NCBI RefSeq assembly: GCF_039545095.1
Contig: NZ_BAABRS010000001.1
Location: 1-64,000, forward strand
Source: Fodinibius salicampi
GTDB taxonomy: Bacteria > Bacteroidota > Rhodothermia > Balneolales > Balneolaceae
Direction of reading: 5' to 3'
DNA length: 64,000 nt
The notes beneath the pieces were generated by a model, which did no database searches, was not told where the DNA came from, and saw only the letters and a program-made list of their open reading frames with translations. Made by a program: the position numbers and the translations under genes. Below are positions 1 to 64,000 of the stretch, in pieces. Numbering within the stretch: position 1 is the first letter of the stretch; each line of letters begins with the position of its first letter.

Positions 1-64
1 GGACGTGACCCTCTGCAGCGCCGATGGTACTGGCCGACCGGCCGGGAGCGTAGGTCCCCGACTG
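1..64 (+). rRNA. rrf: 5S ribosomal RNA, 3' part only
   Basis: The first ~64 bases match the 3' half of bacterial 5S rRNA: the conserved CTGCAGCGCCGATGGTACTG stretch is followed by a GGCCGACCGGCC hairpin and then GGGAGCGTAGGTC, which are the helix IV/loop E/helix V landmarks. The 5' half lies outside the window, so the gene is partial. A strong terminator follows directly, as expected at the end of an rrn operon. The exact 3' end is estimated. Confidence 0.85.
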
Positions 65-78
65 CTCTTTTATTTACC

Positions 79-115
79 AAGAGGTGATTCCCCACGGGAG
101 TCACCTCTTTTTTTT
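79..115 (+). terminator. Rho-independent terminator of the rRNA operon
   Basis: A 14-bp stem (79-92 paired with 96-109, one G-T pair) with a 3-base loop is followed by a run of T residues to 115. It lies about 15 bases after the 5S rRNA end and ahead of the next gene's leader, so it should end rrn transcription. Confidence 0.9.
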
Positions 116-231
116 ATTAGATACAATCAGTCTGTTTTTAAAGGTTTTTTTATCCAAAAGATTAAATTCAATATATTGTAGTAATGACTGGACTGGCTTT
201 TGGCTTTAATTCATAACCGTGAGAAAGAAAA

Positions 232-1740
232 ATGGAATTTTCTAAGTTTATTAATCGCTATAAAAAGCGGCTATATACGCTTTTTAATGAACAGGAAGAT
301 ATTAATGAGCTAAGCCTGACCCGTGGGCTGCCCAATGATGTATTTGAGAAGGTTATGGAGTGCAACCCTCTAAGTGTTTTTATACCTGAAGAGTATGGAG
401 GAAGAGGAATAAAAACGCACGAAGCGTTATCTATGTTGGAAGCGAGTTCCTACGAATCCTTACCTCTTTCATTGATGATGGGAATTAATGGAGCTCTTTT
501 TCTTCAACCGGTTGCAAATTATGGTTCAGAGGAAGTAAAGCAGCCTATATTTGATCGATTTGTGAATGATAAATGTATGGGGGGGCTAATGATAACGGAA
601 CCTGATTTTGGTTCTGATGCGTTGCGAATGGAAACTTCTTTTGAAAAGGTAGGAGAGGAAGGAGAATCAACTTATGAAGTTTCAGGAACGAAGCATTGGG
701 CAGGGTTGACGGGTAGTGCAGACTATTGGCTTATTACAGCAAGACGAAAGAGCAAAGGAAGATTAGGAAGAGATATCGGATTCTTTATCCACGATAGCCG
801 GAGAGGTGGAATAGAGGTTGAAGAGTATTACAAAAATTTAGGACTTTATATGCTGCCTTATGGGCGCAATAAAATTAACATTTCGGTACCGGAAAACTAT
901 CGACTGCAACCTGAGTCTACAGGTATTAAAATGATGCTCGATGTACTTCACCGGAGCCGGTTGCAATTCCCGGGCATGGGTATTGGCTTCCTTAAAAGGA
1001 TGATGGTTGAAGGCATTACTCACTGTAAAGAGCGATCGGTTGGTGGACAAAGTCTGTTTCAGTACGATCAAGTAAAGAAACGGTTAAACCGCCTGCAATC
1101 CTCTTTTACTATTTGCTCGGCCATGTGTGCCTTTACTAGTCAAAATGTACCAATGTCGAAGAATGTTGCCGGAATGGATATAACTGCCAATACGATCAAG
1201 ACCTATACAACCGATCTCATGCAACAGGCCGCCCAATCGCTCTTACAACTAACAGGGGCAAAAGGATACCGACTTGATCATATTGCCGGACGGGCCCTTA
1301 TTGACAGTCGGCCATTCCAGATATTCGAAGGATCCAATGATATCCTCTATCAACAAATTTCAGAATCTGTTCTGAAAAAAATGCGGAAACTTAAGCTTGA
1401 GAATCTTTACCGGTTTTTAAGTGATTTTAGTCATACCTCCAGGGCATCAGATTATTTTAGTGACATTCTGGATTTCAAAATTGACCAACAGCTTGCACAA
1501 GATCGCCTTGTTGAGTTGGGACGAATCCTGAGTCGCGTTATTTCCTTGGAATTTACTCTTCGACTTGGAGATAAAGGATTTAATCAAAAACTCATCCAAA
1601 ATGCGATTGGAACCCTGGAGGTAGAGGTAGAACAGATGGTAACCTCTTTTATCAGTAATAAAACTCCGGATGTAGTGGAGGATTATGAGGAATCGAGTTC
1701 ATGGTTAGATTCTATTACTCCACAAATTTTGCATTCCTAG
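232..1740 (+). CDS. Acyl-CoA dehydrogenase
   Basis: This FAD enzyme introduces the alpha,beta double bond into acyl-CoA in the first step of beta-oxidation. The 502-residue protein carries the N-terminal helical domain with FIPEEYGGRG at 50-59, the middle-domain signature GGLMITEPDFGSDA at 117-130, and in the C-terminal domain IFEGSNDILYQ near 364-374, where the Glu is the likely catalytic base. The C-terminal ~100 residues extend beyond a minimal family member. It starts 116 bases after the rrn terminator, so it has its own promoter, and the sirtuin gene follows after 19 bases. Substrate chain length cannot be told from sequence. Confidence 0.88.
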   Translation: MEFSKFINRYKKRLYTLFNEQEDINELSLTRGLPNDVFEKVMECNPLSVFIPEEYGGRGIKTHEALSMLEASSYESLPLSLMMGINGALFLQPVANYGSEEVKQPIFDRFVNDKCMGGLMITEPDFGSDALRMETSFEKVGEEGESTYEVSGTKHWAGLTGSADYWLITARRKSKGRLGRDIGFFIHDSRRGGIEVEEYYKNLGLYMLPYGRNKINISVPENYRLQPESTGIKMMLDVLHRSRLQFPGMGIGFLKRMMVEGITHCKERSVGGQSLFQYDQVKKRLNRLQSSFTICSAMCAFTSQNVPMSKNVAGMDITANTIKTYTTDLMQQAAQSLLQLTGAKGYRLDHIAGRALIDSRPFQIFEGSNDILYQQISESVLKKMRKLKLENLYRFLSDFSHTSRASDYFSDILDFKIDQQLAQDRLVELGRILSRVISLEFTLRLGDKGFNQKLIQNAIGTLEVEVEQMVTSFISNKTPDVVEDYEESSSWLDSITPQILHS

Positions 1741-1759
1741 CTTAAGAAGACAGATCTAT

Positions 1760-2446
1760 ATGGATGAGGTCGTTGTCCTGACAGGTGCCGGTATGAGTGC
1801 GGATAGCGGGCTTAAAACGTTCCGCGATTCGGATGGTCTGTGGGAAGGCTATGATGTGCGCGACGTAGCTACCGTTCAGGCTTGGCAAGATAATAAGGAA
1901 AAGGTTCTGGATTTTTATAATAAGCGTCGAAAACAGGCCTTTGAAGCTGATCCTAATGCCGGACATAAGGCACTTGCAAAGCTTGAAGAGAGTTATGAAG
2001 TAACCATTATTACACAAAATGTGGATTCCCTACATGAACGGGCCGGGTCAGAAAATGTCGTACATCTGCACGGTGAACTCTCGAAAGTTAGAAGTGAAAA
2101 AGATCGGTCCCTGATCTATAATATTGGGGGTCGCCCAATTGAAGTTGGAGATGCCGCTGAAGATGGTAGTCAGCTGCGGCCTCATGTGGTCTGGTTTGGA
2201 GAACCGGTACCTAAAATGGAAGAAGCTTATTCCATTATATCCGAAGCGGATATTCTAATAGTTATTGGTACCTCTCTCGTTGTTTATCCGGCAGCAGGTC
2301 TGGTTGATTTGGCAGATTCTGATATTCCTAAATATATAATTGATCCCAATAACCCAGAGTTAGCGGACTATACAGGATGGAAGCATATAAAGAAAACAGC
2401 TGCTGTTGGAACGCCTGAACTAGTAGATGAATTATTATCATTATAG
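1760..2446 (+). CDS. cobB: Sirtuin-type NAD-dependent protein deacylase lacking the zinc cysteines
   Basis: Sir2-family enzymes remove acetyl or other acyl groups from lysine using NAD. The 228-residue protein has the NAD-binding TGAGMSADSG (8-17) and TFRDSDGLW, the TQNVDSLH block near 84-91, and the catalytic His in HLHGEL near 102. A second family block, RPHVVWFGEPVP, follows. Between HLHGEL and RPHVVWFGE no Cys pair is present, whereas CobB usually has four zinc-binding Cys there. It is probably cotranscribed with the acyl-CoA dehydrogenase, which fits a role in acyl-lysine removal in acyl-CoA metabolism (inference). The gene symbol is by family only. Confidence 0.85.
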   Translation: MDEVVVLTGAGMSADSGLKTFRDSDGLWEGYDVRDVATVQAWQDNKEKVLDFYNKRRKQAFEADPNAGHKALAKLEESYEVTIITQNVDSLHERAGSENVVHLHGELSKVRSEKDRSLIYNIGGRPIEVGDAAEDGSQLRPHVVWFGEPVPKMEEAYSIISEADILIVIGTSLVVYPAAGLVDLADSDIPKYIIDPNNPELADYTGWKHIKKTAAVGTPELVDELLSL

Positions 2447-2488
2447 CAGGCTTATTAATGAATAATATTAAAAGAGTATATACGATTT

Positions 2489-3424
2489 ATGTCTGAATAC
2501 CGAGCAACAGAAGATGAGAAAGAAGTTTTAGAAAAGTATTTGCTGCAATTTCTAAATTTGGAGAAACGGTATCCCTTATTGCCTGGTATCAAAAATGAAG
2601 AGGCAATTGCAGGGCTGATGGGAATTGAACATGATGAATTAAGGAAATTGAGGGATCGGTTTGCTGCAAATGCTAAGGAAGCTGCTATTGAACTGCTGGA
2701 AGATGGTGAGGTGGCAGAATGGATCGAAAAACTTCCGTTTGAAAAGGGCGATACCATTGTTGCTCTCGGAGATTCTATTACCGATGATCTGCAGGGGTGG
2801 TTTAATGTATTTCAACACGTTCTGGAAATAGGACTGGATACCCCGGATTTAACCTTTGTAAACAGCGGTGTTTCCTACGATACCTCAACAGATGCATTAA
2901 AACGTTTGAATAGGGATGTATTGGATCACGATCCGGATTGGGTAATAGTGGCACTTGGGACCTTTGATGCGCAACGTTTGCATGTGGCTCCCGATCGTCC
3001 ATTGGTTTCGCTGGCGGATTACTGGGAAAATATGAATACTATAGAATCTACTGTTGCCGAGGTTACGGATAATCCACTTATCTGGATGACGCCTCCCCCC
3101 GTTATTTCCGAGATGCTGGAAGATATACGGCTATTTAACTTTAATATTTATGAGGAGGACTTAAATGGATACCGTGAGATCCTTACAGGAAAAAAAGGAT
3201 ATATCGTTGATCCTTTGGGAGAACGCATGCATGATGAGGATGATGAAAGCGAGGATGACAATTTACCTTCAGCATGGAATTACTTGAGTGATGGACTTCA
3301 TCCTTCCCTTTCAGGACATGTAAATACTGTGAAGGAACTTATTCGGTTTCTTGCTTTAGCTAAAGATCCTGAAGAAGGATCAAGCTTTGAGACTCCAGAT
3401 GATTATGAGCCCGAAATGGATTAA
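2489..3424 (+). CDS. SGNH/GDSL-type hydrolase with a helical N-terminal extension
   Basis: The 311-residue protein contains the SGNH blocks: GDSITDD (about 95-101, nucleophile Ser), NSGVSYDTST, VALGTFDAQR (block III, Asp in place of the usual Asn) and DGLHPSLSGH (Asp/His pair, near 269-278). About 90 charged, mostly helical residues precede the catalytic domain. No signal peptide is evident, so it is probably cytoplasmic. Substrate is unknown; the family includes esterases and lipases. Its stop overlaps the stop of the convergent downstream gene inside a TTAA. Confidence 0.75.
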   Translation: MSEYRATEDEKEVLEKYLLQFLNLEKRYPLLPGIKNEEAIAGLMGIEHDELRKLRDRFAANAKEAAIELLEDGEVAEWIEKLPFEKGDTIVALGDSITDDLQGWFNVFQHVLEIGLDTPDLTFVNSGVSYDTSTDALKRLNRDVLDHDPDWVIVALGTFDAQRLHVAPDRPLVSLADYWENMNTIESTVAEVTDNPLIWMTPPPVISEMLEDIRLFNFNIYEEDLNGYREILTGKKGYIVDPLGERMHDEDDESEDDNLPSAWNYLSDGLHPSLSGHVNTVKELIRFLALAKDPEEGSSFETPDDYEPEMD

Positions 3425-4098
3425 AGTGCAATATTAACATCCATAAAAGTAAAAACCGGATGGTAATGAGCACCCATTGTGGAAGAGGTTAATTCTTTTT
3501 TCTCCATGACGGTTGGATTAAAAAGGCCGACTTCCAGAGAGCGATCTTTGTTTTCATAAGTGACAAATCCATTCACTTTCGATGGATTTGATGTGGAGGC
3601 TTGGGAAAAATCTGGTCCTTCAGCTAATATGAAAGCGTCAATAAGTCCGAATCCAAACCCGGCCCAAGCTCCAATAGCTGATCCGTATTGCAGTGATTCT
3701 ACCAGGGGTTCGCGAATAATTAAAGATACAGAGGAGGCGATAAGTGCGCCTCCTGCAGCCCCATAGAGGGTATCCAACAGAGGAATAACCGAAGTATTAG
3801 TTGCATCATTGAAGGTAGCTGAAATATAAAATTGTTGTCCCTTATCAATTTTAGAAATATCATGTACTCCAATGCCAATGCCGTAAAGCGTTCCTGCCCC
3901 TAATCCGGTACGAACAGGGCCAAAGTAATCGCTGTCCTGTAGAGCCATAGTTGCTCCTCCCAAGAGCACACCGTTAACGGCTCCATTTAATGTATTTTGT
4001 CCAACGAGCTTTATTGACTGACCCTGAGTGGGACTGAAACTGAGTGCAATTATTCCAAGTGTAAATAATAGCAGAATTGTTTTTTTCACGGTAATCAT
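3421..4098 (-). CDS. Exported or membrane protein of unknown function with glycine-rich hydrophobic segments
   Basis: The 225-residue product begins with a clear signal peptide (about 1-26, ending near TQGQS). Two glycine/alanine-rich hydrophobic stretches follow (about 37-78 and 110-160) that look like glycine-zipper membrane segments. I do not recognise a named family. It converges on the SGNH hydrolase gene, with overlapping stop codons, so the two transcripts meet here. Its start is separated from the SDR gene stop by about 50 bases and the two may be cotranscribed. Confidence 0.6.
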   Translation of the reverse strand: MITVKKTILLLFTLGIIALSFSPTQGQSIKLVGQNTLNGAVNGVLLGGATMALQDSDYFGPVRTGLGAGTLYGIGIGVHDISKIDKGQQFYISATFNDATNTSVIPLLDTLYGAAGGALIASSVSLIIREPLVESLQYGSAIGAWAGFGFGLIDAFILAEGPDFSQASTSNPSKVNGFVTYENKDRSLEVGLFNPTVMEKKELTSSTMGAHYHPVFTFMDVNIAL

Positions 4099-4149
4099 AT
4101 ATTGGGTTAATAGTGAGAGATAATTCTTTTAGCTTTTTATTGTGAAAAT

Positions 4150-4845
4150 TTACTCGGGATCTTCCAAAGCTACAGGTAATATTTTTCCATTGTAGAACTT
4201 AGACCCATTTAAGGCAAAATCGGTAATATAAGTTCCCATTTCTTCTGGAGAAACAGGAGCTTCGATGCCCGGAAAAGCCTGTTCAAGCATTTCGGTTTGC
4301 ACAGCACCCAGGCATAATGCATTTGCACAAATGTTATGTTCGGCAAATTCAGTAGCAAGACATTCCGTCAAAATAGAAAGCCCCCCTTTGGATACGCTAT
4401 AAGCTGCAAGACCCGGAAATTTGGCACTACCCTGAAAGCCGCCCATACTACTGATATTTATAATATGAGCGTCGTTATTAAAAAGGGGAAGCAAATGTTT
4501 TGTGATATTTACTGCACTAATCAGGTTACTTTCCATTTGAGAGCGCCAGTCATTCAGGGTAAGTTCCTGAAACGATTTGTTGATTAGTGCACCGGCGTTA
4601 TTGATAAGAATATCTACTCCTTCATATCTTGAAGTAAGCGTCTGTATTAATTCTGTTACAGATTTTTCCACAGTTAGGTCCGTGGGATTAGAAAAAATAT
4701 TTTCAGGATATTCGTTCTGTAGTTTCTGTAACGGAATTTTTGATCGTGCTACCGCTACTACCTGATGATTTCTTTCAGCCAGTTGCTTGCAAACCTCACG
4801 GCCTATTCCACGGCTGGCACCAGTCACTATTGCAACTTTAGACAT
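4150..4845 (-). CDS. Short-chain dehydrogenase/reductase (SDR)
   Basis: Classical SDR of 231 residues: the Rossmann TGASRGIG motif lies at 8-15, followed by NNAG, the ISSMGG serine and the catalytic YSVSK. It will reduce a ketone or oxidise an alcohol with NAD(P)(H); the substrate is not evident. The ATG at 4845 is chosen because the glycine motif sits at its normal distance from there, while the longer frame back to 4899 begins with TTG and adds an unrelated 18-residue tail. It is divergent from hisC. Confidence 0.8.
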   Translation of the reverse strand: MSKVAIVTGASRGIGREVCKQLAERNHQVVAVARSKIPLQKLQNEYPENIFSNPTDLTVEKSVTELIQTLTSRYEGVDILINNAGALINKSFQELTLNDWRSQMESNLISAVNITKHLLPLFNNDAHIINISSMGGFQGSAKFPGLAAYSVSKGGLSILTECLATEFAEHNICANALCLGAVQTEMLEQAFPGIEAPVSPEEMGTYITDFALNGSKFYNGKILPVALEDPE

Positions 4846-5043
4846 ATGAATGAGTTTTTCTTTTTGAAAGAATGTAAGAACTCCATTAGGATCTAACAAT
4901 ATGGAATTCGAGCCATAATTTCATTGATTAACATTGTTAAAAAGGGCTATTTTAATCATATTGAATTCCCTGCGAAATGGGGTTAATAAAAAAAGCCAAT
5001 AGAATTTAACTTCCATTTAAACATAGAGAAAGGTGCATTTTCT

Positions 5044-6147
5044 ATGGATGACCAGCAATTAGTACCATATAATATTCGTGATCTGTCTCCATATGTAGCC
5101 GGAAAAACCATCGAGGAGGTTCAGTCGGAATATAATCCTCCGGAAATATCAAAACTGGCCTCTAATGAAAACCGAATGGGATGTAGTTCCGTTGTGAAAC
5201 CGGCTGTTATTAAGGCAATACAGGAAATACAGGATTATCCGGATCCCATTTCTCGAAAACTAACTCAGGCTTTGGCAGAAAAATATAGAGTAGATCCTGA
5301 GAATATTATTTTAGGAGCGGGTTCTGAGAGTTTGATTGCTAATCTTTGTCGCACTTTTTTTTTGAATAATGAGGAAGCGATTACAGCAAAGGCAACCTTC
5401 GTTGGCTTTTTTGTACAGGCAAATATCCGTGGCATTTCTATCAAAAAAATACCACTGTCAAAGGATTATCGCTATGATCTGGAAGCAATGGCCGAAGCCA
5501 TAGAGCCAAGTACAAAGATGGTTTATATCGCCAATCCTAATAATCCTACGGGTACCTATATAACGCAATCGGAATTTGAACGGTTTATGCGCCGCGTTCC
5601 AGACAGGGTGCTGGTAATTATGGATGAGGCTTATTACGAGTATGCTCGCGAAGTTTCGGATTATCCTGACTCTCTTAGCTATGATTATAATAATGTTATA
5701 ACGCTTCGAACATTCTCTAAAGCATATGGTCTGGCGGGCTTACGGATTGGCTACGGTATTGGTTCAAAAAAAATGATCAGTCATATGAAGAAGACAAAGC
5801 TTACGTTTGAGCCTACAGCACCAGCCCAGGCTGCTGCTTTTGCAGCTTTAAAAGACCAGGATTTTTTACGAAGAGCTTATAAGCGCGTATCCGAAGGAAA
5901 AAAGAATCTGTATCAATTTTTTGAGCAACAGGGAATTGCTTATGCTCCGTAGATAGCTAACTTTGTGATGATACAATTGGAAAGCGAGCAAGGAGCTATT
6001 GATTTTACCCAGAAAATGCTGGAAGAAGGAGTTATTTTGCGCCGGCTCCATGCATTTGGCTTACCTGCGTGTATACGAATAACGGTTGGTCGAAAAAAAG
6101 AAATGGAACATTTTAAACATGCGTTTAAAAAAATAGCGGATCAATAA
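5044..6147 (+). pseudogene. hisC: Histidinol-phosphate aminotransferase interrupted by one in-frame TAG
   Basis: PLP-dependent HisC converts imidazole-acetol phosphate to histidinol phosphate. Family motifs are intact: GAGSESLI, NPNNPTGTY, MDEAYYEY and the PLP lysine in TFSKAYG (about residue 226). A TAG at 5950-5952 stops translation after 302 residues, yet the same frame continues with IANFVMIQL and a normal C-terminal domain (LRRLHAFGLP...IRITVGRKKEM) to 6147, giving a family-typical 367 codons. No frameshift is involved. The lost segment holds the small domain and the Arg that normally binds substrate phosphate, so the truncated product should be inactive. It is a nonsense mutation, a sequencing error or, less likely, a read-through site. 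The dehydrogenase E1 gene follows after 23 bases. Confidence 0.85.
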
Positions 6148-6170
6148 AGTGTAAAACTTTATAAACAGCC

Positions 6171-8273
6171 ATGTCAATAAAAGAAGTCGATAATCAGAAT
6201 AAGTCCCGGAATATGAAAACGATTGATTGGGAGAACATAGCACAGCTGATGCTGTATTCACGGGCCATAGATGATAAAGAGGAAAAGGAACTGGTACCGG
6301 ATAAAGAGGTGCTATACCAGTTTTCGGCCAGGGGACATGAACTCGGACAGCTTTTGTTGGGAGCGCATCTTTACCATGAGCACGATGCGGCCAGTGCCTA
6401 TTATAGATCACGCCCCCTGATGCTTTCATTGGGACTTAGTTTGGAGGATGCTATGGCTGCTCCCATGGCCAAATCAGGGGGATATAGTGATGGAAGAGAT
6501 ATCGGTGTCGTATGCAATAAACCTGGCTTGGGAGCTCCTACAGTGCTACCTATGGCTGGTGATGTGGGAGCTCAATACACGCCGGCCATAGGATGGGCCC
6601 AGGGCATTCGCTATCATCGAAAGAACCTGGAGAATAAAAACTATGAAAATGCTATTTCTGTAGTCATGGGAGGGGACGGTTCTGTTGCCACCAATGGTTT
6701 CTGGTCGGCATTGACTATTGCCACAACGCAAAATCTGCCCATACTTTTTTATATCGAGGACAATAATTATGGTATATCCGTACCTGCAGACTATCAGACG
6801 CCCGGTGGAAATATCGCAAAGAATCTCTATTCCTTTAAAAATATGCGGATTTTTGATGGGGACGGAACTAGTCCTGAAGAGTCTGCCGAGCTTATTACTC
6901 AATCAGTTAATTATGTGCGTGATCGCAAAGGCCCTGCTCTTATTCATCTAACCATGCCACGTCTGAATGGTCATTCTTATCAGGATAATCAAGCCTATAA
7001 ACCAGACGAGCTGCTGGAAGAAGAGCAGCAACGGGACCCATTAAATAAACTTAAATCATTTTTAGTGCCTGATCGGGTGTCAGAAGCCGATTGGAATGAT
7101 CTCAAAGCAAAGGCTGCGGAATCTGTTGATGAGGCAAGTCGGGCTGCGTTGAACAGGCCTTCACCGGATAAAGAACAAGCAACCCGTTATGTATTTTCCG
7201 AGTATAAGGAGAATGGGAGTCCTGAAATCCAGTTAGTGGGCGGGCTTGCTCCCTCGGGACACCAATTTCCGGATCAATCTACTGAACCCAATGCTGGTAA
7301 GCAGCGAATAAATATCGTTGAAGGAATCCGAAAAACGCTTGATTATGAGCTTGAAACTAATCCAAAAGTAGTAGTATTTGGAGAGGATGTGGGGGCCAAA
7401 GGTGGGGTACATGCTGCGACAATGGGCTTGCAAACTAAATACGGTCAGTCGAGAGTATTTGATACAAGTTTGTCTGAAGAGGGTATTATTGGCCGCGCTG
7501 TTGGATTAGCATATTCTGGGTTAATGCCGGTAGCCGAAATACAATTTCGAAAGTATGCGGATCCGGCTACAGAACAGCTTAATAACTGCGGCACTATACG
7601 CTGGCGAACAGCCAATAAGTTTGCGGCTCCAATAGTGGTACGGATGCCCGGTGGTTTCGCAAAGTGTGGTGACCCGTGGCACAGTATGTCAAATGAGGTG
7701 TTTTTTGCTCATGCGGTGGGTTGGCAAGTAGCAATGCCGAGTAATGCGCAAGATGCCGTGGGTTTGTTACGATCAGCAATGCGAAGTAATAATCCCACGA
7801 TTTTTTTTGAACATCGGAATTTGCTGGATGCAAAATATGCTCGTCGTCCTTATCCGGGGGATAAATTTGTGGTGCCTTTTGGTAAAGCTGAGAAACTTCA
7901 GAAGGGAAAGGATCTTACAATCGTTACCTGGGGTGCTATGTGTGAGCGTTGTGAGGAGGCTGCAGGGTTGACAGATTATTCCGCTGATATTTTAGATTTA
8001 CGAACGTTAATGCCCTGGGATAAAGAATCTGTTTTGGAGTCTGTAAAAACTACAAACCGGTGCCTAATTGTTCATGAAGATACCCAAACGGCCGGCTTTG
8101 GGGCAGAGGTTAGTGCAGTATTGATGAAAGAAGCTTTTAAATATCTTGATGCACCTGTTGAGCGTTTAACGATGCCTGATATTCCAATGCCTCATAATGT
8201 CGAATTAATGAATGCTGTACTTCCGGATGTTCAGAAAATATCGAATAGTATTGAAAATTTATGTTCTTTTTAA
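6171..8273 (+). CDS. 2-oxoacid (probably branched-chain) dehydrogenase E1, alpha and beta subunits fused
   Basis: E1 decarboxylates 2-oxo acids with thiamine diphosphate and loads the acyl group on E2 lipoate. Residues 1 to about 360 are the E1-alpha part, with the thiamine-binding GDGSVATNGFW (about 168-178) running to EDNNYGIS (about 196-203). Residues 378-700 are the E1-beta part (INIVEGIRKTL, VFGEDVGAKGG, SEEGIIGRAVGLA). The single 700-residue chain is usual in Bacteroidota-like lineages, where the two subunits are fused. No E2 or E3 gene is nearby. The branched-chain assignment rests on overall resemblance; a pyruvate-type substrate is not excluded. Confidence 0.87.
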   Translation: MSIKEVDNQNKSRNMKTIDWENIAQLMLYSRAIDDKEEKELVPDKEVLYQFSARGHELGQLLLGAHLYHEHDAASAYYRSRPLMLSLGLSLEDAMAAPMAKSGGYSDGRDIGVVCNKPGLGAPTVLPMAGDVGAQYTPAIGWAQGIRYHRKNLENKNYENAISVVMGGDGSVATNGFWSALTIATTQNLPILFYIEDNNYGISVPADYQTPGGNIAKNLYSFKNMRIFDGDGTSPEESAELITQSVNYVRDRKGPALIHLTMPRLNGHSYQDNQAYKPDELLEEEQQRDPLNKLKSFLVPDRVSEADWNDLKAKAAESVDEASRAALNRPSPDKEQATRYVFSEYKENGSPEIQLVGGLAPSGHQFPDQSTEPNAGKQRINIVEGIRKTLDYELETNPKVVVFGEDVGAKGGVHAATMGLQTKYGQSRVFDTSLSEEGIIGRAVGLAYSGLMPVAEIQFRKYADPATEQLNNCGTIRWRTANKFAAPIVVRMPGGFAKCGDPWHSMSNEVFFAHAVGWQVAMPSNAQDAVGLLRSAMRSNNPTIFFEHRNLLDAKYARRPYPGDKFVVPFGKAEKLQKGKDLTIVTWGAMCERCEEAAGLTDYSADILDLRTLMPWDKESVLESVKTTNRCLIVHEDTQTAGFGAEVSAVLMKEAFKYLDAPVERLTMPDIPMPHNVELMNAVLPDVQKISNSIENLCSF

Positions 8274-8309
8274 GATTATAATTTCGGCAATAACCACTAT
8301 AGTTAATTG

Positions 8310-8331
8310 GGTATTAAAAAATGATAATACC
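8310..8331 (+). other. Small stem-loop downstream of the E1 gene
   Basis: GGTATTA (8310-8316) and TAATACC (8325-8331) form a perfect 7-bp stem with an 8-base loop. It is 37 bases after the E1 stop and 104 before the histidine kinase start. There is no T run, so it could be a weak terminator or an operator. Confidence 0.35.
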
Positions 8332-8434
8332 TATTATAAATACTGTTTTTTACTTATTATACAGGCTGATGGATGAGAGTAGGGCTAATCTGCTAAAAAT
8401 ACGGGAGAGTTATGACGGCAATGGATAACAGTTT

Positions 8435-11400
8435 ATGAATTTCAAAAGACTCTTTTTGATCGGGGTTCTCTTAACCCTTCCTCTTTTAGGATATGCCCAG
8501 CGATATAATTTGCAAATTTATTCTGTAAATAAGGGATTACCTCATTCGCAGGTCCATAGCTTATTACAAACTTCAGATGGATTTTTATGGGCCGGTACCT
8601 ATGGTGGAGGACTTGCAAAATTCGATGGGAGAGACTTTACTACTTATACCATCAATGATGGGCTGAAAGATAATAGTATTGAGATTATCTACGAGGACAG
8701 TAAGGAGAATTTGTGGGTCTCCACCTATCGCAGCGGTATCGCAAAAATGGTGGGCGATCAATTTGTCTATCCTTTTAATAACAGTATTCTGGATACCTCT
8801 GAGGTATATGCAGTTCAGGAAATGAGTAATGGTGAGCTTTGGATTGGAACGTACCGGGGAGGGGTATTTATCCATGATGGTTCGCAGCTAAGAAGATTAA
8901 CTACTGAGGATGGCCTGAAGAATAATACCGTCTGGGATTTTTGGGAAGCGGAGAATGGAAATATTTGGATAGCAACCGATGGAGGCTTATCCGTTTTAGA
9001 GAAAGACGATCTGGTCGAAGGAACTGAATTTAAAAATTATACCGTAGATGACGGACTTAGTGGAGAAAGTATCTATCGGATAGTTCCTCACCCAGAAGAT
9101 GGAGGGTTATGGTTTGCAAGTAGTAATGGCATTACTACCTGGGATGGCTCTTCTTTTTCAGCTATTACAGAGATAGGTGGGGTTGAACTTGACTATGTGT
9201 ATGATCTCATTGCTGACTCAGACGGGAATATGTGGATCGGCACCTATGCTGATGGAGTCTTTGTCCATTCTGATAGCACTTCAAGACATATTACTAAAGA
9301 AAATGGATTAAGTAGTAATCATATTTACGACCTGTATGAGGGGCACGATGGAAACATCTGGATTGCAACAGATGGGGCTGGCATTAATCGCTATGGTGGA
9401 GAAGGATTTACTTTTTATGGAACAGAGTCGGGCCTCAATTCTCCTAAAATTTACAGCCTGTTAGAAGATAGTAGAGGTACTATATGGACAGGAACCAGTA
9501 ATGGCATATTTTCATTTGACGGGGAGACATTCAATGAGTTGCCGTTCCCTGATAGGTATGAAAATTCAAAAGAAGTCTGGGATATTGCTGAATTACCTAA
9601 TGGTGAACTATTATTTTTAATGCCGGATAATGCAATTTATAAGTATGATGGACAAGAATTAACGAATTATTCTGAAGGGGAAAACCTGGATTTATGGTTT
9701 ACGTACGATTTGTACGTTGATCAAGATAGTACAATTTGGATATCCACCGATGAAGGTTTGTTTCAGCAAAAGGAAGGAGAGACAACACATTATGATCGCA
9801 TAGATGGCCTCGCTTCTAGTATTGTATACCAGGTTTATAAACATAAAGGGTACTTATGGATAGCTACTTATAACGGTATCAGCAGATATGATGGGACAGA
9901 ATTTAAAAACTATACAACGGCGGATGGTATTGCCCACAGAGAGATTACCTACATAACTTCAGACCGGAAGGGTAACCTATGGCTGGGTACCGCCGGTGGT
10001 ATAACTCTGATGGAGCTCGATGAAAACGGTGATGTAACCGCTATTGAAAACTTTGGACAAGAGACGGGTATGGAGTTAGTGACAACCCAATATCTGTGGT
10101 TTGATAAGTCCGGAATGCTGTGGCAGGGAACCAATGGAGGTATACACCGGTTAGATGTTCCCGGCTATTGGGAAAACGGAGATATGAACCTCATGCATTA
10201 TCAATTATCCGCCCAGGGAATTGGTATTGAAACAAACCAGGGAGTCGTATTACCTGTTGGAGATAACCGAGCATTATTTGGAACGATGGAAGGGGTTCTG
10301 GAGGTTGAGCCAGACAAGATTGAGCAACGGTCAGAAAGTTTAAGCTTGTATATTTCAAACATAAAACGAAATTCGCAGGATGTAGACTGGCAGGAATATA
10401 CTGATTCGCTTGCCTATAAGTTTGGACGACCATTATTTCCAAGTGTAACTTTTCCGTTTGGACAGCATACCTATTCTTTAAGTTATACTGCCCCGGTTTT
10501 CGGAAATGCCTCTAATAAAATATATCGCTATAAACTTGAAGGATTTGATGAAAGTTGGTCGGAACCGACAAGTTCTGAAACAGCAATATTTACTAATTTA
10601 GATCCGGGTAACTATAATTTTATTGTCCAGATGAAAAGTGGGAACTCTGAGTGGAAAGACAATGAAGCACAGTTCGAGTTTGCTGTAGCGTATCCTTTTT
10701 GGCAAACATATTGGTTCTACGGTTTGGTTGGAATAAGCCTTATAGGCTTGATATATGGATATATAAAATTCCGGGTTGGAATGCTGGAGAAGCAAAGGTT
10801 ACAAGAGCAAGTGGATGAACAGACTAAAGACTTGCAGGAAGCCTTGGCTGAAAAGGAAGTCCTTATTAAAGAAATTCATCATCGCGTAAAAAATAATTTG
10901 GCCGTTATTTCCGGGCTGCTGGAGCTACAGATGGGCTATGCAGATAATAGTTTTGTAAGCCGCGTGCTTTCAGAAAGTCAGCGTCGGGTACAATCCATAT
11001 CTATGATTCATGAAAAATTATATCAAAATGAGCGCCTGGCAGAAATAGATTTTGAAAAATATGTACACGAACTAATTAATATAATTGCCTATTCTTTTAG
11101 TAGTCCGGATAAGGATATCAACATTGATATTGAGATTGATGATTTTAAATTAGGAGTTGATCAGGGTATTCCCTGTGGATTAATCCTGAATGAGGTTGTA
11201 AGTAATGCTTTTGAACATGCCTTCAAAGGCCGAAAGGAGGGAACCATAAAGATACGGATGAACGAAATTGGTAAGAAAGTAAGGCTTATAATTAAGGATG
11301 ATGGCAAGGGACTACCTGAAAATTTTGAAAATATTGAAAGGGATAGCCTTGGTGTAACGCTTGTTGAAACATTAAGTCAACAGTTGCAGGGGGAATACGA

Positions 11401-11485
11401 AATGACAAGCAATGGTGATGGCCAGGGGACACGCTTCTCGCTGGAATTTGAGAAAGAAGAGGCCCCTCTAAAAGTACCGAGCTAA
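8435..11485 (+). CDS. Membrane sensor histidine kinase with two-component propeller sensor
   Basis: The 1016-residue protein has a signal peptide (1-21), a long series of Reg_prop repeats (WAGTYGGG, WIGTYRGG, WIATDGG, WIGTYADG and so on, about 45-640) forming a periplasmic beta-propeller sensor, a Y_Y_Y domain (about 670-755), one membrane helix (about 757-777), a short coiled coil, a HisKA_2-type phosphoacceptor domain with the His in EIHHRVKNN (about 814-822), and an HATPase with ILNEVVSNAFEHA (N box, about 912-924) and DDGKGLP (G1). No receiver domain is fused and no response regulator lies beside it. The ligand is unknown; related propeller sensors often detect polysaccharide fragments. 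Confidence 0.88.
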   Translation: MNFKRLFLIGVLLTLPLLGYAQRYNLQIYSVNKGLPHSQVHSLLQTSDGFLWAGTYGGGLAKFDGRDFTTYTINDGLKDNSIEIIYEDSKENLWVSTYRSGIAKMVGDQFVYPFNNSILDTSEVYAVQEMSNGELWIGTYRGGVFIHDGSQLRRLTTEDGLKNNTVWDFWEAENGNIWIATDGGLSVLEKDDLVEGTEFKNYTVDDGLSGESIYRIVPHPEDGGLWFASSNGITTWDGSSFSAITEIGGVELDYVYDLIADSDGNMWIGTYADGVFVHSDSTSRHITKENGLSSNHIYDLYEGHDGNIWIATDGAGINRYGGEGFTFYGTESGLNSPKIYSLLEDSRGTIWTGTSNGIFSFDGETFNELPFPDRYENSKEVWDIAELPNGELLFLMPDNAIYKYDGQELTNYSEGENLDLWFTYDLYVDQDSTIWISTDEGLFQQKEGETTHYDRIDGLASSIVYQVYKHKGYLWIATYNGISRYDGTEFKNYTTADGIAHREITYITSDRKGNLWLGTAGGITLMELDENGDVTAIENFGQETGMELVTTQYLWFDKSGMLWQGTNGGIHRLDVPGYWENGDMNLMHYQLSAQGIGIETNQGVVLPVGDNRALFGTMEGVLEVEPDKIEQRSESLSLYISNIKRNSQDVDWQEYTDSLAYKFGRPLFPSVTFPFGQHTYSLSYTAPVFGNASNKIYRYKLEGFDESWSEPTSSETAIFTNLDPGNYNFIVQMKSGNSEWKDNEAQFEFAVAYPFWQTYWFYGLVGISLIGLIYGYIKFRVGMLEKQRLQEQVDEQTKDLQEALAEKEVLIKEIHHRVKNNLAVISGLLELQMGYADNSFVSRVLSESQRRVQSISMIHEKLYQNERLAEIDFEKYVHELINIIAYSFSSPDKDINIDIEIDDFKLGVDQGIPCGLILNEVVSNAFEHAFKGRKEGTIKIRMNEIGKKVRLIIKDDGKGLPENFENIERDSLGVTLVETLSQQLQGEYEMTSNGDGQGTRFSLEFEKEEAPLKVPS

Positions 11486-11494
11486 CTACTTGAT

Positions 11495-12193
11495 CTATCT
11501 TGATAAGTACGATTGGCGTTTACTTTCCGGCATTTTTTCGATAGCATATCGGACCATTGTGCGGGGCATATCCTCGATATGTTGTTCCAAAAAGCGTTCT
11601 TCAACCTCCATCTTCCGTTTTCCCACTTCGCGAAGCATCCAACCTACCGCTTTGTGGATGAGGTCATGCTTGTCGTTTAGGAGAAGCTTGGCAATCTTCA
11701 GGGTGTCATTAAAATCGTTGTTTTTAATAAAGTGGAAGGTACTCATAATTGCGATACGGCGTTCCCAAAGATCATCCGATTTAGCCAATGTATATAAAAT
11801 TGCCCGATTTTTGTCAGCTAGATAACGCCCCATAATATGTTCGGCAGAGGTATCAACCAGATCCCAATTATTGATATAGGCAGTATTGCTAAGGTATAGC
11901 TGATAGATTTTTTCCAGTTCTTTCGGATCAGCTTTTTTTGATTGATTTACTAAAATGATAAGAGCGCATAGCCGTTCCTCATGAAATTTTGAATGAAGAA
12001 GCTGTTCTGCTTCGGTTAACGAAAGTTCTTTAGATCTTCGGGCAATTTTACGGATTTTAGGCACCCTAATCCCAAGAAACTGGTCTTTTTCCCCATATTC
12101 GCCCGGACCTGTTTTGAAAAATCGCTTCGAGTGCTCGGAGACCTCTGAATCAGCTAACTCCCGGAGGGCTTTTTTTACCTCAGTATGATTCAT
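11495..12193 (-). CDS. alkD: DNA alkylation repair protein, AlkD-like
   Basis: AlkD proteins are HEAT-repeat DNA glycosylases that remove bulky or positively charged alkylated purines. The 232-residue protein has family landmarks: FLGIRVPKIRKIAR near the N-terminus, NNWDLVDTSAEHI with the conserved Trp and Asp, and DLIHKAVGWMLREVGKR with the conserved Arg. It is the last gene of the minus-strand run, 12 bases after the hydratase stop, and converges with the histidine kinase, whose stop is 9 bases away. Confidence 0.85.
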   Translation of the reverse strand: MNHTEVKKALRELADSEVSEHSKRFFKTGPGEYGEKDQFLGIRVPKIRKIARRSKELSLTEAEQLLHSKFHEERLCALIILVNQSKKADPKELEKIYQLYLSNTAYINNWDLVDTSAEHIMGRYLADKNRAILYTLAKSDDLWERRIAIMSTFHFIKNNDFNDTLKIAKLLLNDKHDLIHKAVGWMLREVGKRKMEVEERFLEQHIEDMPRTMVRYAIEKMPESKRQSYLSR

Positions 12194-12205
12194 CAGTAAT
12201 TGGTC

Positions 12206-12967
12206 TTATGAACTTTTGAATGCTTCAATAAACTCTTTGGTATAGTCTGATAGTACCAGTCGCCCACTAATTTCCGCTCGTTCTTCGAGTAAGGTGTCCC
12301 AATTTTCTGTTCCTTGCCAAAGCATTTTTTTGAGCTCCTCCATCGCCTGTGGACTGTAATCCGCAAGTTGATTGGCTAAAGAATCAACCTCTTCATCAAG
12401 TCGGTCATGGGAATCCCATACTTTTGAGAATAAACCATTCTCTCGCGCCCAGTGGGCACTGTTCCAGCCCGAGGCATCTACAGAGAGGGTACTAAAAGCA
12501 GAAGTTCCTACCTTTCGCTCTACGGCAGGTCCCACTACAAACGGTCCGATACCTAATGCCAGTTCACTAAGTTTAATAGCTGCAGATTCATGCGCTAAGG
12601 TATAATCCCCGGCCGATGCGATACCTACACCGCCGCCCACGGTTTTGCCCTGTATGCGGACGATAATAAGCTTAGGACATTTCCGCATGGCGTTGAGTAC
12701 CAAAGCAAAGCCCATAAAAAAATGTTTGCCTTCATCGAAGTTATCAATGGCCATTAATTCATCAAAAGAAGCACCAGCACAAAAAGCCCCGTCGCCACGA
12801 CTTTTTAGTACAAGTACATGTGCTTTGGGACTTTTCCCCATTTCAGTAATGGTTTCGGCCAAATCCCGAAGCATCTTTCCCGGCAGGGAATTCCCCTTTG
12901 GATGATAAAATTCAATAGTACCAATGTTATTTTTTATGTTGGTCGTAATTTCTCCGTTCTCAGCCAT
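12206..12967 (-). CDS. Enoyl-CoA hydratase/isomerase family protein
   Basis: Crotonase-fold protein of 253 residues with the oxyanion-hole segments GAFCAGASFDEL and GKTVGGGVGIASAGDYTLA. The position of the usual second catalytic Glu reads LGIGPFVVGPAV, without a clear acidic residue, so it may not be a simple hydratase. Its position downstream of paaZ suggests a CoA-ester step in phenylacetate breakdown, for example the 2,3-dehydroadipyl-CoA hydratase (PaaF) role, since no other PaaF candidate is in the operon. The ATG at 12967 is chosen over an upstream TTG at 12979. A decayed mobile-type element separates it from paaZ. Confidence 0.7.
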   Translation of the reverse strand: MAENGEITTNIKNNIGTIEFYHPKGNSLPGKMLRDLAETITEMGKSPKAHVLVLKSRGDGAFCAGASFDELMAIDNFDEGKHFFMGFALVLNAMRKCPKLIIVRIQGKTVGGGVGIASAGDYTLAHESAAIKLSELALGIGPFVVGPAVERKVGTSAFSTLSVDASGWNSAHWARENGLFSKVWDSHDRLDEEVDSLANQLADYSPQAMEELKKMLWQGTENWDTLLEERAEISGRLVLSDYTKEFIEAFKSS

Positions 12968-13002
12968 AGATTCAGACAATAATTTTTGAAGATTTAATTA
13001 AA

Positions 13003-13022
13003 GACTTCTGAATTCAGGAGTC
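13003..13022. promoter_or_regulatory. 20-bp palindrome upstream of the hydratase gene
   Basis: GACTTCTG-AATT-CAGGAGTC is a palindrome with a single mismatched pair, centred about 45 bases before the start of the hydratase gene. The spacing suits an operator near a promoter. It could also simply be a stem in the mRNA leader. No cognate regulator can be named. Confidence 0.4.
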
Positions 13023-13051
13023 CGATAAATTATACGGTATCAATCTGATTT

Positions 13052-13494
13052 CCCCTCTAGGGAGGGGATTAAGGGGTGGGTTAATCTATATGTCTTGAAA
13101 CCCACTGTTCAATAACACGCAATATATTATCAATTTCATTTAACACTTCTTTTTTAGAAAATCTGAGAAATTGAACCCCTAATGATTCAAGTTTTCTTTG
13201 TCTGGACAGATCATATTTCTGTTGATGGTCATGATACTTTCCATCAATTTCGATAGCAAGCCTTAATTCCTTACAATAGAAATCCACAATATAGCAGTCT
13301 ATTGGTTTCTGTCGGTCAAAATCATATTAATGAACTTGTTTCTTTCGGAGATACTTCCAAAGTTTTTTTCAGCAGGAGTACTATTATTGCGGAGTTCTCT
13401 GGCTTTTTCAACTAGGTGGGGTTCGTAAGGAATGATATTCAATTTTTCCTTGGCCACGATTTACCCACCTCTTGTTCTCCTCCCAAGGAGGAGA
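13052..13494 (-). mobile_element. Hairpin-flanked DUF559 cassette (decayed)
   Basis: A broken DUF559 gene is bounded by two related structures in opposite orientation. On the left, CCCCTC (13052-13057) pairs with GAGGGG (13062-13067), followed by ATTAAGGGGTGGG. On the right, ACCCACCTCTTGTT leads into an 8-bp hairpin (13476-13483 with 13487-13494). Read from the outside the ends are imperfect inverted copies of CCCACCYCTT plus a CT-rich hairpin. DUF559 proteins are Vsr-like endonuclease-fold proteins. Such cassettes with hairpin ends look like small transposable or homing-type units; that interpretation is inference. Confidence 0.5.
13081..13457 (-). pseudogene. DUF559 (Vsr-like endonuclease domain) gene, frameshifted and with a premature stop
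   Basis: The 3' part (13081-13287) encodes MDFYCKELRLAIEIDGKYH..., the core of a DUF559 endonuclease-fold domain including the E-x-D-G segment. Upstream, the frame starting at 13457 (GTG) gives NIIPYEPHLVEKARELRNN and STPAEKN, the usual N-terminus, then leaves frame at a run of seven A residues (about 13370-13376, minus sense). One more A would restore AEKKLWKYLRKKQVH. A TAA then interrupts before YDFDRQKPIDCYIVDFYC. Two independent lesions mean the gene is dead unless both are sequencing errors. Confidence 0.75.
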
Positions 13495-13508
13495 GACTCT
13501 TTAATTTG

Positions 13509-15566
13509 CTATTTATCCTCCTCAAAAATATCCATATCCAGGATTTCACGACGTTTAATGAGTGTCAAGATCGTATATTCGGCTACCAATTCATCATCTT
13601 TGTTTGTGACCTCTACATCCCAATAAACGATTCCAAAAGGAAATTTATCTTTGGCTTTTTTCTGACGAACCTTTTTGCTTTTTACAACTAGCTTCGCCTG
13701 GATGGTATCGCCGGGTGCAACGGGAGCTACAAAGCGGAGATTTTCCAACCCGTAATTGAGTAATACCGGCCCCTCGTCGGGATGTACAAACAAGCCCGCG
13801 GCTCGTGAAAGTACAAAATAACCATGAGCCACAATTTCGCCGAAAAGGGATCGCTCGGCAGCTTCCGGATCGGTATGGGCATAAAATTTATCACCCGATA
13901 AATCAGCAAATCGCTCAATATCTTCCTCGGTGACAGTGTAAGTATCGGACGTTTTCGCTTCTCCAACACCCAGATCTTCAAAATACTGTTGGAAGGGATG
14001 TGTTTCGGCCTCTTTAGTTTCTGCTCCTTTAATATACTGCTGAGTTATATTTTTTAATGTAGTCGGTGAACCCTGCAGAGCTACGCGCTGCATATTATGG
14101 ATGACAGCCCGAGCACCGCCTAGCTCTTCTCCACCGCCAGCATGACCAGGTCCGCCATGTACCAGGTGTGGCATTGGGGACCCATGTCCCGTTGATTCGT
14201 CGGCACAATCTCGATTGACCACCATAAAGCGTCCATGGTAGGGGGCACACCCCAGTGTAATTTCGCGGGCAATATCGTCATCTGCCGTAAAGAGCGAGCC
14301 CACCAGTGAGCCATCCGCTTTGTTGGCCAGTTTGATCGCTTCTTCATTGGATTCATAAGGCATTAACGTAGTCATTGGACCGAAGGCCTCCACTTTGTGG
14401 ACCTCATCCACCTCCAGCGGCTTGTGGCAAAGCAGCACTTTTGGTCCGGTGAATGATACACCTTCGTGCCGGCCGTTACCATTGCTATAGATCAACTGAG
14501 TGGTTTCCAGTAGTGAAGAAACTTGTTCTTTAAAACGCTCGGCTTGTGTAGCGCTGGCAAGCGGACCCATTTTAGTTTCCTTTTTAGCGGGATCGCCTAT
14601 AGAAGTCTTTTCCAGTCGCTTTTTTAATGCGTCAATCACGTTTTTAACTTGATTTTTCGGGACTAATGTCCGGCGAATAGCCGTACATTTTTGTCCTGTT
14701 TTTACCGTCATCTCCTCGGTCACTTCATTCACAAACAGGTCAAATTCTTCCATATCTGGGGTGACATCACAGCCCAAAATCGAACAGTTTAGTGAGTCGG
14801 CCTCAAGATTAAATCGTACGTTATTGGAAATGATGTTAGGATGGGCTTTAAGCTTTTGTCCTGTTTCCGCGGAACCGGTAAATGAAACAAAATCCTGGCT
14901 ATTGAGATGATGTAGAAGATCACCCGGCTTATCAGCAGCAATAAACTGGATGGCGCATTCAGGAAGTTGCTTTGACTCTAGCATATCCTTAAAAACTTTA
15001 TATGCGAGGTATGAACCGGTTGGCGACGGTTTGATGATAGCTGGCATTCCCGAAATAATACAAGGGGCCAGCTTCTCCAGCATTCCCCAGACAGGGAAGT
15101 TAAACGCATTGATATGCACAGCTACACCATGACGTGGTACACAGATATGTTGTCCCACAAACGTCCCTTCGCGCGATAGCCGCTCGTGGCTCCCTTCCAC
15201 ATGGTAGGGTAGATCGGAAAGCTCGATGCGGGATTTGCTGGAGAGGGTAAACATGCTGCCAATTCCACCTTCAATATCGATCCAGGAATCCTGCCGGGTA
15301 GCTCCGGTATGGGTCGAAAGCTCGTAATACTCTTCTTTGCGCTCAAGTAGGTATTGCGCCAGAAATTTGATCTTGAACGCACGCTCGTGGATGGACATTG
15401 CCCGGAGCTTCGGTCCGGCCTGCTGACGAGCATATTCACAGGCGCCCTTATAATCCAAGTCTGCTTTAAGCATATGAGCAACCGGTTCTCCGGTTACCGC
15501 GCTGATCAAATCTTGTTCTTCGCCTTCGTCAACCCATTCGCCTTTAACGTAACTTTTTACTTTCAT
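13509..15566 (-). CDS. paaZ: Bifunctional oxepin-CoA hydrolase / 3-oxo-5,6-dehydrosuberyl-CoA semialdehyde dehydrogenase
   Basis: PaaZ opens the seven-membered oxepin-CoA ring and oxidises the resulting aldehyde with NADP. The 685-residue protein has the N-terminal aldehyde dehydrogenase domain (about 1-525) with the catalytic Glu in [11 protein letters not shown] and Cys in [11 protein letters not shown], and the C-terminal MaoC-type (R)-hydratase domain (about 540-680) with GDKFYAHTD and [10 protein letters not shown] holding the catalytic Asp and His. Length and domain order match the family. It follows the 144-residue gene with only 2 bases between, in the paa operon. Confidence 0.93.
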
Positions 15567-15568
15567 TT

Positions 15569-16006
15569 TTATTCCCCATTGGATTCTCCCAATCTATGCG
15601 GGTGATTATCAGATTCCTGCAATTCATTAAATGCTTTCTGAAACTCTTTCATCAGCTCCATATATTCTTCCGATTTCTTAACCCGTTCTTTTACCTTGCG
15701 GCTTTTGAGACTTTCGTTACGCGCCTTTTTTATAAATCGCCAGAATTCGAACTGTACAATATTGCCACTTTCATCTTCAAGAAATATGTTTCCCTGCTCA
15801 TCTACGCTTTTAAAATAAAAAGTTCCTTTAGCAGAGCCTGACATTGAATCTACATATTTATGATAATTGGCCATACTGAAATTACGTATACCAAATGCCG
15901 ATATTATTCCCCAGCAATATATCTCATCTCCCTCTTTCCAATGCAGAATGTCAGGATACCAGGTATGCGGTGTTTTCCCTTTTTTATTATTGGTAAAAAG
16001 TCCCAT
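15569..16006 (-). CDS. Small protein of unknown function inside the paa operon
   Basis: The 145-residue protein starts MGLFTNNKKGKTPHTWYPD; the start at 16006 is chosen because the longer frame to 16090 overlaps the end of paaY. It contains LHWKEGDEIYCWGI, then a basic, helical C-terminal part with KKARNESLKSRKVKERVKKSEEY cut by no hydrophobic segment. No signal peptide or recognised domain is seen. Its tight position between paaY and paaZ implies cotranscription and perhaps a role in ring-opening or as a protein partner, which is inference only. Confidence 0.65.
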   Translation of the reverse strand: MGLFTNNKKGKTPHTWYPDILHWKEGDEIYCWGIISAFGIRNFSMANYHKYVDSMSGSAKGTFYFKSVDEQGNIFLEDESGNIVQFEFWRFIKKARNESLKSRKVKERVKKSEEYMELMKEFQKAFNELQESDNHPHRLGESNGE

Positions 16007-16010
16007 AAGA

Positions 16011-16604
16011 TTATTTTTTCCTTTTTTCCCAGGTTTCGTATTTCTTTGACTGACTCGGTCGGACTTCGGGTTCTTCTCGCAACGGTTCACATTCTTTCAA
16101 CGTATCGTTTAACTGTCCGGGAAGTTTTTGATACAATTTTGTGCCTTCCGTTTTCCATTGGATCATTTCATCCGAAACATCTTTGGCAATTCTTGCAGGA
16201 TTCCCAACCACTAGTTTACGTTTTGGGATTTTCATTCCTTCTTTTACAAAGGTTAGTGCGCCTACGATACATTCCGTTCCCAATTCGACATTATCCATGA
16301 TTACAGCATTCATACCCACCAGGCAATTACGGCCGATATGTGCGCCATGAATAATAGCTCCGTGACCGATGTGCGCACTCTCCTCAAGCACAACGGTTAC
16401 ACCGGGAAACATATGGATGGTGCAGTTTTCCTGTACGTTACACCCATCTTTGATCACGATTTTTCCCCAGTCACCGCGAATGGCCGCTCCCGGGGCAATA
16501 TAGACATTCTTGCCAATTACTACATTTCCGGTGACCGCTGCCTGCGGGTGCACAAAAGCGGTTTCATCAACAACCGGCTTGTATCCCTCAAATTCGTAAA
16601 TCAC
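16011..16604 (-). CDS. paaY: PaaY-type hexapeptide-repeat protein (gamma-carbonic anhydrase-like thioesterase)
   Basis: Left-handed beta-helix protein of 197 residues. Hexapeptide repeats run from about 12 to 135 (AAVTGNVVIGKNVYIAPGA, HIGHGAIIHGAHIG), with the metal-binding His positions seen in gamma-carbonic anhydrases (HMFPG, HIGHGAIIHGA). PaaY proteins act as thioesterases that protect the phenylacetate pathway from dead-end ring 1,2-epoxide-derived CoA products. The charged C-terminal tail (150-197) is longer than a plain carbonic anhydrase. Two TTATTAG-type repeats precede its start. Confidence 0.83.
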   Translation of the reverse strand: MIYEFEGYKPVVDETAFVHPQAAVTGNVVIGKNVYIAPGAAIRGDWGKIVIKDGCNVQENCTIHMFPGVTVVLEESAHIGHGAIIHGAHIGRNCLVGMNAVIMDNVELGTECIVGALTFVKEGMKIPKRKLVVGNPARIAKDVSDEMIQWKTEGTKLYQKLPGQLNDTLKECEPLREEPEVRPSQSKKYETWEKRKK

Positions 16605-16690
16605 GGTTTTGTTAATTGTTATTAGTTAATAGTTCCGATTTTTTTAATTTTTTCTCTCCTTTATAAGGAAGGAAAATTGTTTTGTAAATT

Positions 16691-16718
16691 TATTTACTAT
16701 TTACTATTTACTATTTAC
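16691..16718. repeat. Four perfect tandem copies of TATTTAC
   Basis: The 7-base unit TATTTAC occurs four times without a mismatch in the gap between paaJ and paaY. It is AT-rich and may be slippage-prone; a copy-number effect on expression of paaY and later genes is possible but not shown. Confidence 0.8.
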
Positions 16719-16738
16719 CTGATTCACCAATAACCAAT

Positions 16739-17944
16739 CTACGTTTTTTCCAGGATCACGGCCATGCCTTGTCCCACTCCCACGCAGAGTGTACAAAGTG
16801 CATACTTTTTATTCTGCTCGTGAAGTTCAAACGAAGCCGTTTGGAGCAGTCGCGCGCCCGACATGCCCAGCGGATGTCCCAGTGCGATAGCCCCGCCATG
16901 CGGATTCACCCGTGGGTCATCATCTTCAACTCCTAGTTCTCGAAGTACCGCCAAACTTTGAGCAGCGAAAGCTTCATTCAGCTCAATTATGTCGATGTCA
17001 TTCAGCGTTAAATCCGTTCGCTCTAATACTTTTTTTGTTGCTCCAACTGGCCCCATCCCCATAATGCGAGGTTCAACGCCAACCACTGCCGACGCAACGA
17101 TTCGTGTCAGTGGTTCCAATTGGAAATCTTTAATGGCAGAATCTCCAGCTACGAGCATAGCACACGAACCATCATTAATTCCGCTGGCATTACCGGGAGT
17201 TACAGTTCCGCCTTTACGGAAAACGGCCGGTAGTTTGCTGAGAACTTCAACTGTTGTCTCCGGACGAATAAACTCGTCTTCTTCAAAAATACCAGAATCT
17301 CCTTTTTGTTGTGGGATTTCCACTGGCATGATTTCCTTGGCCATGCGTCCGCTTTTAGTCGCTTGGGCCGCTTTTTGTTGCGACCATGCCGCAAATTTAT
17401 CCTGATCTTCACGACTTATATCATATTTTTCTACAATGTTTTCGGCGGTTTCACCCATCGCTTCGCTGCCATACTCTTTATCCATTTTTGGGTTTATAAA
17501 CCGCCACCCAAAGGTAGTATCGTGCATTTCGGTAGTACCGGAATAGGGAGCTTCTCCTTTACCCAATACTATCGGACCGCGGGTCATGTGTTCCATACCA
17601 CCGGTAATAAATAGATCCCCTTCATCCACCTTGATCGATTTGTAGGCTTGGACTGCACTGCTCATACCTGAGGCACACAGACGATTTATGGTTTCACCCG
17701 GTACTGAAGTAGGGAGTCCGGCAAGTAACGCGGCCATGCGTGCTACATTGCGGTTATCTTCACCGGCCTGGTTGGCACACCCAAAGATGACATCCTCGAT
17801 ACATTCAGGATCTATATTAGAATTTCGATCCATCAGTTCTTCGATAGTTAATGCCGCTAAATCATCGGCCCTGATAGGAGAGAGTGTTCCCCTATATTTA
17901 CCTATGGGAGTACGGATAGCGTCAATGATATAAGCTTCAGACAT
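16739..17944 (-). CDS. paaJ: 3-oxoadipyl-CoA / 3-oxo-5,6-dehydrosuberyl-CoA thiolase
   Basis: PaaJ performs the two thiolytic cleavages that release acetyl-CoA and finally succinyl-CoA. The 401-residue protein has the acyl-accepting Cys in NRLCASGMSS (about 91), the His in GGAIALGHPLGMSGAR and the second Cys in CTLCVGVGQG. The EHMTRGP and GWRFINP segments are typical of the PcaF/PaaJ subgroup rather than FadA. It sits between paaI and paaY. Sequence cannot fully separate PaaJ from PcaF; the operon context decides. Confidence 0.9.
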   Translation of the reverse strand: MSEAYIIDAIRTPIGKYRGTLSPIRADDLAALTIEELMDRNSNIDPECIEDVIFGCANQAGEDNRNVARMAALLAGLPTSVPGETINRLCASGMSSAVQAYKSIKVDEGDLFITGGMEHMTRGPIVLGKGEAPYSGTTEMHDTTFGWRFINPKMDKEYGSEAMGETAENIVEKYDISREDQDKFAAWSQQKAAQATKSGRMAKEIMPVEIPQQKGDSGIFEEDEFIRPETTVEVLSKLPAVFRKGGTVTPGNASGINDGSCAMLVAGDSAIKDFQLEPLTRIVASAVVGVEPRIMGMGPVGATKKVLERTDLTLNDIDIIELNEAFAAQSLAVLRELGVEDDDPRVNPHGGAIALGHPLGMSGARLLQTASFELHEQNKKYALCTLCVGVGQGMAVILEKT

Positions 17945-17983
17945 AACTCAGTAGAAGGTTAAAGTTTTGAATATTAAGTAAGA

Positions 17984-18439
17984 TCAATTTGAAATTTCTT
18001 CAAAATGGTAATTCTGAGTTCTGAAAACGGTTCCGCGAAATAGTGCTACCTGCTCATTTTTTTGATTTGTAATACTAATATTATAAACGCCAATACGCCG
18101 ACCAATGCTTAATTCTTCGGTTTCTGCAGTTAGAGTATCGCCAGTCATCACTTTCTTTATAAATGAAATATTGTTTTCCATGGCTACTGCTACTCGTCCA
18201 TAGCTATTGGAAGCAAATGCCAGGGCGCTGTCGGCTAGCGAAAAAGAAATCCCCCCATGTGAGACATTGAACCCATTAACCATTTCGTCTCGGACTTTCA
18301 TACCTAATTTTGCATAGCCGGGTTCAATTTCTACGATTTTTATGCCCAGCCACTGGCTGAAGGCATCATCCGCCATCATTTTATCAACCACTTTTTGAGC
18401 TAATTCTTCTTTTTGCATTGTTGTATTGCTATGAGTCAT
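17984..18439 (-). CDS. paaI: Hydroxyphenylacetyl-CoA thioesterase PaaI
   Basis: Hotdog-fold thioesterase of 151 residues that releases CoA from stalled phenylacetate-pathway intermediates. The family motif NGFNVSHGGISFSLADSA contains the catalytic Asn/His-Gly-Gly/Asp arrangement, and SIGRRIGVYNISI matches the C-terminal strand. The ATG at 18439 is preferred over the frame start at 18487, which would leave only 9 bases to the upstream stop and adds a basic leader not seen in the family; an ATG at 18415 is also possible. Confidence 0.87.
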   Translation of the reverse strand: MTHSNTTMQKEELAQKVVDKMMADDAFSQWLGIKIVEIEPGYAKLGMKVRDEMVNGFNVSHGGISFSLADSALAFASNSYGRVAVAMENNISFIKKVMTGDTLTAETEELSIGRRIGVYNISITNQKNEQVALFRGTVFRTQNYHFEEISN

Positions 18440-18496
18440 CGCTTTCAGCTTCTTTTTAATCATCTTCTGAAAGCTGAATGCTAACAACTGTATTTA

Positions 18497-19675
18497 TCAA
18501 TAGAAAGTCTCTCCGTTACGGACTTTTTGCTTTAATAGTGGGTTTGGTCGGTATCGATCTTCACGATATTCTGTTTGCAGGGAAGTAAGTCGATCCAGTA
18601 CATTTACAAGACCAATCTCATCGCCCCACTTCAGTAATCCCTTGGGATAGTTGACCCCTTTGGTCATGGCCAGATCCACATCCTCAACCGTAGCCACATT
18701 CATAAATACCGCATCGGCTGCTTCATTGATTAGCATGGCTAAAATGCGATCGACAATTTCTTGTCCCAGGTCTTTGTCCTTGGTTGGTTCGGGATTCTCA
18801 GCATTGTCACCATAGTCATAAAATCCTTTCCCTGATTTTTTGCCCAGATACCCAGCCTCAACCATTCGTTTTTGAGTAAATGATGGCTTAAATCGTGGAT
18901 CATAGAAAAATTCTTCGAAAACGGTTTCGGTTACTTTGTAATTTATATCGTTACCGATGAAATCCATCAGCTTAAAGGGACCCATTTTAAATTTTCCAAT
19001 CTCTTTCATTGCCCAATCAATAGTAGGAATATCGGCTACCCCTTCTTCGAGTTGACGAATGGCTTCTCCATAAAAAGGGCGTGCAACACGATTAACAATA
19101 AACCCAGGAGTATCTTTAGCTAAAACAGTTGTTTTGTCCCAGTTATCGATAAGGGTCCGGGCAGTGTTGACCGTTTTTTCAGTAGTGGAAATACCGGGTA
19201 CAATCTCGACCAACGGCATGATTGGCGCAGGATTAAAAAAGTGTATTCCCAGGAAACGTTTCGGTTTTTTTAATACTGATGAAATAGCAGCAATCGACAA
19301 CGAAGAGGTATTTGTTGCCAGAATGCAATCACGCGATACAATCCCCTCCAGCCGTTGAAAGACATCTTGCTTGATTTCCAGATCTTCAATGACCGCCTCT
19401 ATGACGATTTCGCATTGGTTGAACTTCGTAAGGTCATCCTCAAAATGGATCCGCTCCATAATGCCGTCAACTTCTTCTTGGGTCATGCGGTCTTTTTCAA
19501 CCTGTCGCTGCAGGATTTTTCGGAGCGAATGTTTGGCATTTCCCAGCTGATCACTGTAGGCATCGTATAAAAAAACCTGGTGTCTATAGGTGGATGCGAT
19601 CTGGGCAATCCCTTGCCCCATGGTTCCGGCACCTACAACGCCTACAAAGTTATCTTCTGAAAGATATTTTGACAT
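18497..19675 (-). CDS. paaH: 3-hydroxyadipyl-CoA dehydrogenase
   Basis: NAD-dependent oxidation of 3-hydroxyadipyl-CoA to 3-oxoadipyl-CoA. The 392-residue protein has the dinucleotide-binding VVGAGTMGQGIA (13-24), the family signature GIHFFNPAPIMPLVEIV, and two 3HCDH C-terminal domains (DTPGFIVNRVARP..., and a second one after about 300, NEAADAVFMNVAT). The duplicated C-terminal domain is characteristic of PaaH. It starts 8 bases after paaG ends. Confidence 0.9.
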   Translation of the reverse strand: MSKYLSEDNFVGVVGAGTMGQGIAQIASTYRHQVFLYDAYSDQLGNAKHSLRKILQRQVEKDRMTQEEVDGIMERIHFEDDLTKFNQCEIVIEAVIEDLEIKQDVFQRLEGIVSRDCILATNTSSLSIAAISSVLKKPKRFLGIHFFNPAPIMPLVEIVPGISTTEKTVNTARTLIDNWDKTTVLAKDTPGFIVNRVARPFYGEAIRQLEEGVADIPTIDWAMKEIGKFKMGPFKLMDFIGNDINYKVTETVFEEFFYDPRFKPSFTQKRMVEAGYLGKKSGKGFYDYGDNAENPEPTKDKDLGQEIVDRILAMLINEAADAVFMNVATVEDVDLAMTKGVNYPKGLLKWGDEIGLVNVLDRLTSLQTEYREDRYRPNPLLKQKVRNGETFY

Positions 19676-19683
19676 ATATACTC

Positions 19684-20469
19684 TTATTTTCCTTTAAATT
19701 CTGGTTTCCGTTTTTCGAGAAATGATTGTACTCCTTCGTGATAATCATCCGTATTGCCTGCTTCGGTTTGCAGTTCGGCCTCCAGTTCAAGATGTTCTTC
19801 CAGGTTATTGGAAAAGGATCTGTTAATTGCACGCTTGTATAGACCAAATCCCTTGGTGGGCATTGAGGCCAGTTTTTGACAAATGGATTGAGTTTCTTCT
19901 ATCAGCTTATCAGTTTCAACGGCTTTATAGATTAATCCGATTTCTTCCGCCTTTTCAGGGGATATCTTTTCGTCTAGCAGGTACATGGCATTAGCACGCT
20001 GGAGTCCTACTAAACGTGGAAGGAAGAAGGTGCCGCCGCTGTCGGGAATCAGCCCAATTTTGCTGAAAGATTGTACAAAAACGGCCTCTTTAGATGCCAA
20101 GACAATGTCACAGGCCAAAGCAAGATTTGCTCCTGCTCCTGCTGCCGTTCCGTTTACGGCACAAACAACGGGCTTCTCAAGGTGGCGAATCGCTTTGATA
20201 ATAGGATTATAACTTTTGCGAACGGTTTCACCGAGCTCGTAATCTTCTCCTTTATCGACGACTTCCGGCAAATCTTGTCCGGCACAAAAGGCTTTTCCCT
20301 TTCCGGTTAGAAGTACACATCTGATTTTATCATTAGTTTTAGCTTCATTCAGTCCTTGCTGAAGCTGATTTGCCATAGGCTCAATAAAACTATTGAGCTT
20401 ATTCGGACGGTTTAGTGAAAGGGTTAAAACTGATTCTTCAATGCTGGATGCTACCAGTTGTTCACTCAT
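19684..20469 (-). CDS. paaG: Ring 1,2-epoxyphenylacetyl-CoA isomerase (enoyl-CoA isomerase family)
   Basis: PaaG converts the ring epoxide of phenylacetyl-CoA to oxepin-CoA. The 261-residue crotonase-fold protein has the oxyanion hole segments KAFCAGQDL and NGTAAGAGANLALACD, and IGLIPDSGGTFFLPRLVG, where the Asp matches the PaaG catalytic Asp rather than the Glu of hydratases. It lies between a secreted-protein gene and paaH in the operon. Confidence 0.88.
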   Translation of the reverse strand: MSEQLVASSIEESVLTLSLNRPNKLNSFIEPMANQLQQGLNEAKTNDKIRCVLLTGKGKAFCAGQDLPEVVDKGEDYELGETVRKSYNPIIKAIRHLEKPVVCAVNGTAAGAGANLALACDIVLASKEAVFVQSFSKIGLIPDSGGTFFLPRLVGLQRANAMYLLDEKISPEKAEEIGLIYKAVETDKLIEETQSICQKLASMPTKGFGLYKRAINRSFSNNLEEHLELEAELQTEAGNTDDYHEGVQSFLEKRKPEFKGK

Positions 20470-20489
20470 AAACCCGTAGTGGTTAATTT

Positions 20490-20903
20490 TTAGTTTTCAT
20501 CTGGATTATAGCGATTAAAGCGGCTTAAAAATAGTTCATATTCTGTGGCTGTTTCGGGATAGCGCACAGTCGGCCCCGGATATTTCCAGGCATCCTTAAA
20601 CGAATAGGTAGGATAATTTTCATTATCTCCACGGATAAGGCTAGTACCTATTTTCAGCAGTGTCTTAGTCGTTTTACTAAAATTAATTGACTTGGATGGA
20701 GGGGAAATGAAATTGAATTCAGATTGCTGATATCCGGAAGGAGCCAACAAATTCTGCAAAGAAGGGTTTTCTAATTCATTAACTGTTATTGAGGAAGAGG
20801 TATAGGGGGCAAGATTGACTTCCTCATGAACCGGTTGCGCAAGAGCACTCACTGAAGTGGATAAAAACAGTATAATGCTAATGAATAGGATCGAATATTT
20901 CAT
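20490..20903 (-). CDS. Secreted small protein of unknown function inside the paa operon
   Basis: The 137-residue product has a clear signal peptide (1-22, cleaved near ALA-QPV). The mature part is polar with YPTYSFKDAWKYPGPTVRYP near the C-terminus and no recognised domain. It begins 3 bases after the paaD stop and ends 20 bases before paaG, so it is cotranscribed with cytoplasmic phenylacetate enzymes even though the product is exported. A role in envelope handling of aromatic acids is only a guess. Confidence 0.7.
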   Translation of the reverse strand: MKYSILFISIILFLSTSVSALAQPVHEEVNLAPYTSSSITVNELENPSLQNLLAPSGYQQSEFNFISPPSKSINFSKTTKTLLKIGTSLIRGDNENYPTYSFKDAWKYPGPTVRYPETATEYELFLSRFNRYNPDEN

Positions 20904-20906
20904 GAT

Positions 20907-21416
20907 TTAGATACATTTAAAGTGTTCAAACGGTTCTTCACAATCATAGCAGTAATATTGCGATTTACAAGCGGTTGAACCAAACTCACTTTGCAATTCG
21001 GTGTTGGTGGAATCGCAGTAAGGGCAGGGAATAATCCGGCTCGATCCTTTTAGGGTTTTAAAAAAATCGTCCTCTTTTTCGGTCTTACCGGGCGGCGCAA
21101 TGCCATAATCCTTCAACTTCTTTTTAGCCCCTTCAGACATCCAGTCTGTAGTCCACGTTTCAGAAAAATCTTTCTTTATTTCGTAGTTTTGGATACCGTT
21201 TACCTTAAGCGTTTTCTCGATTTCCTTTTCAATGGCTTTCATTGCCGGGCATCCGGAATAGGTGGGGGTAATCCGCACTGTCACTCTATCTTCATTAATT
21301 CTAATCTCACGCAATATTCCCAGATCTATTATAGAAAGTACGGGAATTTCCGGATCTTTGACCTCCGAAAGAAGATCCCGGATTGCATCTTTATTATATG
21401 TAGTTGCTGTAGGCAT
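20907..21416 (-). CDS. paaD: Phenylacetyl-CoA epoxidase accessory protein PaaD
   Basis: PaaD is needed for maturation or iron-sulfur assembly of the epoxidase complex. The 169-residue protein has an N-terminal MIP18/DUF59 domain (VKDPEIPVLSIIDLGI, and TPTYSGCPAMKAIE with its Cys) and a C-terminal zinc ribbon (CPYC...CK...CYDCEEPF). The ATG at 21416 gives the usual N-terminus; the longer frame to 21464 would run into the repeat tract behind paaC. Confidence 0.9.
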   Translation of the reverse strand: MPTATTYNKDAIRDLLSEVKDPEIPVLSIIDLGILREIRINEDRVTVRITPTYSGCPAMKAIEKEIEKTLKVNGIQNYEIKKDFSETWTTDWMSEGAKKKLKDYGIAPPGKTEKEDDFFKTLKGSSRIIPCPYCDSTNTELQSEFGSTACKSQYYCYDCEEPFEHFKCI

Positions 21417-21464
21417 GATATTCTGTAACGGTATCAGCTTATGGTTTATTAGCTTTAAGACCAA

Positions 21465-21488
21465 TAACTAATAACCAGTAAACAAATA
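21465..21488. repeat. GTTATTAGTTATT-type intergenic repeat
   Basis: CCAATAACTAATAACCAG between paaC and paaD is the reverse complement of a string also found at 16618-16634 and 51839-51855 (core GTTATTAGTTA). All three lie between genes. It may be a short dispersed repeat or simply a recurring low-complexity spacer. Confidence 0.4.
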
Positions 21489-21489
21489 A

Positions 21490-22281
21490 CTATTCCCAGT
21501 CGGCATCGGGATACGACCGCCGCAGGTGTTGCATTTCTGCCAATAAATGTCCCAGATGCTCTGTATGAAGTCCTTGCCGTCCTCCTTCTGCCATATATTG
21601 GTCAAAATCCGGAACTTTCAAGGTTGCTTCTTCCAGTGTTTGTATAATTATTTCTTTGCAGTCAGCTTTAAAGCTTTCCGTATCAACTGCTAATCCTTCA
21701 TCTTGGAGTCGTTCATCAATTTCATCTTGATAAAACAGTTCTCCGATGTACATCCAGATTTCATCAAAAGCATTTTGGAGGCGCTCGTGACTCTCTTCCG
21801 TACCGTCACCGAGCCGCAATACCCATTCACGACTGTGACGCAGGTGATATTGTACCTCTTTAAAGTGTTTCTTAACGATGCCGCAAAACTGTTCATCCTC
21901 AACATCCGATAGCAGCTGGTACAAATAGTAGCTGTACGAAGAGAATAAAAACTGTCGCGCAATGGTAAAGCCGAAATCACCTTTTGGCAGTTCGGTGATT
22001 TTTAAATTTTTGTATTCAACATCATTTCGAAAATAGACCAGATCATCACGGTGGCGGCCTTCACCTTCTATCTCAACGGCATATTCGTATAAATTGGCAG
22101 CGTGACCAATGTAATCCAAAGCAATATTAGCTAGGGCGATATCTTCTTCAAGTATGGGTCCATGTCCGCACCATTCAGAGAGGCGATGGCCCAATATCAG
22201 GCGGTCATCGGCCAGCCGGATGAGGTATTCAAAAAGCGCTTCCTCTTCGGTTAGTTCTTTGGATGTAGTAGCTGTACTCAT
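21490..22281 (-). CDS. paaC: Phenylacetyl-CoA 1,2-epoxidase structural subunit PaaC
   Basis: PaaC is the ferritin-like, iron-free partner of PaaA in the ring-epoxidase complex. The 263-residue protein shows the typical start LFEYLIRLADDRLILGHRLSEWCGHGP, the segment IALDYIGHAANLY, and HLRHSREWVLRLGDGT and the C-terminal TEHLGHLLAEMQHLRRSYPDA. Its ATG overlaps the paaB stop by four bases (ATGA), implying translational coupling. Confidence 0.94.
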   Translation of the reverse strand: MSTATTSKELTEEEALFEYLIRLADDRLILGHRLSEWCGHGPILEEDIALANIALDYIGHAANLYEYAVEIEGEGRHRDDLVYFRNDVEYKNLKITELPKGDFGFTIARQFLFSSYSYYLYQLLSDVEDEQFCGIVKKHFKEVQYHLRHSREWVLRLGDGTEESHERLQNAFDEIWMYIGELFYQDEIDERLQDEGLAVDTESFKADCKEIIIQTLEEATLKVPDFDQYMAEGGRQGLHTEHLGHLLAEMQHLRRSYPDADWE

Positions 22282-22592
22282 GATCGTCGTTTTGAAACTC
22301 TTGGGACACTGTAAAATTGTGGATGCCGGTACGGTTTATCATCAGCAGGATCGAAAAATGGTCCCTCATCTTCGCCTTTGGATGCCACAATCTGATTGCT
22401 GGGTACCACCCAGATGTTGACCGCTTCTTTTCGGCGCGTATATACGTCACGGGCATTTTCCAAGGCCTTTTCCGCATCCGGGGCATGGAGACTCCCTACA
22501 TGTTCATGAGGTTTACCGTCGCGAGGTTGAGTAAAAACCTCCCAAAGCGGCCATTGGGTATCTTCGTTTTCGGATTTCTTATTGTTGTTCAT
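22278..22592 (-). CDS. paaB: Phenylacetyl-CoA 1,2-epoxidase subunit PaaB
   Basis: Small subunit of the epoxidase complex, 104 residues. Matches the family from WPLWEVFTQPRDGKPHEHVGSLHA through ALENARDVYTRR to the acidic end (EGPFFDPADDKPYRHPQFY). It overlaps the paaC start and follows paaA by 50 bases. Confidence 0.94.
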   Translation of the reverse strand: MNNNKKSENEDTQWPLWEVFTQPRDGKPHEHVGSLHAPDAEKALENARDVYTRRKEAVNIWVVPSNQIVASKGEDEGPFFDPADDKPYRHPQFYSVPRVSKRRS

Positions 22593-22642
22593 AAGACCTA
22601 TTAGTTGATGGTAAGGTCGTATTGCAATACGACCTTACAGGG

Positions 22643-23587
22643 TTATGACGCTTTTTCTTCGCTCAATTTCTGTTTCCGGGCGTATTCTTCGGCAGCTTCA
22701 CGTACCCACTTACCGTTTTCGTGAGCCTCACGCCGTGTGTTTATGCGTTGACGATTCATAGGTCCATTACCTTTGACTACGTTCCAAAACTCATCCCAGT
22801 CAATTTCACCAAATACCCAGTGGCCGGTTTCTTCATTGAATTTGAGATCAGGATCCGGAATTTCGAGACCTACCGTATGGGCTTCCTGCACGTGGCGATC
22901 CACAAAGCTCTGTCGGAGCTCGTCGTTTGTCTTTGATTTTACGCCCCATTTGATCAGCTCGGCACTATTGGGTGAATCCTCATCATGGGGGCCAAACATC
23001 ATGAGTGTAGGCCACCACCAGCGGTTGACCGCATCCTGGATCATCTCCTGTTGCTCAGGCGTGCCATCAGCCATGGTAGCCACCATTTCATACCCTTGCT
23101 TCTTATGAAAACTTTCTTCCTTGCAAATGCGTACCATTGCCCGGGCATAAGGCCCGTAAGAACTTCGTGCCAGCATGGTCTGATTGATGATCGCAGCTCC
23201 ATCTACCAGCCAGCCGATGACAGCTATATCTGCCCAGGAAAGGGTCGGATAATTAAATATGCTGGAATACTTGGCATGGCCATTCAGAAGGTCATCGATA
23301 ACTTCTTGGCGACTGGCACCCAGCGTTTCTGTAGCGCTATACAAATACAGGCCGTGCCCTGCTTCATCCTGGACTTTGGAAAGCAGAATCATTTTACGGC
23401 GAAGCGAAGGAGCGCGGGTAATCCAGTTCCCTTCCGGAAGCATGCCAACAATCTCTGAGTGAGCATGCTGAGACATCATCCGGATGAGCTGTTGCCGATA
23501 TCGCTCCGGCATCTGATCTTTGGGTTCTATAGTTTCTCCCTTGTCGATACGCTCCTGAAAAGTGGTATTGTTATTCTCTTTTTCCAT
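22643..23587 (-). CDS. paaA: Phenylacetyl-CoA 1,2-epoxidase catalytic subunit PaaA
   Basis: PaaA is the diiron oxygenase that forms the ring 1,2-epoxide of phenylacetyl-CoA. In the 314-residue protein the diiron ligands appear in KVQDEAGHG (Glu/His, 71-79) and KEESFH (156-161); [16 protein letters not shown] is the conserved C-terminal block. It is the first gene of the minus-strand paa operon; a reductase gene (paaE) that would deliver electrons is not present in this window. Confidence 0.95.
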
Positions 23588-23636
23588 TGGCTGAAAGTTT
23601 TATGGAAATATTTCTCTATATAGCCAACATATACAG

Positions 23637-23668
23637 GAACATGAAATTTAACAAATACATTCATGTTC
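23637..23668. promoter_or_regulatory. Inverted repeat before paaA
   Basis: GAACATGAA (23637-23645) and TTCATGTTC (23660-23668) are perfect 9-base arms 23 bases apart centre to centre, which is about two helical turns. The repeat lies 50 bases before the paaA start, a good place for an operator of the paa operon. It could alternatively be a leader stem-loop. No PaaX or PaaR gene is in the window. Confidence 0.5.
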
Positions 23669-23738
23669 TTTGACGCTTGAACAGGTTAAGAGCACATTAC
23701 TCACATACAGGAGGCTTCTCTTAATAAAATCTTCATAG

Positions 23739-23824
23739 CGTTATACCCTCTTACACGCCGTGTTATAACTCCTAACAAGTCGTGTTACGATCCCTAACCC
23801 TACGTGTTATGACCCCTAACGGCT
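23739..23824. repeat. Array of three to four 22-bp tandem repeats upstream of paaA
   Basis: Three consecutive 22-base units begin at 23759, 23781 and 23803. Each starts CGTGTTA and continues to CCTAAC, and each contains the inverted pair GTTA-N7-TAAC. A weaker fourth unit precedes them (23739-23758). The region is the 466-base gap between divergent paaA and the TPR-LuxR gene, which otherwise holds only the inverted repeat at 23637 and no gene I can support. Twenty-two bases is two DNA turns, so all copies face the same side of the helix, as in arrays of regulator sites. Confidence 0.75.
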
Positions 23825-24053
23825 ATAGGTTCAAATCTAACCCAGCTATATTAGCTGCTGCAAAAATACAGCTCCACATTCAGCCCCAAAAAATGAATCA
23901 AAGAACTTATGAAGATCTTTTCAAAGTCTTCATAAATTTGAAGGGAAATACTTTATTTTTATTAAAAAAGCTGAAAAATTTGTAAGGTGTCATTTGAGGG
24001 ATTACATATAAAGAGAGAGTATGACTTGGGAGGTTTCTTGAAATAGGGATTAT

Positions 24054-26003
24054 GTGAGCATGCTGATATTAAAACGAATGGTTAAATACTCGGAGAATAT
24101 ATCGCATGGGTATCTACGTTCATGTGTGATATGTGGGTTGATCCTAATCTTATCAGTATCCCACCTTTACGGCCAGCTTGCTCCTAAGACTGATAGTTTA
24201 AAAGCACAGTTGCAGGAAGCCCGGGAAGAACAGCGAATTGAGATATTATTGAAGCTTAGTGATCAAGTGCGTCGTTCAGATATGGAGGCGGCCATTGATT
24301 ATGCGCGGAAAGCGGTTGATCTCTCCGAGAGAGTTGCCGGGGAAGAGTTGCGGGGAGAAAGTCATCGCAATCTGGGGCGGTTACTTTCTATGAACGGAAA
24401 ACATCCGGTGGGACTTCAACATTTGTCAGAAGCAAAGAGAATTTTTGAACAAATTGGTGCTCAGGATAAAATTGTGGCTACGCTCGAAAATGTAGGTGCG
24501 TTATACAGAAGACAGGGTGACTATAGTACAGCCCTGGAATATTATTATGACGCCCTTGATTTGAAAGAAAAGCAAAATAATGAGACCGACCTGCCACACA
24601 CGCTTATTAATATTGGATATATCAATGAAAAATTGGGTCAGATGTCAAAGGCTATTTCCTTTTATGAAAGGGCATTAGAAATTAGCCAGCGTAATGATAA
24701 TCCCAATGACATAGCTATTAATGCCGTTCAATTGAGCAATGCATATGACTCCATAGGAGATAATGACCAAGCTCTGGAAATTATGAATATTGCACTTGAT
24801 GCTTCCAAACGGCTTCCGGGAGAGCACGCTATGGCAAGTATTTTGTTAGAAATTAGTGAGTTATATAGAAACGAAAAATCGTACGATCTGGCCAAGGAAG
24901 CCAATAGCGAGGCGCTGGAGTTAGCACAAAATATGTCTGATAATAGGTTAGAGGCTCTTAGCCTAAAGAATATTGCTACTCTACATGCCGAACAGAACAA
25001 TTTAGAGGCTCAAACTAACTATTTGCTTCAGGCTATTCCGTTGTTCGAAAAAAGTGGAATGCGGGAAGAGGTGATTCAAAGCAGATATCAAATTGCCAGT
25101 AACTATCTTATTTCCGGGAGCATTACTGAATCTATTGAGATGACAAAACACGGACTTGATGATGCTGAAGAAATAGAATCCCTGGAACTAATCCGCAAAG
25201 GACTTGAAGTACTTACTAAGGGATATAAAAAGATAGGTGATCTGGAGAATGCGTTATTAACGCAGGATGAATTGATTGAAGTTAAAGATAGTTTATTTGA
25301 TCAGACAAGATCCCGGCAAATAACAGAAATGCAAACTAAATATGAGACGGAACAAAAAGAACAGGAAATTGCATTACTTCAGAAGGAAAGAGAACAGCAA
25401 GCAATGCTTCGCAATGCCTTTCTTATTGGGATTCTTCTTATTGGCATCATCGGGATTCTTGTGTATAACAGGCAGCGGCTAAAAATAAAAAAGAAACAGA
25501 CAGAATTGGAAAATACCCGGCTGAAGGAGCAACAGCTGGAACAAGATCTGGAGTTTAAAAATAAACAGCTAACCACCCATAGCCTTCATCTTGTCCAAAA
25601 AAATGAGGCGATGAAGGAGTTGAAGGAGAAGATCAACGAAATGCGCCATAAGGATAATGGCAACGTGAACAGATCATTGCAAAAACTGCAAAATCTGGTA
25701 GATTACAGTTATAGTCTGGATGAAGATTGGGAACAGTTTCGTCTTTATTTTGAAGAAGTGCATGATCATTTCTTTGATATTCTCAAAAAGAAATATCCCG
25801 ACCTGACTCCCAATGAGCTACGTCTTTCAGCTCTGGCTAAATTAAACCTGTCTATTAAGGAAACCGCCACTATTATGGGCATTACTCCCAACAGCGTGAA
25901 GACGGCGCGTTATCGACTTCGAAAAAAGCTGGATATTGAAACCGAAGAGAACTTGACAGAGTTTATGATGGAAATTGAAAAAAAAGGTAAGAAACTTAAC
26001 TGA
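24054..26003 (+). CDS. TPR-containing membrane regulator with C-terminal LuxR-type HTH
   Basis: The 649-residue protein has an N-terminal signal/anchor hydrophobic segment (about 24-40, ILILSVSHLYGQ), tetratricopeptide repeats (about 75-400; for example ALEYYYDALDLKEKQNNETD), a membrane helix (AFLIGILLIGIIGILVYN, about 455-472), a coiled coil and a DNA-binding helix-turn-helix near 594-632 (LNLSIKETATIMGITPNSVKTARYRLRKKL). The sensor part is therefore periplasmic and the HTH cytoplasmic. Start is uncertain: GTG at 24054, ATG at 24060 or ATG at 24078. It is divergent from the paa operon and may control it, but nothing in the sequence proves that. Confidence 0.8.
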   Translation: MSMLILKRMVKYSENISHGYLRSCVICGLILILSVSHLYGQLAPKTDSLKAQLQEAREEQRIEILLKLSDQVRRSDMEAAIDYARKAVDLSERVAGEELRGESHRNLGRLLSMNGKHPVGLQHLSEAKRIFEQIGAQDKIVATLENVGALYRRQGDYSTALEYYYDALDLKEKQNNETDLPHTLINIGYINEKLGQMSKAISFYERALEISQRNDNPNDIAINAVQLSNAYDSIGDNDQALEIMNIALDASKRLPGEHAMASILLEISELYRNEKSYDLAKEANSEALELAQNMSDNRLEALSLKNIATLHAEQNNLEAQTNYLLQAIPLFEKSGMREEVIQSRYQIASNYLISGSITESIEMTKHGLDDAEEIESLELIRKGLEVLTKGYKKIGDLENALLTQDELIEVKDSLFDQTRSRQITEMQTKYETEQKEQEIALLQKEREQQAMLRNAFLIGILLIGIIGILVYNRQRLKIKKKQTELENTRLKEQQLEQDLEFKNKQLTTHSLHLVQKNEAMKELKEKINEMRHKDNGNVNRSLQKLQNLVDYSYSLDEDWEQFRLYFEEVHDHFFDILKKKYPDLTPNELRLSALAKLNLSIKETATIMGITPNSVKTARYRLRKKLDIETEENLTEFMMEIEKKGKKLN

Positions 26004-26225
26004 ATCGGTCTATATCACCTGTTATTCCCTCCATTTTCTGATTGTTTACCTATTGTTGACCTGCCTAAAATTGTCCTTCCCCATCAGGAGAGTTAGGTTG
26101 CAAGCGTAATTGAGTTAACGGGTATTTCCATTATTCGTATTTATAAGCAAAATCATTAAGAGAGAATTTCTAAAAGTGGAATACCTAATGTCGTAATAAG
26201 TCAAACAAAACATACTTCTATCATC

Positions 26226-26678
26226 ATGTCTAAATTCTTAAAACATATTATATCTATAACTATAATTATTTTCTTTTTAATCCCGGTAACCCTTTTAGCA
26301 CAACAACAAGATGCAGCCTTTACCTTGAGTGCAGATGACGAAAGTCTTGAGTGGGGTAATTGTCCCGCATTTATGCCAGAAAGCTGCAGCCTGTCTGTTT
26401 TGCAAGGGAATCCGCAAGAGCCAAGCGCAGATGTGTTTTTTAAGATGCAGGGAAATACGGCAGTACCTAACCACTGGCATCATTCGGCTGAACGAATGGT
26501 TTTAATATCGGGGGAAATGGAGGTGGATTATGAGGGACAGGATCCTGTCGTTATAACTCCAGGCATGTATGCCTACGGGCCGCCCGAACTCACACACACT
26601 GCTTCATGTGAATCTAATAAACCTTGTGTGCTTTTTATAGCATTTGATAAACCGGTAGATGCTTTTGCTGTTGAGTAA
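26226..26678 (+). CDS. Exported cupin-domain protein
   Basis: The 150-residue product has a signal peptide (1-25, cleaved near LLA-QQQ) and a small beta-barrel cupin: NHWHHSAERMVLISGEMEVDYEG (in two overlapping motifs, with His, His and Glu metal ligands) and a second motif around GPPELTHTASC. Two Cys (NCPAF, SCSL) near the start of the mature part and two near the end (SCESNKPC) could form disulfides in the periplasm. Function is unknown. The 222 bases before it hold no gene. Confidence 0.75.
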   Translation: MSKFLKHIISITIIIFFLIPVTLLAQQQDAAFTLSADDESLEWGNCPAFMPESCSLSVLQGNPQEPSADVFFKMQGNTAVPNHWHHSAERMVLISGEMEVDYEGQDPVVITPGMYAYGPPELTHTASCESNKPCVLFIAFDKPVDAFAVE

Positions 26679-26762
26679 GAAAGGGATTGAGCTGACTGTC
26701 TCTTACAACAGTTCTAAGAGTAGAAAACTATTAAGTTAAATAAATAAAAAGAGGTGATATCT

Positions 26763-27263
26763 ATGAAACACCTAAATCTGTGTTTAAAGGAAATTGCTAG
26801 CGACCTTCTCGTTTTTTCCCTTGCCGCTGCACTATTATTGAGCGGGTGCGACACTAGTACAAGCGCAGATGAATCAGAAATCCAGATTGTAGATGCCCTC
26901 ATTGAGCTGGATGGAGCCAGTGAGGAGGCCACTATTGAAGTGGGTAATACGGTAAAATTCTCCGGATTTGCTTTGACCAAATCCGGAGATAGAGTCCCGC
27001 TTGCCGAGCTAGGGGAAAACTGGAGTTGGGAGTGGGAATCGAGCGATACTGCGGTGTTTACCGTCGATGATGAAGGCAATGCTAACGGCCAGGAGGAGGG
27101 AGAGGCATATTGCGTGATCACGTTATATGGTCCGGATGACGGTACCGAAAGTAATTCGATTAAGCAAGAAACCTTATTGACAACAGACTCTAATCCCGGA
27201 CTTCCTGAAATGGCTCGGATATTTGTAGGTCGTGACTCGCTATCTGTGACATTTCTAAACTAA
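26763..27263 (+). CDS. Lipoprotein with Ig-like (BIG2-type) domain
   Basis: The ATG at 26763 is chosen because a good ribosome site (GAGGTG, 26751-26756) lies 6 bases ahead; the frame also opens at 26754. The product (166 residues) has an LLLSGCDTS lipobox near residue 29, then a domain with the EVGNTVKFSGFALTKSGD...WSWESSDTAVFTVDDEGNANG pattern of bacterial Ig-like (BIG2) repeats. It is probably attached to the outer membrane. Role unknown. Confidence 0.65.
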   Translation: MKHLNLCLKEIASDLLVFSLAAALLLSGCDTSTSADESEIQIVDALIELDGASEEATIEVGNTVKFSGFALTKSGDRVPLAELGENWSWEWESSDTAVFTVDDEGNANGQEEGEAYCVITLYGPDDGTESNSIKQETLLTTDSNPGLPEMARIFVGRDSLSVTFLN

Positions 27264-27393
27264 ATGGATTAGAATAGAAACCATCGATAAACAGATGGAG
27301 ACAGTAAAAGCAGGGCAATAGAATGGGAAGGAGTACACATCCAATAGGATAAGAGGAAAACCGATTAAGTAGACGACCCATGTGCAACACCAG

Positions 27394-27494
27394 AGCGGGG
27401 GGATGATACCCACTAAAGGAGTAGTTTTTTCAGTATCCGGTCATTCTGAGGTTTTTACACGTTTGTGGGTATTTCTATTTGATGTCCTCCCGCT
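27394..27494 (+). other. Large intergenic stem-loop and small ORFs
   Basis: The 407-base gap from 27264 contains a two-part stem: 27394-27405 with 27483-27494 (12 pairs, including G-T) and 27406-27413 with 27465-27472 (8 perfect pairs), around a loop of about 50 bases. The same stretch holds a 41-codon frame (27403-27528, beginning MIPTKGVVFSVSGHSEV). A 38-codon open stretch in another frame ends near 27605 with DIWWLVLFKGEG. Whether the signal is RNA structure or a broken gene is unclear. Confidence 0.4.
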
Positions 27495-27560
27495 GAGGAC
27501 TGGAATGGGGCACAAGATTTCGATTTAATGCCTCATGATCTTCGGGCTCCAACGAATTCC

Positions 27561-27590
27561 GGACCGGATATTTGGTGGCTGGTCCTTTTT
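27561..27590 (+). terminator. Probable Rho-independent terminator
   Basis: A 7-bp stem (27561-27567 with 27579-27585, one G-T pair) and an 11-base loop are followed by TTTTT. It would end transcription from the lipoprotein side before the TPR protein gene, about 117 to 146 bases before that gene. Confidence 0.55.
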
Positions 27591-27706
27591 AAAGGTGAGG
27601 GATAAGTTCTTGTCAATACAATATCAATGGTTGAATTGTAAAAGATCATCGGGCTGTAAAAGGTTCATTAATGGATTCAAAACTTACATTACAAAAGATA
27701 AATAAT

Positions 27707-29326
27707 ATGAAAATATCGAAGATAATAAGTTTATGCAGTATTCTGATGTTGCTATTAATTCAGTCTCAGGAGGTAAATGCACAACAGCATAAATATGGGG
27801 AGGTGAATTTTAACGTTGATTGTAATGAGGCCATCCAGGCTGATTTTAATCGTGCCCTGGCTATGCTGCATAACATGATGTATGTATCGGCGCGTAAAGA
27901 TTTCGAAGCAATTGCCGAAGCAGATCCTAGCTGTGCAATGGCACACTGGGGTATAGGCACTACTTTATTTCAGCCTTTGTGGGGTACGCGCCCAAGCCGA
28001 GAGGATCTGAAGCAAGGATGGCAATTTACAAATAAAGCGCAGGAATTGGTGGATTCCGACCGCGAAGAATATCTTATCAAATCAACCGCCGAATTTTTCC
28101 GGGAGCCAGAATCGGCAGAGTTCTGGACCCGTATTCAACGCTGGGCCGATGCCATGGAAACTGCTTACGATGCTTACCCCGATGATCCGGATATTGCGGC
28201 ATTATATGGATTATCGCGACTGGCGATTGCTCAGACTGCTGAGGATAGAGATCCGCTGCATGACGAGGCTGAGGAAGTTCTTCGAGCGATTTATGAACAG
28301 ATACCATCCCATCCCGGGGCTATTCATTATAGTATTCATGCCACGGATGTTGACGGTCGAGCTGAGAATGCTCTGGATATGGTGGAAGCCTATGGCAAAA
28401 TTGCTCCTATGGTTCCTCATGCTCTTCATATGCCAACCCACATTTATGTCCGCCTGGGTGATTGGGATGAGGTCATTAACTGGAACCAAAAATCAGCGGA
28501 GGCAGCGCTCAATCATCCGGTAAATGGAGCTGTTTCGCATCATTATGTACATGCCATAGATTATTTGGCCTATGCTTACTTACAGAGGGGAGAAGACCAT
28601 AAAATAGACCCTCTCATAGAGAATGTTCAGGATAAAGGACAATATCAGGCGTCTACTGTTAGTGCGTTTCATTTTGCAGCATTACCGGCGAGAATAGCTG
28701 TCGAGCGTCGGGATTGGAAAAAGGCTGCTGAACTCCAGCCCCGTACGCCGGAGTATCTGCCCTGGGATGCTTTTTCGTGGGCAGAGGGACTAACATGGTT
28801 CGCTCGGGGACTGGGTGATGTGCATACCGATGATATGGAAGGCGCACGAGAAGCTGAGGAAAAACTGGCAGATCTCAGGGAACAAGCAAAAGCGGCTGGA
28901 GCCAAAGATATGGCTATCTACATCGAAATTGATCGCCGTATACTTGCGGGACAAATAGCACATGTCGGGGATAATGACGATAAAGCTGTGGAGTTGATAA
29001 AATCCGCCGCTGGATTGGAATCTGGTATTGAGAAACATCCAGTATCTCCAGGAGCACTGCTGCCACCCAATGAGGCCCTTGGCGATCTACTTATGGAGTT
29101 AAACCGTCCTGATGAGGCACTTAAAGCTTATCAGGCCTCTGATGCCGTTTGGCCAGAACGCTACAATACGTTGTTGGGCGCTGCACGGGCCGCTCAAAAA
29201 GCTGGAAAAAATGAGGAGGCTCAGAAATATTATGAAAGGCTTTTGGCTAATACGGGTGAGTCAAACCGCAGCAGTATTGCTGAAGCAAAAGAATTTATAG
29301 CTAAAAATAAAATTAATCATAAATGA
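27707..29326 (+). CDS. Exported TPR protein with conserved histidine clusters, paralogue 1
   Basis: The 539-residue product has a signal peptide (MKISKIISLCSILML... to VNA-QQH) when started at 27707; a start at 27671 is possible and adds 12 residues. It has tetratricopeptide-like repeats throughout. Mid-protein it carries PGAIHYSIHA and PHALHMPTHIYVRLGDW, then HHYVHAIDYLAYA. The same His pattern recurs in the 32114 gene. The His clusters suggest a metal or heme site in the periplasm (inference). It is followed after 12 bases by an MddA-type gene, so the two are probably cotranscribed. Confidence 0.72.
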   Translation: MKISKIISLCSILMLLLIQSQEVNAQQHKYGEVNFNVDCNEAIQADFNRALAMLHNMMYVSARKDFEAIAEADPSCAMAHWGIGTTLFQPLWGTRPSREDLKQGWQFTNKAQELVDSDREEYLIKSTAEFFREPESAEFWTRIQRWADAMETAYDAYPDDPDIAALYGLSRLAIAQTAEDRDPLHDEAEEVLRAIYEQIPSHPGAIHYSIHATDVDGRAENALDMVEAYGKIAPMVPHALHMPTHIYVRLGDWDEVINWNQKSAEAALNHPVNGAVSHHYVHAIDYLAYAYLQRGEDHKIDPLIENVQDKGQYQASTVSAFHFAALPARIAVERRDWKKAAELQPRTPEYLPWDAFSWAEGLTWFARGLGDVHTDDMEGAREAEEKLADLREQAKAAGAKDMAIYIEIDRRILAGQIAHVGDNDDKAVELIKSAAGLESGIEKHPVSPGALLPPNEALGDLLMELNRPDEALKAYQASDAVWPERYNTLLGAARAAQKAGKNEEAQKYYERLLANTGESNRSSIAEAKEFIAKNKINHK

Positions 29327-29338
29327 CGAGATGATTTT

Positions 29339-30085
29339 ATGTTTGGACGTATACTTTCTTTCATCTACGGAGTTGTCGACTATATTATCTTTCTGGGTTC
29401 TTTCCTTTACGCAATTGCATTTGTTGGCGATTTCTGGGTACCCAAGACCATTAATGCAGGGTCCGAAGCCGAAATTTTTTGGCAGGGATTGTTAGTTAAT
29501 GCCGGGTTACTAGGCCTGTTCGCCTTTCAACATTCAGTAATGGCTCGTGATGGATTCAAAAAATGGTGGACGAAAATAATACCTAAACCCATTGAGCGAA
29601 GTACGTATGTACTGCTCAGTAGCCTGATTTTAATTCTGCTTTTCTGGCAGTGGCGCACCATGCCGGAGGTAATCTGGAGTGTGGAATCAGGAGTATGGCA
29701 GGTCGTTTTGTTCGGATTTTTTGGGCTGGGATGGGGGTTGGTATTCCTATCTACTTTTATGATCAATCACTTTGATCTTTTTGGGTTGCGTCAGGTGTAC
29801 CTGCATTTAAAGGGTAAAGAGATAACACCTATAGAGTTTAAGGAACCCGGGTTTTACAAATATGTACGGCACCCGCTGATGCTGGGATTCATTATTGCCT
29901 TTTGGGCGACGCCTTATATGACACTCGGTCATCTGGTGTTTTCAATAGCGACGACCGGGTATATTTTTGTCGGTATATGGTTTGAGGAACGTGACTTGAT
30001 TCGTTATCACGGGGAGAAGTATAAAGAATACCGTGAACGCGTGCGAATGCTCATTCCTTTTCCCAAAGAGAATTTAGGAGATTAA
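29339..30085 (+). CDS. mddA: MddA-like membrane methyltransferase (methanethiol S-methyltransferase family), copy 1
   Basis: MddA enzymes methylate methanethiol to dimethyl sulfide with SAM. The 248-residue protein has an N-terminal helix with FLYAIAFVGDFWVPKTI (21-37), FAFQHSVMARDGFKKWWTKIIP (one residue over a helix boundary), IERSTYVLLSS, and the ICMT/NnrU-type C-terminal block FYKYVRHPLMLGFIIAFWATP plus EERDLIRYHGEKY. I recognise the overall pattern from family members annotated as methanethiol S-methyltransferase; enzyme activity is not shown here. A second copy lies at 41088. Confidence 0.75.
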   Translation: MFGRILSFIYGVVDYIIFLGSFLYAIAFVGDFWVPKTINAGSEAEIFWQGLLVNAGLLGLFAFQHSVMARDGFKKWWTKIIPKPIERSTYVLLSSLILILLFWQWRTMPEVIWSVESGVWQVVLFGFFGLGWGLVFLSTFMINHFDLFGLRQVYLHLKGKEITPIEFKEPGFYKYVRHPLMLGFIIAFWATPYMTLGHLVFSIATTGYIFVGIWFEERDLIRYHGEKYKEYRERVRMLIPFPKENLGD

Positions 30086-30124
30086 AAGTTGATCATGTGA
30101 AATGCAGTTGTCAGACAATTCAAA

Positions 30125-30160
30125 TCCGAATTTCCATAAAGAGTTGGTGAAATTTTCGGA
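30125..30160. terminator. Stem-loop between convergent mddA and tetR genes
   Basis: TCCGAA (30125-30130) pairs with TTCGGA (30155-30160), and TTTC (30131-30134) with GAAA (30149-30152) after a two-base bulge. It lies between the two stop codons at 30085 and 30167 and could serve both directions, although no T run follows. Confidence 0.35.
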
Positions 30161-30166
30161 CTGAAA

Positions 30167-30784
30167 CTAGTTACTGCTATCAAATAATAACTGAAGATAA
30201 CTATGGTAATTAGAAAGTTGCTGGGCAATGACTTTATTTTCGTTCAGGGATTGAGACAAAACGAACGATCCTTCGAAAATCACCATCAGCATGTCCGCCA
30301 GGCTTTGAAGGTTCACGTCTTGGCGGGGATGATGCTTCTGTTCGATTTTTTTGAGCTTATCAAGAACCCTCGTCCGCCATAGCAGCATGGATTCCCGTAT
30401 AATTTCCAAAATTTTGTGGTCGAAAAGCTCCGATTGTTGAAGATAGGAGGCAAACAGGCATCCCGGGAAAGGTTCTTCCAGTGATTCAATTTCCTGTTCA
30501 AAAAGTTTTATAAAAATAAGTAATTGTTGTAGTGGGTCGTCACTAAGCCCTTCTGCTTTGACCAGTGTTTGTTCGAGGTGCTCGGCATCCTGGTCTGCAT
30601 AACGTTGTACCAGCTCTTCTCCCAGTTCTGCTTTGCTGGAGAAGTGATGAAAAAAGGCGCCTTTGCTTACACCTGCCTCTTCGATGACATTACTTACTGT
30701 TGTCCCTCCGAATCCTTTATCAAGAATGATCGATTCGGCGGCATTCATGATTTTTGTACGGGTGTTTTCGGGATCTTTGTTCAT
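30167..30784 (-). CDS. TetR/AcrR-family transcriptional regulator
   Basis: The 205-residue protein has the N-terminal TetR HTH: RTKIMNAAESIILDKGFGGTTVSN followed in two helices by VIEEAGVSKGAFFHHFSSKAELGEELV. The C-terminal ligand domain shows no recognised pocket. It is divergent from the methyltransferase gene at 30978, with two operator-like sites in the 193-base gap, so it likely represses that operon and itself. The inducer is unknown. Confidence 0.88.
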   Translation of the reverse strand: MNKDPENTRTKIMNAAESIILDKGFGGTTVSNVIEEAGVSKGAFFHHFSSKAELGEELVQRYADQDAEHLEQTLVKAEGLSDDPLQQLLIFIKLFEQEIESLEEPFPGCLFASYLQQSELFDHKILEIIRESMLLWRTRVLDKLKKIEQKHHPRQDVNLQSLADMLMVIFEGSFVLSQSLNENKVIAQQLSNYHSYLQLLFDSSN

Positions 30785-30798
30785 AATTATTGGTTATA

Positions 30799-30820
30799 AC
30801 ATACTAATCAGTTTGTGTAA
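30799..30820. promoter_or_regulatory. Second, degenerate TetR operator, next to tetR start
   Basis: The left half ACATAC and the inner AGTT fall at the same spacing as in the site at 30935 (14 of 22 positions identical), starting 15 bases before the tetR start codon. It fits autoregulation. The right half is poor. Confidence 0.5.
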
Positions 30821-30908
30821 ATAATGTTTCTTAAGATACTGAACACTTCTAATTAAGTAAAGAGATGTGGTTTATTGATTAAAAAGAAAAGAGTAGACAA
30901 TATATTTC

Positions 30909-30936
30909 TTGACAAAGTAGGTGATATTTTTGTAAC
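30909..30936 (+). promoter_or_regulatory. Promoter of the methyltransferase operon
   Basis: TTGACA at 30909-30914 and TGTAAC at 30931-30936 are separated by 16 bases. The -10 box touches the first base of the TetR operator, so a bound repressor would cover the promoter. Start codon is 42 bases further on. Confidence 0.5.
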
Positions 30937-30956
30937 ATACCGACTAGTTGGTATGT
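30935..30956. promoter_or_regulatory. TetR operator, nearly perfect 22-bp palindrome
   Basis: ACATACC-G-ACTAGT-T-GGTATGT is symmetrical except for one base pair. Such ACATACC...GGTATGT palindromes are typical TetR-family sites. It lies 22 bases before the methyltransferase start and its divergent regulator is adjacent. Confidence 0.8.
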
Positions 30957-30977
30957 AAAATTTAAAAAGAGGAGATT

Positions 30978-32066
30978 ATGTGTAATACAGCAATCACGAT
31001 GCCTCAAACGGCAAGCAGTGAGACGGGATTTGACGAATGGTTTGTAACCGCGTTAAATAGCGGTGCTTTAATGATGATGATTTCAATCGGTCATCGCACC
31101 GGTTTGTTTGATACTATGAGTGAGATGGATTGGACTGATAGTGCAGGGCTGGCAAAACGGGCGGATCTTAATGAGCGATATGTGAGAGAATGGCTGGGTG
31201 CAATGACAACCGGTGGGGTGGTGGAAACAGATAACTCTGATCGTTACAAATTCCCAAAAGAACACGCTCAATTTTTAACGAGAAATACGGAGTTGGATAA
31301 TTTGGCGGTCATGGGCCAATACATCTCAGTGCTCGGAAGTGTGGAAGATGATATCGTCGAATGTTTCCATAATGGCGGGGGCGTACCGTATGAAAAATAT
31401 GATCGTTTTCATGAAGTAATGGCCGAAGACAGTGGAATGACGGTAGTGGATGCGCTTGAAGATCATATCCTGCCGTTGGTTCCCGGGCTTACTGAAAAGC
31501 TTCAACATGGTATATCCGTTCTGGATGTTGGATGCGGCCGCGGACGAGCAATGCTGAAGATGGCCGGGCTGTTCCCGAACAGTACATTCAAAGGCCTGGA
31601 TCTGTCAGAAAAAGCAATAAGATGGGCAAGAGATGAAGCAAAGAAACAAGGTCTGAAAAATGTGGAGTTTGAAGTTCGTGACGCCAGTGACTTTGACCAA
31701 ACAGCTGAACTGGAGGTTTATGATTTCGTGACCACCTTTGATGCTGTTCATGATCAGGCTAACCCGCTGGCAGTGCTCAAAGGGATCAATCGTACCTTAA
31801 AGCCGGATGGTAAGTATCTGATGCAGGATATTTACTCTACCGGACATGTGCATGAAAATATGGATCATCCGTTGGGGCCGGCGCTTTATACGGTTTCGTG
31901 CATGCACTGCATGTCGGTATCACTGGCCCAGGATAGGGAAGGACTCGGTGCTATGTGGGGCCGTGAGAAAGCACAGGAACTACTGCAAAAAGCGGGGTTT
32001 GAAGATATTGATATTCACCAGCTAGATCACGATATCCAGAATGATTACTACGTGATGGAGAAGTAA
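30978..32066 (+). CDS. Class I SAM-dependent methyltransferase with N-terminal winged-helix domain
   Basis: The 362-residue protein has an N-terminal dimerisation/winged-helix part (about 20-100, RADLNERYVREWLGAMTTGG) and a SAM-binding Rossmann domain: VLDVGCGRGRA (182-192), GLDLSEKAI, VTTFDAVHDQ and LKPDGKYLMQD. The C-terminal MHCMSVSLAQDREGLGAMWG resembles the Rv2258c-type family. Substrate is unknown. It has a strong ribosome site (AGAGGAG) and is the first gene behind the TetR-controlled promoter. Confidence 0.82.
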   Translation: MCNTAITMPQTASSETGFDEWFVTALNSGALMMMISIGHRTGLFDTMSEMDWTDSAGLAKRADLNERYVREWLGAMTTGGVVETDNSDRYKFPKEHAQFLTRNTELDNLAVMGQYISVLGSVEDDIVECFHNGGGVPYEKYDRFHEVMAEDSGMTVVDALEDHILPLVPGLTEKLQHGISVLDVGCGRGRAMLKMAGLFPNSTFKGLDLSEKAIRWARDEAKKQGLKNVEFEVRDASDFDQTAELEVYDFVTTFDAVHDQANPLAVLKGINRTLKPDGKYLMQDIYSTGHVHENMDHPLGPALYTVSCMHCMSVSLAQDREGLGAMWGREKAQELLQKAGFEDIDIHQLDHDIQNDYYVMEK

Positions 32067-32113
32067 ATAAGCCTCCGGGAAACAGTAATTGAAATTTAAA
32101 TGGACAATATTCT

Positions 32114-33817
32114 ATGTTTTTGTTTCGAATTAATAAACATATATATCGGACTTGTTTTTATGTAGCTACTCTATCATTTCTGTTAATTGGAATGATTAAT
32201 TTTGCAGCTTGTTCACAACAGCAAACCGAGAGTAAGCATATTACCGAGGGGCAGATAGCGCCACTTCTCGATGGGATGGGTAATCATCATTTTAAGATTT
32301 CTACTAATGACACGCTGGCACAGGATTTCTTTAACCAGGGACTCATCCTTTCCTATGGCTTTAACCATAAAGAGGCGCAACGTACGTTCCGACAAGTAGC
32401 AAAATTAGATTCGGAAAATCCTATGGCCTGGTGGGGGGCGGCGCTGGTGTTAGGACCCAATATCAATGCTGCGATGGCAGAAGATAATATCCCCCGAGCT
32501 TGGGAAGCACTTCAAAAAGCACAAAAATTAAAGGAAAACGGTACACAAAAAGAGCAGGATTATATTGATGCTCTTTCTTATCGATATTCAAAAAATCCGC
32601 CGGAAGATCGCATGCCGTTGGATTCGGCCTATGCCAAAGCTATGGGTGAACTAGCAGGGAAATACCCGGATGATTTGGATGCCAAAACATTGCATGTGGA
32701 AGCGTTGATGGATTTGCATCCTTGGAATTATTGGAAACCAAACGGCGATCCTCACCCATGGACACCGGAAATATTGAATATTTTGGAATCGGTGATAGAC
32801 CGAGATCCTGACCATCCGGGAGCAAATCATCTATATATACATGCTGTTGAAGCGCAAAGGCCTGAGAATGCTTTGTCTAGTGCCAACCGATTGCGGAGCC
32901 TGGTACCAGGTGCGGGTCATTTGGTTCATATGCCATCTCATATATACATACGAACAGGAGACTATCATGAAGGTACTTTGGCCAATGAAAGGGCAGTAAA
33001 AGCAGATAATAAGTATGTGACGCAGTGTCGACAGCAGGGTATTTATCCGTTGGCGTATGTGCCGCATAACTATCACTTCTTGTGGGCAACAGCCACCATG
33101 GAAGGGCGTGGGGAACGTAGTTTGGAAGCCGCAAAAAATACCTCTGAGTTGGTAGACACCAAGACTATGCGTGAACCTGGAATGGGTACTCTGCAGCACT
33201 ATTGGGTAATCCCCTTATATGATCATGTTCGTTTTGCAAGGTGGGATGAAATTCTATCCTATCCCGAACCAGCCGATGATCTTATTTATCCCCGTGGTGT
33301 CTGGCACTATGCGAACGGGATGGCTTATATAGGTAAAGGCGACCTGGATAACGCAGCATCCGAATTAGCCAAATTAAAAACGATTGCTGTTGAAGATACG
33401 CTGCAGGAGGTGACTATTTGGGATATCAATACTACTAAGGAACTGATGCAGATTGCCAGCCGTGTGTTGGAAGGTGAGTTAAAGGCTCAACAGGACAACC
33501 TTGATAAGGCTATTGAGTTGTTGAATGAAGCCGTAAAAATTGAAGATCAACTTAATTACAATGAGCCGCCTGACTGGTTTTTCCCGGTTCGCCATAATTT
33601 GGGATCAATCTTGTTAAAAGCTGATCGACCTGCTGAGGCAGAAGAAGTCTATAGGCAGGATCTCAAGAAATTTCCCGAAAATGGCTGGTCTTTGTATGGA
33701 TTGTGGCAAAGCCTGCAAGCTCAGGGCAAGAAATCAGAAGCTGATGAGATTAAAAAGAAATTTGAGGAAGCGTGGAAGTATGCCGATGTAAAGTTAACCG
33801 AGTCACGTGAATTGTGA
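32114..33817 (+). CDS. TPR lipoprotein with conserved histidine clusters, paralogue 2
   Basis: The 567-residue protein has a hydrophobic leader ending in the lipobox-like NFAACSQ (Cys about 34), then TPR repeats (LSYGFNHKEAQRTFRQVAKLD, near 77-97). The central HLYIHAVEAQRPENALSSA, GHLVHMPSHIYIRTGDY and PHNYHFLW segments match the His clusters of the gene at 27707 in order and spacing. It is in the methyltransferase operon (47 bases after the previous stop). Localisation at the outer or inner membrane is inferred from the lipobox. Function is not known. Confidence 0.72.
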   Translation: MFLFRINKHIYRTCFYVATLSFLLIGMINFAACSQQQTESKHITEGQIAPLLDGMGNHHFKISTNDTLAQDFFNQGLILSYGFNHKEAQRTFRQVAKLDSENPMAWWGAALVLGPNINAAMAEDNIPRAWEALQKAQKLKENGTQKEQDYIDALSYRYSKNPPEDRMPLDSAYAKAMGELAGKYPDDLDAKTLHVEALMDLHPWNYWKPNGDPHPWTPEILNILESVIDRDPDHPGANHLYIHAVEAQRPENALSSANRLRSLVPGAGHLVHMPSHIYIRTGDYHEGTLANERAVKADNKYVTQCRQQGIYPLAYVPHNYHFLWATATMEGRGERSLEAAKNTSELVDTKTMREPGMGTLQHYWVIPLYDHVRFARWDEILSYPEPADDLIYPRGVWHYANGMAYIGKGDLDNAASELAKLKTIAVEDTLQEVTIWDINTTKELMQIASRVLEGELKAQQDNLDKAIELLNEAVKIEDQLNYNEPPDWFFPVRHNLGSILLKADRPAEAEEVYRQDLKKFPENGWSLYGLWQSLQAQGKKSEADEIKKKFEEAWKYADVKLTESREL

Positions 33818-33918
33818 AAGTGGGATGTCGCTATGTAACTTTTTAATATTGTTATTTAAAAAGAGTGCATTTGTAAATGATGTAAATTAACGCAATTTAA
33901 AACCTGGGAAAGCGTATA

Positions 33919-34722
33919 ATGAGTAAGTTAAGTTTAGAAGAACTGAAGAATACAGCTACGTGGTATCAGGAACTGATGGTTCCGGCATTGTTTGAAAAAT
34001 GGCCGGATCAGATTCTGGAAGAGGCAAAAATAAAGTCAGCAGAAAAGCTGCTCGATGTAGCTTGCGGTACTGGAGTCCTGGCGATTGCAGGAGCGGAACG
34101 ATTGGGTGAAAAAGGCTTTACAGCTGGGTTGGATATGAATCCAGGTATGTTGGCTGTAGCTGAAAAACTTGCTCCTGATATAGAATGGCATCAGGGAACT
34201 GCGGAAGATATTCCCTGGGGTGAGGAATCTTTTGACGTTGTAGTCAGCCAGTTCGGCCTGATGTTTTTCGAAGATAAGCAGAAGGCTCTCCGAGAAATGT
34301 TTCGTGTTTTGAAACCCGGCGGGCGACTTGTTATTGCTGTCTTCGATTCTCTCGACAATATTCCGGGATATAAAATAATGGCCAGGATATTTGGTCAGGT
34401 TGTCGGCGAGGAGGTGGAGGAAGCCCTCAGATTCCCTTTTTCTTTGGGAGAGGTCGACGTACTCAAATTCCTTTGTTCTAAGAGTGGTCTTACCGGAGCT
34501 AAAATTAATACCTGTGAAGGGAATGCGAGGTTTCCGGATGTTAGAACCATGGTGCTTGCAGATGTCAAAGGGTGGTTTCCGTTGGCTCGCTTTGTACTTG
34601 ATGAGTATCAGATTGATGAAGTTGTCACCAAGGCCGAATCAGATTTGAAGGAATTTGTCACCACATACGGAGCCGTAGTATTTCCAATGCCGGCACACTT
34701 TGTTACGATTACAAAAAACTAA
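33919..34722 (+). CDS. Class I SAM-dependent methyltransferase (UbiE-like), second in the locus
   Basis: The 267-residue protein carries LLDVACGTGVLA (about 44-55), GLDMNPGML, FDVVVSQFGLMFFEDK and LKPGGRLVIAVFD, the standard SAM-binding pattern. The C-terminal half has LSARRW-type basic residues only in other frames and no further known domain. The 101-base AT-rich gap upstream may hold its own promoter. Substrate not predictable. OsmC follows after 14 bases. Confidence 0.82.
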   Translation: MSKLSLEELKNTATWYQELMVPALFEKWPDQILEEAKIKSAEKLLDVACGTGVLAIAGAERLGEKGFTAGLDMNPGMLAVAEKLAPDIEWHQGTAEDIPWGEESFDVVVSQFGLMFFEDKQKALREMFRVLKPGGRLVIAVFDSLDNIPGYKIMARIFGQVVGEEVEEALRFPFSLGEVDVLKFLCSKSGLTGAKINTCEGNARFPDVRTMVLADVKGWFPLARFVLDEYQIDEVVTKAESDLKEFVTTYGAVVFPMPAHFVTITKN

Positions 34723-34736
34723 ATAAGCATAAAACT

Positions 34737-35264
34737 ATGGCTGATCCAAAAACAATAAAAAAGGCATACGAAAGGAATCGCCGAGCCGTAGAGCTGCGTC
34801 CTCAAAAAGGGAAAAGTACTGCAGTTACCAAGGTCCGATTGTTTGATGGGACAACATGTGAGGTGCAACATAAGCACTGGACATTTAAGGTTGATATCGG
34901 AATCTCTGAAGGCGGCAACGATGCTGGGCCAGGGCCGGGCATAATGGAACGCGGGGCGCTGGGAAGCTGCTTGGCTATTGCCTATTCACAGCACGCTGCT
35001 ATTATGGGGGTGCCAGTCGACAAGATAGAGGTGGATATAGAATCCGATTTTGATGCCCGCGGCATGCTTGCTATTGATGATCGTCCGCCGGGTTTCGAAG
35101 AGCTCAGGTATAAGGTATACATTGAGAGTACGGCCAGTGAGGAAGAGGTACAGAAAGTCATCGACAAAGCGGACAGGCATAGTCCGGTATTGGATGATTT
35201 TAAACGGGCCATCCCGGTTAAGCGCGAAGTAACGATAAAAACCATAAATGAGGAGAGATCATGA
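34737..35264 (+). CDS. OsmC-family protein
   Basis: OsmC/Ohr proteins use two Cys to reduce organic hydroperoxides. In this 175-residue protein the first Cys is in ERGALGSCLAIAYSQHA, but the place of the second Cys reads ADRHSPVLDDF, with Ser instead of Cys. It therefore may lack classical peroxidase chemistry, as in many OsmC-like sulfur/thiol proteins. The gene is between two methyltransferases and its stop overlaps the next start. Confidence 0.82.
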   Translation: MADPKTIKKAYERNRRAVELRPQKGKSTAVTKVRLFDGTTCEVQHKHWTFKVDIGISEGGNDAGPGPGIMERGALGSCLAIAYSQHAAIMGVPVDKIEVDIESDFDARGMLAIDDRPPGFEELRYKVYIESTASEEEVQKVIDKADRHSPVLDDFKRAIPVKREVTIKTINEERS

Positions 35265-36082
35265 GACCCGAATTACAACGAAGAGTACAGCGATACGGAT
35301 GGGATTACTCTTCCCCATATTATGAAAAGGGCTGGCAACATCAACTGTGGCCGGCTCAAAATCGACTGCTTGAAAAAGCAAGCCTGCAAAAAGACCAAAA
35401 GGTCCTGGATATTTCATGCGGCACAGGATTGGTAACCTTTCCAATTGCCAAAGCAGTAGGCGGGAAAGGTGAGGTTACCGGTATCGATTTGTCAGAAGGA
35501 ATGATTGATAAGGCAGCTGAAGAGGCTAAAAGGAGAGGCTTTTCCAATATTATATTTCAGCATATGGATGCCGAAGAACTGGACCTTCCCGATGAATCTT
35601 TTGATGTTGCCATCAACTCACTGGGATTGATGTACTATCCCGATCCTGGAAAGGCCATCCGAGAAATGTACCGCGTGGTAAAGCCGGAGGGACGTGCCAC
35701 TGCCTTAGTATGGGGGCGGCGAAAAAAATGTGGCTGGACCGATATTTTCCCGATTGTGGACCGGCGGGTGGAATCGGATGTATGTCCGCTTTTTTTCCAG
35801 CTTGGGACCGGGGAAACGCTCAAAAAGGTTTTTGAGAATGCTGGTTTTACAGATATTGATTCGGATCGATTTGATATGAAACTGCACTTTGATTCAGATA
35901 AACAGGCAGTGATCGCCGCTTTTCTAGGAGGAGCTGTAGCCTTGGCCTATCGTAAATTTGATGAACAAACGAAGGAAGATGCACATGAGGAATATTTAGA
36001 ATCGATTGATTCCTATCGTAATGAGACCGGTTACGATATACCGGGTGAGTTTGTGATTGTATCGGGTAAAAAATTCGGATAG
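35261..36082 (+). CDS. Class I SAM-dependent methyltransferase (UbiE-like), third in the locus
   Basis: The ATG overlaps the OsmC stop (ATGA), so translation is coupled. The 273-residue protein has VLDISCGTGLV (about 48-58), GIDLSEGMI, FDVAINSLGLMYYPD and VKPEGRATALVW. The RRKKCGWTDIFPIVDRR segment is distinctive; a nucleotide-level relative of exactly this part survives at 38590. Substrate unknown. The start is also supported by the clear frame from MRPELQRRVQRYGW. Confidence 0.82.
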   Translation: MRPELQRRVQRYGWDYSSPYYEKGWQHQLWPAQNRLLEKASLQKDQKVLDISCGTGLVTFPIAKAVGGKGEVTGIDLSEGMIDKAAEEAKRRGFSNIIFQHMDAEELDLPDESFDVAINSLGLMYYPDPGKAIREMYRVVKPEGRATALVWGRRKKCGWTDIFPIVDRRVESDVCPLFFQLGTGETLKKVFENAGFTDIDSDRFDMKLHFDSDKQAVIAAFLGGAVALAYRKFDEQTKEDAHEEYLESIDSYRNETGYDIPGEFVIVSGKKFG

Positions 36083-36144
36083 AACATAACTAAAGAGAGA
36101 AAAGTATTGTCAAATCGGTATCTATTATTTTTGTGGGCTTAGTA

Positions 36145-36165
36145 TATCCATTTTTGGGATGGATA
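36145..36165. other. Inverted repeat in the leader of the helicase gene
   Basis: TATCCAT and ATGGATA are perfect 7-base arms around 7 bases, 114 bases before the helicase start. It could be an operator or RNA hairpin. Confidence 0.3.
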
Positions 36166-36278
36166 GGCGTCGATAGTTTTAATTTTCACAGATCCTTGGA
36201 ATTCCTGTCACTTTTTTTTGTGTTTAGATGAAGCTAAATCAAACTAAAAAGAACATAAGCAGAGATTAGAATAAGGAT

Positions 36279-38513
36279 ATGAGCAATATTTTAATCACTG
36301 AATTGAAGAATCAGGGTCCGGGCGATATTCTTGACGCCATTGGCGGGGAAACAGATATTGATCCGGGTATTATAGGCAATATTGATATCAACGGATCAAG
36401 AGCTCTTGTAGAAGTAAATAATGGAAAAGCAGAAGAGTTGGCAACTCAGTTGAATGGAAAAAAAGTGGGTCATTCCAGGGTATCAGTCCGGAATATAGAA
36501 GAGGAAGATTTTAAGGATATTGAAACCATTTATGACTATGTAGACCGGTTCAAACAACTGGTTGAGCTGGAACGAGAACAGGAAATGCGGGAGCATGAGG
36601 AAAGTATCCGTACTCTTTCTGGTAAACAACGAGAGGCTGAAGGGAAAGCTATTCTTTATTTAAGGGGCCGTGACGAAGGCAATGCGCTCGAAGGTAAGCT
36701 GGTAAAATTTATGCGACAGCATAAAGGAGAGCCGCTCCCGGAGACTGAAATAGCTGTTGGCGACCTGGTGATGATTTCGCGTAGAGATCCGTTGCTCAGC
36801 GACAATCCCACGGGTACGGTAGTGCAGAAAACCAATTATTCCGTTACCGTTGCTTTTGATCAGCCCCGCAGCTTTATTTTTGGTGAAGGATTGCGGATGG
36901 ATTTATATGTCAATGATATTACTTACCAGCGAATGAAGGATGCATTGACACGGGTGGAGGAAGCAACCGGAAGACTAGCCGATCTTCGAAATATTATGGT
37001 AGGCTTGCGTTCACCAAAAGAACCAGAGAAAGCAGAGGTAAATCAGTGGTTTAACAAAGAGCTGAATGAATCCCAAAAGGAGGCGGTAGCCTACAGCTTG
37101 GGTGCTGAAGATATTCATCTTATTCACGGTCCGCCGGGTACCGGTAAGACAACAACAGCCATCGAAGTGATTGAACAGGCGGTGGAGGCAGGACAAAAAG
37201 TGCTTGCAACGGCCGCATCAAATATTGCTGTTGATAATATGCTGGATTTTCTGTTGGATCGTGAGGTAAAAGCCGTTCGCGTGGGACACCCGGCGCGGGT
37301 AACGCCCCAGCTGAAAGAACATACCCTGGACAGCCTGATAGAACAAAATAAACAGTATCGCAAGTCGGAAGAGCTGCGTGCTCAGGCAATTGAGAAGAAA
37401 GAGGAACAGGAGGAATTCACGTATCCATCCGGTAAGTATCGTCGCGGTATGAGTAATACCAAGATCAAAGAGCTTGCTGAAGAAGGAGGTAGTTCACGCG
37501 GAGTATCCAAAGATAAAATACAGGGTATGGCCCGTTGGATAGAGCTGCAGGATGAGATTGAAGCCCTTTTTGAGGAAGCGGATCGGCTTCGGGAGGAAGC
37601 CGTTAATGAAATTCTGGAAACCAAGCAGGTTATTTGTACAACCAACAGCACCGCCGGCAGTGAACTGGTAGAAAACCGCGAATTTGATCTCGTTGTGATT
37701 GATGAGGCAACGCAGTCGACTGAGCCGAGTTGTTTGATCCCTATTACTCACGGAAAGAAGATTGTTATGGCTGGAGATCACCGGCAGTTGCCTCCTACAG
37801 TGAAAAGTCGGAAAGCCGCTGACCAAGGATTGGAGGACACCCTTTTTGAACGACTTGCTGAGAAGTATCCCGGCATCAAGAACATGCTGGAGATACAGTA
37901 TCGCATGCACGAAACAATTATGGCATTTTCAAACGAGCAGTTTTATGATGGAATAATTTCTGCCGATGAAAGTGTGAGGACCCATACGCTCGAAGATTTC
38001 CAGCTGGATATCAATTTGTTTAACAATAATTTGACGGAGATCCTTGATCCGCACAAACCGCTTGTTTTTGTGGATACTTCCGGACGCGATGCTGCAGAAC
38101 GAATACGACAGGGATCAACATCCAAAGAAAATCCCGAGGAAGCGCTGCTGGTTGCACAGATGGCGGATAATTTACTGCGATCGGGGATGCGACCAGAGAA
38201 TATTGCTGTTATTAGTCCGTATAAAGATCAGGTTGATTTACTGGACCGTAAAATTGATGCGGAAAACCTGGAGATAAAATCGGTGGATGGTTTCCAGGGG
38301 CGTGAAAAAGAGGTGGTGATTATATCACTGACGCGGAGCAATAAAAATAGAGGCATAGGTTTTCTTAAGGATGTCAGACGATTCAATGTATCGCTAACCC
38401 GAGCCGAACGAAAACTTATTGTTGTGGGGGATAGTTCTACAATAACATCCCATGAAATCTACTCCCATTTTATTGATTATGTACGACAGAAGGGAAGAGT
38501 GATAGAGTTATAA
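36279..38513 (+). CDS. UPF1-like superfamily 1 helicase with N-terminal DbpA-type RNA-binding domain
   Basis: The 744-residue protein begins with a domain (4-72) that resembles the DbpA/CsdA RNA-binding domain: LKNQGPGDILDAIGGETDID and, after a short gap, GSRALVEVNNGKAEELATQLNG. An Igbp2/SMUBP-2-like part follows, then the SF1 motifs: Walker A GPPGTGKTTT (about 283-292), Walker B VVIDEATQ (about 472-479), GDHRQLPPTV, QYRMH, SVDGFQGREKEVVIISLTRS and LTRAERKL. It is likely a 5'-3' RNA or RNA/DNA helicase; the RNA domain suggests an RNA substrate. It has a promoter region of its own (197 bases). Confidence 0.82.
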   Translation: MSNILITELKNQGPGDILDAIGGETDIDPGIIGNIDINGSRALVEVNNGKAEELATQLNGKKVGHSRVSVRNIEEEDFKDIETIYDYVDRFKQLVELEREQEMREHEESIRTLSGKQREAEGKAILYLRGRDEGNALEGKLVKFMRQHKGEPLPETEIAVGDLVMISRRDPLLSDNPTGTVVQKTNYSVTVAFDQPRSFIFGEGLRMDLYVNDITYQRMKDALTRVEEATGRLADLRNIMVGLRSPKEPEKAEVNQWFNKELNESQKEAVAYSLGAEDIHLIHGPPGTGKTTTAIEVIEQAVEAGQKVLATAASNIAVDNMLDFLLDREVKAVRVGHPARVTPQLKEHTLDSLIEQNKQYRKSEELRAQAIEKKEEQEEFTYPSGKYRRGMSNTKIKELAEEGGSSRGVSKDKIQGMARWIELQDEIEALFEEADRLREEAVNEILETKQVICTTNSTAGSELVENREFDLVVIDEATQSTEPSCLIPITHGKKIVMAGDHRQLPPTVKSRKAADQGLEDTLFERLAEKYPGIKNMLEIQYRMHETIMAFSNEQFYDGIISADESVRTHTLEDFQLDINLFNNNLTEILDPHKPLVFVDTSGRDAAERIRQGSTSKENPEEALLVAQMADNLLRSGMRPENIAVISPYKDQVDLLDRKIDAENLEIKSVDGFQGREKEVVIISLTRSNKNRGIGFLKDVRRFNVSLTRAERKLIVVGDSSTITSHEIYSHFIDYVRQKGRVIEL

Positions 38514-38589
38514 TCATCTTTTACCCTCTGCTTCGCAGCCCGCAGTGCTTCATACTGTCTCAACGATGTGCTGGATGCCGGTATCTGGG

Positions 38590-38655
38590 AAAAGAAAGTT
38601 TCGGCACGATGTGGGGGACGGCGAAAAGAATGCAGGTAGACCAACGTTTTCCTAA
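38590..38655 (+). pseudogene. Remnant of a methyltransferase gene related to the one at 35261
   Basis: In the 296-base gap behind the helicase, GGCGAAAAGAATG... at about 38617-38655 aligns to the RRKKCGWTDIFPI region of the 35261 methyltransferase at roughly three of four bases over 38 positions, in the same orientation. The frame reads GGRRKECR, stop, TNVFLI. No start or rest of a gene is left. The remaining bases of the gap hold only a small CTGC-TTC-GCAG hairpin. Confidence 0.5.
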
Positions 38656-38809
38656 TTTTACAACAACTTTTCTAAGAAAATTTGATCCACATCCTTGATG
38701 GGAAGACTATAATCCAAGATGAAGTAGAAATAGACAAGGGTTATTTATACATTTACTTCTAATAAAGAAAAGAAGGGATGTATCCAACCTGATAAAACGG
38801 GGGAGGGTT

Positions 38810-39889
38810 GTGGAACAAGATATACAATTTTGTACTGCTCCGGATGGGGTTAAACTTGCCTATGCAATTTCTGGAAGCGGACCGCCACTGGTACGGGTTG
38901 CCAACTGGCTAACCCATCTGGATCTCGATTGGCAAGGTCCGATATGGTCTCACTGGTTCCGGGAGTTTTCCAAAGAAAATACGTTGGTACGATTTGATCA
39001 GCGTGGTTCCGGTTTATCTGATAGTTCTGTTAAAGAACTATCGCTGGAGGCTTGGGTACAGGATCTTGATTCCATAATCGATGATGTCGGTATTGGCAAC
39101 TTCCCTTTGTTGGGATTTTGTCAAGGAGGACCCATTGCCCTTGCTTATGCAGTTCGCAATCCTGAACATGTAAGTCACCTTATCCTTTTTGACAGTTATA
39201 GTCAGGGAAATTTGGCAGATGGTGCTCCATTAGAGAAGCAAAAAGAAGCAAAAGCCCTTACAGAAATGATTGAAGTAGGATGGGGACGGGAAGATACCGA
39301 TATATTTCGTCGAATTTTTGCAGATCTGCTTATGCCGGGAGCTACACAAGATGAACATAAATGGTTGGCTGAGCTGCAGCATCAAACGGCGTCACCATCA
39401 ATGGCTGCTCGGCTATGGGAAGCTTATCACAACATTGATGTTGAACATTTGGCCAGCCAGGTAAATATCCCCACGCTAATTTTTCATGTAAAGGGGGATA
39501 AGGTGATTCCTTTTGAGGCTGGCCGCAGATTAGCTTCTTTGATTCCCGATGCCCGGTTCGTTCCTTTGGAGAGTGAAAATCATATCCTTTTGGAAGATGA
39601 TCCCGCCTGGGATCGCTTTTTGGCAGAAGTGAAAAATTTTATTGGTTCTTCTGGATCGGATGCCATAATCGACGATCCGCAGAAAGTTTTTCCCGAACTT
39701 ACGCCCAGAGAATGTGAGGTGATTGATCTGATTGCGAAGGGATTTACCAACAATGAAATTGCCGACCGGCTGTATATCAGCCAAAAAACCGTACGTAACC
39801 ACAACACCCGGATATTCAGCAAACTGCAGGTAAATTCCCGTTCCAAAGCTATTGTGTTGGCTCGCGAAGCTGGGTTGGGGAAAGAATAA
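38810..39889 (+). CDS. Alpha/beta hydrolase fused to a LuxR-type DNA-binding domain
   Basis: GTG start with a strong ribosome site (GGGGGAGGG). The 359-residue protein has an alpha/beta-hydrolase domain (about 1-275): FDQRGSGLSD, nucleophile elbow GFCQGG (about 104-109) with Cys where Ser is usual, and the late His in ESENHILLEDDP. The C-terminal LuxR HTH (about 292-355) reads LTPRECEVIDLIAKGFTNNEIADRLYISQKTVRNH. No receiver domain is present, so the hydrolase domain may sense a ligand. It is upstream of two DosR-box-like pairs. Confidence 0.83.
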   Translation: MEQDIQFCTAPDGVKLAYAISGSGPPLVRVANWLTHLDLDWQGPIWSHWFREFSKENTLVRFDQRGSGLSDSSVKELSLEAWVQDLDSIIDDVGIGNFPLLGFCQGGPIALAYAVRNPEHVSHLILFDSYSQGNLADGAPLEKQKEAKALTEMIEVGWGREDTDIFRRIFADLLMPGATQDEHKWLAELQHQTASPSMAARLWEAYHNIDVEHLASQVNIPTLIFHVKGDKVIPFEAGRRLASLIPDARFVPLESENHILLEDDPAWDRFLAEVKNFIGSSGSDAIIDDPQKVFPELTPRECEVIDLIAKGFTNNEIADRLYISQKTVRNHNTRIFSKLQVNSRSKAIVLAREAGLGKE

Positions 39890-39905
39890 CCTTTTTCTTC
39901 CTGGA

Positions 39906-39992
39906 TGGGACAAAAGTCCCAGTCGAATAGAGTTATTTTCCTAAAAAATTGAGACCCTCGTCCCGTGATTTTTTGATGGAGTTTTAATATCT
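39906..39992 (+). repeat. 87-bp repeat copy A with two palindromes, before the fourth methyltransferase
   Basis: The copy holds the palindromes GGGAC-AAAA-GTCCC (39907-39920) and GAGAC-CCTC-GTCCC (39951-39964), centred 44 bases apart. The 288-base gap contains no gene. GGGAC-N4-GTCCC resembles the DosR box of Mycobacterium, a NarL/LuxR-class target. A TAATAT at 39985-39990 would place the second palindrome near -38, a normal activator position. The copy is about three-quarters identical to copy B at 40963. Confidence 0.75.
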
Positions 39993-40177
39993 GTCAGTAA
40001 TATCAGATTAAAAAACGAGCCAGATACTTACAAACCAGTGCTACGCTTCTTTAAGAATCAAAGACTGATTTTAAAAAGTTGTCTATTAAGCAGTTTATGA
40101 AACTATAATTACCACCCGACAAAGTAGCTCTGGGATAAACGAGTAATTTCAAATTTATCAAATAAAAACTCATAGAA

Positions 40178-40874
40178 ATGAAATCCAATAATCAACGACC
40201 AAAGGAAACAAAACAAGATCCTGAATTTACTGCAAAGCAATTACGCAGGCCTTCAGGAGATTTTGCCATGGAAGTGGGCCAGAAGATGAATCAGGTGAAC
40301 AAACCACTCTATGATCTTACCTTCGAAGTATTAGAGTTGCAAGAGAATGACCACATATTGGAAATCGGTTTCGGTAACGGGAAGTTTTTTAAGGACCTTT
40401 TTTCAATTAAGAATAAAATCCAGGTAAAGGCGATAGACTTTTCCGAGGAAATGGTAGAAGCGGCAAGGGAAGAAAACCAAGAAGCTCTTTCATCTGGAAT
40501 ACTGGATATAAAGTTGGGAAGCAGTGAGGCTATTCCTTTTCCCGATCAATCATTTGATAAGGTATTCTGCAACATGGTAATCTACTTCTGGGATCAGCCG
40601 GAAAAACATTTAAAAGAAGTCAGACGGGTGCTGAAACCTGATGGTACATTTTATACAGGTATCAGAACCCGGGAGAGCATGCGTGTTTTTCCTTTTATCG
40701 AATATGGATTCAATCATTTATTCAATGAAGGAGTGGGAAGAAATTCTGAATCAAAATGGATTTTCATTTGAAGAGAGATATAACAGGATGGATCCGGAAA
40801 TAGAAGTTCAGGATAATAAGATTCGCCTCGAATCATGCTGTATTGTAGCAAGGAAAGAAGCAGGCATCTTGTAA
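40178..40874 (+). pseudogene. Class I SAM-dependent methyltransferase, frameshifted near its end
   Basis: The first frame (197 residues) has ILEIGFGNGKFF (about 61-72), AIDFSEEM, FDKVFCNMVIYFWDQP and LKPDGTFYTGIRT but then ends in NHLFNEGVGRNSES. The next frame (from about 40719) continues YSMKEWEEILNQNGFSFEER and ends CCIVARKEAGIL. Removing one T from the TTT at 40717-40719 joins them into NHYSMKEWEE, the usual C-terminus. It is either a real one-base insertion or an error in a short T run. Without the tail the enzyme is probably inactive. Confidence 0.75.
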
Positions 40875-40962
40875 AATAGTATGGAACGTGTGGAGTCGGG
40901 CTTATATTCGTTATCCAATGTGAGCTGTTCCAATTTAACGCTATACCTTTCCTTTTGATGCT

Positions 40963-41049
40963 TGGGACAAGAGTCCCATTCAAATAAAGTTATATTCGTC
41001 AAGAATTGAGACCCTCGTCTCATGAGATCCTGATGGCATTTTTGTATCT
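40963..41049 (+). repeat. 87-bp repeat copy B with two palindromes, before the second mddA
   Basis: This copy has GGGAC-AAGA-GTCCC (40964-40977) and GAGAC-CCTC-GTCTC (41008-41021), again 44 bases apart. It ends 39 bases before the mddA start. Copies A and B flank the methyltransferase gene as direct repeats and could also have promoted recombination. Confidence 0.75.
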
Positions 41050-41087
41050 ATAAGTGTCATTCAAACAAAAAAAGAGAGGTAAACAAA

Positions 41088-41891
41088 ATGGGTCGAATAT
41101 TAGCTTTTATCTATGGTATAATCAGCTATGCAGCATTTTTAGCAGCGTTTTGTTACGCAATCGCATTTGTGGGAGATTTTTATGTGCCAAAGACCATCAA
41201 TTCGGGTGAGGCCGGTACTTTACTGCCTTCACTTCTAATTAACACTGCACTGTTGGGGTTATTTGCCATTCAGCACAGTGGCATGGCTCGACCGGGTTTT
41301 AAAAAATGGTGGACAAAAATCATCCCCGAACCAATCGAGCGAAGTACTTATGTGTTGTTGGCAAGTGGCGTATTATTCTTATTGTATTGGCTGTGGCAAC
41401 CGCTTCCGGCAACTGTCTGGAGCTTAGAAAACGAAATTGGCCGATGGATACTCTGGGGACTGTTTAGTCTCGGTTGGGGATTGGTTGTATATACCACGTT
41501 TTTGATTAGTCATGCACACCTTTTCGGTCTGACACAGATCCGAGATTTTATAAAAGACCGTGATCTGTCGGAACCGGATTTTCAAACGCTGAATCTCTAT
41601 CGTCATATGCGTCATCCAATGATGCTTGGGTTCTTTTTGGCCTTTTGGTCTACTCCGGAAATGACGATTGGACATCTACTTTTTTCTATTGCTACTACCG
41701 CTTATATACTTATTGCTCTTCAGTTAGAAGAAAATGATTTGGTTAAGGCCTTCGGAGAGCGATATCGGAAATACCGCCAAAGGGTACCCAAGTTTATTCC
41801 AAGACCGGGACACAAAGCATCAATCGATGTAGAAGAAAAAAGCAATGAATCATCCCAGTCTCTATCTGAAACTTTAATCTCAGAGGAATAG
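41088..41891 (+). CDS. mddA: MddA-like membrane methyltransferase, copy 2
   Basis: The 267-residue protein is a clear paralogue of the 29339 product: FCYAIAFVGDFYVPKTI, FAIQHSGMARPGFKKWWTKIIP, IERSTYVLLAS, LYRHMRHPMMLGFFLAFWSTP and EENDLVKAFGERY. It has a longer polar C-terminal tail (about 245-267). It has a good ribosome site (AGAGAGG). Together with copy 1 it suggests more than one condition for methanethiol methylation; the DosR-like repeat B lies in its promoter region. Confidence 0.75.
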   Translation: MGRILAFIYGIISYAAFLAAFCYAIAFVGDFYVPKTINSGEAGTLLPSLLINTALLGLFAIQHSGMARPGFKKWWTKIIPEPIERSTYVLLASGVLFLLYWLWQPLPATVWSLENEIGRWILWGLFSLGWGLVVYTTFLISHAHLFGLTQIRDFIKDRDLSEPDFQTLNLYRHMRHPMMLGFFLAFWSTPEMTIGHLLFSIATTAYILIALQLEENDLVKAFGERYRKYRQRVPKFIPRPGHKASIDVEEKSNESSQSLSETLISEE

Positions 41892-41975
41892 CACATCAAC
41901 AAAGTCATATGCGCGGTGATTTTGAACATGCTGTCAAAGTAAAACGAACAGTATCGATCGATGCTCCGCAAGTAA

Positions 41976-42521
41976 CTATGACTTTTCGAATTTAAATTCA
42001 TAAAACGGTTGCCATTGTTGAAAATCATGCTTCATCAAAAAGATACTATTTACTTCAAACGAAAAATCGAAAGAACGATCTTGAAACTCCTCCCAGGCAC
42101 GTTCAAAATTATCAGGAGTCAAATCACGGTAAGCTAGCGTCATATGTGGGGTAAAACTTTTATTAGTTTTGGTAAAACCTAACTCATTTTGCAAGTATTC
42201 CATAAGGTTACCGTGCAGTGCTTTCATCGATGATGGATCTTTCACATCTATAAAAATCACATCATCACGAAAATGATTGAATCCGGATAGATGAACGGTA
42301 AAAGATTCCTGATCTTCAGCAAAATAGGTGAGATGCGGAACAATAATTTCTTCAATTTTTTCCGGCACTTTAAACGGAATCTGTAGAGTAAAATGAGGTG
42401 GTTTATGGTAGGCTTCTTTACTGTCAAACTTATTCATAAACTCTTTCTTCACTTCCTGTACACGATTGGTGATGTTATCGGGCGGTAAGATAGCAATGAA
42501 GTATAAACCGTCTTTTGACAT
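41976..42521 (-). CDS. 2'-5' RNA ligase / 2H phosphoesterase family protein
   Basis: The 181-residue protein has the two H-x-T-h motifs of 2H phosphoesterases: HFTLQIPF (about 43-50) and HMTLAYRD (about 125-132). ThpR-type enzymes open 2',3'-cyclic phosphates or work on RNA ends. The neighbours give no further hint. It ends 85 bases before the convergent mddA stop. Confidence 0.82.
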   Translation of the reverse strand: MSKDGLYFIAILPPDNITNRVQEVKKEFMNKFDSKEAYHKPPHFTLQIPFKVPEKIEEIIVPHLTYFAEDQESFTVHLSGFNHFRDDVIFIDVKDPSSMKALHGNLMEYLQNELGFTKTNKSFTPHMTLAYRDLTPDNFERAWEEFQDRSFDFSFEVNSIFLMKHDFQQWQPFYEFKFEKS

Positions 42522-42534
42522 AAATTTTTTAAAA

Positions 42535-44226
42535 TTATTGGCTCATTTCTTCTGCTGCCCGTAGCGCTTTATAAACGTTTACGAGACCATCAGAAACAGA
42601 AAGCTCTGGAAATATAGTCTGTTCGGATTCCTCAGGATTTCCTTCGCTTGGCACAGTTACTAGCTGATTGGGATATTGTATACTGTTTTCGAGAATAATT
42701 TGACGAACTTGTTTAGCAGTTAATTCCGGGTAGTAAGCCATGATTAAGGCGGCAGTTCCTGCCACAACTGGAGAGGCCATGCTGGTACCTGACTGAAATT
42801 CATATTTATTATCGGGCATGGTTGAATAGATATCCACGCCAGGAGCGAAAAGATCGACGGTTTCATCTCCATAATTACTGAAATTAGCAATAAATTCTTC
42901 ATTTGGCTTCCAGGAGGTAGCGCCGACACTCATCCAAAGAGTCGCAGCGGAATCACTTACAGCGCTACCATATTTATCAGTGGGGTAGTTTGCTGTTGTA
43001 TCGGTATTTTGTGCACTGTTACCCGCCCCGTGTACCATTAGCACATTGTTTTTATTGGCATGAGCTACAGCTTTATCAACCACTTCTTTATGGGGAGAGT
43101 AGCTTTTTCCAAAACTCATATTGATGATATCTGCCCCGTTATCTACGGCATAGCGGATAGCATTGGCCACGTCTTTGTCGCGTTCATCACCATTGGGCAC
43201 GGCCCGGATTGCCATAATATACGTATTGGTAGCAACTCCATTTACCCCAATTCCATTATCACGTTCCGCAGCTATAATTCCGGCGACATGGGTGCCATGA
43301 CTGGGATCGGGGCCGGCGACATCATTATTTCCATAAATGCGTTCTGATTTGTCCTCATAATTATCCCCAACTATATCCCGCGGGTTGAAGTCTGGGTTGT
43401 AGCCATACTTTGCAAATTCATAAATCTGCTTTTTTTGGTCTGCAATAAGGGTAGAATCAATTTCATTTTCGAGGATATAACTCATAACGTTTTTAGCAAA
43501 ATTCAATTCCTGACTGGTGGGGTCCAGCTCTTGAATGTCTTCATAGGAATAAGAAGAATCGGCGTAATGTTCGTCCAAAATATTTTTTGCCTCCTGCATG
43601 CTTTGATTTAGAGACTCAATATTATTGTACTGTTGATGTAACCTATTGACTTCTTCCTCGTAATCGGATTTAATTTGCTTATAATATGAATACTGTTCCT
43701 GTTTCTTTTTGCTAAAGGAAGTCGTATCCGCATTTTTAAATTCTTGGTGCAGAGAACGGTAGATTCGGGTAAGCTCAAAGGTATCGTGATTTACATTTTT
43801 GCCATCCGATCCTCCAATAAAATTCCACCCGTGCACATCATCCACATAACCGTTGCCATCGTCATCCTTTCCATTGTCTGGAATCTCATCCTCATTGATC
43901 CACATGACATCATCCAGATCCTCATGATTAGTATCAACTCCGCCGTCGATAACTGCTACCACAACTTTTTCCTCTGGAGAATTATCGCTGAGTATTTTCG
44001 TATAAGCTAGCTCGCTGCTAATTCCTCGAAATTGAGTTTGTTCTTCATCCCAATGATGCCAGCCTTCAGGCGGCTTAAGCATGGTGGAGAAGTCTACTGG
44101 CTGATCAACTTTCTCTTGAGGCGTGGTTTTATCTTGGGAGCTATCATTTTTGGTAGCCATCTGGCTTGATGAGCAACCGTAGATGGTGGCAAAAAGCGTT
44201 ACAATTATAAAGAGTCGCTTGATCAT
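42535..44226 (-). CDS. Subtilisin-like (S8) serine protease, lipoprotein
   Basis: The start at 44226 (ATG) is chosen over a TTG at 44235. The 563-residue protein has a lipobox (ATIYGCSSS, Cys about 18), the catalytic Asp in VVAVIDGGVDTNHED, the His in DPSHGTHVAGI, and the Ser in FQSGTSMASPVVAG. A long insert of about 170 helical residues separates Asp and His. It likely acts on the outer side of the cell envelope. It is followed by the 2H phosphoesterase gene after 13 bases. Confidence 0.87.
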   Translation of the reverse strand: MIKRLFIIVTLFATIYGCSSSQMATKNDSSQDKTTPQEKVDQPVDFSTMLKPPEGWHHWDEEQTQFRGISSELAYTKILSDNSPEEKVVVAVIDGGVDTNHEDLDDVMWINEDEIPDNGKDDDGNGYVDDVHGWNFIGGSDGKNVNHDTFELTRIYRSLHQEFKNADTTSFSKKKQEQYSYYKQIKSDYEEEVNRLHQQYNNIESLNQSMQEAKNILDEHYADSSYSYEDIQELDPTSQELNFAKNVMSYILENEIDSTLIADQKKQIYEFAKYGYNPDFNPRDIVGDNYEDKSERIYGNNDVAGPDPSHGTHVAGIIAAERDNGIGVNGVATNTYIMAIRAVPNGDERDKDVANAIRYAVDNGADIINMSFGKSYSPHKEVVDKAVAHANKNNVLMVHGAGNSAQNTDTTANYPTDKYGSAVSDSAATLWMSVGATSWKPNEEFIANFSNYGDETVDLFAPGVDIYSTMPDNKYEFQSGTSMASPVVAGTAALIMAYYPELTAKQVRQIILENSIQYPNQLVTVPSEGNPEESEQTIFPELSVSDGLVNVYKALRAAEEMSQ

Positions 44227-44268
44227 AGATTTCAAAATTTGAGAATATTGATAAGTTTAAAAGAGGTA

Positions 44269-45087
44269 CTATAAATTTTGGACAGATTCTAAAAAACGGT
44301 CTGAGGCTTTCTGGTAAGCCGACTGGATGCCTTGACTAACGTTTTTATTCAACCAGTTGCCCGCTTCCGATTCATAAAAAGATTGATACTGTTGCAGTAC
44401 TTCATTATCCAGCCCGTGATACTTAAGTAAATATTGTTGGGTTAATTCTTGGTCGACTTGTCCCTGCATTCGGTTACGGAAGTTGTTAACAAAGTTGTCT
44501 ATTTGCGAATCACTGAGCGTCCGTTCATCACTAAGCTTCCCAAATGCAGTAACAATGGCTCGAAAAAGAATAAGCTGGGATTCTGTCTCAGTTTCAGCAG
44601 CGGACATACTTGCTACCAAGGAGTTAATGAGCTTTGTCCGTGCATCGGAGGGGGGATTTTGTTCAAGTTCATATCTGTTTACAACACGCTTTCGTATACC
44701 CTGAAGGGAATAGAATTCTTGTTCGGCTTCCAGAACTTCTTGAATACTTTCGTCTTTAAGCCTCTTTGTTACTGACTGAGCCTTATTCTCATCAAAATTT
44801 TCCCGGAATACCTCTTGTGTATGGTAAACGAGCGAGTCTGCCGTGAAGGCCTGTAGGAATAGATCCATCATCTGGTCATTTTTAGAAGGGGATAATCCGA
44901 AGGGATTTTGAGAAAACTGCTCGTGTAACTCCCGGGGATGTTCATTTATTTTCTCTTCGAGAGGTAGTTCCTCAAAAATGTAATTAATGACTTCCGTTTC
45001 TGAATCTAAATTAGATTTCTGGGCAGAGGTTATAAATGGTAACAGAAAGAGACAAAGCGTAAGAAGGAAAAATTTTTGATGCGGCAT
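44269..45087 (-). CDS. Exported protein with DUF2059-like C-terminal part
   Basis: The 272-residue product has a signal peptide (1-22, cleaved near TSA-QKS). The C-terminal region (about 210-265), YHGLDNEVLQQYQSFYESEAGNWLN in two overlapping helices, resembles DUF2059 proteins, which are periplasmic and of unknown function. It is 42 bases ahead of the protease gene and probably in the same operon. Confidence 0.65.
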   Translation of the reverse strand: MPHQKFFLLTLCLFLLPFITSAQKSNLDSETEVINYIFEELPLEEKINEHPRELHEQFSQNPFGLSPSKNDQMMDLFLQAFTADSLVYHTQEVFRENFDENKAQSVTKRLKDESIQEVLEAEQEFYSLQGIRKRVVNRYELEQNPPSDARTKLINSLVASMSAAETETESQLILFRAIVTAFGKLSDERTLSDSQIDNFVNNFRNRMQGQVDQELTQQYLLKYHGLDNEVLQQYQSFYESEAGNWLNKNVSQGIQSAYQKASDRFLESVQNL

Positions 45088-45255
45088 GATCTGAAAAGAA
45101 TTAAACTTCTGTTAAATCGAGAGTGTACCAAATGAAGCTAAATATAATTAAATAACCCCAAAAATATTTTTTAGGGCAACATAAATGGATGATATTCCAT
45201 AGAGTGAAGTCAATTTTATAACATAGTGTAGTTTTTAACTGTAGGTATAAAAGAA

Positions 45256-45271
45256 AATTGTGATAACAATT
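45256..45271. promoter_or_regulatory. 16-bp palindrome before the DUF2059-like gene
   Basis: AATTGT-GATA-ACAATT is a perfect 6-4-6 palindrome in the AT-rich gap between the exported methyltransferase gene and the DUF2059-like gene (about 170 bases before its start). It looks like a LacI/GntR-type site. Chance in AT-rich DNA is possible. Confidence 0.3.
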
Positions 45272-45291
45272 GATAAGTATTCCAATCTATT

Positions 45292-46104
45292 CTATGGCGA
45301 TTCAATTTCTCCTGTCATTGGAACGAAGCGAACCGGAATATTCCGCTGGTAACTGATCTCACCTTCTTGAGATTTAGTGACTTTTGTCAGTATTTGGGTT
45401 TCACCGGCTTCTCCCACCGGAGCGACCAGAATGCCTCCCTTTGCCAGTTGATCGATGAGTGGTTGGGGAACCTCTTCGGGAGCAGCGGTCAAAATAATAG
45501 CATCAAAAGGTGCATGTTCGGGCCATCCCTTGTATCCATTGCCAATCTTTGTTTTAATGGTATGATATCCCAACTTCTCAAAGCGATTTATAGCTTGTTT
45601 AGCCAAGGGTTCTACAATTTCTATGGTGTAGATAGAAGGCGTTATTTCAGACATCACTGCTGCCTGGTAACCGCTGCCGGTTCCTATCTCTAATACCTTT
45701 TTACCGGCTTCTAGCTCCAGCATTTCAGTGGTATATCCTACAATAAATGGTTGTGATATGGTTTGGTCGTGTCCAATAGGAAGTGGACGATTTTGATAAG
45801 CATATTGCTGATAACGTTCAGGTACAAACAGATGTCGGGGGACATGCCGCATCGCCTGCAAAACGCTTGAATCTTTTACGCCCTGATTTTTTACTCCTTC
45901 TTCCACCAGCTGATGGCGCTCCTTCTGGCGTTCTGAGAATCTTGGACGATTCCACTCTATTGTATCAGCAATTTGTGAGTCTAAAGAATCATGAGGGATG
46001 GGGATACGCGTATCTTGCTGACTTAAACCGCTGCTTTTCACTGCCCAAAAACTGAATGCGAAAAAAAGGAAAAGTAAAAAAGCGTGTATGTTTAGTATTT
46101 TCAT
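45292..46104 (-). CDS. pcm: Exported protein-L-isoaspartate O-methyltransferase
   Basis: Pcm repairs isoaspartyl damage in ageing proteins using SAM. The 270-residue protein has an uncommon hydrophobic signal-like leader (1-24), then MRHVPRHLFVPERYQQYAYQNRPLPIGHDQTISQP in parts typical for Pcm, VLEIGTGSGYQAAVMSEI (SAM site) and LILTAAPEEVPQPLI. The leader suggests it is exported to the periplasm, where SAM supply would be problematic, so the location is an open question. It sits next to an exported protease gene. Confidence 0.85.
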   Translation of the reverse strand: MKILNIHAFLLFLFFAFSFWAVKSSGLSQQDTRIPIPHDSLDSQIADTIEWNRPRFSERQKERHQLVEEGVKNQGVKDSSVLQAMRHVPRHLFVPERYQQYAYQNRPLPIGHDQTISQPFIVGYTTEMLELEAGKKVLEIGTGSGYQAAVMSEITPSIYTIEIVEPLAKQAINRFEKLGYHTIKTKIGNGYKGWPEHAPFDAIILTAAPEEVPQPLIDQLAKGGILVAPVGEAGETQILTKVTKSQEGEISYQRNIPVRFVPMTGEIESP

Positions 46105-46296
46105 GGAGTTGCAGTCTTATTTGGCATCATTACTTTAACAAATTATGCCATTTGTTTAGTTCATGCCACCAATAATGTTAAGGCATTAAATATTATAGTT
46201 TGGCAATAAAGTTTGCTCCTCTCTTCGTTATTAGCTAAAGTTTAATATACGGTTAACAACGTTGGATAACGCTTAATATCACTACAGGAGGCTCCA

Positions 46297-47016
46297 ATGA
46301 GCAATCATCCACTCAATATAGAACTTTTTACCCAAGTCCAATCAGATTTTGAATCGTCTCAGTACAAAATTTTGGCTGGCTTAAAAAAGATTTCGGCTGA
46401 TTTCCAGATGAATAAGATTTATCCGCATCTGAGTCATCTGGTTGATCTTTATACCGCTCTGGATGAGATACTGAACAGGCTCCGGGACTTGCGCAACAAC
46501 TTTCCGAAAAGAATAAAAAAGATCGATTTTGTCAATCAGCGTATAGAGCATGAGGTCGTTTTTGTAGACGGCTCAGATCTCTCGAAAGTAGAGGATCTTA
46601 TTGAGTGGGCTCTTCCACACCTTAAAGCAAAAATAGAAGAGGGAAAAGCAATTTACGAATTTGTAGATGACGAGATTAAATTAGAAGAGGTGGGCATTGT
46701 ACCTAATTATACCGACGAAGGGTACTTTTTTGTGCCCGATAATGAAGAATCTAAACTTTTGCTCTTTCAATATGAGGTTACGGTTTTTGAAAGTTCACAG
46801 GACAAATACCGGTCTCTTAAAACCGCTCTTCTAAAAGGATTGGCAAAAGGCGAGGCTCATCGTTCTCCGAATGCTATTAAGCTGGATTTGATTAATGAAA
46901 ACAGGGAGCTGCCCAATCCCGCTACCTTTGCCTTCCAGACGAACCTTGATTTCCCATTTCGGGAGACAATATTTCCAGTTACAAAAAGAAAACTAATGAA
47001 ACAGCTCTTTAATTAA
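46297..47016 (+). CDS. Protein of unknown function
   Basis: The 239-residue protein has no signal peptide, membrane helix or motif I recognise. It is predicted mainly helical in the first third (LKKISADFQMNKIYPHLSHL), with beta-rich acidic stretches later (VGIVPNYTDEGYFFVPDNEES). A very good ribosome site (AGGAGG, 46286-46291) lies ahead and the coding frame is clean. The gene is divergent from pcm. Confidence 0.65.
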   Translation: MSNHPLNIELFTQVQSDFESSQYKILAGLKKISADFQMNKIYPHLSHLVDLYTALDEILNRLRDLRNNFPKRIKKIDFVNQRIEHEVVFVDGSDLSKVEDLIEWALPHLKAKIEEGKAIYEFVDDEIKLEEVGIVPNYTDEGYFFVPDNEESKLLLFQYEVTVFESSQDKYRSLKTALLKGLAKGEAHRSPNAIKLDLINENRELPNPATFAFQTNLDFPFRETIFPVTKRKLMKQLFN

Positions 47017-47048
47017 GTTGGCTTTTTTTAGAATATAGAGTCTGGAGT

Positions 47049-47477
47049 TTAAATATTAACAACGGCTAACGTACAGCGCGAGACACAAATTAACTTCTCA
47101 GATTTATTAAAAATTTTAGTTTCCCAAACGTGCGTCTGCTTGCCAATATGGATTGGAACAGCAATACCTTTAACCGTATTTCCTTTTTTGACTGACCGCA
47201 GATGGTTGGCATTTATCTCAACCCCAACAGCTGTTTTCCCTTTTTCCTTTATGTTTAGCCATCCTCCTACAGAGGCCAGGGTTTCAGAGAGGGCAACAGA
47301 AGCTCCTCCGTGAAGTAATCCAAAGGGTTGTATCGTATTTTCATTTACGGGCATGGAGGCTATGATCTCGTCGTCTTTAAAGGATTGAAAGGTAATGCCG
47401 AGAGCATCTCCCATATTATTTTCGGACATATCCAAAAACTGGTTAACCCGGGATTTGAGATTTGGCTGGATATACAT
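47049..47477 (-). CDS. Hotdog-fold thioesterase (MenI/EntH/PaaI type)
   Basis: The 142-residue protein has the family signature GLLHGGASVALSETLASVGGW (two overlapping parts, with the catalytic Glu after HGG) and VEINANHLRSVKKG. It hydrolyses an acyl-CoA; substrate may be aromatic or short-chain. It lies divergent from and next to the acyl-CoA ligase gene. Confidence 0.83.
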   Translation of the reverse strand: MYIQPNLKSRVNQFLDMSENNMGDALGITFQSFKDDEIIASMPVNENTIQPFGLLHGGASVALSETLASVGGWLNIKEKGKTAVGVEINANHLRSVKKGNTVKGIAVPIHIGKQTHVWETKIFNKSEKLICVSRCTLAVVNI

Positions 47478-47612
47478 AAATGATTCTGTTACAATTCATT
47501 AGCATAAGAAGGAACTGGGTAAGGTAAATAATTAAGAAACAAAAAATGGACTTTTATATCTCCTCCAAACGTTTAAATTACATAGAAACAGTCAAATAAA
47601 GAGCAGGCCGAC

Positions 47613-49412
47613 ATGGAATATGATCCCACAACAATTATTTCGGAAATAGATAAGGGCATTAGTAAGCATGATCAGGATGTTTATATAGCTACGAAACGCA
47701 ATGGAGAGTGGATAGAAACCTCAAAAGATGAGTTTACAAGGAAGGTTCGCTATTTTGCATTGGGGCTGTATGATCTCGGAATACGAAAAGGAGATCGGAT
47801 AAGTATACATGCTGAAAACAGCACTGAGTGGCTTATTTATGACCAGGCTATTTTATCAATCGGAGCAGCGAATGTTCCTATTTACACTACACAGCCCGCC
47901 GAGCAGATTAAGTATATCCTGGAAAACTGTGAGGCAAAAGTCCATATTGTATCCAATGATGAACTTTTTGCTGAAAGCAGATCTTTGGTAAAAGAGATAG
48001 GAAGTATTAAAGGAGTTATTACCCTGTTTGGTTCAGAAGAGGAGGGGATACATACTTTTGATACCATCATAGAAAAAGGGAAAATTGTTGAAAAAGAGAA
48101 TCCCGACCTGTTTGAAGAGTTAAAAGAGGAAGTTGAACCTCAGGATCTTGCAACGCTGATATACACTTCCGGAACCACGGGAGATCCCAAGGGAGTAATG
48201 CTGACGCACAATAACATTGCTTCCAATTTACTAGCATCTTTGGAACGGGTCCCCTTCGATAAGAATGTGAAGGAAGGCGAACGGATGCTTTCCTATTTGC
48301 CTTTGTCGCACGTCTTCGAGCGGCTTATTACATACCTGTATTTACATATGGGATATCCCGTCTACTACATTGAGGAAGTAGATCAAATTCGGGACGACTT
48401 TGAGTCAATTCAACCGTTTTTTATGGCAACCGTACCCCGACTGCTGGAAAAAATACATACTGGTATAAAAGTGAAGGGGCAGGAAATGAGCGGCCTGAAA
48501 AAAAGGCTCTATTACTGGGCTATAGACAGGGCCGTGAATTATGATCCCGAGAATCCGCCAAGTGGATTAGAGGCCATTAAACATAAAATTGCGGACAAAT
48601 TTGTGTATTCGAAGATCCGGGATCTTTTTGGCGGGAAATTGCTTGGATTTATTAGTGGAGGTGCAGCCCTTTCGCCCGATATCTTCCAGTTTTTTAATGC
48701 TATTGGACTGTATTGTGGTCAGGGATACGGACTTACAGAAACATCTCCGGTTATTTCAGTTACGGATGTGGATCATATGCGGGTGGGGAGCTCGGGAAGA
48801 CCACTCTCCAATGTTGAGGTGAAAATAGCGGATGATGGGGAGATTCTTACAAAGGGACCCAACGTTATGGATGGGTACTTTAATAATGTGGAAAAGACCA
48901 AAGAAGTTATGACCGATGACGGATGGTTTAAAACAGGGGATGTGGGAAAACTAGAGGATAATTACCTGTTTATTACAGATCGAAAAAAATCGGTGTTTAA
49001 ATTATCTACGGGTAAATATATAGCTCCTCAAATCATTGAAAATAAATTAATTAACAATGGCTATATAGATCAGGCAGTCGTGATCGGTTATAAGCGAAAG
49101 TTTTGTTCAGCTTTAATTGTACCTAATTATGAGAATGTAGAAAAGCGGCTGAAAAGTAAGGGTAAATCGGTATCGGATGAACCTAATAATGATGAGAATG
49201 TCAGAAAGCTCATCCAAAAAGAGGTCGATAAGGTGAATAATGAACTCTCACCTTGGGAAACCGTCAAGAAATTTGTAATCCTCAATGAGCCATTTACGAT
49301 TGAGTCGGGTGAGTTGACTCCGACTATGAAGACGAAGCGCCCGGTCATTAATGAACGCTACGAGAAGGAGATCAATTCAATGTATGAAGAGGCGGAAGAC
49401 GAAGAGGAGTAG
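47613..49412 (+). CDS. Long-chain acyl-CoA synthetase (AMP-binding)
   Basis: Activates fatty acids to acyl-CoA through acyl-AMP. The 599-residue protein has YTSGTTGDPKGVMLTHNN (P-loop-like, about 189-206), GYGLTETSPVIS, GWFKTGDVG and the C-terminal hinge ITDRKKSVFKLSTGKYIAP with the catalytic Lys region. It groups with FadD15-like enzymes. It begins a beta-oxidation operon. Confidence 0.88.
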   Translation: MEYDPTTIISEIDKGISKHDQDVYIATKRNGEWIETSKDEFTRKVRYFALGLYDLGIRKGDRISIHAENSTEWLIYDQAILSIGAANVPIYTTQPAEQIKYILENCEAKVHIVSNDELFAESRSLVKEIGSIKGVITLFGSEEEGIHTFDTIIEKGKIVEKENPDLFEELKEEVEPQDLATLIYTSGTTGDPKGVMLTHNNIASNLLASLERVPFDKNVKEGERMLSYLPLSHVFERLITYLYLHMGYPVYYIEEVDQIRDDFESIQPFFMATVPRLLEKIHTGIKVKGQEMSGLKKRLYYWAIDRAVNYDPENPPSGLEAIKHKIADKFVYSKIRDLFGGKLLGFISGGAALSPDIFQFFNAIGLYCGQGYGLTETSPVISVTDVDHMRVGSSGRPLSNVEVKIADDGEILTKGPNVMDGYFNNVEKTKEVMTDDGWFKTGDVGKLEDNYLFITDRKKSVFKLSTGKYIAPQIIENKLINNGYIDQAVVIGYKRKFCSALIVPNYENVEKRLKSKGKSVSDEPNNDENVRKLIQKEVDKVNNELSPWETVKKFVILNEPFTIESGELTPTMKTKRPVINERYEKEINSMYEEAEDEEE

Positions 49413-49461
49413 TAAGGTGTCGGTATTATAATTTTAATATGAACTTATAAGAAAATTATTC

Positions 49462-51834
49462 ATGAGTACATCAAAGTATGCTATTCAAAAGGTCGCAGTA
49501 TTGGGTTCCGGAACAATGGGAAGTCAGATTGCCGCTCACTGCGTAAATGCTGGACTTGATGTTTGGCTACTCGACCTGAAAGATGAGGAAAGCGATCATC
49601 CCAACCAACAGGTGATTGATAGCATCAAGAAGCTTAAAAAGATGAATCCTTCTCCTCTGGGATTACCGGAATATGCCGACCGCATTAAGGCAGGAAATTT
49701 TACGGATGATTTGGACGTATTGGGAGAAGTAGACTGGGTCTGTGAAGCCATTATTGAAAAAATGGATATCAAAAAGCAGATGATGAGTGATATCGAGGAT
49801 GTCCGGAAGAAAGGAACCATTGTTAGTTCTAATACCTCAGGGTTGCCAATTGGAAAAATAAGCGAAGACTGCTCGGACGAATTTAAGCAGCATTTCCTTG
49901 GGACCCATTTTTTTAATCCGCCTCGTTATATGAAGCTTTTGGAAGTCATTCCCACAGAATCCACGGCCGATGAAGTTACGGAGTATATGTCCCGTTTTTG
50001 CGAGCAGGATTTGGGCAAAGGGGTTGTTCAATGCAAGGATACTCCCAATTTTATTGCCAACCGCATAGGTATCTTTTCCATGGCTAATCTTATGCCTTAC
50101 TTCTTTGAGGGTAGTTTTCGTGCCGAAGAAATTGATTTTCTTTTGGGCACGCTCACTGGTTATTCAAAAGCCGCTACTTTTCGTACGGCCGATATGTCGG
50201 GTCTGGATGTGATTCATCACGTTGCATCAAATTTGTATCCTGCTATTCCGGACGATGAATGTCGCGAAGTATTCGATTTGCCTGATATTTTTGAGCAAAT
50301 GGTGGAGGAAGGCAAGCATGGTAATAAAGCGGGGGAAGGTTTTTATAAAAAGGTTAAAACTGAGACAGGTAAAGAGTACAAAGTCATTAATCCCGAAACG
50401 GGCGAATATGAATCCCAAATAGATCCGGAGTTTGAGAGTGCATCTGAAGCTGAGAAGAAATTTGATTCACCAGAGGAGCGTCTTCGATTTTTAGTTAACC
50501 AAGATGATAAGATCGGGCAGTTCCTGTGGGATATTCACCGTGATTTATTGCTTTATTCTGCGAACCGAATTCCGGAAATAACGGATTCTGTTGAAGCCAT
50601 AGACCGGGCCATGAAGTGGGGCTTTAACTGGCAATTAGGTCCCTTTGAACGGTGGGATGCTATCGGGGTGCCTGAAAGCGTAGAGCGAATGCAGGATGAG
50701 GGGATAGAGGTTCCGGAGTCAGTACTCAATATGATCGAAAGAGGGCGCCATCAGTTTTATGACTATGAGAAGGGAACCGTTTACAATTTGGCTATCGGTG
50801 AAGCGCAAGAGCTTAGTCCACCGGCTGAAGGAGCTATTCAGGTTTCCGCACTCAAAGCTAATGATAAAGAGGTCTTTGGAAACGAGAGTGCCGGGTTATA
50901 CGATATGGGAGAGGGAATCGCTTTATTTGAATTTCGAACCCGCAAATACACGCTTGGTTTTGAGCTCGTACAATCGCTCGATAAAGCGTGTAATATTGTC
51001 GAAGATCAATTTGATGCCCTGGTTATTAGTCACGATGGTGATAACTTTACCTATGGAGCCAACCTGATGGAGGCAATGCAGACATGGCAGAAGGGAGATA
51101 AAAAACGCGTGCGTGAAGCAGCAAAGAATTTCCAAGATGTAGCTGTTGGATTGCGTTACCGTCCATTTCCAGTGGTAATAGCGCCATTCGGTCGTTCTCT
51201 GGGAGGAGGAGTAGAATTTGTTTTACATGCCGATAAAGTGATAGCTCACCATGAACTCTATGCCGGCTTGGTAGAAGTAGGGGTAGGATTACTTCCGGCC
51301 GGAGGGGGAACCAAGGAGATACTTTATCGGACAATGCAACAGCTGATGGAAGATGAGCAGACTGATCCCATGCCGAATATTAAAGAGAAATTTAAAACTA
51401 TTGGTATGGCTAAGGTCTCTGACGGAGCCCCAAAAGCTAAAAAAATGGGATATCTTCGTGAATCGGATCAGGTGGTTATGAACCGTGATCTATTGATTGC
51501 CAATGCTAAGGCTGAGGCTCTCCGGATGGCTGATGCGGGCTATCATCCACCGGTTAAGCCTCAAATAAAAGTGCTCGGTAAACAGGCATTGAGTTCATTG
51601 AAAATGATGCTGCATATTATGCACGAGGCTAATTTCATTACTGACTATGATAAAGTAGTGGCAGAAAAGGTAGCTTATGTAATGAGCGGTGGAGATTTAA
51701 GCGAACCGCAGGAAGTGCCAGAAGATTATATTTTGCGACTCGAGCGCAAAGCTTTTATCGAACTGCTGGAGGATGAACGAACACAGGCCCGAATCGAGCA
51801 CATGCTCAAGAAGGGAAAACCACTTAGAAACTAG
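49462..51834 (+). CDS. fadN: 3-hydroxyacyl-CoA dehydrogenase / enoyl-CoA hydratase fusion (FadN type)
   Basis: Two steps of beta-oxidation. The 790-residue protein has the NAD site VAVLGSGTMGSQIAAHC (12-28), THFFNPPRYMKLLEVIP, two 3HCDH C-terminal domains (DTPNFIANRIG, and around 350-430) and then a crotonase-like domain at the C-terminus (about 500-700) with GRSLGGGVEFVLHADKV and VEVGVGLLPAGGGTKE. The order, dehydrogenase first, is that of FadN rather than FadB. Ligase gene lies 49 bases upstream. Confidence 0.88.
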   Translation: MSTSKYAIQKVAVLGSGTMGSQIAAHCVNAGLDVWLLDLKDEESDHPNQQVIDSIKKLKKMNPSPLGLPEYADRIKAGNFTDDLDVLGEVDWVCEAIIEKMDIKKQMMSDIEDVRKKGTIVSSNTSGLPIGKISEDCSDEFKQHFLGTHFFNPPRYMKLLEVIPTESTADEVTEYMSRFCEQDLGKGVVQCKDTPNFIANRIGIFSMANLMPYFFEGSFRAEEIDFLLGTLTGYSKAATFRTADMSGLDVIHHVASNLYPAIPDDECREVFDLPDIFEQMVEEGKHGNKAGEGFYKKVKTETGKEYKVINPETGEYESQIDPEFESASEAEKKFDSPEERLRFLVNQDDKIGQFLWDIHRDLLLYSANRIPEITDSVEAIDRAMKWGFNWQLGPFERWDAIGVPESVERMQDEGIEVPESVLNMIERGRHQFYDYEKGTVYNLAIGEAQELSPPAEGAIQVSALKANDKEVFGNESAGLYDMGEGIALFEFRTRKYTLGFELVQSLDKACNIVEDQFDALVISHDGDNFTYGANLMEAMQTWQKGDKKRVREAAKNFQDVAVGLRYRPFPVVIAPFGRSLGGGVEFVLHADKVIAHHELYAGLVEVGVGLLPAGGGTKEILYRTMQQLMEDEQTDPMPNIKEKFKTIGMAKVSDGAPKAKKMGYLRESDQVVMNRDLLIANAKAEALRMADAGYHPPVKPQIKVLGKQALSSLKMMLHIMHEANFITDYDKVVAEKVAYVMSGGDLSEPQEVPEDYILRLERKAFIELLEDERTQARIEHMLKKGKPLRN

Positions 51835-51838
51835 TTAA

Positions 51839-51855
51839 CTGTTATTAGTTATTAG
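51839..51855. repeat. GTTATTAGTTATT-type intergenic repeat, third copy
   Basis: TGTTATTAGTTATTAGG directly follows the fadN stop and shares the core GTTATTAGTTA with 16618-16634 and, reversed, 21465-21482. Purpose unknown. Confidence 0.35.
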
Positions 51856-51859
51856 GAAA

Positions 51860-52057
51860 ATGGGACAGAAAAAAAGAGCTAAATTCTTTTGAGGACTTGA
51901 AAGTATTGAGAAAGAAGAGCTTAGGAAATTGAGAGAAGAAGTTAGCGACTGTCAAAAATTGTTAAATGGATATATCAGATATTTGAAGAAAGCCAAGAAA
52001 GATTCGATGGGTAAGGAAAATGAAACGGTTTATGAATCTTTTCCAAATAACGTATAA
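51860..52057 (+). pseudogene. C-terminal remnant of a four-helix-bundle (S23/IVP-like) protein gene
   Basis: A frame in the gap before fadA reads SIEKEELRKLREEVSDCQKL then LNGYIRYLKKAKKDSMG, and it ends at a stop at 52055-52057. This is the typical C-terminal half of four-helix-bundle proteins (formerly 23S rRNA intervening-sequence proteins). An ATG at 51860 opens the same frame, but a TGA follows after 11 codons (51890-51892), and the N-terminal half is absent. Confidence 0.6.
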
Positions 52058-52075
52058 CTACTAACAAACAACAAC

Positions 52076-53257
52076 ATGAAAGATGCCGTAATTGTAGCTG
52101 CTGCACGAACGCCAACCGGAAAAGCTAATAAAGGATCACTACGCTTTACACCGCCTGATACGCTGGGTGGAGAAGTGATCAAATCATTGCTTGAGCGGGC
52201 ACCGAATCTGCAGCCCGATATGGTGGATGATGTTATTTTAGGATGTGCTTTCCCCGAGGCGGCACAGGGTCTCAATATCGCACGCCAGTGTGCGGCACTT
52301 GGGGGGCTTCCATCTTCAGTTCCTGCCGCTACGATGAATCGGTTTTGCTCTTCCGGATTGCAAACTATTGCCCAAGCCGCAGAACGCATTATGGTAGGAG
52401 GGGCAGAAGTGATTATTGCTGGGGGAGTGGAATCAATGTCGTTGGTGCCCATGGGAGGCTACGTTTCGCGATTAAACCCTGAGTTGGTGGAGAACTATCC
52501 TGAAATTTATATCAACATGGGCTTGACAGCTGAAAATGTGGCCGAAAAATATGATGTGAGCCGTGAAGACCAAGATGCCTTTGCGTATCGCAGTCACCAG
52601 CGGGCTTTAAAGGCATGGGACGAAGGGTATTTTGATAACCAGATAGTACCTATAGAGGTCAAGGAAAAAAAGGTAACAGCCCGTGGTGAAGTCGAGGAGC
52701 AAGAATTTTTATTTGATACCGATGAAGGTCCACGGAGTGATACTTCAGAAGAGATTTTGGCAAAGCTCAATCCTGCTTTTAAACAAGGGGGGACCGTTAC
52801 CGCGGGAAACGCATCCCAGATGAATGATGCTGCAGCGGCCGTAATTGTGATGAGCCGTGAAAAAGCCGATGAGCTGGGACTTCAGCCCATTGCTAAATAT
52901 CACGGTTTTTCAGTAGCAGGGGTTCCTCCTGAAATTATGGGGATTGGTCCTGTAGAAGCGGTACCCAAAGTACTAAAACAGACCGGATTTGACTTGAAAG
53001 ATATCAATCTGATTGAGCTCAATGAGGCATTTGCTGCTCAATCACTGGCCGTTATCCGTGAGCTGGATCTGGATGAAGATATAGTCAATATCAATGGTGG
53101 AGCCATTGCTATGGGACATCCACTCGGATGCACCGGCGCGAAACTAACTACCCAAATTCTGCACGATTTGCAGCGCCTTGACAAACAGTTTGGAATGGTT
53201 ACAATGTGTGTAGGTGGCGGTATGGGGGCTGCCGGTATTTTTGAAAACCTGAACTAG
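52076..53257 (+). CDS. fadA: Acetyl-CoA C-acyltransferase (3-ketoacyl-CoA thiolase)
   Basis: Last step of beta-oxidation. The 393-residue protein has [11 protein letters not shown] (nucleophile Cys about 89), [16 protein letters not shown] (His) and [10 protein letters not shown] (second Cys). It is distinct from the paaJ thiolase at 16739 in the first half. It follows fadN, separated by the four-helix-bundle remnant. Confidence 0.9.
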
Positions 53258-53278
53258 ATAGGAAGCAGCGAGCAAAAG

Positions 53279-53824
53279 TTAATCTTTGAACAATCCTTGT
53301 TGTCTGGACGGATAAACAACCCGTTTATCTTCCATGATTTGTGCCATATCCCTCAAGGAGTGTTTTTCAAGTTGACCGGGCCCTAAAATGTGGTTGACAG
53401 GAATCTCTCTTGCCACAAGAGCATCCGCGATGAGCTGTCGATGACACTGCCAGTAAAGTGCCTCGGCACACATAAGTGCGTATCTTGTATTTTGGGAAAG
53501 TTTGCTAAGTTCGTTAATGACTTCCTGAACTTCAGAGGTGTTAATATAATCCGAATAGGCTTGGAATCCTTCGCTTTTCCAGCCGTCATTGTTACTGTTT
53601 TTCTCAGGCTTTCCACGTCGTCCGCCTAATATCTCCATATGCCGGTAGTTGATGTTCCCCTCTTGGAGTGATTGTTCCAGGTTGCCCTTGTTAAAGTGGG
53701 GATGCCTGCGAGAACCGGGAAAACGGCGGACGTCAATCAGCAGTTGGATATGATTTCCCGTTAACAGGCTTATAAACTCTTCGATTTTGCGGGTAGAATG
53801 ACCGATAGTGTAAGCAGTATTCAT
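53279..53824 (-). CDS. DUF488 domain protein
   Basis: The 181-residue protein starts at the ATG at 53824 (the frame also runs to 53857, but an AGGA site precedes the shorter form). It has the DUF488 signature IGHSTRKIEEFISLL, LIDVRRFPGSRRHPHF and the Cys/His pattern CAEALYWQCHRQLIA. The family has unknown function, probably catalytic. It converges with fadA. Confidence 0.83.
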   Translation of the reverse strand: MNTAYTIGHSTRKIEEFISLLTGNHIQLLIDVRRFPGSRRHPHFNKGNLEQSLQEGNINYRHMEILGGRRGKPEKNSNNDGWKSEGFQAYSDYINTSEVQEVINELSKLSQNTRYALMCAEALYWQCHRQLIADALVAREIPVNHILGPGQLEKHSLRDMAQIMEDKRVVYPSRQQGLFKD

Positions 53825-53908
53825 GGTAAAATATCCTAAATTGAATCTGATTACCATTGTTCAAAATAATAAATTGAAGCAAATAGTTTTTAATCTGGAT
53901 TATAAATT

Positions 53909-54769
53909 ATGTTTACTGAAGATACGTTAGCGGGAGAAACCATTTTAATTACCGGCGGTGGAAGCGGACTGGGATTGGCGATGGCCAAAAAGTTTGCTTC
54001 ACTGGGCAGTAATATTGCTATTTGTGGCCGGACAGAGGAGAAGCTCCAAAAGGCCGTCGAGGGGATTGAAGAAGCCTCCAATGATAGTTCAGCTAAATAT
54101 TATGTGGCTGATGTACGGGACTACGAACGTATTCAGGAGATGATTTCCGAGATAATAGCTGACTTTGGTGAAATGACCGGCCTCGTCAACAATGCGGCCG
54201 GTAACTTTTTATCAGCCTCCGAAGATCTGAGTCCCGGCGGATTTAAAGCCGTGGTCGATATTGTCTTGCATGGGTCATTCAACTGTACTCATGTCTTTGG
54301 CAATTACCTTATTGATGAGGGAAAGGAGGGAAATATTTTGAATATGGTTACCACTTATTCAGAATCTACCGGCTCGGCATTTGTGTTGCCTTCGGCCTGT
54401 GGAAAAGCAGGAGTTCTTACGATGACCCGCTCATTAGCTTATGAATGGGCCACCTATGGTATCCGTCTGAATGCCATTGCCCCGGGACCATTCCCCACCA
54501 AGGGCGCCTGGAAGCGTTTGGTTCCGGATAAAAGCGCAGAGGAGAAGTTTCTGTCCAAGATTCCGGCCGGCCGGTATGGTGATAAGGAGGAATTGGCGAA
54601 TCTTGCTGCCTTCTTAATGTCTGATATGGCCCCTTATATTACGGGAGAATGTGTAGTTATTGACGGTGGAGAGCGGCTCTCAGCGGGACAGTTTAATTTT
54701 ATTGATAAGCTTGGTTCGCGAGAAGAATTGAAAGCTTTTTTTAAAAAGATGCACAATAAGGGTGGCTAA
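53909..54769 (+). CDS. SDR, 2,4-dienoyl-CoA reductase-like
   Basis: The 286-residue protein has TGGGSGLGLAMAKKFA (15-30), VNNAAGNFLSAS and the segment SACGKAGVLTMTRSLAYEWA, IAPGPFPT. The classic YxxxK is replaced by SACGK, as in mitochondrial-type 2,4-dienoyl-CoA reductases (DECR), which keep the Lys. It would feed unsaturated fatty acids into beta-oxidation, matching its place beside fadA. NADP use is likely but not shown. Confidence 0.8.
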   Translation: MFTEDTLAGETILITGGGSGLGLAMAKKFASLGSNIAICGRTEEKLQKAVEGIEEASNDSSAKYYVADVRDYERIQEMISEIIADFGEMTGLVNNAAGNFLSASEDLSPGGFKAVVDIVLHGSFNCTHVFGNYLIDEGKEGNILNMVTTYSESTGSAFVLPSACGKAGVLTMTRSLAYEWATYGIRLNAIAPGPFPTKGAWKRLVPDKSAEEKFLSKIPAGRYGDKEELANLAAFLMSDMAPYITGECVVIDGGERLSAGQFNFIDKLGSREELKAFFKKMHNKGG

Positions 54770-54840
54770 CAGTTTTACGATGCATAGTTGGCAGTGAGCA
54801 GGTGGAGGTTAGCCGTAGACGATAATCATCAAGAAGTATT

Positions 54841-55692
54841 CTATCTTCTGCGCAGCCGCTTGTCAATTTTATCAAGCGCTTTGGTGAGCTCCATTAAATG
54901 ATAGCCGTTATAGATAGTTGGACGGTTCAGTTGAATTGATTTAATAAATTCAACTGCTGAAAGTTCTGCTGATTTTGAGGCGTCAAATGATTGGGTATTA
55001 AAGAAAAGATGCTCTCCTTCTTTTTTTTGTCCCAGTCGTACGGATTGTTCTAATACGTTACAGTCTGAGATAAAATTATTATCAGCGATAATTCGGTGGT
55101 GAGAATTCGTTAAGGCAGTCCCGCTCACGTAGATATTGGATGTTGCCCCACTGTCAAAGCGAAGAAAAAGGTGCATTAAGTGGGTATCTGCACTGCCTAA
55201 TTGAACTGTTTTAAGGTCTATATAATGGACTGTACCTTTAATCCACCTGAGGCAAAAAGCGAGTTCATCAATCCATAGAAATTTAAAATCCGAATCTGAT
55301 TCGAGCCGTTGATTATAATTAAGTTCTCGCACAATTTGTATAAAAGTCGGCTTTGTAATCTTTTTTGCTGTCCATTTTGATGCAGGAGCCAGTGAGGGCC
55401 AGTGGGAGAATTGGAGTAAAACATTCGCCTCTTCAGAGGCATAGTAAATTTTTTCAACAATATCGGAATCGGTTGGAAGGGGACCTACCAAGAAGGTATG
55501 TAAGCCCATTTTTACCGCATTTAATAGGTGATCAAGCCGGTCTTTAGACTGATCAACCAGTATGCAGGCATCAACCGGATGGATGTTTTTAACAGAAGGG
55601 GCAATGGTTACTTCAGAAACGGATTGGTGGGTTCGCAAATGATTTTCCCAGGCAACCGCACGTTCAGCGGGTCCAACAATTCCTATTTTCAT
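54841..55692 (-). CDS. Gfo/Idh-like protein of unclear function
   Basis: The 283-residue protein starts MKIGIVGPAERAVAWENHL, a weak Rossmann-like beta-alpha unit, and has VKMGLHTFLVGPLPTDSDIVEKI, which resembles the GKHVLCEKP region of Gfo/Idh/MocA oxidoreductases without the EKP. A substrate-binding-like half follows. No catalytic residues can be assigned with confidence. It may be a non-catalytic member or a different NAD-binding protein. Confidence 0.5.
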   Translation of the reverse strand: MKIGIVGPAERAVAWENHLRTHQSVSEVTIAPSVKNIHPVDACILVDQSKDRLDHLLNAVKMGLHTFLVGPLPTDSDIVEKIYYASEEANVLLQFSHWPSLAPASKWTAKKITKPTFIQIVRELNYNQRLESDSDFKFLWIDELAFCLRWIKGTVHYIDLKTVQLGSADTHLMHLFLRFDSGATSNIYVSGTALTNSHHRIIADNNFISDCNVLEQSVRLGQKKEGEHLFFNTQSFDASKSAELSAVEFIKSIQLNRPTIYNGYHLMELTKALDKIDKRLRRR

Positions 55693-55784
55693 ATATGAAT
55701 GCTTAATAAGTATTAGCTAACTCATAATTATGAAATAGGAATCTAATTTCAAAACATATAATCCAGCATTGTCGAACTTACACC

Positions 55785-55964
55785 TTAGTCTGGCATCACA
55801 AACATGAGAATGAGATAAATTAATAATGGAAATCCACTTAAAAAGGTGGCCACTACAAATAGTATTCGTACGATAGTAGGATCCCAGCCTAAATATTCGG
55901 CAATTCCTCCGCATACACCGGAGATCATTTTATCGCTGTGAGATTTTCTTAACCGAGCACCCAT
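55785..55964 (-). CDS. PspC-domain small membrane protein
   Basis: A 59-residue frame beginning MGARLRKSHSDKMISGVCGG, followed by IAEYLGWDPTIVRILF and a hydrophobic end, is a complete PspC domain (phage shock protein C). PspC proteins sit in the inner membrane in envelope stress responses. It is too short for standard ORF cut-offs, but the match over the whole length is convincing. It lies 69 bases before the Pcs gene's end. Confidence 0.8.
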   Translation of the reverse strand: MGARLRKSHSDKMISGVCGGIAEYLGWDPTIVRILFVVATFLSGFPLLIYLILMFVMPD

Positions 55965-56032
55965 AACTTTAGCTGTTAAATTAGTTTTTTGTTTTGCTTT
56001 GTATTACGAGAAACTAAAACAGATGTTTCATA

Positions 56033-56698
56033 TTATTTAATGTTTAAATAAAAAGAGAATCCAAAGTAATAAAAAGGAAAAAGAAAGGAAGTGTAAATAA
56101 GGTAAGGAGGGGAACTATCAAAAAAGTAAAGCAAACATCCTATTTGAATAATAAATATTAACCCTAAGAAAAGGGTTAATTTTCGTAAGTAAACTGTGCG
56201 GGAAGGATATACAAATCTAACGGGAAGAAAGGTGGTGACAGCAAAAGTCAGTAGAATAGCTGAGGCAAAGAGTGTAGGTAATTGCAGCAGGAATATATAA
56301 AATACCACAATGTTCCAGTAAGAGGGAAAGCCCAGGAAAAAATGGTTGTCTGTCTTTGCTTGTGTATTGGTAAACCCAAAGGCACTGGCAGTTGCACAGA
56401 TGAGCAGCACCCAAAAGGGAATCTGCATCGTGGCATAGATCCAAAGGAGGGGAGCCACTGTCCAGGTGAGGAAGTCGACAAGATTATCCATCAGGGCACC
56501 GTCGATTTTAGCAGCGTGTTGCTTAGTTCCGGCGGCGCGTGCCAATGCGCCATCCACGGAATCGATCACCGCGGCTGCAGCCAAAGCCCACAGCGCCTCC
56601 TGATAATATCCATCATATATTAATATGAGGGACCATAATCCAACGGCAGCTCCTGAGGCTGTAAGCAGATGGACACTGTAAGCCGCTAACTTCCTCAC
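56033..56698 (-). CDS. pcs: Phosphatidylcholine synthase (CDP-alcohol phosphatidyltransferase family)
   Basis: Pcs makes phosphatidylcholine by condensing choline with CDP-diacylglycerol. The 221-residue membrane protein starts with GTG at 56698. It has AYSVHLLTASGAAVG (6-20), the CDP-alcohol motif DSVDGALARAAG...IDGALMDNLVD (about 46-76), TDNHFFLGFPSYWNIVVF and TFLPVRFVYPSR, all at places matching bacterial Pcs and not PgsA or PssA. Multiple membrane helices. The lineage would then hold phosphatidylcholine when external choline is present (inference). Confidence 0.78.
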   Translation of the reverse strand: MRKLAAYSVHLLTASGAAVGLWSLILIYDGYYQEALWALAAAAVIDSVDGALARAAGTKQHAAKIDGALMDNLVDFLTWTVAPLLWIYATMQIPFWVLLICATASAFGFTNTQAKTDNHFFLGFPSYWNIVVFYIFLLQLPTLFASAILLTFAVTTFLPVRFVYPSRTVYLRKLTLFLGLIFIIQIGCLLYFFDSSPPYLIYTSFLFPFYYFGFSFYLNIK

Positions 56699-56750
56699 AG
56701 ATTGAAAATTAAGCTGTTAGAAATTTCTTTGATTACTGCTAAAATATAGA

Positions 56751-56779
56751 AAAAGCGGAACCTATGAAGCTCCGCTTTT
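56751..56779 (-). terminator. Rho-independent terminator for the BlaR1/BlaI operon
   Basis: AAAAGCGGA (56751-56759) pairs with TCCGCTTTT (56771-56779) around 11 bases. In the minus direction the stem is followed by a T-rich stretch. It lies 166 bases after the BlaR1 stop and 53 bases before the Pcs start. Confidence 0.7.
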
Positions 56780-56944
56780 AATTACAAATAAGTTCAGGCA
56801 GAAATCAAAACTTATTCAGATAAATAGTGTGAATAATTTTCAAAAGTTGGCAAAATGTATGCAACTACTAAAAAGCAGGACGGATTAAGTCTCGCTTTAA
56901 ATGAATAACAATTTTACCAAACCATGTATGCACCTGATTTATCA

Positions 56945-58735
56945 CTAGTAAGTATTTACCACCATACTATCCAAGTTATTATTGACAGGCTGTATATTTT
57001 CAGGATCTTCACCAGATAATTCCTGGGATGTATTATCATTTCCTTGTATCCTAAAGATAATAGGTAAAGAATATTGTACCCGTACCGGCTTACCGCGTTG
57101 TGTGCCCGGTTTAAATTCTGCTTCTTTAACTACTCTAAGGGCCTCTTCATCCAAAGATTCACTGACGCCCCGTATTACCTCCGGGTCCTCAACTTCTCCC
57201 TCTTCATTTACAATGAATCGTATAATAACACGTCCCTCATCTCCGGCTTCTCGGGCTTCCTCCGGATACCTGATTTTAGTGAATAGTGATTCAAGGCCAC
57301 CAACTAATTCCGGCATTTGTTCTACTGCGACGAAATACTCTTCTTCAGGGGACGGTGGAGATGACTCCGGGGAATCCGGTGAATTTGAGTCAGTTCCTCC
57401 CGGACCAGTAGGAGGCGGAGGAGTCGGTGCTTCCTTCAGGTCAGAAAATACGGTTTCTTTATTAATATCATCCAAAAACTGAATCTCTAGGACCCCATTT
57501 CTTCCAGCTTCACCATATTTATCCAAGGCTTTCTGGTTCTTAAGGACATTAATAGATTTGATATACTTTGATTTGATCCGGGATAATGCATCGGGAGGAT
57601 CGGTTTCGGTCACTTGTTCACCATTTAATACATAAAGCGGACGTTCTTTTGCATCCGGATTGGCAGACATTTGCACTTGTGCTTGCTGAAATTCGCTATT
57701 CGTTATTCCATTATCAGTGATATCACTGCAGGAGATCGTCAAAATAACCAAGCTTGCAGTTACCAGCGTCAGCAGGAAACTCGATCGAAAGGAGGAGGGG
57801 GTTATATTTTGAGTAGACATAATTTGAATACGCTTTTTAAGTGAGGAAGGATTGACCGCCATACTCCTGGCGAGATTGCTATTCTTATATTCCCGTTCAG
57901 CCAGTTCGTAAAGCAGGGCGGCATAGCGTTTTTTAGAAAATTGATTGTCTGATAATACTTCCCCATCGCAGGTTATTTCACGGAATTCCTGGCTGCTGTT
58001 GTACAGGTGGTGGATAAGCGGATGAAACCAGAAAAGGGCTTTGAGTACTAACAACATACCATTCAGCAGGAAGTCTTTGTGTTTTATGTGCATCAGCTCG
58101 TGACGAATGGCCATCCCCATTTTATCCGGATCTTCTTTCAGTTCGGCAGGAATGACAATCTTAGTGTTGATCCAGCCATAGGTAAAGGGAATGTTTGCGT
58201 GTTCTGAAAAAGCGATCAGTGGATTTAGATTGGGAACCGGATTGTTGCCTATGGAGATTTTGAGCTCCTCTACCTGAGGTAGCTCATTGAACTCCAGGTT
58301 CTTGGCCAGTTGTTTTAACTGAATGCTATTATAAATGAATCTCAGCAAATAATAGATGGCCCCGATCGCCAGGAAAATAGTGGTTAATCCAATCCATAAC
58401 ATGGGATCGGATAGGCTGTTCCAAGGGGTGGTCTGCGAATTTGTAGCAGAAATGCTGATAGGATTTGGTACCACAATGAATTTTGCTGCAACAGCCTGGG
58501 ATGAGGCCAGCGCTTTGCCTAGCATTTCTATTAGGTACGATCCCGCGATTCCCAGGGGGAGGGCTAGTAATAAGGCCATTCGGCTGTGGTATTGGTAAAC
58601 CGGGGGGATGCGGTCAGTACGGTGTAGAAGTATCGTAATTGGTAGAGCAATGACTGTCCACACAATTAAAGGAAACCAAAGGTTAGCTAAGGTTATATCA
58701 CCGATTGTTTGCAAGATATTTATGAGTTCTACCAT
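56945..58735 (-). CDS. BlaR1/MecR1-like M56 metallopeptidase with TonB-type C-terminus
   Basis: The 596-residue protein has membrane helices at about 14-34, 52-72 and 115-135, the zinc-peptidase motif HELMH (212-216) in AIRHELMHIKHKD, a helix near 310-340, a TonB-plug-like stretch (LYVLNGEQV..., about 375-430), a proline-rich linker and a TonB C-terminal domain (EEGRVIIRFIVNEEGEV...SLDEEALRVVKEAEF). It senses a signal and cleaves the BlaI repressor; the TonB part suggests contact with the outer membrane. The gene follows blaI with a 2-base gap. Confidence 0.83.
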   Translation of the reverse strand: MVELINILQTIGDITLANLWFPLIVWTVIALPITILLHRTDRIPPVYQYHSRMALLLALPLGIAGSYLIEMLGKALASSQAVAAKFIVVPNPISISATNSQTTPWNSLSDPMLWIGLTTIFLAIGAIYYLLRFIYNSIQLKQLAKNLEFNELPQVEELKISIGNNPVPNLNPLIAFSEHANIPFTYGWINTKIVIPAELKEDPDKMGMAIRHELMHIKHKDFLLNGMLLVLKALFWFHPLIHHLYNSSQEFREITCDGEVLSDNQFSKKRYAALLYELAEREYKNSNLARSMAVNPSSLKKRIQIMSTQNITPSSFRSSFLLTLVTASLVILTISCSDITDNGITNSEFQQAQVQMSANPDAKERPLYVLNGEQVTETDPPDALSRIKSKYIKSINVLKNQKALDKYGEAGRNGVLEIQFLDDINKETVFSDLKEAPTPPPPTGPGGTDSNSPDSPESSPPSPEEEYFVAVEQMPELVGGLESLFTKIRYPEEAREAGDEGRVIIRFIVNEEGEVEDPEVIRGVSESLDEEALRVVKEAEFKPGTQRGKPVRVQYSLPIIFRIQGNDNTSQELSGEDPENIQPVNNNLDSMVVNTY

Positions 58736-58737
58736 AA

Positions 58738-59115
58738 TTAGTCCTCCATTTTATCAATCATCTGTTTAATCTCACCGAGATCTTTTTGAGATAAATCTTT
58801 ACTATTTACCAGCGCCTGCACCAATTCTTTGGGTGAACCTTTGAACACTTTTTTCATAAGATCGCCAATAAGGCTTGAGCGGACGGATTCAGGTTCGCGG
58901 GCCGGACTGTAGACATAGGTTACGCCCTCTTTTCGATATTTTAGATATCCCTTATCTGCCAAGTTTTTCATGACCGTCATAATCGTCGTATAGGCAACTT
59001 CACGTGATTCAAGAATTCGATTCCGAACCTGTTTGACCGTTGCCTCTTCCAGTTCCCACACATGATGCAGAACTTCCATTTCAGTTTCCCCTAAAGGTGT
59101 AAGTGATTTTTTCAT
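58738..59115 (-). CDS. blaI: BlaI/MecI/CopY-family transcriptional repressor
   Basis: The 125-residue winged-helix protein has LGETEMEVLHHVWELEEATVKQVRNRI (N-terminal part) and the recognition segment EVAYTTIMTVMKNLADKGYL with the wing YRKEGVTYVYSP. It forms an operon with the M56 sensor downstream. A palindrome at 59149 lies 34 bases before the start. The regulated target beyond the operon is unknown. Confidence 0.87.
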   Translation of the reverse strand: MKKSLTPLGETEMEVLHHVWELEEATVKQVRNRILESREVAYTTIMTVMKNLADKGYLKYRKEGVTYVYSPAREPESVRSSLIGDLMKKVFKGSPKELVQALVNSKDLSQKDLGEIKQMIDKMED

Positions 59116-59148
59116 AATACTGAGGTATTTTTGTTTTTATTGCCCTAG

Positions 59149-59164
59149 TACTAAAATAATAGTA
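59149..59164. promoter_or_regulatory. BlaI operator candidate
   Basis: TACTA (59149-59153) and TAGTA (59160-59164) form an inverted repeat around 6 bases in the blaI promoter region, of the TACTA/TAGTA kind typical for BlaI/MecI sites. A weaker pair, AATAC and GTATT, lies at 59116-59129, right next to the start codon. Confidence 0.45.
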
Positions 59165-59308
59165 TTTAGAAATATGTCAAATTATTTTTCTTCGAATACA
59201 TTAATTTAGGAATAAATGGTTTCCATCTGAAATATCTTGAAGAGGAGAGGAAAGAGTTCTCTTACGTAAGGGGAGCGGATAGCGATAAGAATTAAAGATG
59301 TATAGTTC

Positions 59309-59343
59309 AAAAAAAGGCCTTCCCGGAGATCAGGAAGGCCTTT
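59309..59343 (-). terminator. Strong Rho-independent terminator behind the oxidoreductase gene
   Basis: An 11-bp stem (59313-59323 with 59333-59343) around a 9-base loop, followed in the minus direction by seven T. It ends the sugar-catabolic operon (genes at 59375, 60514 and 61402). Confidence 0.85.
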
Positions 59344-59374
59344 CTAATTTTATTATCAGTGAATAGTTACCAAA

Positions 59375-60499
59375 TTAGGTCAGTGTAAATTCGGGAAGAT
59401 GCTTAATCTTACCGCCATCCATAGCTGATTCGTGCGCGAGTAGTCCTACGCAGGTCCAGTTCGCTGCCTGAACAGCATTGGGATATGGATCCCGGTCTTC
59501 CAGGATCGCAGCCACGTACTCATGAGCCAGGTGCGGGTGCGAGCCACCGTGTCCGCCCCCTTGAATAAAGGAGAGGTGGGCATGTTCATCGGCATCGTAA
59601 ACGCCTTCCTGGGTAAACTCCTGAATTTCCTCCGGCAACAAATGTCCGTAATCCGGCACTTCTACGCGCTCGGGTATTTCAGGCTCCGGTTTTTTAGCCG
59701 TGTGGATAACCGGATCTTCCCCTTCAATGAGTGGCCATTCAAAGGATTTTTTTGATCCGTAGGCATCAAAACTTTCCCGGTATTGTCGGGCTGTATCAAA
59801 GAGCGAACGGTAGATATGGGCAGAAAGATCGGAATCCTTTAGTTTGATATGGCATGTTTCCACAGCAAAAGGGGAGTCCGATTTTTCAATTAGGTCATCG
59901 CTGATTTTACCTGAGCCAAAGCAGGAAACATATTCCGCCTGGGCGTTAGTTAATCCAAGTACGGGACTTACCACGTGGGTGGCATAATGCATCGGTTTCA
60001 TATACTCCCAGTACTCCGGCCAGCCTTCCATATCCTGGGGATGACTTGCCTGGAGGTACTGTATTTTTCCGAGTTCGCCCTTTTCATACAACTCTTTTAC
60101 AAAGAGATATTCCCGGCTATAGACCACGGTTTCAGCCATCATATATTTTAAGCCGGTTTCGTTGACCGTATCGATAATTTCTTCACAATCTTCAATGCTT
60201 GTAGCCATGGGGACCGTGCAGGAAACGTGTTTGCCGGCCCTCAGTGCCATCAGCGAATGCTCGGCGTGCAGCTGGATGGGAGTGTTGATGTGTACAGCGT
60301 CAACTTTCGGATCTTCCAGCAGCTCCTCGTATGAAGTATACCGGGCATCAATGCCAAAGGCATCGCCGACTTCATTGAGATCCGATTCTGTACGCTGACA
60401 TATTGCATACATATTCACATCCGGATGTTTCTGGAAAATAGGAATAAACTCTGCTCCGAATCCCAATCCTACAATCGCAATATTTACTTTGTTTGCCAT
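59375..60499 (-). CDS. Gfo/Idh/MocA-family oxidoreductase
   Basis: The 374-residue protein has the NAD(P) Rossmann motif VGLGFGAEFIP (9-20) and HINTPIQLHAEHSLMALRAGKHV. The EKP motif that normally supplies the catalytic Lys reads CTVPMA, so the chemistry may differ. It probably acts on a sugar or polyol with the TIM-barrel neighbour. It ends just before a strong terminator. Confidence 0.8.
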   Translation of the reverse strand: MANKVNIAIVGLGFGAEFIPIFQKHPDVNMYAICQRTESDLNEVGDAFGIDARYTSYEELLEDPKVDAVHINTPIQLHAEHSLMALRAGKHVSCTVPMATSIEDCEEIIDTVNETGLKYMMAETVVYSREYLFVKELYEKGELGKIQYLQASHPQDMEGWPEYWEYMKPMHYATHVVSPVLGLTNAQAEYVSCFGSGKISDDLIEKSDSPFAVETCHIKLKDSDLSAHIYRSLFDTARQYRESFDAYGSKKSFEWPLIEGEDPVIHTAKKPEPEIPERVEVPDYGHLLPEEIQEFTQEGVYDADEHAHLSFIQGGGHGGSHPHLAHEYVAAILEDRDPYPNAVQAANWTCVGLLAHESAMDGGKIKHLPEFTLT

Positions 60500-60513
60500 A
60501 GTACTATATCTAT

Positions 60514-61365
60514 TTATTTAAACGTTTGCTTTAAAAACTTAAGACCATTCTCTGCCATCTCATCCTGATCCGTAGCCAGAGGGCGCCAGATACATACGGC
60601 ATCAGCTAATTCCTGATTGTCAGAGGTAAAACTTTCAATAGAGACAGTTCCCTCGTACTCAACGGCTTCCAATCCTTTTCTGAAACTTTCCCAATCGGTT
60701 TGTCCCGTTCCGGGCGTGCCGCGATAGTTTTCGGAAGTCTGAACGTGTATAAGCTGATCTCCAGCGGTTCGTATAGCTGCCTCCATACTTTTTTCTTCAA
60801 TGCTCATATGGAAGCCATCCACCATAATTTTAGCGGCAGGATGGTTAATATCATTGACAAGTTGCTTGGCTTGTCCGGTGGTATTGATTAAATCAGATTC
60901 AAATCGATTTAGCGGTTCGATTGCCAGTTCAAGTCCGCGGTCAGATGCCCTTTGACAGACCTTGCGAAGATTGGTAACGGCCCGTTCCCACTCCTGCTTT
61001 TTCTGATCAGGAGATACCATACGTGCCTTTCCCACGGCTGAATACATCGGGCCAGCTACGAAGTCTATATCCCACAGTGTACAAAAGTCCATCAGTGCAT
61101 CCATATAGTCGAAACATTGCTGGTGGACGCCCGGATCATCATGGGTGAAATCCCTGCTGGGACCGAATGCCCCGCATACCACAGCTTCCAAATTGTGCTC
61201 GTCAAGTGCTTCCTTCACTTTTTTTCCATCAATGATATCCGGGTCTTCTACCGGAATTTCAACCACATCAAAACCCAAATTCTTTATTTTGGGAAACAAT
61301 CCAATTGATTCGGTATTAAAAGGGGAGGTCCAAACCCAGGTACTGATGCCAAATTGTATATCCAC
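60514..61365 (-). CDS. TIM-barrel sugar isomerase/epimerase (tagatose-3-epimerase-like)
   Basis: The 283-residue protein begins at a GTG. It shows LAIEPLNRFESDLIN (metal Glu), IMVDGFHMSIEE (metal Asp and substrate His), HVQTSENYRGTPGTG and TVSIESFT (Glu). In the third ligand position the usual second His in HxH reads Gln, as in HVQTSE. The enzyme likely interconverts keto sugars. It is 14 bases from the Gfo/Idh gene, suggesting a shared catabolic route. Confidence 0.78.
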   Translation of the reverse strand: MDIQFGISTWVWTSPFNTESIGLFPKIKNLGFDVVEIPVEDPDIIDGKKVKEALDEHNLEAVVCGAFGPSRDFTHDDPGVHQQCFDYMDALMDFCTLWDIDFVAGPMYSAVGKARMVSPDQKKQEWERAVTNLRKVCQRASDRGLELAIEPLNRFESDLINTTGQAKQLVNDINHPAAKIMVDGFHMSIEEKSMEAAIRTAGDQLIHVQTSENYRGTPGTGQTDWESFRKGLEAVEYEGTVSIESFTSDNQELADAVCIWRPLATDQDEMAENGLKFLKQTFK

Positions 61366-61401
61366 TATTTTAAATATGTTCTTTCTTGGTTAGCAATCTG
61401 A

Positions 61402-64000
61402 TTAGTTTTCTGTTACAATCATGGTTCCCTGCATCGTGCGCCAATGGCCGGGGAACGTACATACATAAGGGTATTCGCCCGGCTCTTCGGGAGCTGTAAA
61501 TGTGAGGGTTACTGATTGATCGGGATTTACTAATGCCGTTGCAAAAAGAACTTCAGACATGTCGGGAACATAATTGTTCTCGGCAGCATCAGTGTCGCCG
61601 GCCATTTCATCGGCGGCAGCTCCGACCTCTTCCAGGGAACCGGGTTCAGTGATAAGTAAGTTATGTTGCATGAAATCCGGATTTTCGAAAATAATTTCCA
61701 CTTCTTCCCCGGCTTGGACAGAAAATTCCGTTACATCAAACTGGAGTTCATTTACCACAGCCTTAATGCGGATCGTGTTTGCATCTGATGCGGAATCCTG
61801 ATCTGAATCTGAGGCTGTTTCTTCTCCTGTAGATGTACTGCTTGTAGCGGTTCTGTAGCCTTCTTCGTGCTTATTAGCAGCCAGTTTAATCGCTTCGGCC
61901 AACCATTCATCCTCTATTACATCTTCTTCCCGACTAAGTTCGAACAGGATTTCACCAATTTCATCCATCGGTTCCATCTCAATGGTTGCAAGAATAGCTC
62001 TGAGCTGAGTTTGTCGGTCTTCATCTTGTAAAACACCGGATTCAAGCAAAGCTCGGTTCGTTTCCGGCGTTCTGGGAAGTACCTGGATTGCTGCTTTTCG
62101 TACTCCGGCTGCCGGGTGCTCAAGTGCTTGAGTAGCGATATCTAATGCTTCTTCATTTGCTCTGTCAAGCGCACCCAACCCATGAATTGTCCAAAGGGCA
62201 TGCAAGGCTGCACTGTTTAACCCAAGTTCATCCACCTCGGTATTTTCAACGAGCTCATATAAATCCGGAAGTACATCTGTTTCTCCTCGCTCAACTAGCA
62301 GTCGCTGAGCCGTTAACCGCCAGAACATGTTGTCGTTACTTAATGCTTCAACTAAGTCATCTGGATTCTCCTTTCTGAGACTCATCGATTCATTGGCAGT
62401 GGACTCTTCCCCTTCTTTGTAAGTAAGGCGATAAATACGTCCGTGTTGGCGATCCCGGTTGGGATTTATATGGGCATTCCCTTCGCCAGTCTCGGCATCA
62501 TAGCCTCCACGTTCTTCTGAGGGAGTGGGATTATGCTGAATAATAAAATTATACCAGTCAGAGATCCAGAGAGAGCCATCAGGACCAACTTTGGCCTGAA
62601 CCGGAGATACCCACTCATCATGGCCGGCAAAGATATTCCAACCGTCTTTTTCGGAATATCCAGCTCCGTCGGGCTCAATGATTGCGCGATGTACCAAGCC
62701 ACCGGTTGGTTCACTTATAAAAGCGATTCGATTCCAGTATTCTTTCGGAAATTGACGGGCCGTATAGAATTTAAAGCCGGATGCAGCCGTAAAACCACCG
62801 AATACATCAACCTGGCGATAGTTCCGTGTAATCGGACGCATAGCATAGTGACCATCAATTTTCTTGGTTCCTGCATTCCAGCGTTCGCCTTCAGAACCTT
62901 CGGGCCATTCATAGTCTTGATAGTATCGTCGCGGAATTCCCATATAAACGGCATGCTCATTATTGGCAGTAGAACCAAAGACATCAAACGTTTCATTGAA
63001 GCCGAGTCCCCAGGTATTATTGGTCGTAGAGGTTAAGAACTCAAAATCGATGTTATCAAAATCGGTACTGAAACGATAGAAGCCCTGACGAAAACGGAGA
63101 GAATCTCCATTGATTTCGCCCTCAAAGCCTGAGTATCCAACCGATCCCCAGATATTATTGTCGAATCCATACTGCAGGTGGGAGGGGCCGGCATGAGTAT
63201 CAAAGGTACCCCATCCAGACATTATCTTTTCTCTAATATCTGCTTTGTCATCTCCATCCGTGTCTTTCAGGAATATAATGTGAGGCGCTTGAGAAACGAT
63301 AATACCACCATTAACAAAGGCAAGGCTGGTTGGAATATTCAGGCTGTCTGCAAAGACCGTTACCTTATCAGCTTTGCCGTCATCGTTAGTATCTTCTAGA
63401 ATCTTAATTTTGTCATTACCGATTCCATCTTCTTCACGTACGGTATTGGGATAGTCAACCGTTTCTATGGCCCAAAGACGACCTTTTTCATCCCACGCAA
63501 TGTCGACAGGATTGATAATATCGGGCTCGGAAGCAAACAGTTCGAGCTCGTATCCCACCGGAACCTGTATATGTTTTTGTGATTCTTCAGGAGAGAGTGG
63601 AAGCTGGTATTTGGGGGCAGGGTCCCGTTCCTCATAGTTGGGTATGTTATCACGCTCTTCATATTCAAGTTCGGGAAGAGTTGAGACAAATTGTTCCCAA
63701 TTATCACGGACCTGATCACTTACCGACCATACAATACCATTTTTGATCAGTTTCTGAAATCCTTCTTTGGTCCAAGTCCGTTCATCGTGGCCGTAAGCAG
63801 TATAGAAGACCTTGCCGTCTCCATGCGTGCGTACCCAAGTCCATGGTTCTGTATGGTCTGCTCCTTCTCGCTCCATTAGAACCGTACGGTTATTTTCGTT
63901 GTGCTTAGTATGGATATACGTTTCATCCCATGTTTCAAATTCCTCCAGCCCTTCTGTTACCGGATGGTCACTGTTTATAATGTTAGCAGTAAAAGTGCCG
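61402..64000 (-). CDS. ThuA-PVC-type dehydrogenase with HEAT and azurin-like domains, 5' end outside window
   Basis: The frame runs to the right edge with no start (upstream residues read TFTANIINSDHPVTEGLEEF), so the N-terminal part is missing. Domains in order: ThuA-like (to about residue 130 of the visible part, VFYTAYGHDERTW), a membrane-bound dehydrogenase-type beta-propeller (VPVGYELELFASEPDI, DGSLWISDWYNFIIQHNP), HEAT-like repeats and, at the end, a cupredoxin domain with QHNLLIT and YVCTFPGHWRTMQG (Cys, His and Met of a blue-copper site). It probably oxidises a sugar in the periplasm and passes electrons to the copper centre. Confidence 0.83.
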   Translation of the reverse strand, partial: GTFTANIINSDHPVTEGLEEFETWDETYIHTKHNENNRTVLMEREGADHTEPWTWVRTHGDGKVFYTAYGHDERTWTKEGFQKLIKNGIVWSVSDQVRDNWEQFVSTLPELEYEERDNIPNYEERDPAPKYQLPLSPEESQKHIQVPVGYELELFASEPDIINPVDIAWDEKGRLWAIETVDYPNTVREEDGIGNDKIKILEDTNDDGKADKVTVFADSLNIPTSLAFVNGGIIVSQAPHIIFLKDTDGDDKADIREKIMSGWGTFDTHAGPSHLQYGFDNNIWGSVGYSGFEGEINGDSLRFRQGFYRFSTDFDNIDFEFLTSTTNNTWGLGFNETFDVFGSTANNEHAVYMGIPRRYYQDYEWPEGSEGERWNAGTKKIDGHYAMRPITRNYRQVDVFGGFTAASGFKFYTARQFPKEYWNRIAFISEPTGGLVHRAIIEPDGAGYSEKDGWNIFAGHDEWVSPVQAKVGPDGSLWISDWYNFIIQHNPTPSEERGGYDAETGEGNAHINPNRDRQHGRIYRLTYKEGEESTANESMSLRKENPDDLVEALSNDNMFWRLTAQRLLVERGETDVLPDLYELVENTEVDELGLNSAALHALWTIHGLGALDRANEEALDIATQALEHPAAGVRKAAIQVLPRTPETNRALLESGVLQDEDRQTQLRAILATIEMEPMDEIGEILFELSREEDVIEDEWLAEAIKLAANKHEEGYRTATSSTSTGEETASDSDQDSASDANTIRIKAVVNELQFDVTEFSVQAGEEVEIIFENPDFMQHNLLITEPGSLEEVGAAADEMAGDTDAAENNYVPDMSEVLFATALVNPDQSVTLTFTAPEEPGEYPYVCTFPGHWRTMQGTMIVTEN

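Follow-up and report, generated by a model that had tools for sequence, protein, structure and literature searches.

A phased 22-bp repeat array of Fodinibius salicampi as a probable solo copy of a dispersed element paired with HU-DUF4469 genes

Short palindromic elements that are dispersed in intergenic regions and tied to one gene are known from the REPIN-RAYT systems (PMC3116915, PMC8049555). The present analysis concerns an array of phased dyads in a 64,000-nt stretch of the F. salicampi genome, hereafter the window. Among known kinds of element, this array would appear to work most like a REPIN-RAYT system. Both show a one-to-one tie to a gene located beside one of the copies, and both form several independent families per genome. 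They differ, however, in their components. The partner of the arrays has an HU fold and is not a Y1 transposase, the repeats are phased 22-24-bp dyads in place of a pair of REP hairpins, and an array family counts 1-5 copies as opposed to dozens to hundreds. No cognate Y1 (RAYT) gene flanked by repeats is present in the window, and the array does not consist of REP hairpins (20-40 bp, tagged by GTAG or CGTC) arranged as inverted pairs in high copy.

The arrays also recall MITEs, being non-coding, bounded, intergenic sequences of about 90-280 bp at lineage-specific sites. Unlike MITEs, they contain internal phased repeats and are tied to an HU-like gene, and no parent transposon was found for them. 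Binding sites that recur at intervals of whole helical turns, beside the gene of their binding protein, are typical of parS or parC-type centromere arrays and of plasmid iterons. Here the likeness is one of geometry only (whole-turn spacing next to a partner gene): no ATPase or replication protein was seen beside the arrays that were read, several gene-array pairs occur per chromosome, and the partner has an HU fold in contrast to the HTH or RHH folds of those systems.

The partner protein belongs to the HU/IHF superfamily and combines the domains HU-DNA_bdg (PF14848) and DUF4469 (PF14734), like PDB 4fmr and TDE_2259. HU-fold proteins are usually regarded as weakly specific DNA benders. Related proteins, named HU-HIG, were reportedly described by Burroughs and colleagues when they surveyed HU/IHF clades in 2017. 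Both domains are annotated in TDE_2259 of Treponema denticola, for which no mention of a cognate array was found (PMC12724145), nor is one mentioned in the other open papers found. The pairing of HU-DUF4469 genes with arrays seems to be undescribed, as no description was found in open-licence papers; an earlier one elsewhere is possible.

Anatomy and sister copies of the window array

The array is located between paaA and a gene encoding a TPR protein. Direct reading of the sequence gives four 22-bp units, each with a GTTA-N7-TAAC dyad and spaced by exactly 22 bp (Table 1). These dyads alternate with TAAC-N7-GTTA dyads, so that inverted half-sites follow one another at 11-bp intervals. TRF picks up the array at 23759-23820 with a period of 22, and lag 22 at this position is the top self-match of the whole window (0.68; lags 12-59 scanned). 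Genome-wide, the strict two-unit pattern occurs six times per strand, and never in the reversed control. The initial annotation had described a phased 22-bp GTTA-N7-TAAC array with one weaker unit, and direct reading, TRF, the lag scan and the pattern count all confirm this description.

Table 1. Coordinates of the array, its dyads and the neighbouring features in the window
Feature	Position	Strand	Sequence or remark
Whole array element (probable solo copy)	23735..23826 (about)	+	four 22-bp units; ends roughly inverted, ATAGCGTTA (23735-23743) / TAACGGCTAT (23817-23826)
Unit 1, weak	23740..23754	+	GTTATACCCTCTTAC
Unit 2	23762..23776	+	GTTATAACTCCTAAC
Unit 3	23784..23798	+	GTTACGATCCCTAAC
Unit 4	23806..23820	+	GTTATGACCCCTAAC
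Alternating dyad between units 1 and 2	23751..23765	.	TTACACGCCGTGTTA; read directly
Alternating dyad between units 2 and 3	23773..23787	.	TAACAAGTCGTGTTA; read directly
Alternating dyad between units 3 and 4	23795..23809	.	TAACCCTACGTGTTA; read directly
paaA, left neighbour	22643..23587	-	context only
TPR protein with C-terminal HTH, right neighbour	24054..26003	+	context only; comes after hppD-hmgA in relatives
Conserved patch upstream of paaA, outside the array	23626..23664	-	sequence comparison with relatives

The element of about 90 bp is also present at two other sites of the window genome (G000; C1:685 k and C1:1432 k), and three copies were found in another genome of the genus (G007; C22:182 k, 292 k and 418 k). 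Three sites in G000 and two in G007 carry the strict pattern, with none in the reversed control. A sequence model of five copies matched the window array at 23736-23824 (E 1.7e-23); it recovers the strict-pattern sites with E < 1e-18 and, more weakly, one further copy in G007 (E 1.8e-6). Among 92 genomes of the family, matches at E <= 0.01 are confined to G000 and G007. One weak match in a third genome (G008, E 0.037) lies upstream of blaI, as does one of the G007 copies. The genes that adjoin the sister copies of the window array are unrelated. No occurrence of the array pattern was detected in viral contigs or in plasmids, and phages gave a chance 25-bp match only.

Over 21 units of the window array's family, half-sites hold about 1.5-1.6 bits per position versus 0.6-0.7 for the spacers. 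As far as sequence can tell, this conservation is the mark of a recognised dyad and not of a drifting satellite. The initial annotation had set against its own reading a neutral minisatellite, here one grown by slippage. Tandem 22-bp units, 3 to 6 per copy, agree with such an origin, but it is barely credible: the units are divergent, with conserved half-sites and variable spacers, copies at distant loci correspond end to end, and arrays are associated with a gene. Occurrence of the array at several loci and constraint within its units dispose of this objection.

Two other identities were considered. The window copy folds little better than shuffled sequences (z -0.6 to -2.5, other copies reaching -6.8), and the alignment of copies contains no base pair changed on both sides; a structured RNA was therefore not adopted. 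An Rfam scan of the array region gave nothing near any gathering score. The integron attC site was dropped on inspection, with no matching core boxes.

Arrays behind HU-DUF4469 genes

The copy at 1432 k (array C1:1431919-1432007; L015:5918-6011) is located 76 bp 3' of a gene at G000 C1:1431134. The product of this gene contains PF14848, an HU-like DNA-binding domain, and PF14734, the Ig-like DUF4469, both above the curated Pfam cut-offs (94.9 bits versus 30, E 4.8e-27; 76.1 versus 22.6, E 2.3e-21). Its nearest solved structure is PDB 4fmr (E 8.7e-8), whose function is undescribed. The window array shares its unit sequence with the array behind this gene in the same genome and is, judged by that unit, a member of the gene's family. 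Another, weaker match of the model in the same genome (L146) also lies just 3' of an HU-DUF4469 gene, with a different unit, GTTAGTACCCCTAACACTGGGA. The cognate gene was not found in G007, despite its three arrays of the window's family. Two further HU-DUF4469 copies in G000 are broken by stop codons (C2:37178-37870 and C5:137214-137822; L169 and L170).

The association extends across taxa. An array with a period of 22-24 bp is present within 500 bp past the stop codon of 33 out of 40 HU-DUF4469 genes, versus 1 of 97 control genes chosen clean of array loci (Fisher p 1e-23). Arrays were scored over 44 compared positions at lags 22-24 and accepted at a score >= 0.59, the 99th percentile for random 600-nt fragments taken from the window. 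Within the genus, 18 of 23 genes have such an array, and 15 of 17 do outside it; the latter set covers further Bacteroidota families, Parabacteroides distasonis and Treponema saccharophilum, as well as two gut scaffolds catalogued as phage. Arrays are essentially absent upstream of HU-DUF4469 genes, and the sole upstream positive (L201) reflects a short locus, in which the upstream stretch overlaps the array downstream of the gene itself. Two of the seven genes outside the criterion, which are the two misses outside the genus, carry an array 0.7-1.2 kb downstream (L199, score 0.95; L308, score 0.70). No array was found for gene L158, and a few other genes match weakly. A single-protein scan of viral contigs detected no relative.

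Gene-linked arrays contain 3-6 dyad units, with periods of 22 (8 genes), 23 (23 genes) or 24 bp (2 genes). The 3' flanks of the genus genes harbour 22- or 23-bp arrays whose units differ from one another (ATCCTGTAAGGAT, CCTTATAAGG, TATCCCTTAAGGGATA, GACATACTAATGTC, GTTATTAGTATAAC and others). Likeness between arrays is seen for the closest protein pairs only and is at background below about 60% identity. Overall, protein and array similarities are weakly correlated (Spearman 0.15; 61/2000 permutations), since the similarity of units soon falls to background level as they diverge. Three species have an HU-DUF4469 gene at an equivalent locus, before a patatin-like gene (L150, L151 and L154); two of them share a unit and the third differs, so that the unit has been exchanged at an unchanged locus.

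In the P. distasonis sequence NZ_OY725812.1 (L312), an HU-DUF4469 gene and its array are found in opposite orientation within a run of ABC transporter genes. The arrangement looks as if it had been inserted as a module, and the array is bounded by CTGCTCG/CGAGCAG.

Nearly every HU-DUF4469 protein thus has a private array of dyad units 22-24 bp, or two helical turns, apart, located directly 3' of the gene that encodes it. We propose that the protein binds this cognate array as dimers, which would stack on one helix face at two-turn intervals and may build a wrapped or bridged nucleoprotein. From the gene-linked copy, the array could have spread as a small mobile palindromic element. The window array is probably a solo (orphan) copy of such a short, dispersed, mobile phased array, recognised by an HU-DUF4469 protein. 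For Bacteroidota and Spirochaetota in general, we lean towards a two-part system in which a sequence-specific HU protein seeds solo copies of its private array and re-specifies quickly between paralogues, the system being selfish, chromosome-bridging, or both. If this is true, these genes and arrays form a natural library of protein-site pairs that would reveal how HU-like proteins gain specificity, and the arrays represent dispersed elements or chromosome organisers of a new kind. The proposal also makes a clear prediction for the PF14848/PF14734 family of gut and marine bacteria, whose function is undescribed.

Dispersal of solo arrays

When 17 gene-linked arrays were used as DNA queries against the genus, they recovered, besides themselves, some 25 additional arrays, most of which share a genome with their cognate gene. 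Solo arrays, that is, intergenic arrays beyond the gene-linked ones, total about 30. HU-DUF4469 gene matches number 24 and occur in 6 of the 12 genomes of the genus. The DNA search found no arrays in the six genomes without the gene, which is suggestive and not a clean test because all queries come from genomes with the gene. Thirty-one of 32 solo arrays are clear of predicted genes, and the other one overlaps nothing but a reading frame of 103 codons. Their neighbouring genes are divergent in 8 cases, tandem in 14 and convergent in 9, with no promoter preference. Solo arrays are lineage-specific: the array is absent from the site behind an NADH dehydrogenase (NDH) gene in 9/9 relatives, from that behind mutS in 11/11 and from that behind a hydrolase gene in 5/5.

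This distribution bears on the possibility that the arrays are chromosome-organising sites, where HU-DUF4469 proteins bridge a few dispersed arrays and shape nucleoid domains as a host function and not a selfish one. The HU fold, the two-turn phasing, the small number of cognate sites per genome and the intergenic placement are all compatible with such a role. However, the genes are patchy, lacking in half of the genus and in the rest of the family, and array sites are not conserved between species, one pair excepted. We consider this explanation possible but doubtful.

Within one family, copies can be aligned over their full length, and the linkers between their units are conserved (L149, L244, L245 and L247). 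Two solo copies of the L146 family have a common left boundary, which falls within the final codons of the gene, and solo arrays that carry the last 13 or so codons of the DUF4469 gene share one left boundary (L145:4925-5143, L234 and L146). End-to-end copies and a shared boundary indicate that defined units are copied. Only 8 of 46 arrays have inverted ends above the null, and terminal inverted repeats were rejected as a general feature. No transposase domain is present.

Such copies might instead be miniature elements moved in trans by a Y1 (RAYT/IS200-like) or other transposase, with the HU-DUF4469 gene merely a frequent neighbour or passenger. Bounded copies, some with inverted ends, at lineage-specific intergenic sites would be expected of these elements, and Y1-type genes do occur near two arrays (L015 and L234), the L234 array being 153 bp from one. 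But these are the only Y1 genes near 48 array loci, as opposed to 33 of 40 HU-DUF4469 genes with arrays, each with its own unit, and no array seen is a hairpin REP. Mobilisation in trans therefore appears unlikely, and the Y1 transposase was rejected as the partner.

At G000:C1:1076.3 k (L238), a reading frame next to a solo array resembles the start of archease fused to the end of RtcB, probably as the result of a deletion.

The paaA junction

According to the initial annotation, the phasing was typical of regulator arrays and the array might form a new control element of the phenylacetate pathway in this lineage, with the HTH gene at 24054 among the candidate regulators. The comparison with relatives that it called for gave a different picture. 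paaA was found in nine other genomes of the genus, none of which has the array at this site. In these nine relatives paaA is divergent from hppD, and in the six that were read beyond this point hmgA comes after hppD, with a TPR-LuxR-type gene following directly or past other genes. In G000, hppD-hmgA is gone from the paaA site (hppD also from the window), and the array fills the new paaA-TPR junction at 23588-24053, where the two genes were lost.

That the array is an operator specific to this lineage, with paaA or the TPR gene under its control, is very improbable. Divergent genes do flank the array, which is about 150 bp away from the start of paaA and 72 bp from the conserved patch upstream of paaA. 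However, paaA stands without an array in the nine relatives, the sister copies lie beside unrelated genes, and solo arrays have no bias towards promoters. The conserved patch itself is the likelier candidate for a paa operator or promoter: it is about 92% identical in five relatives (38-39 bp compared) and 76% identical in another (37 bp), and contains the inverted AACATGAA/TTCATGTT.

Phased sites for a DNA-binding protein thus survive as the best reading of the array, while paa control is unsupported. The HTH/TPR gene gives way as partner to the HU-DUF4469 protein, encoded 1.4 Mb away. As a solo copy of an HU-DUF4469 element, the window array would affect paaA only incidentally, if at all. 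A TetR-family regulator (PF00440) is encoded in the window at 30167-30784, about 6.6 kb from paaA.
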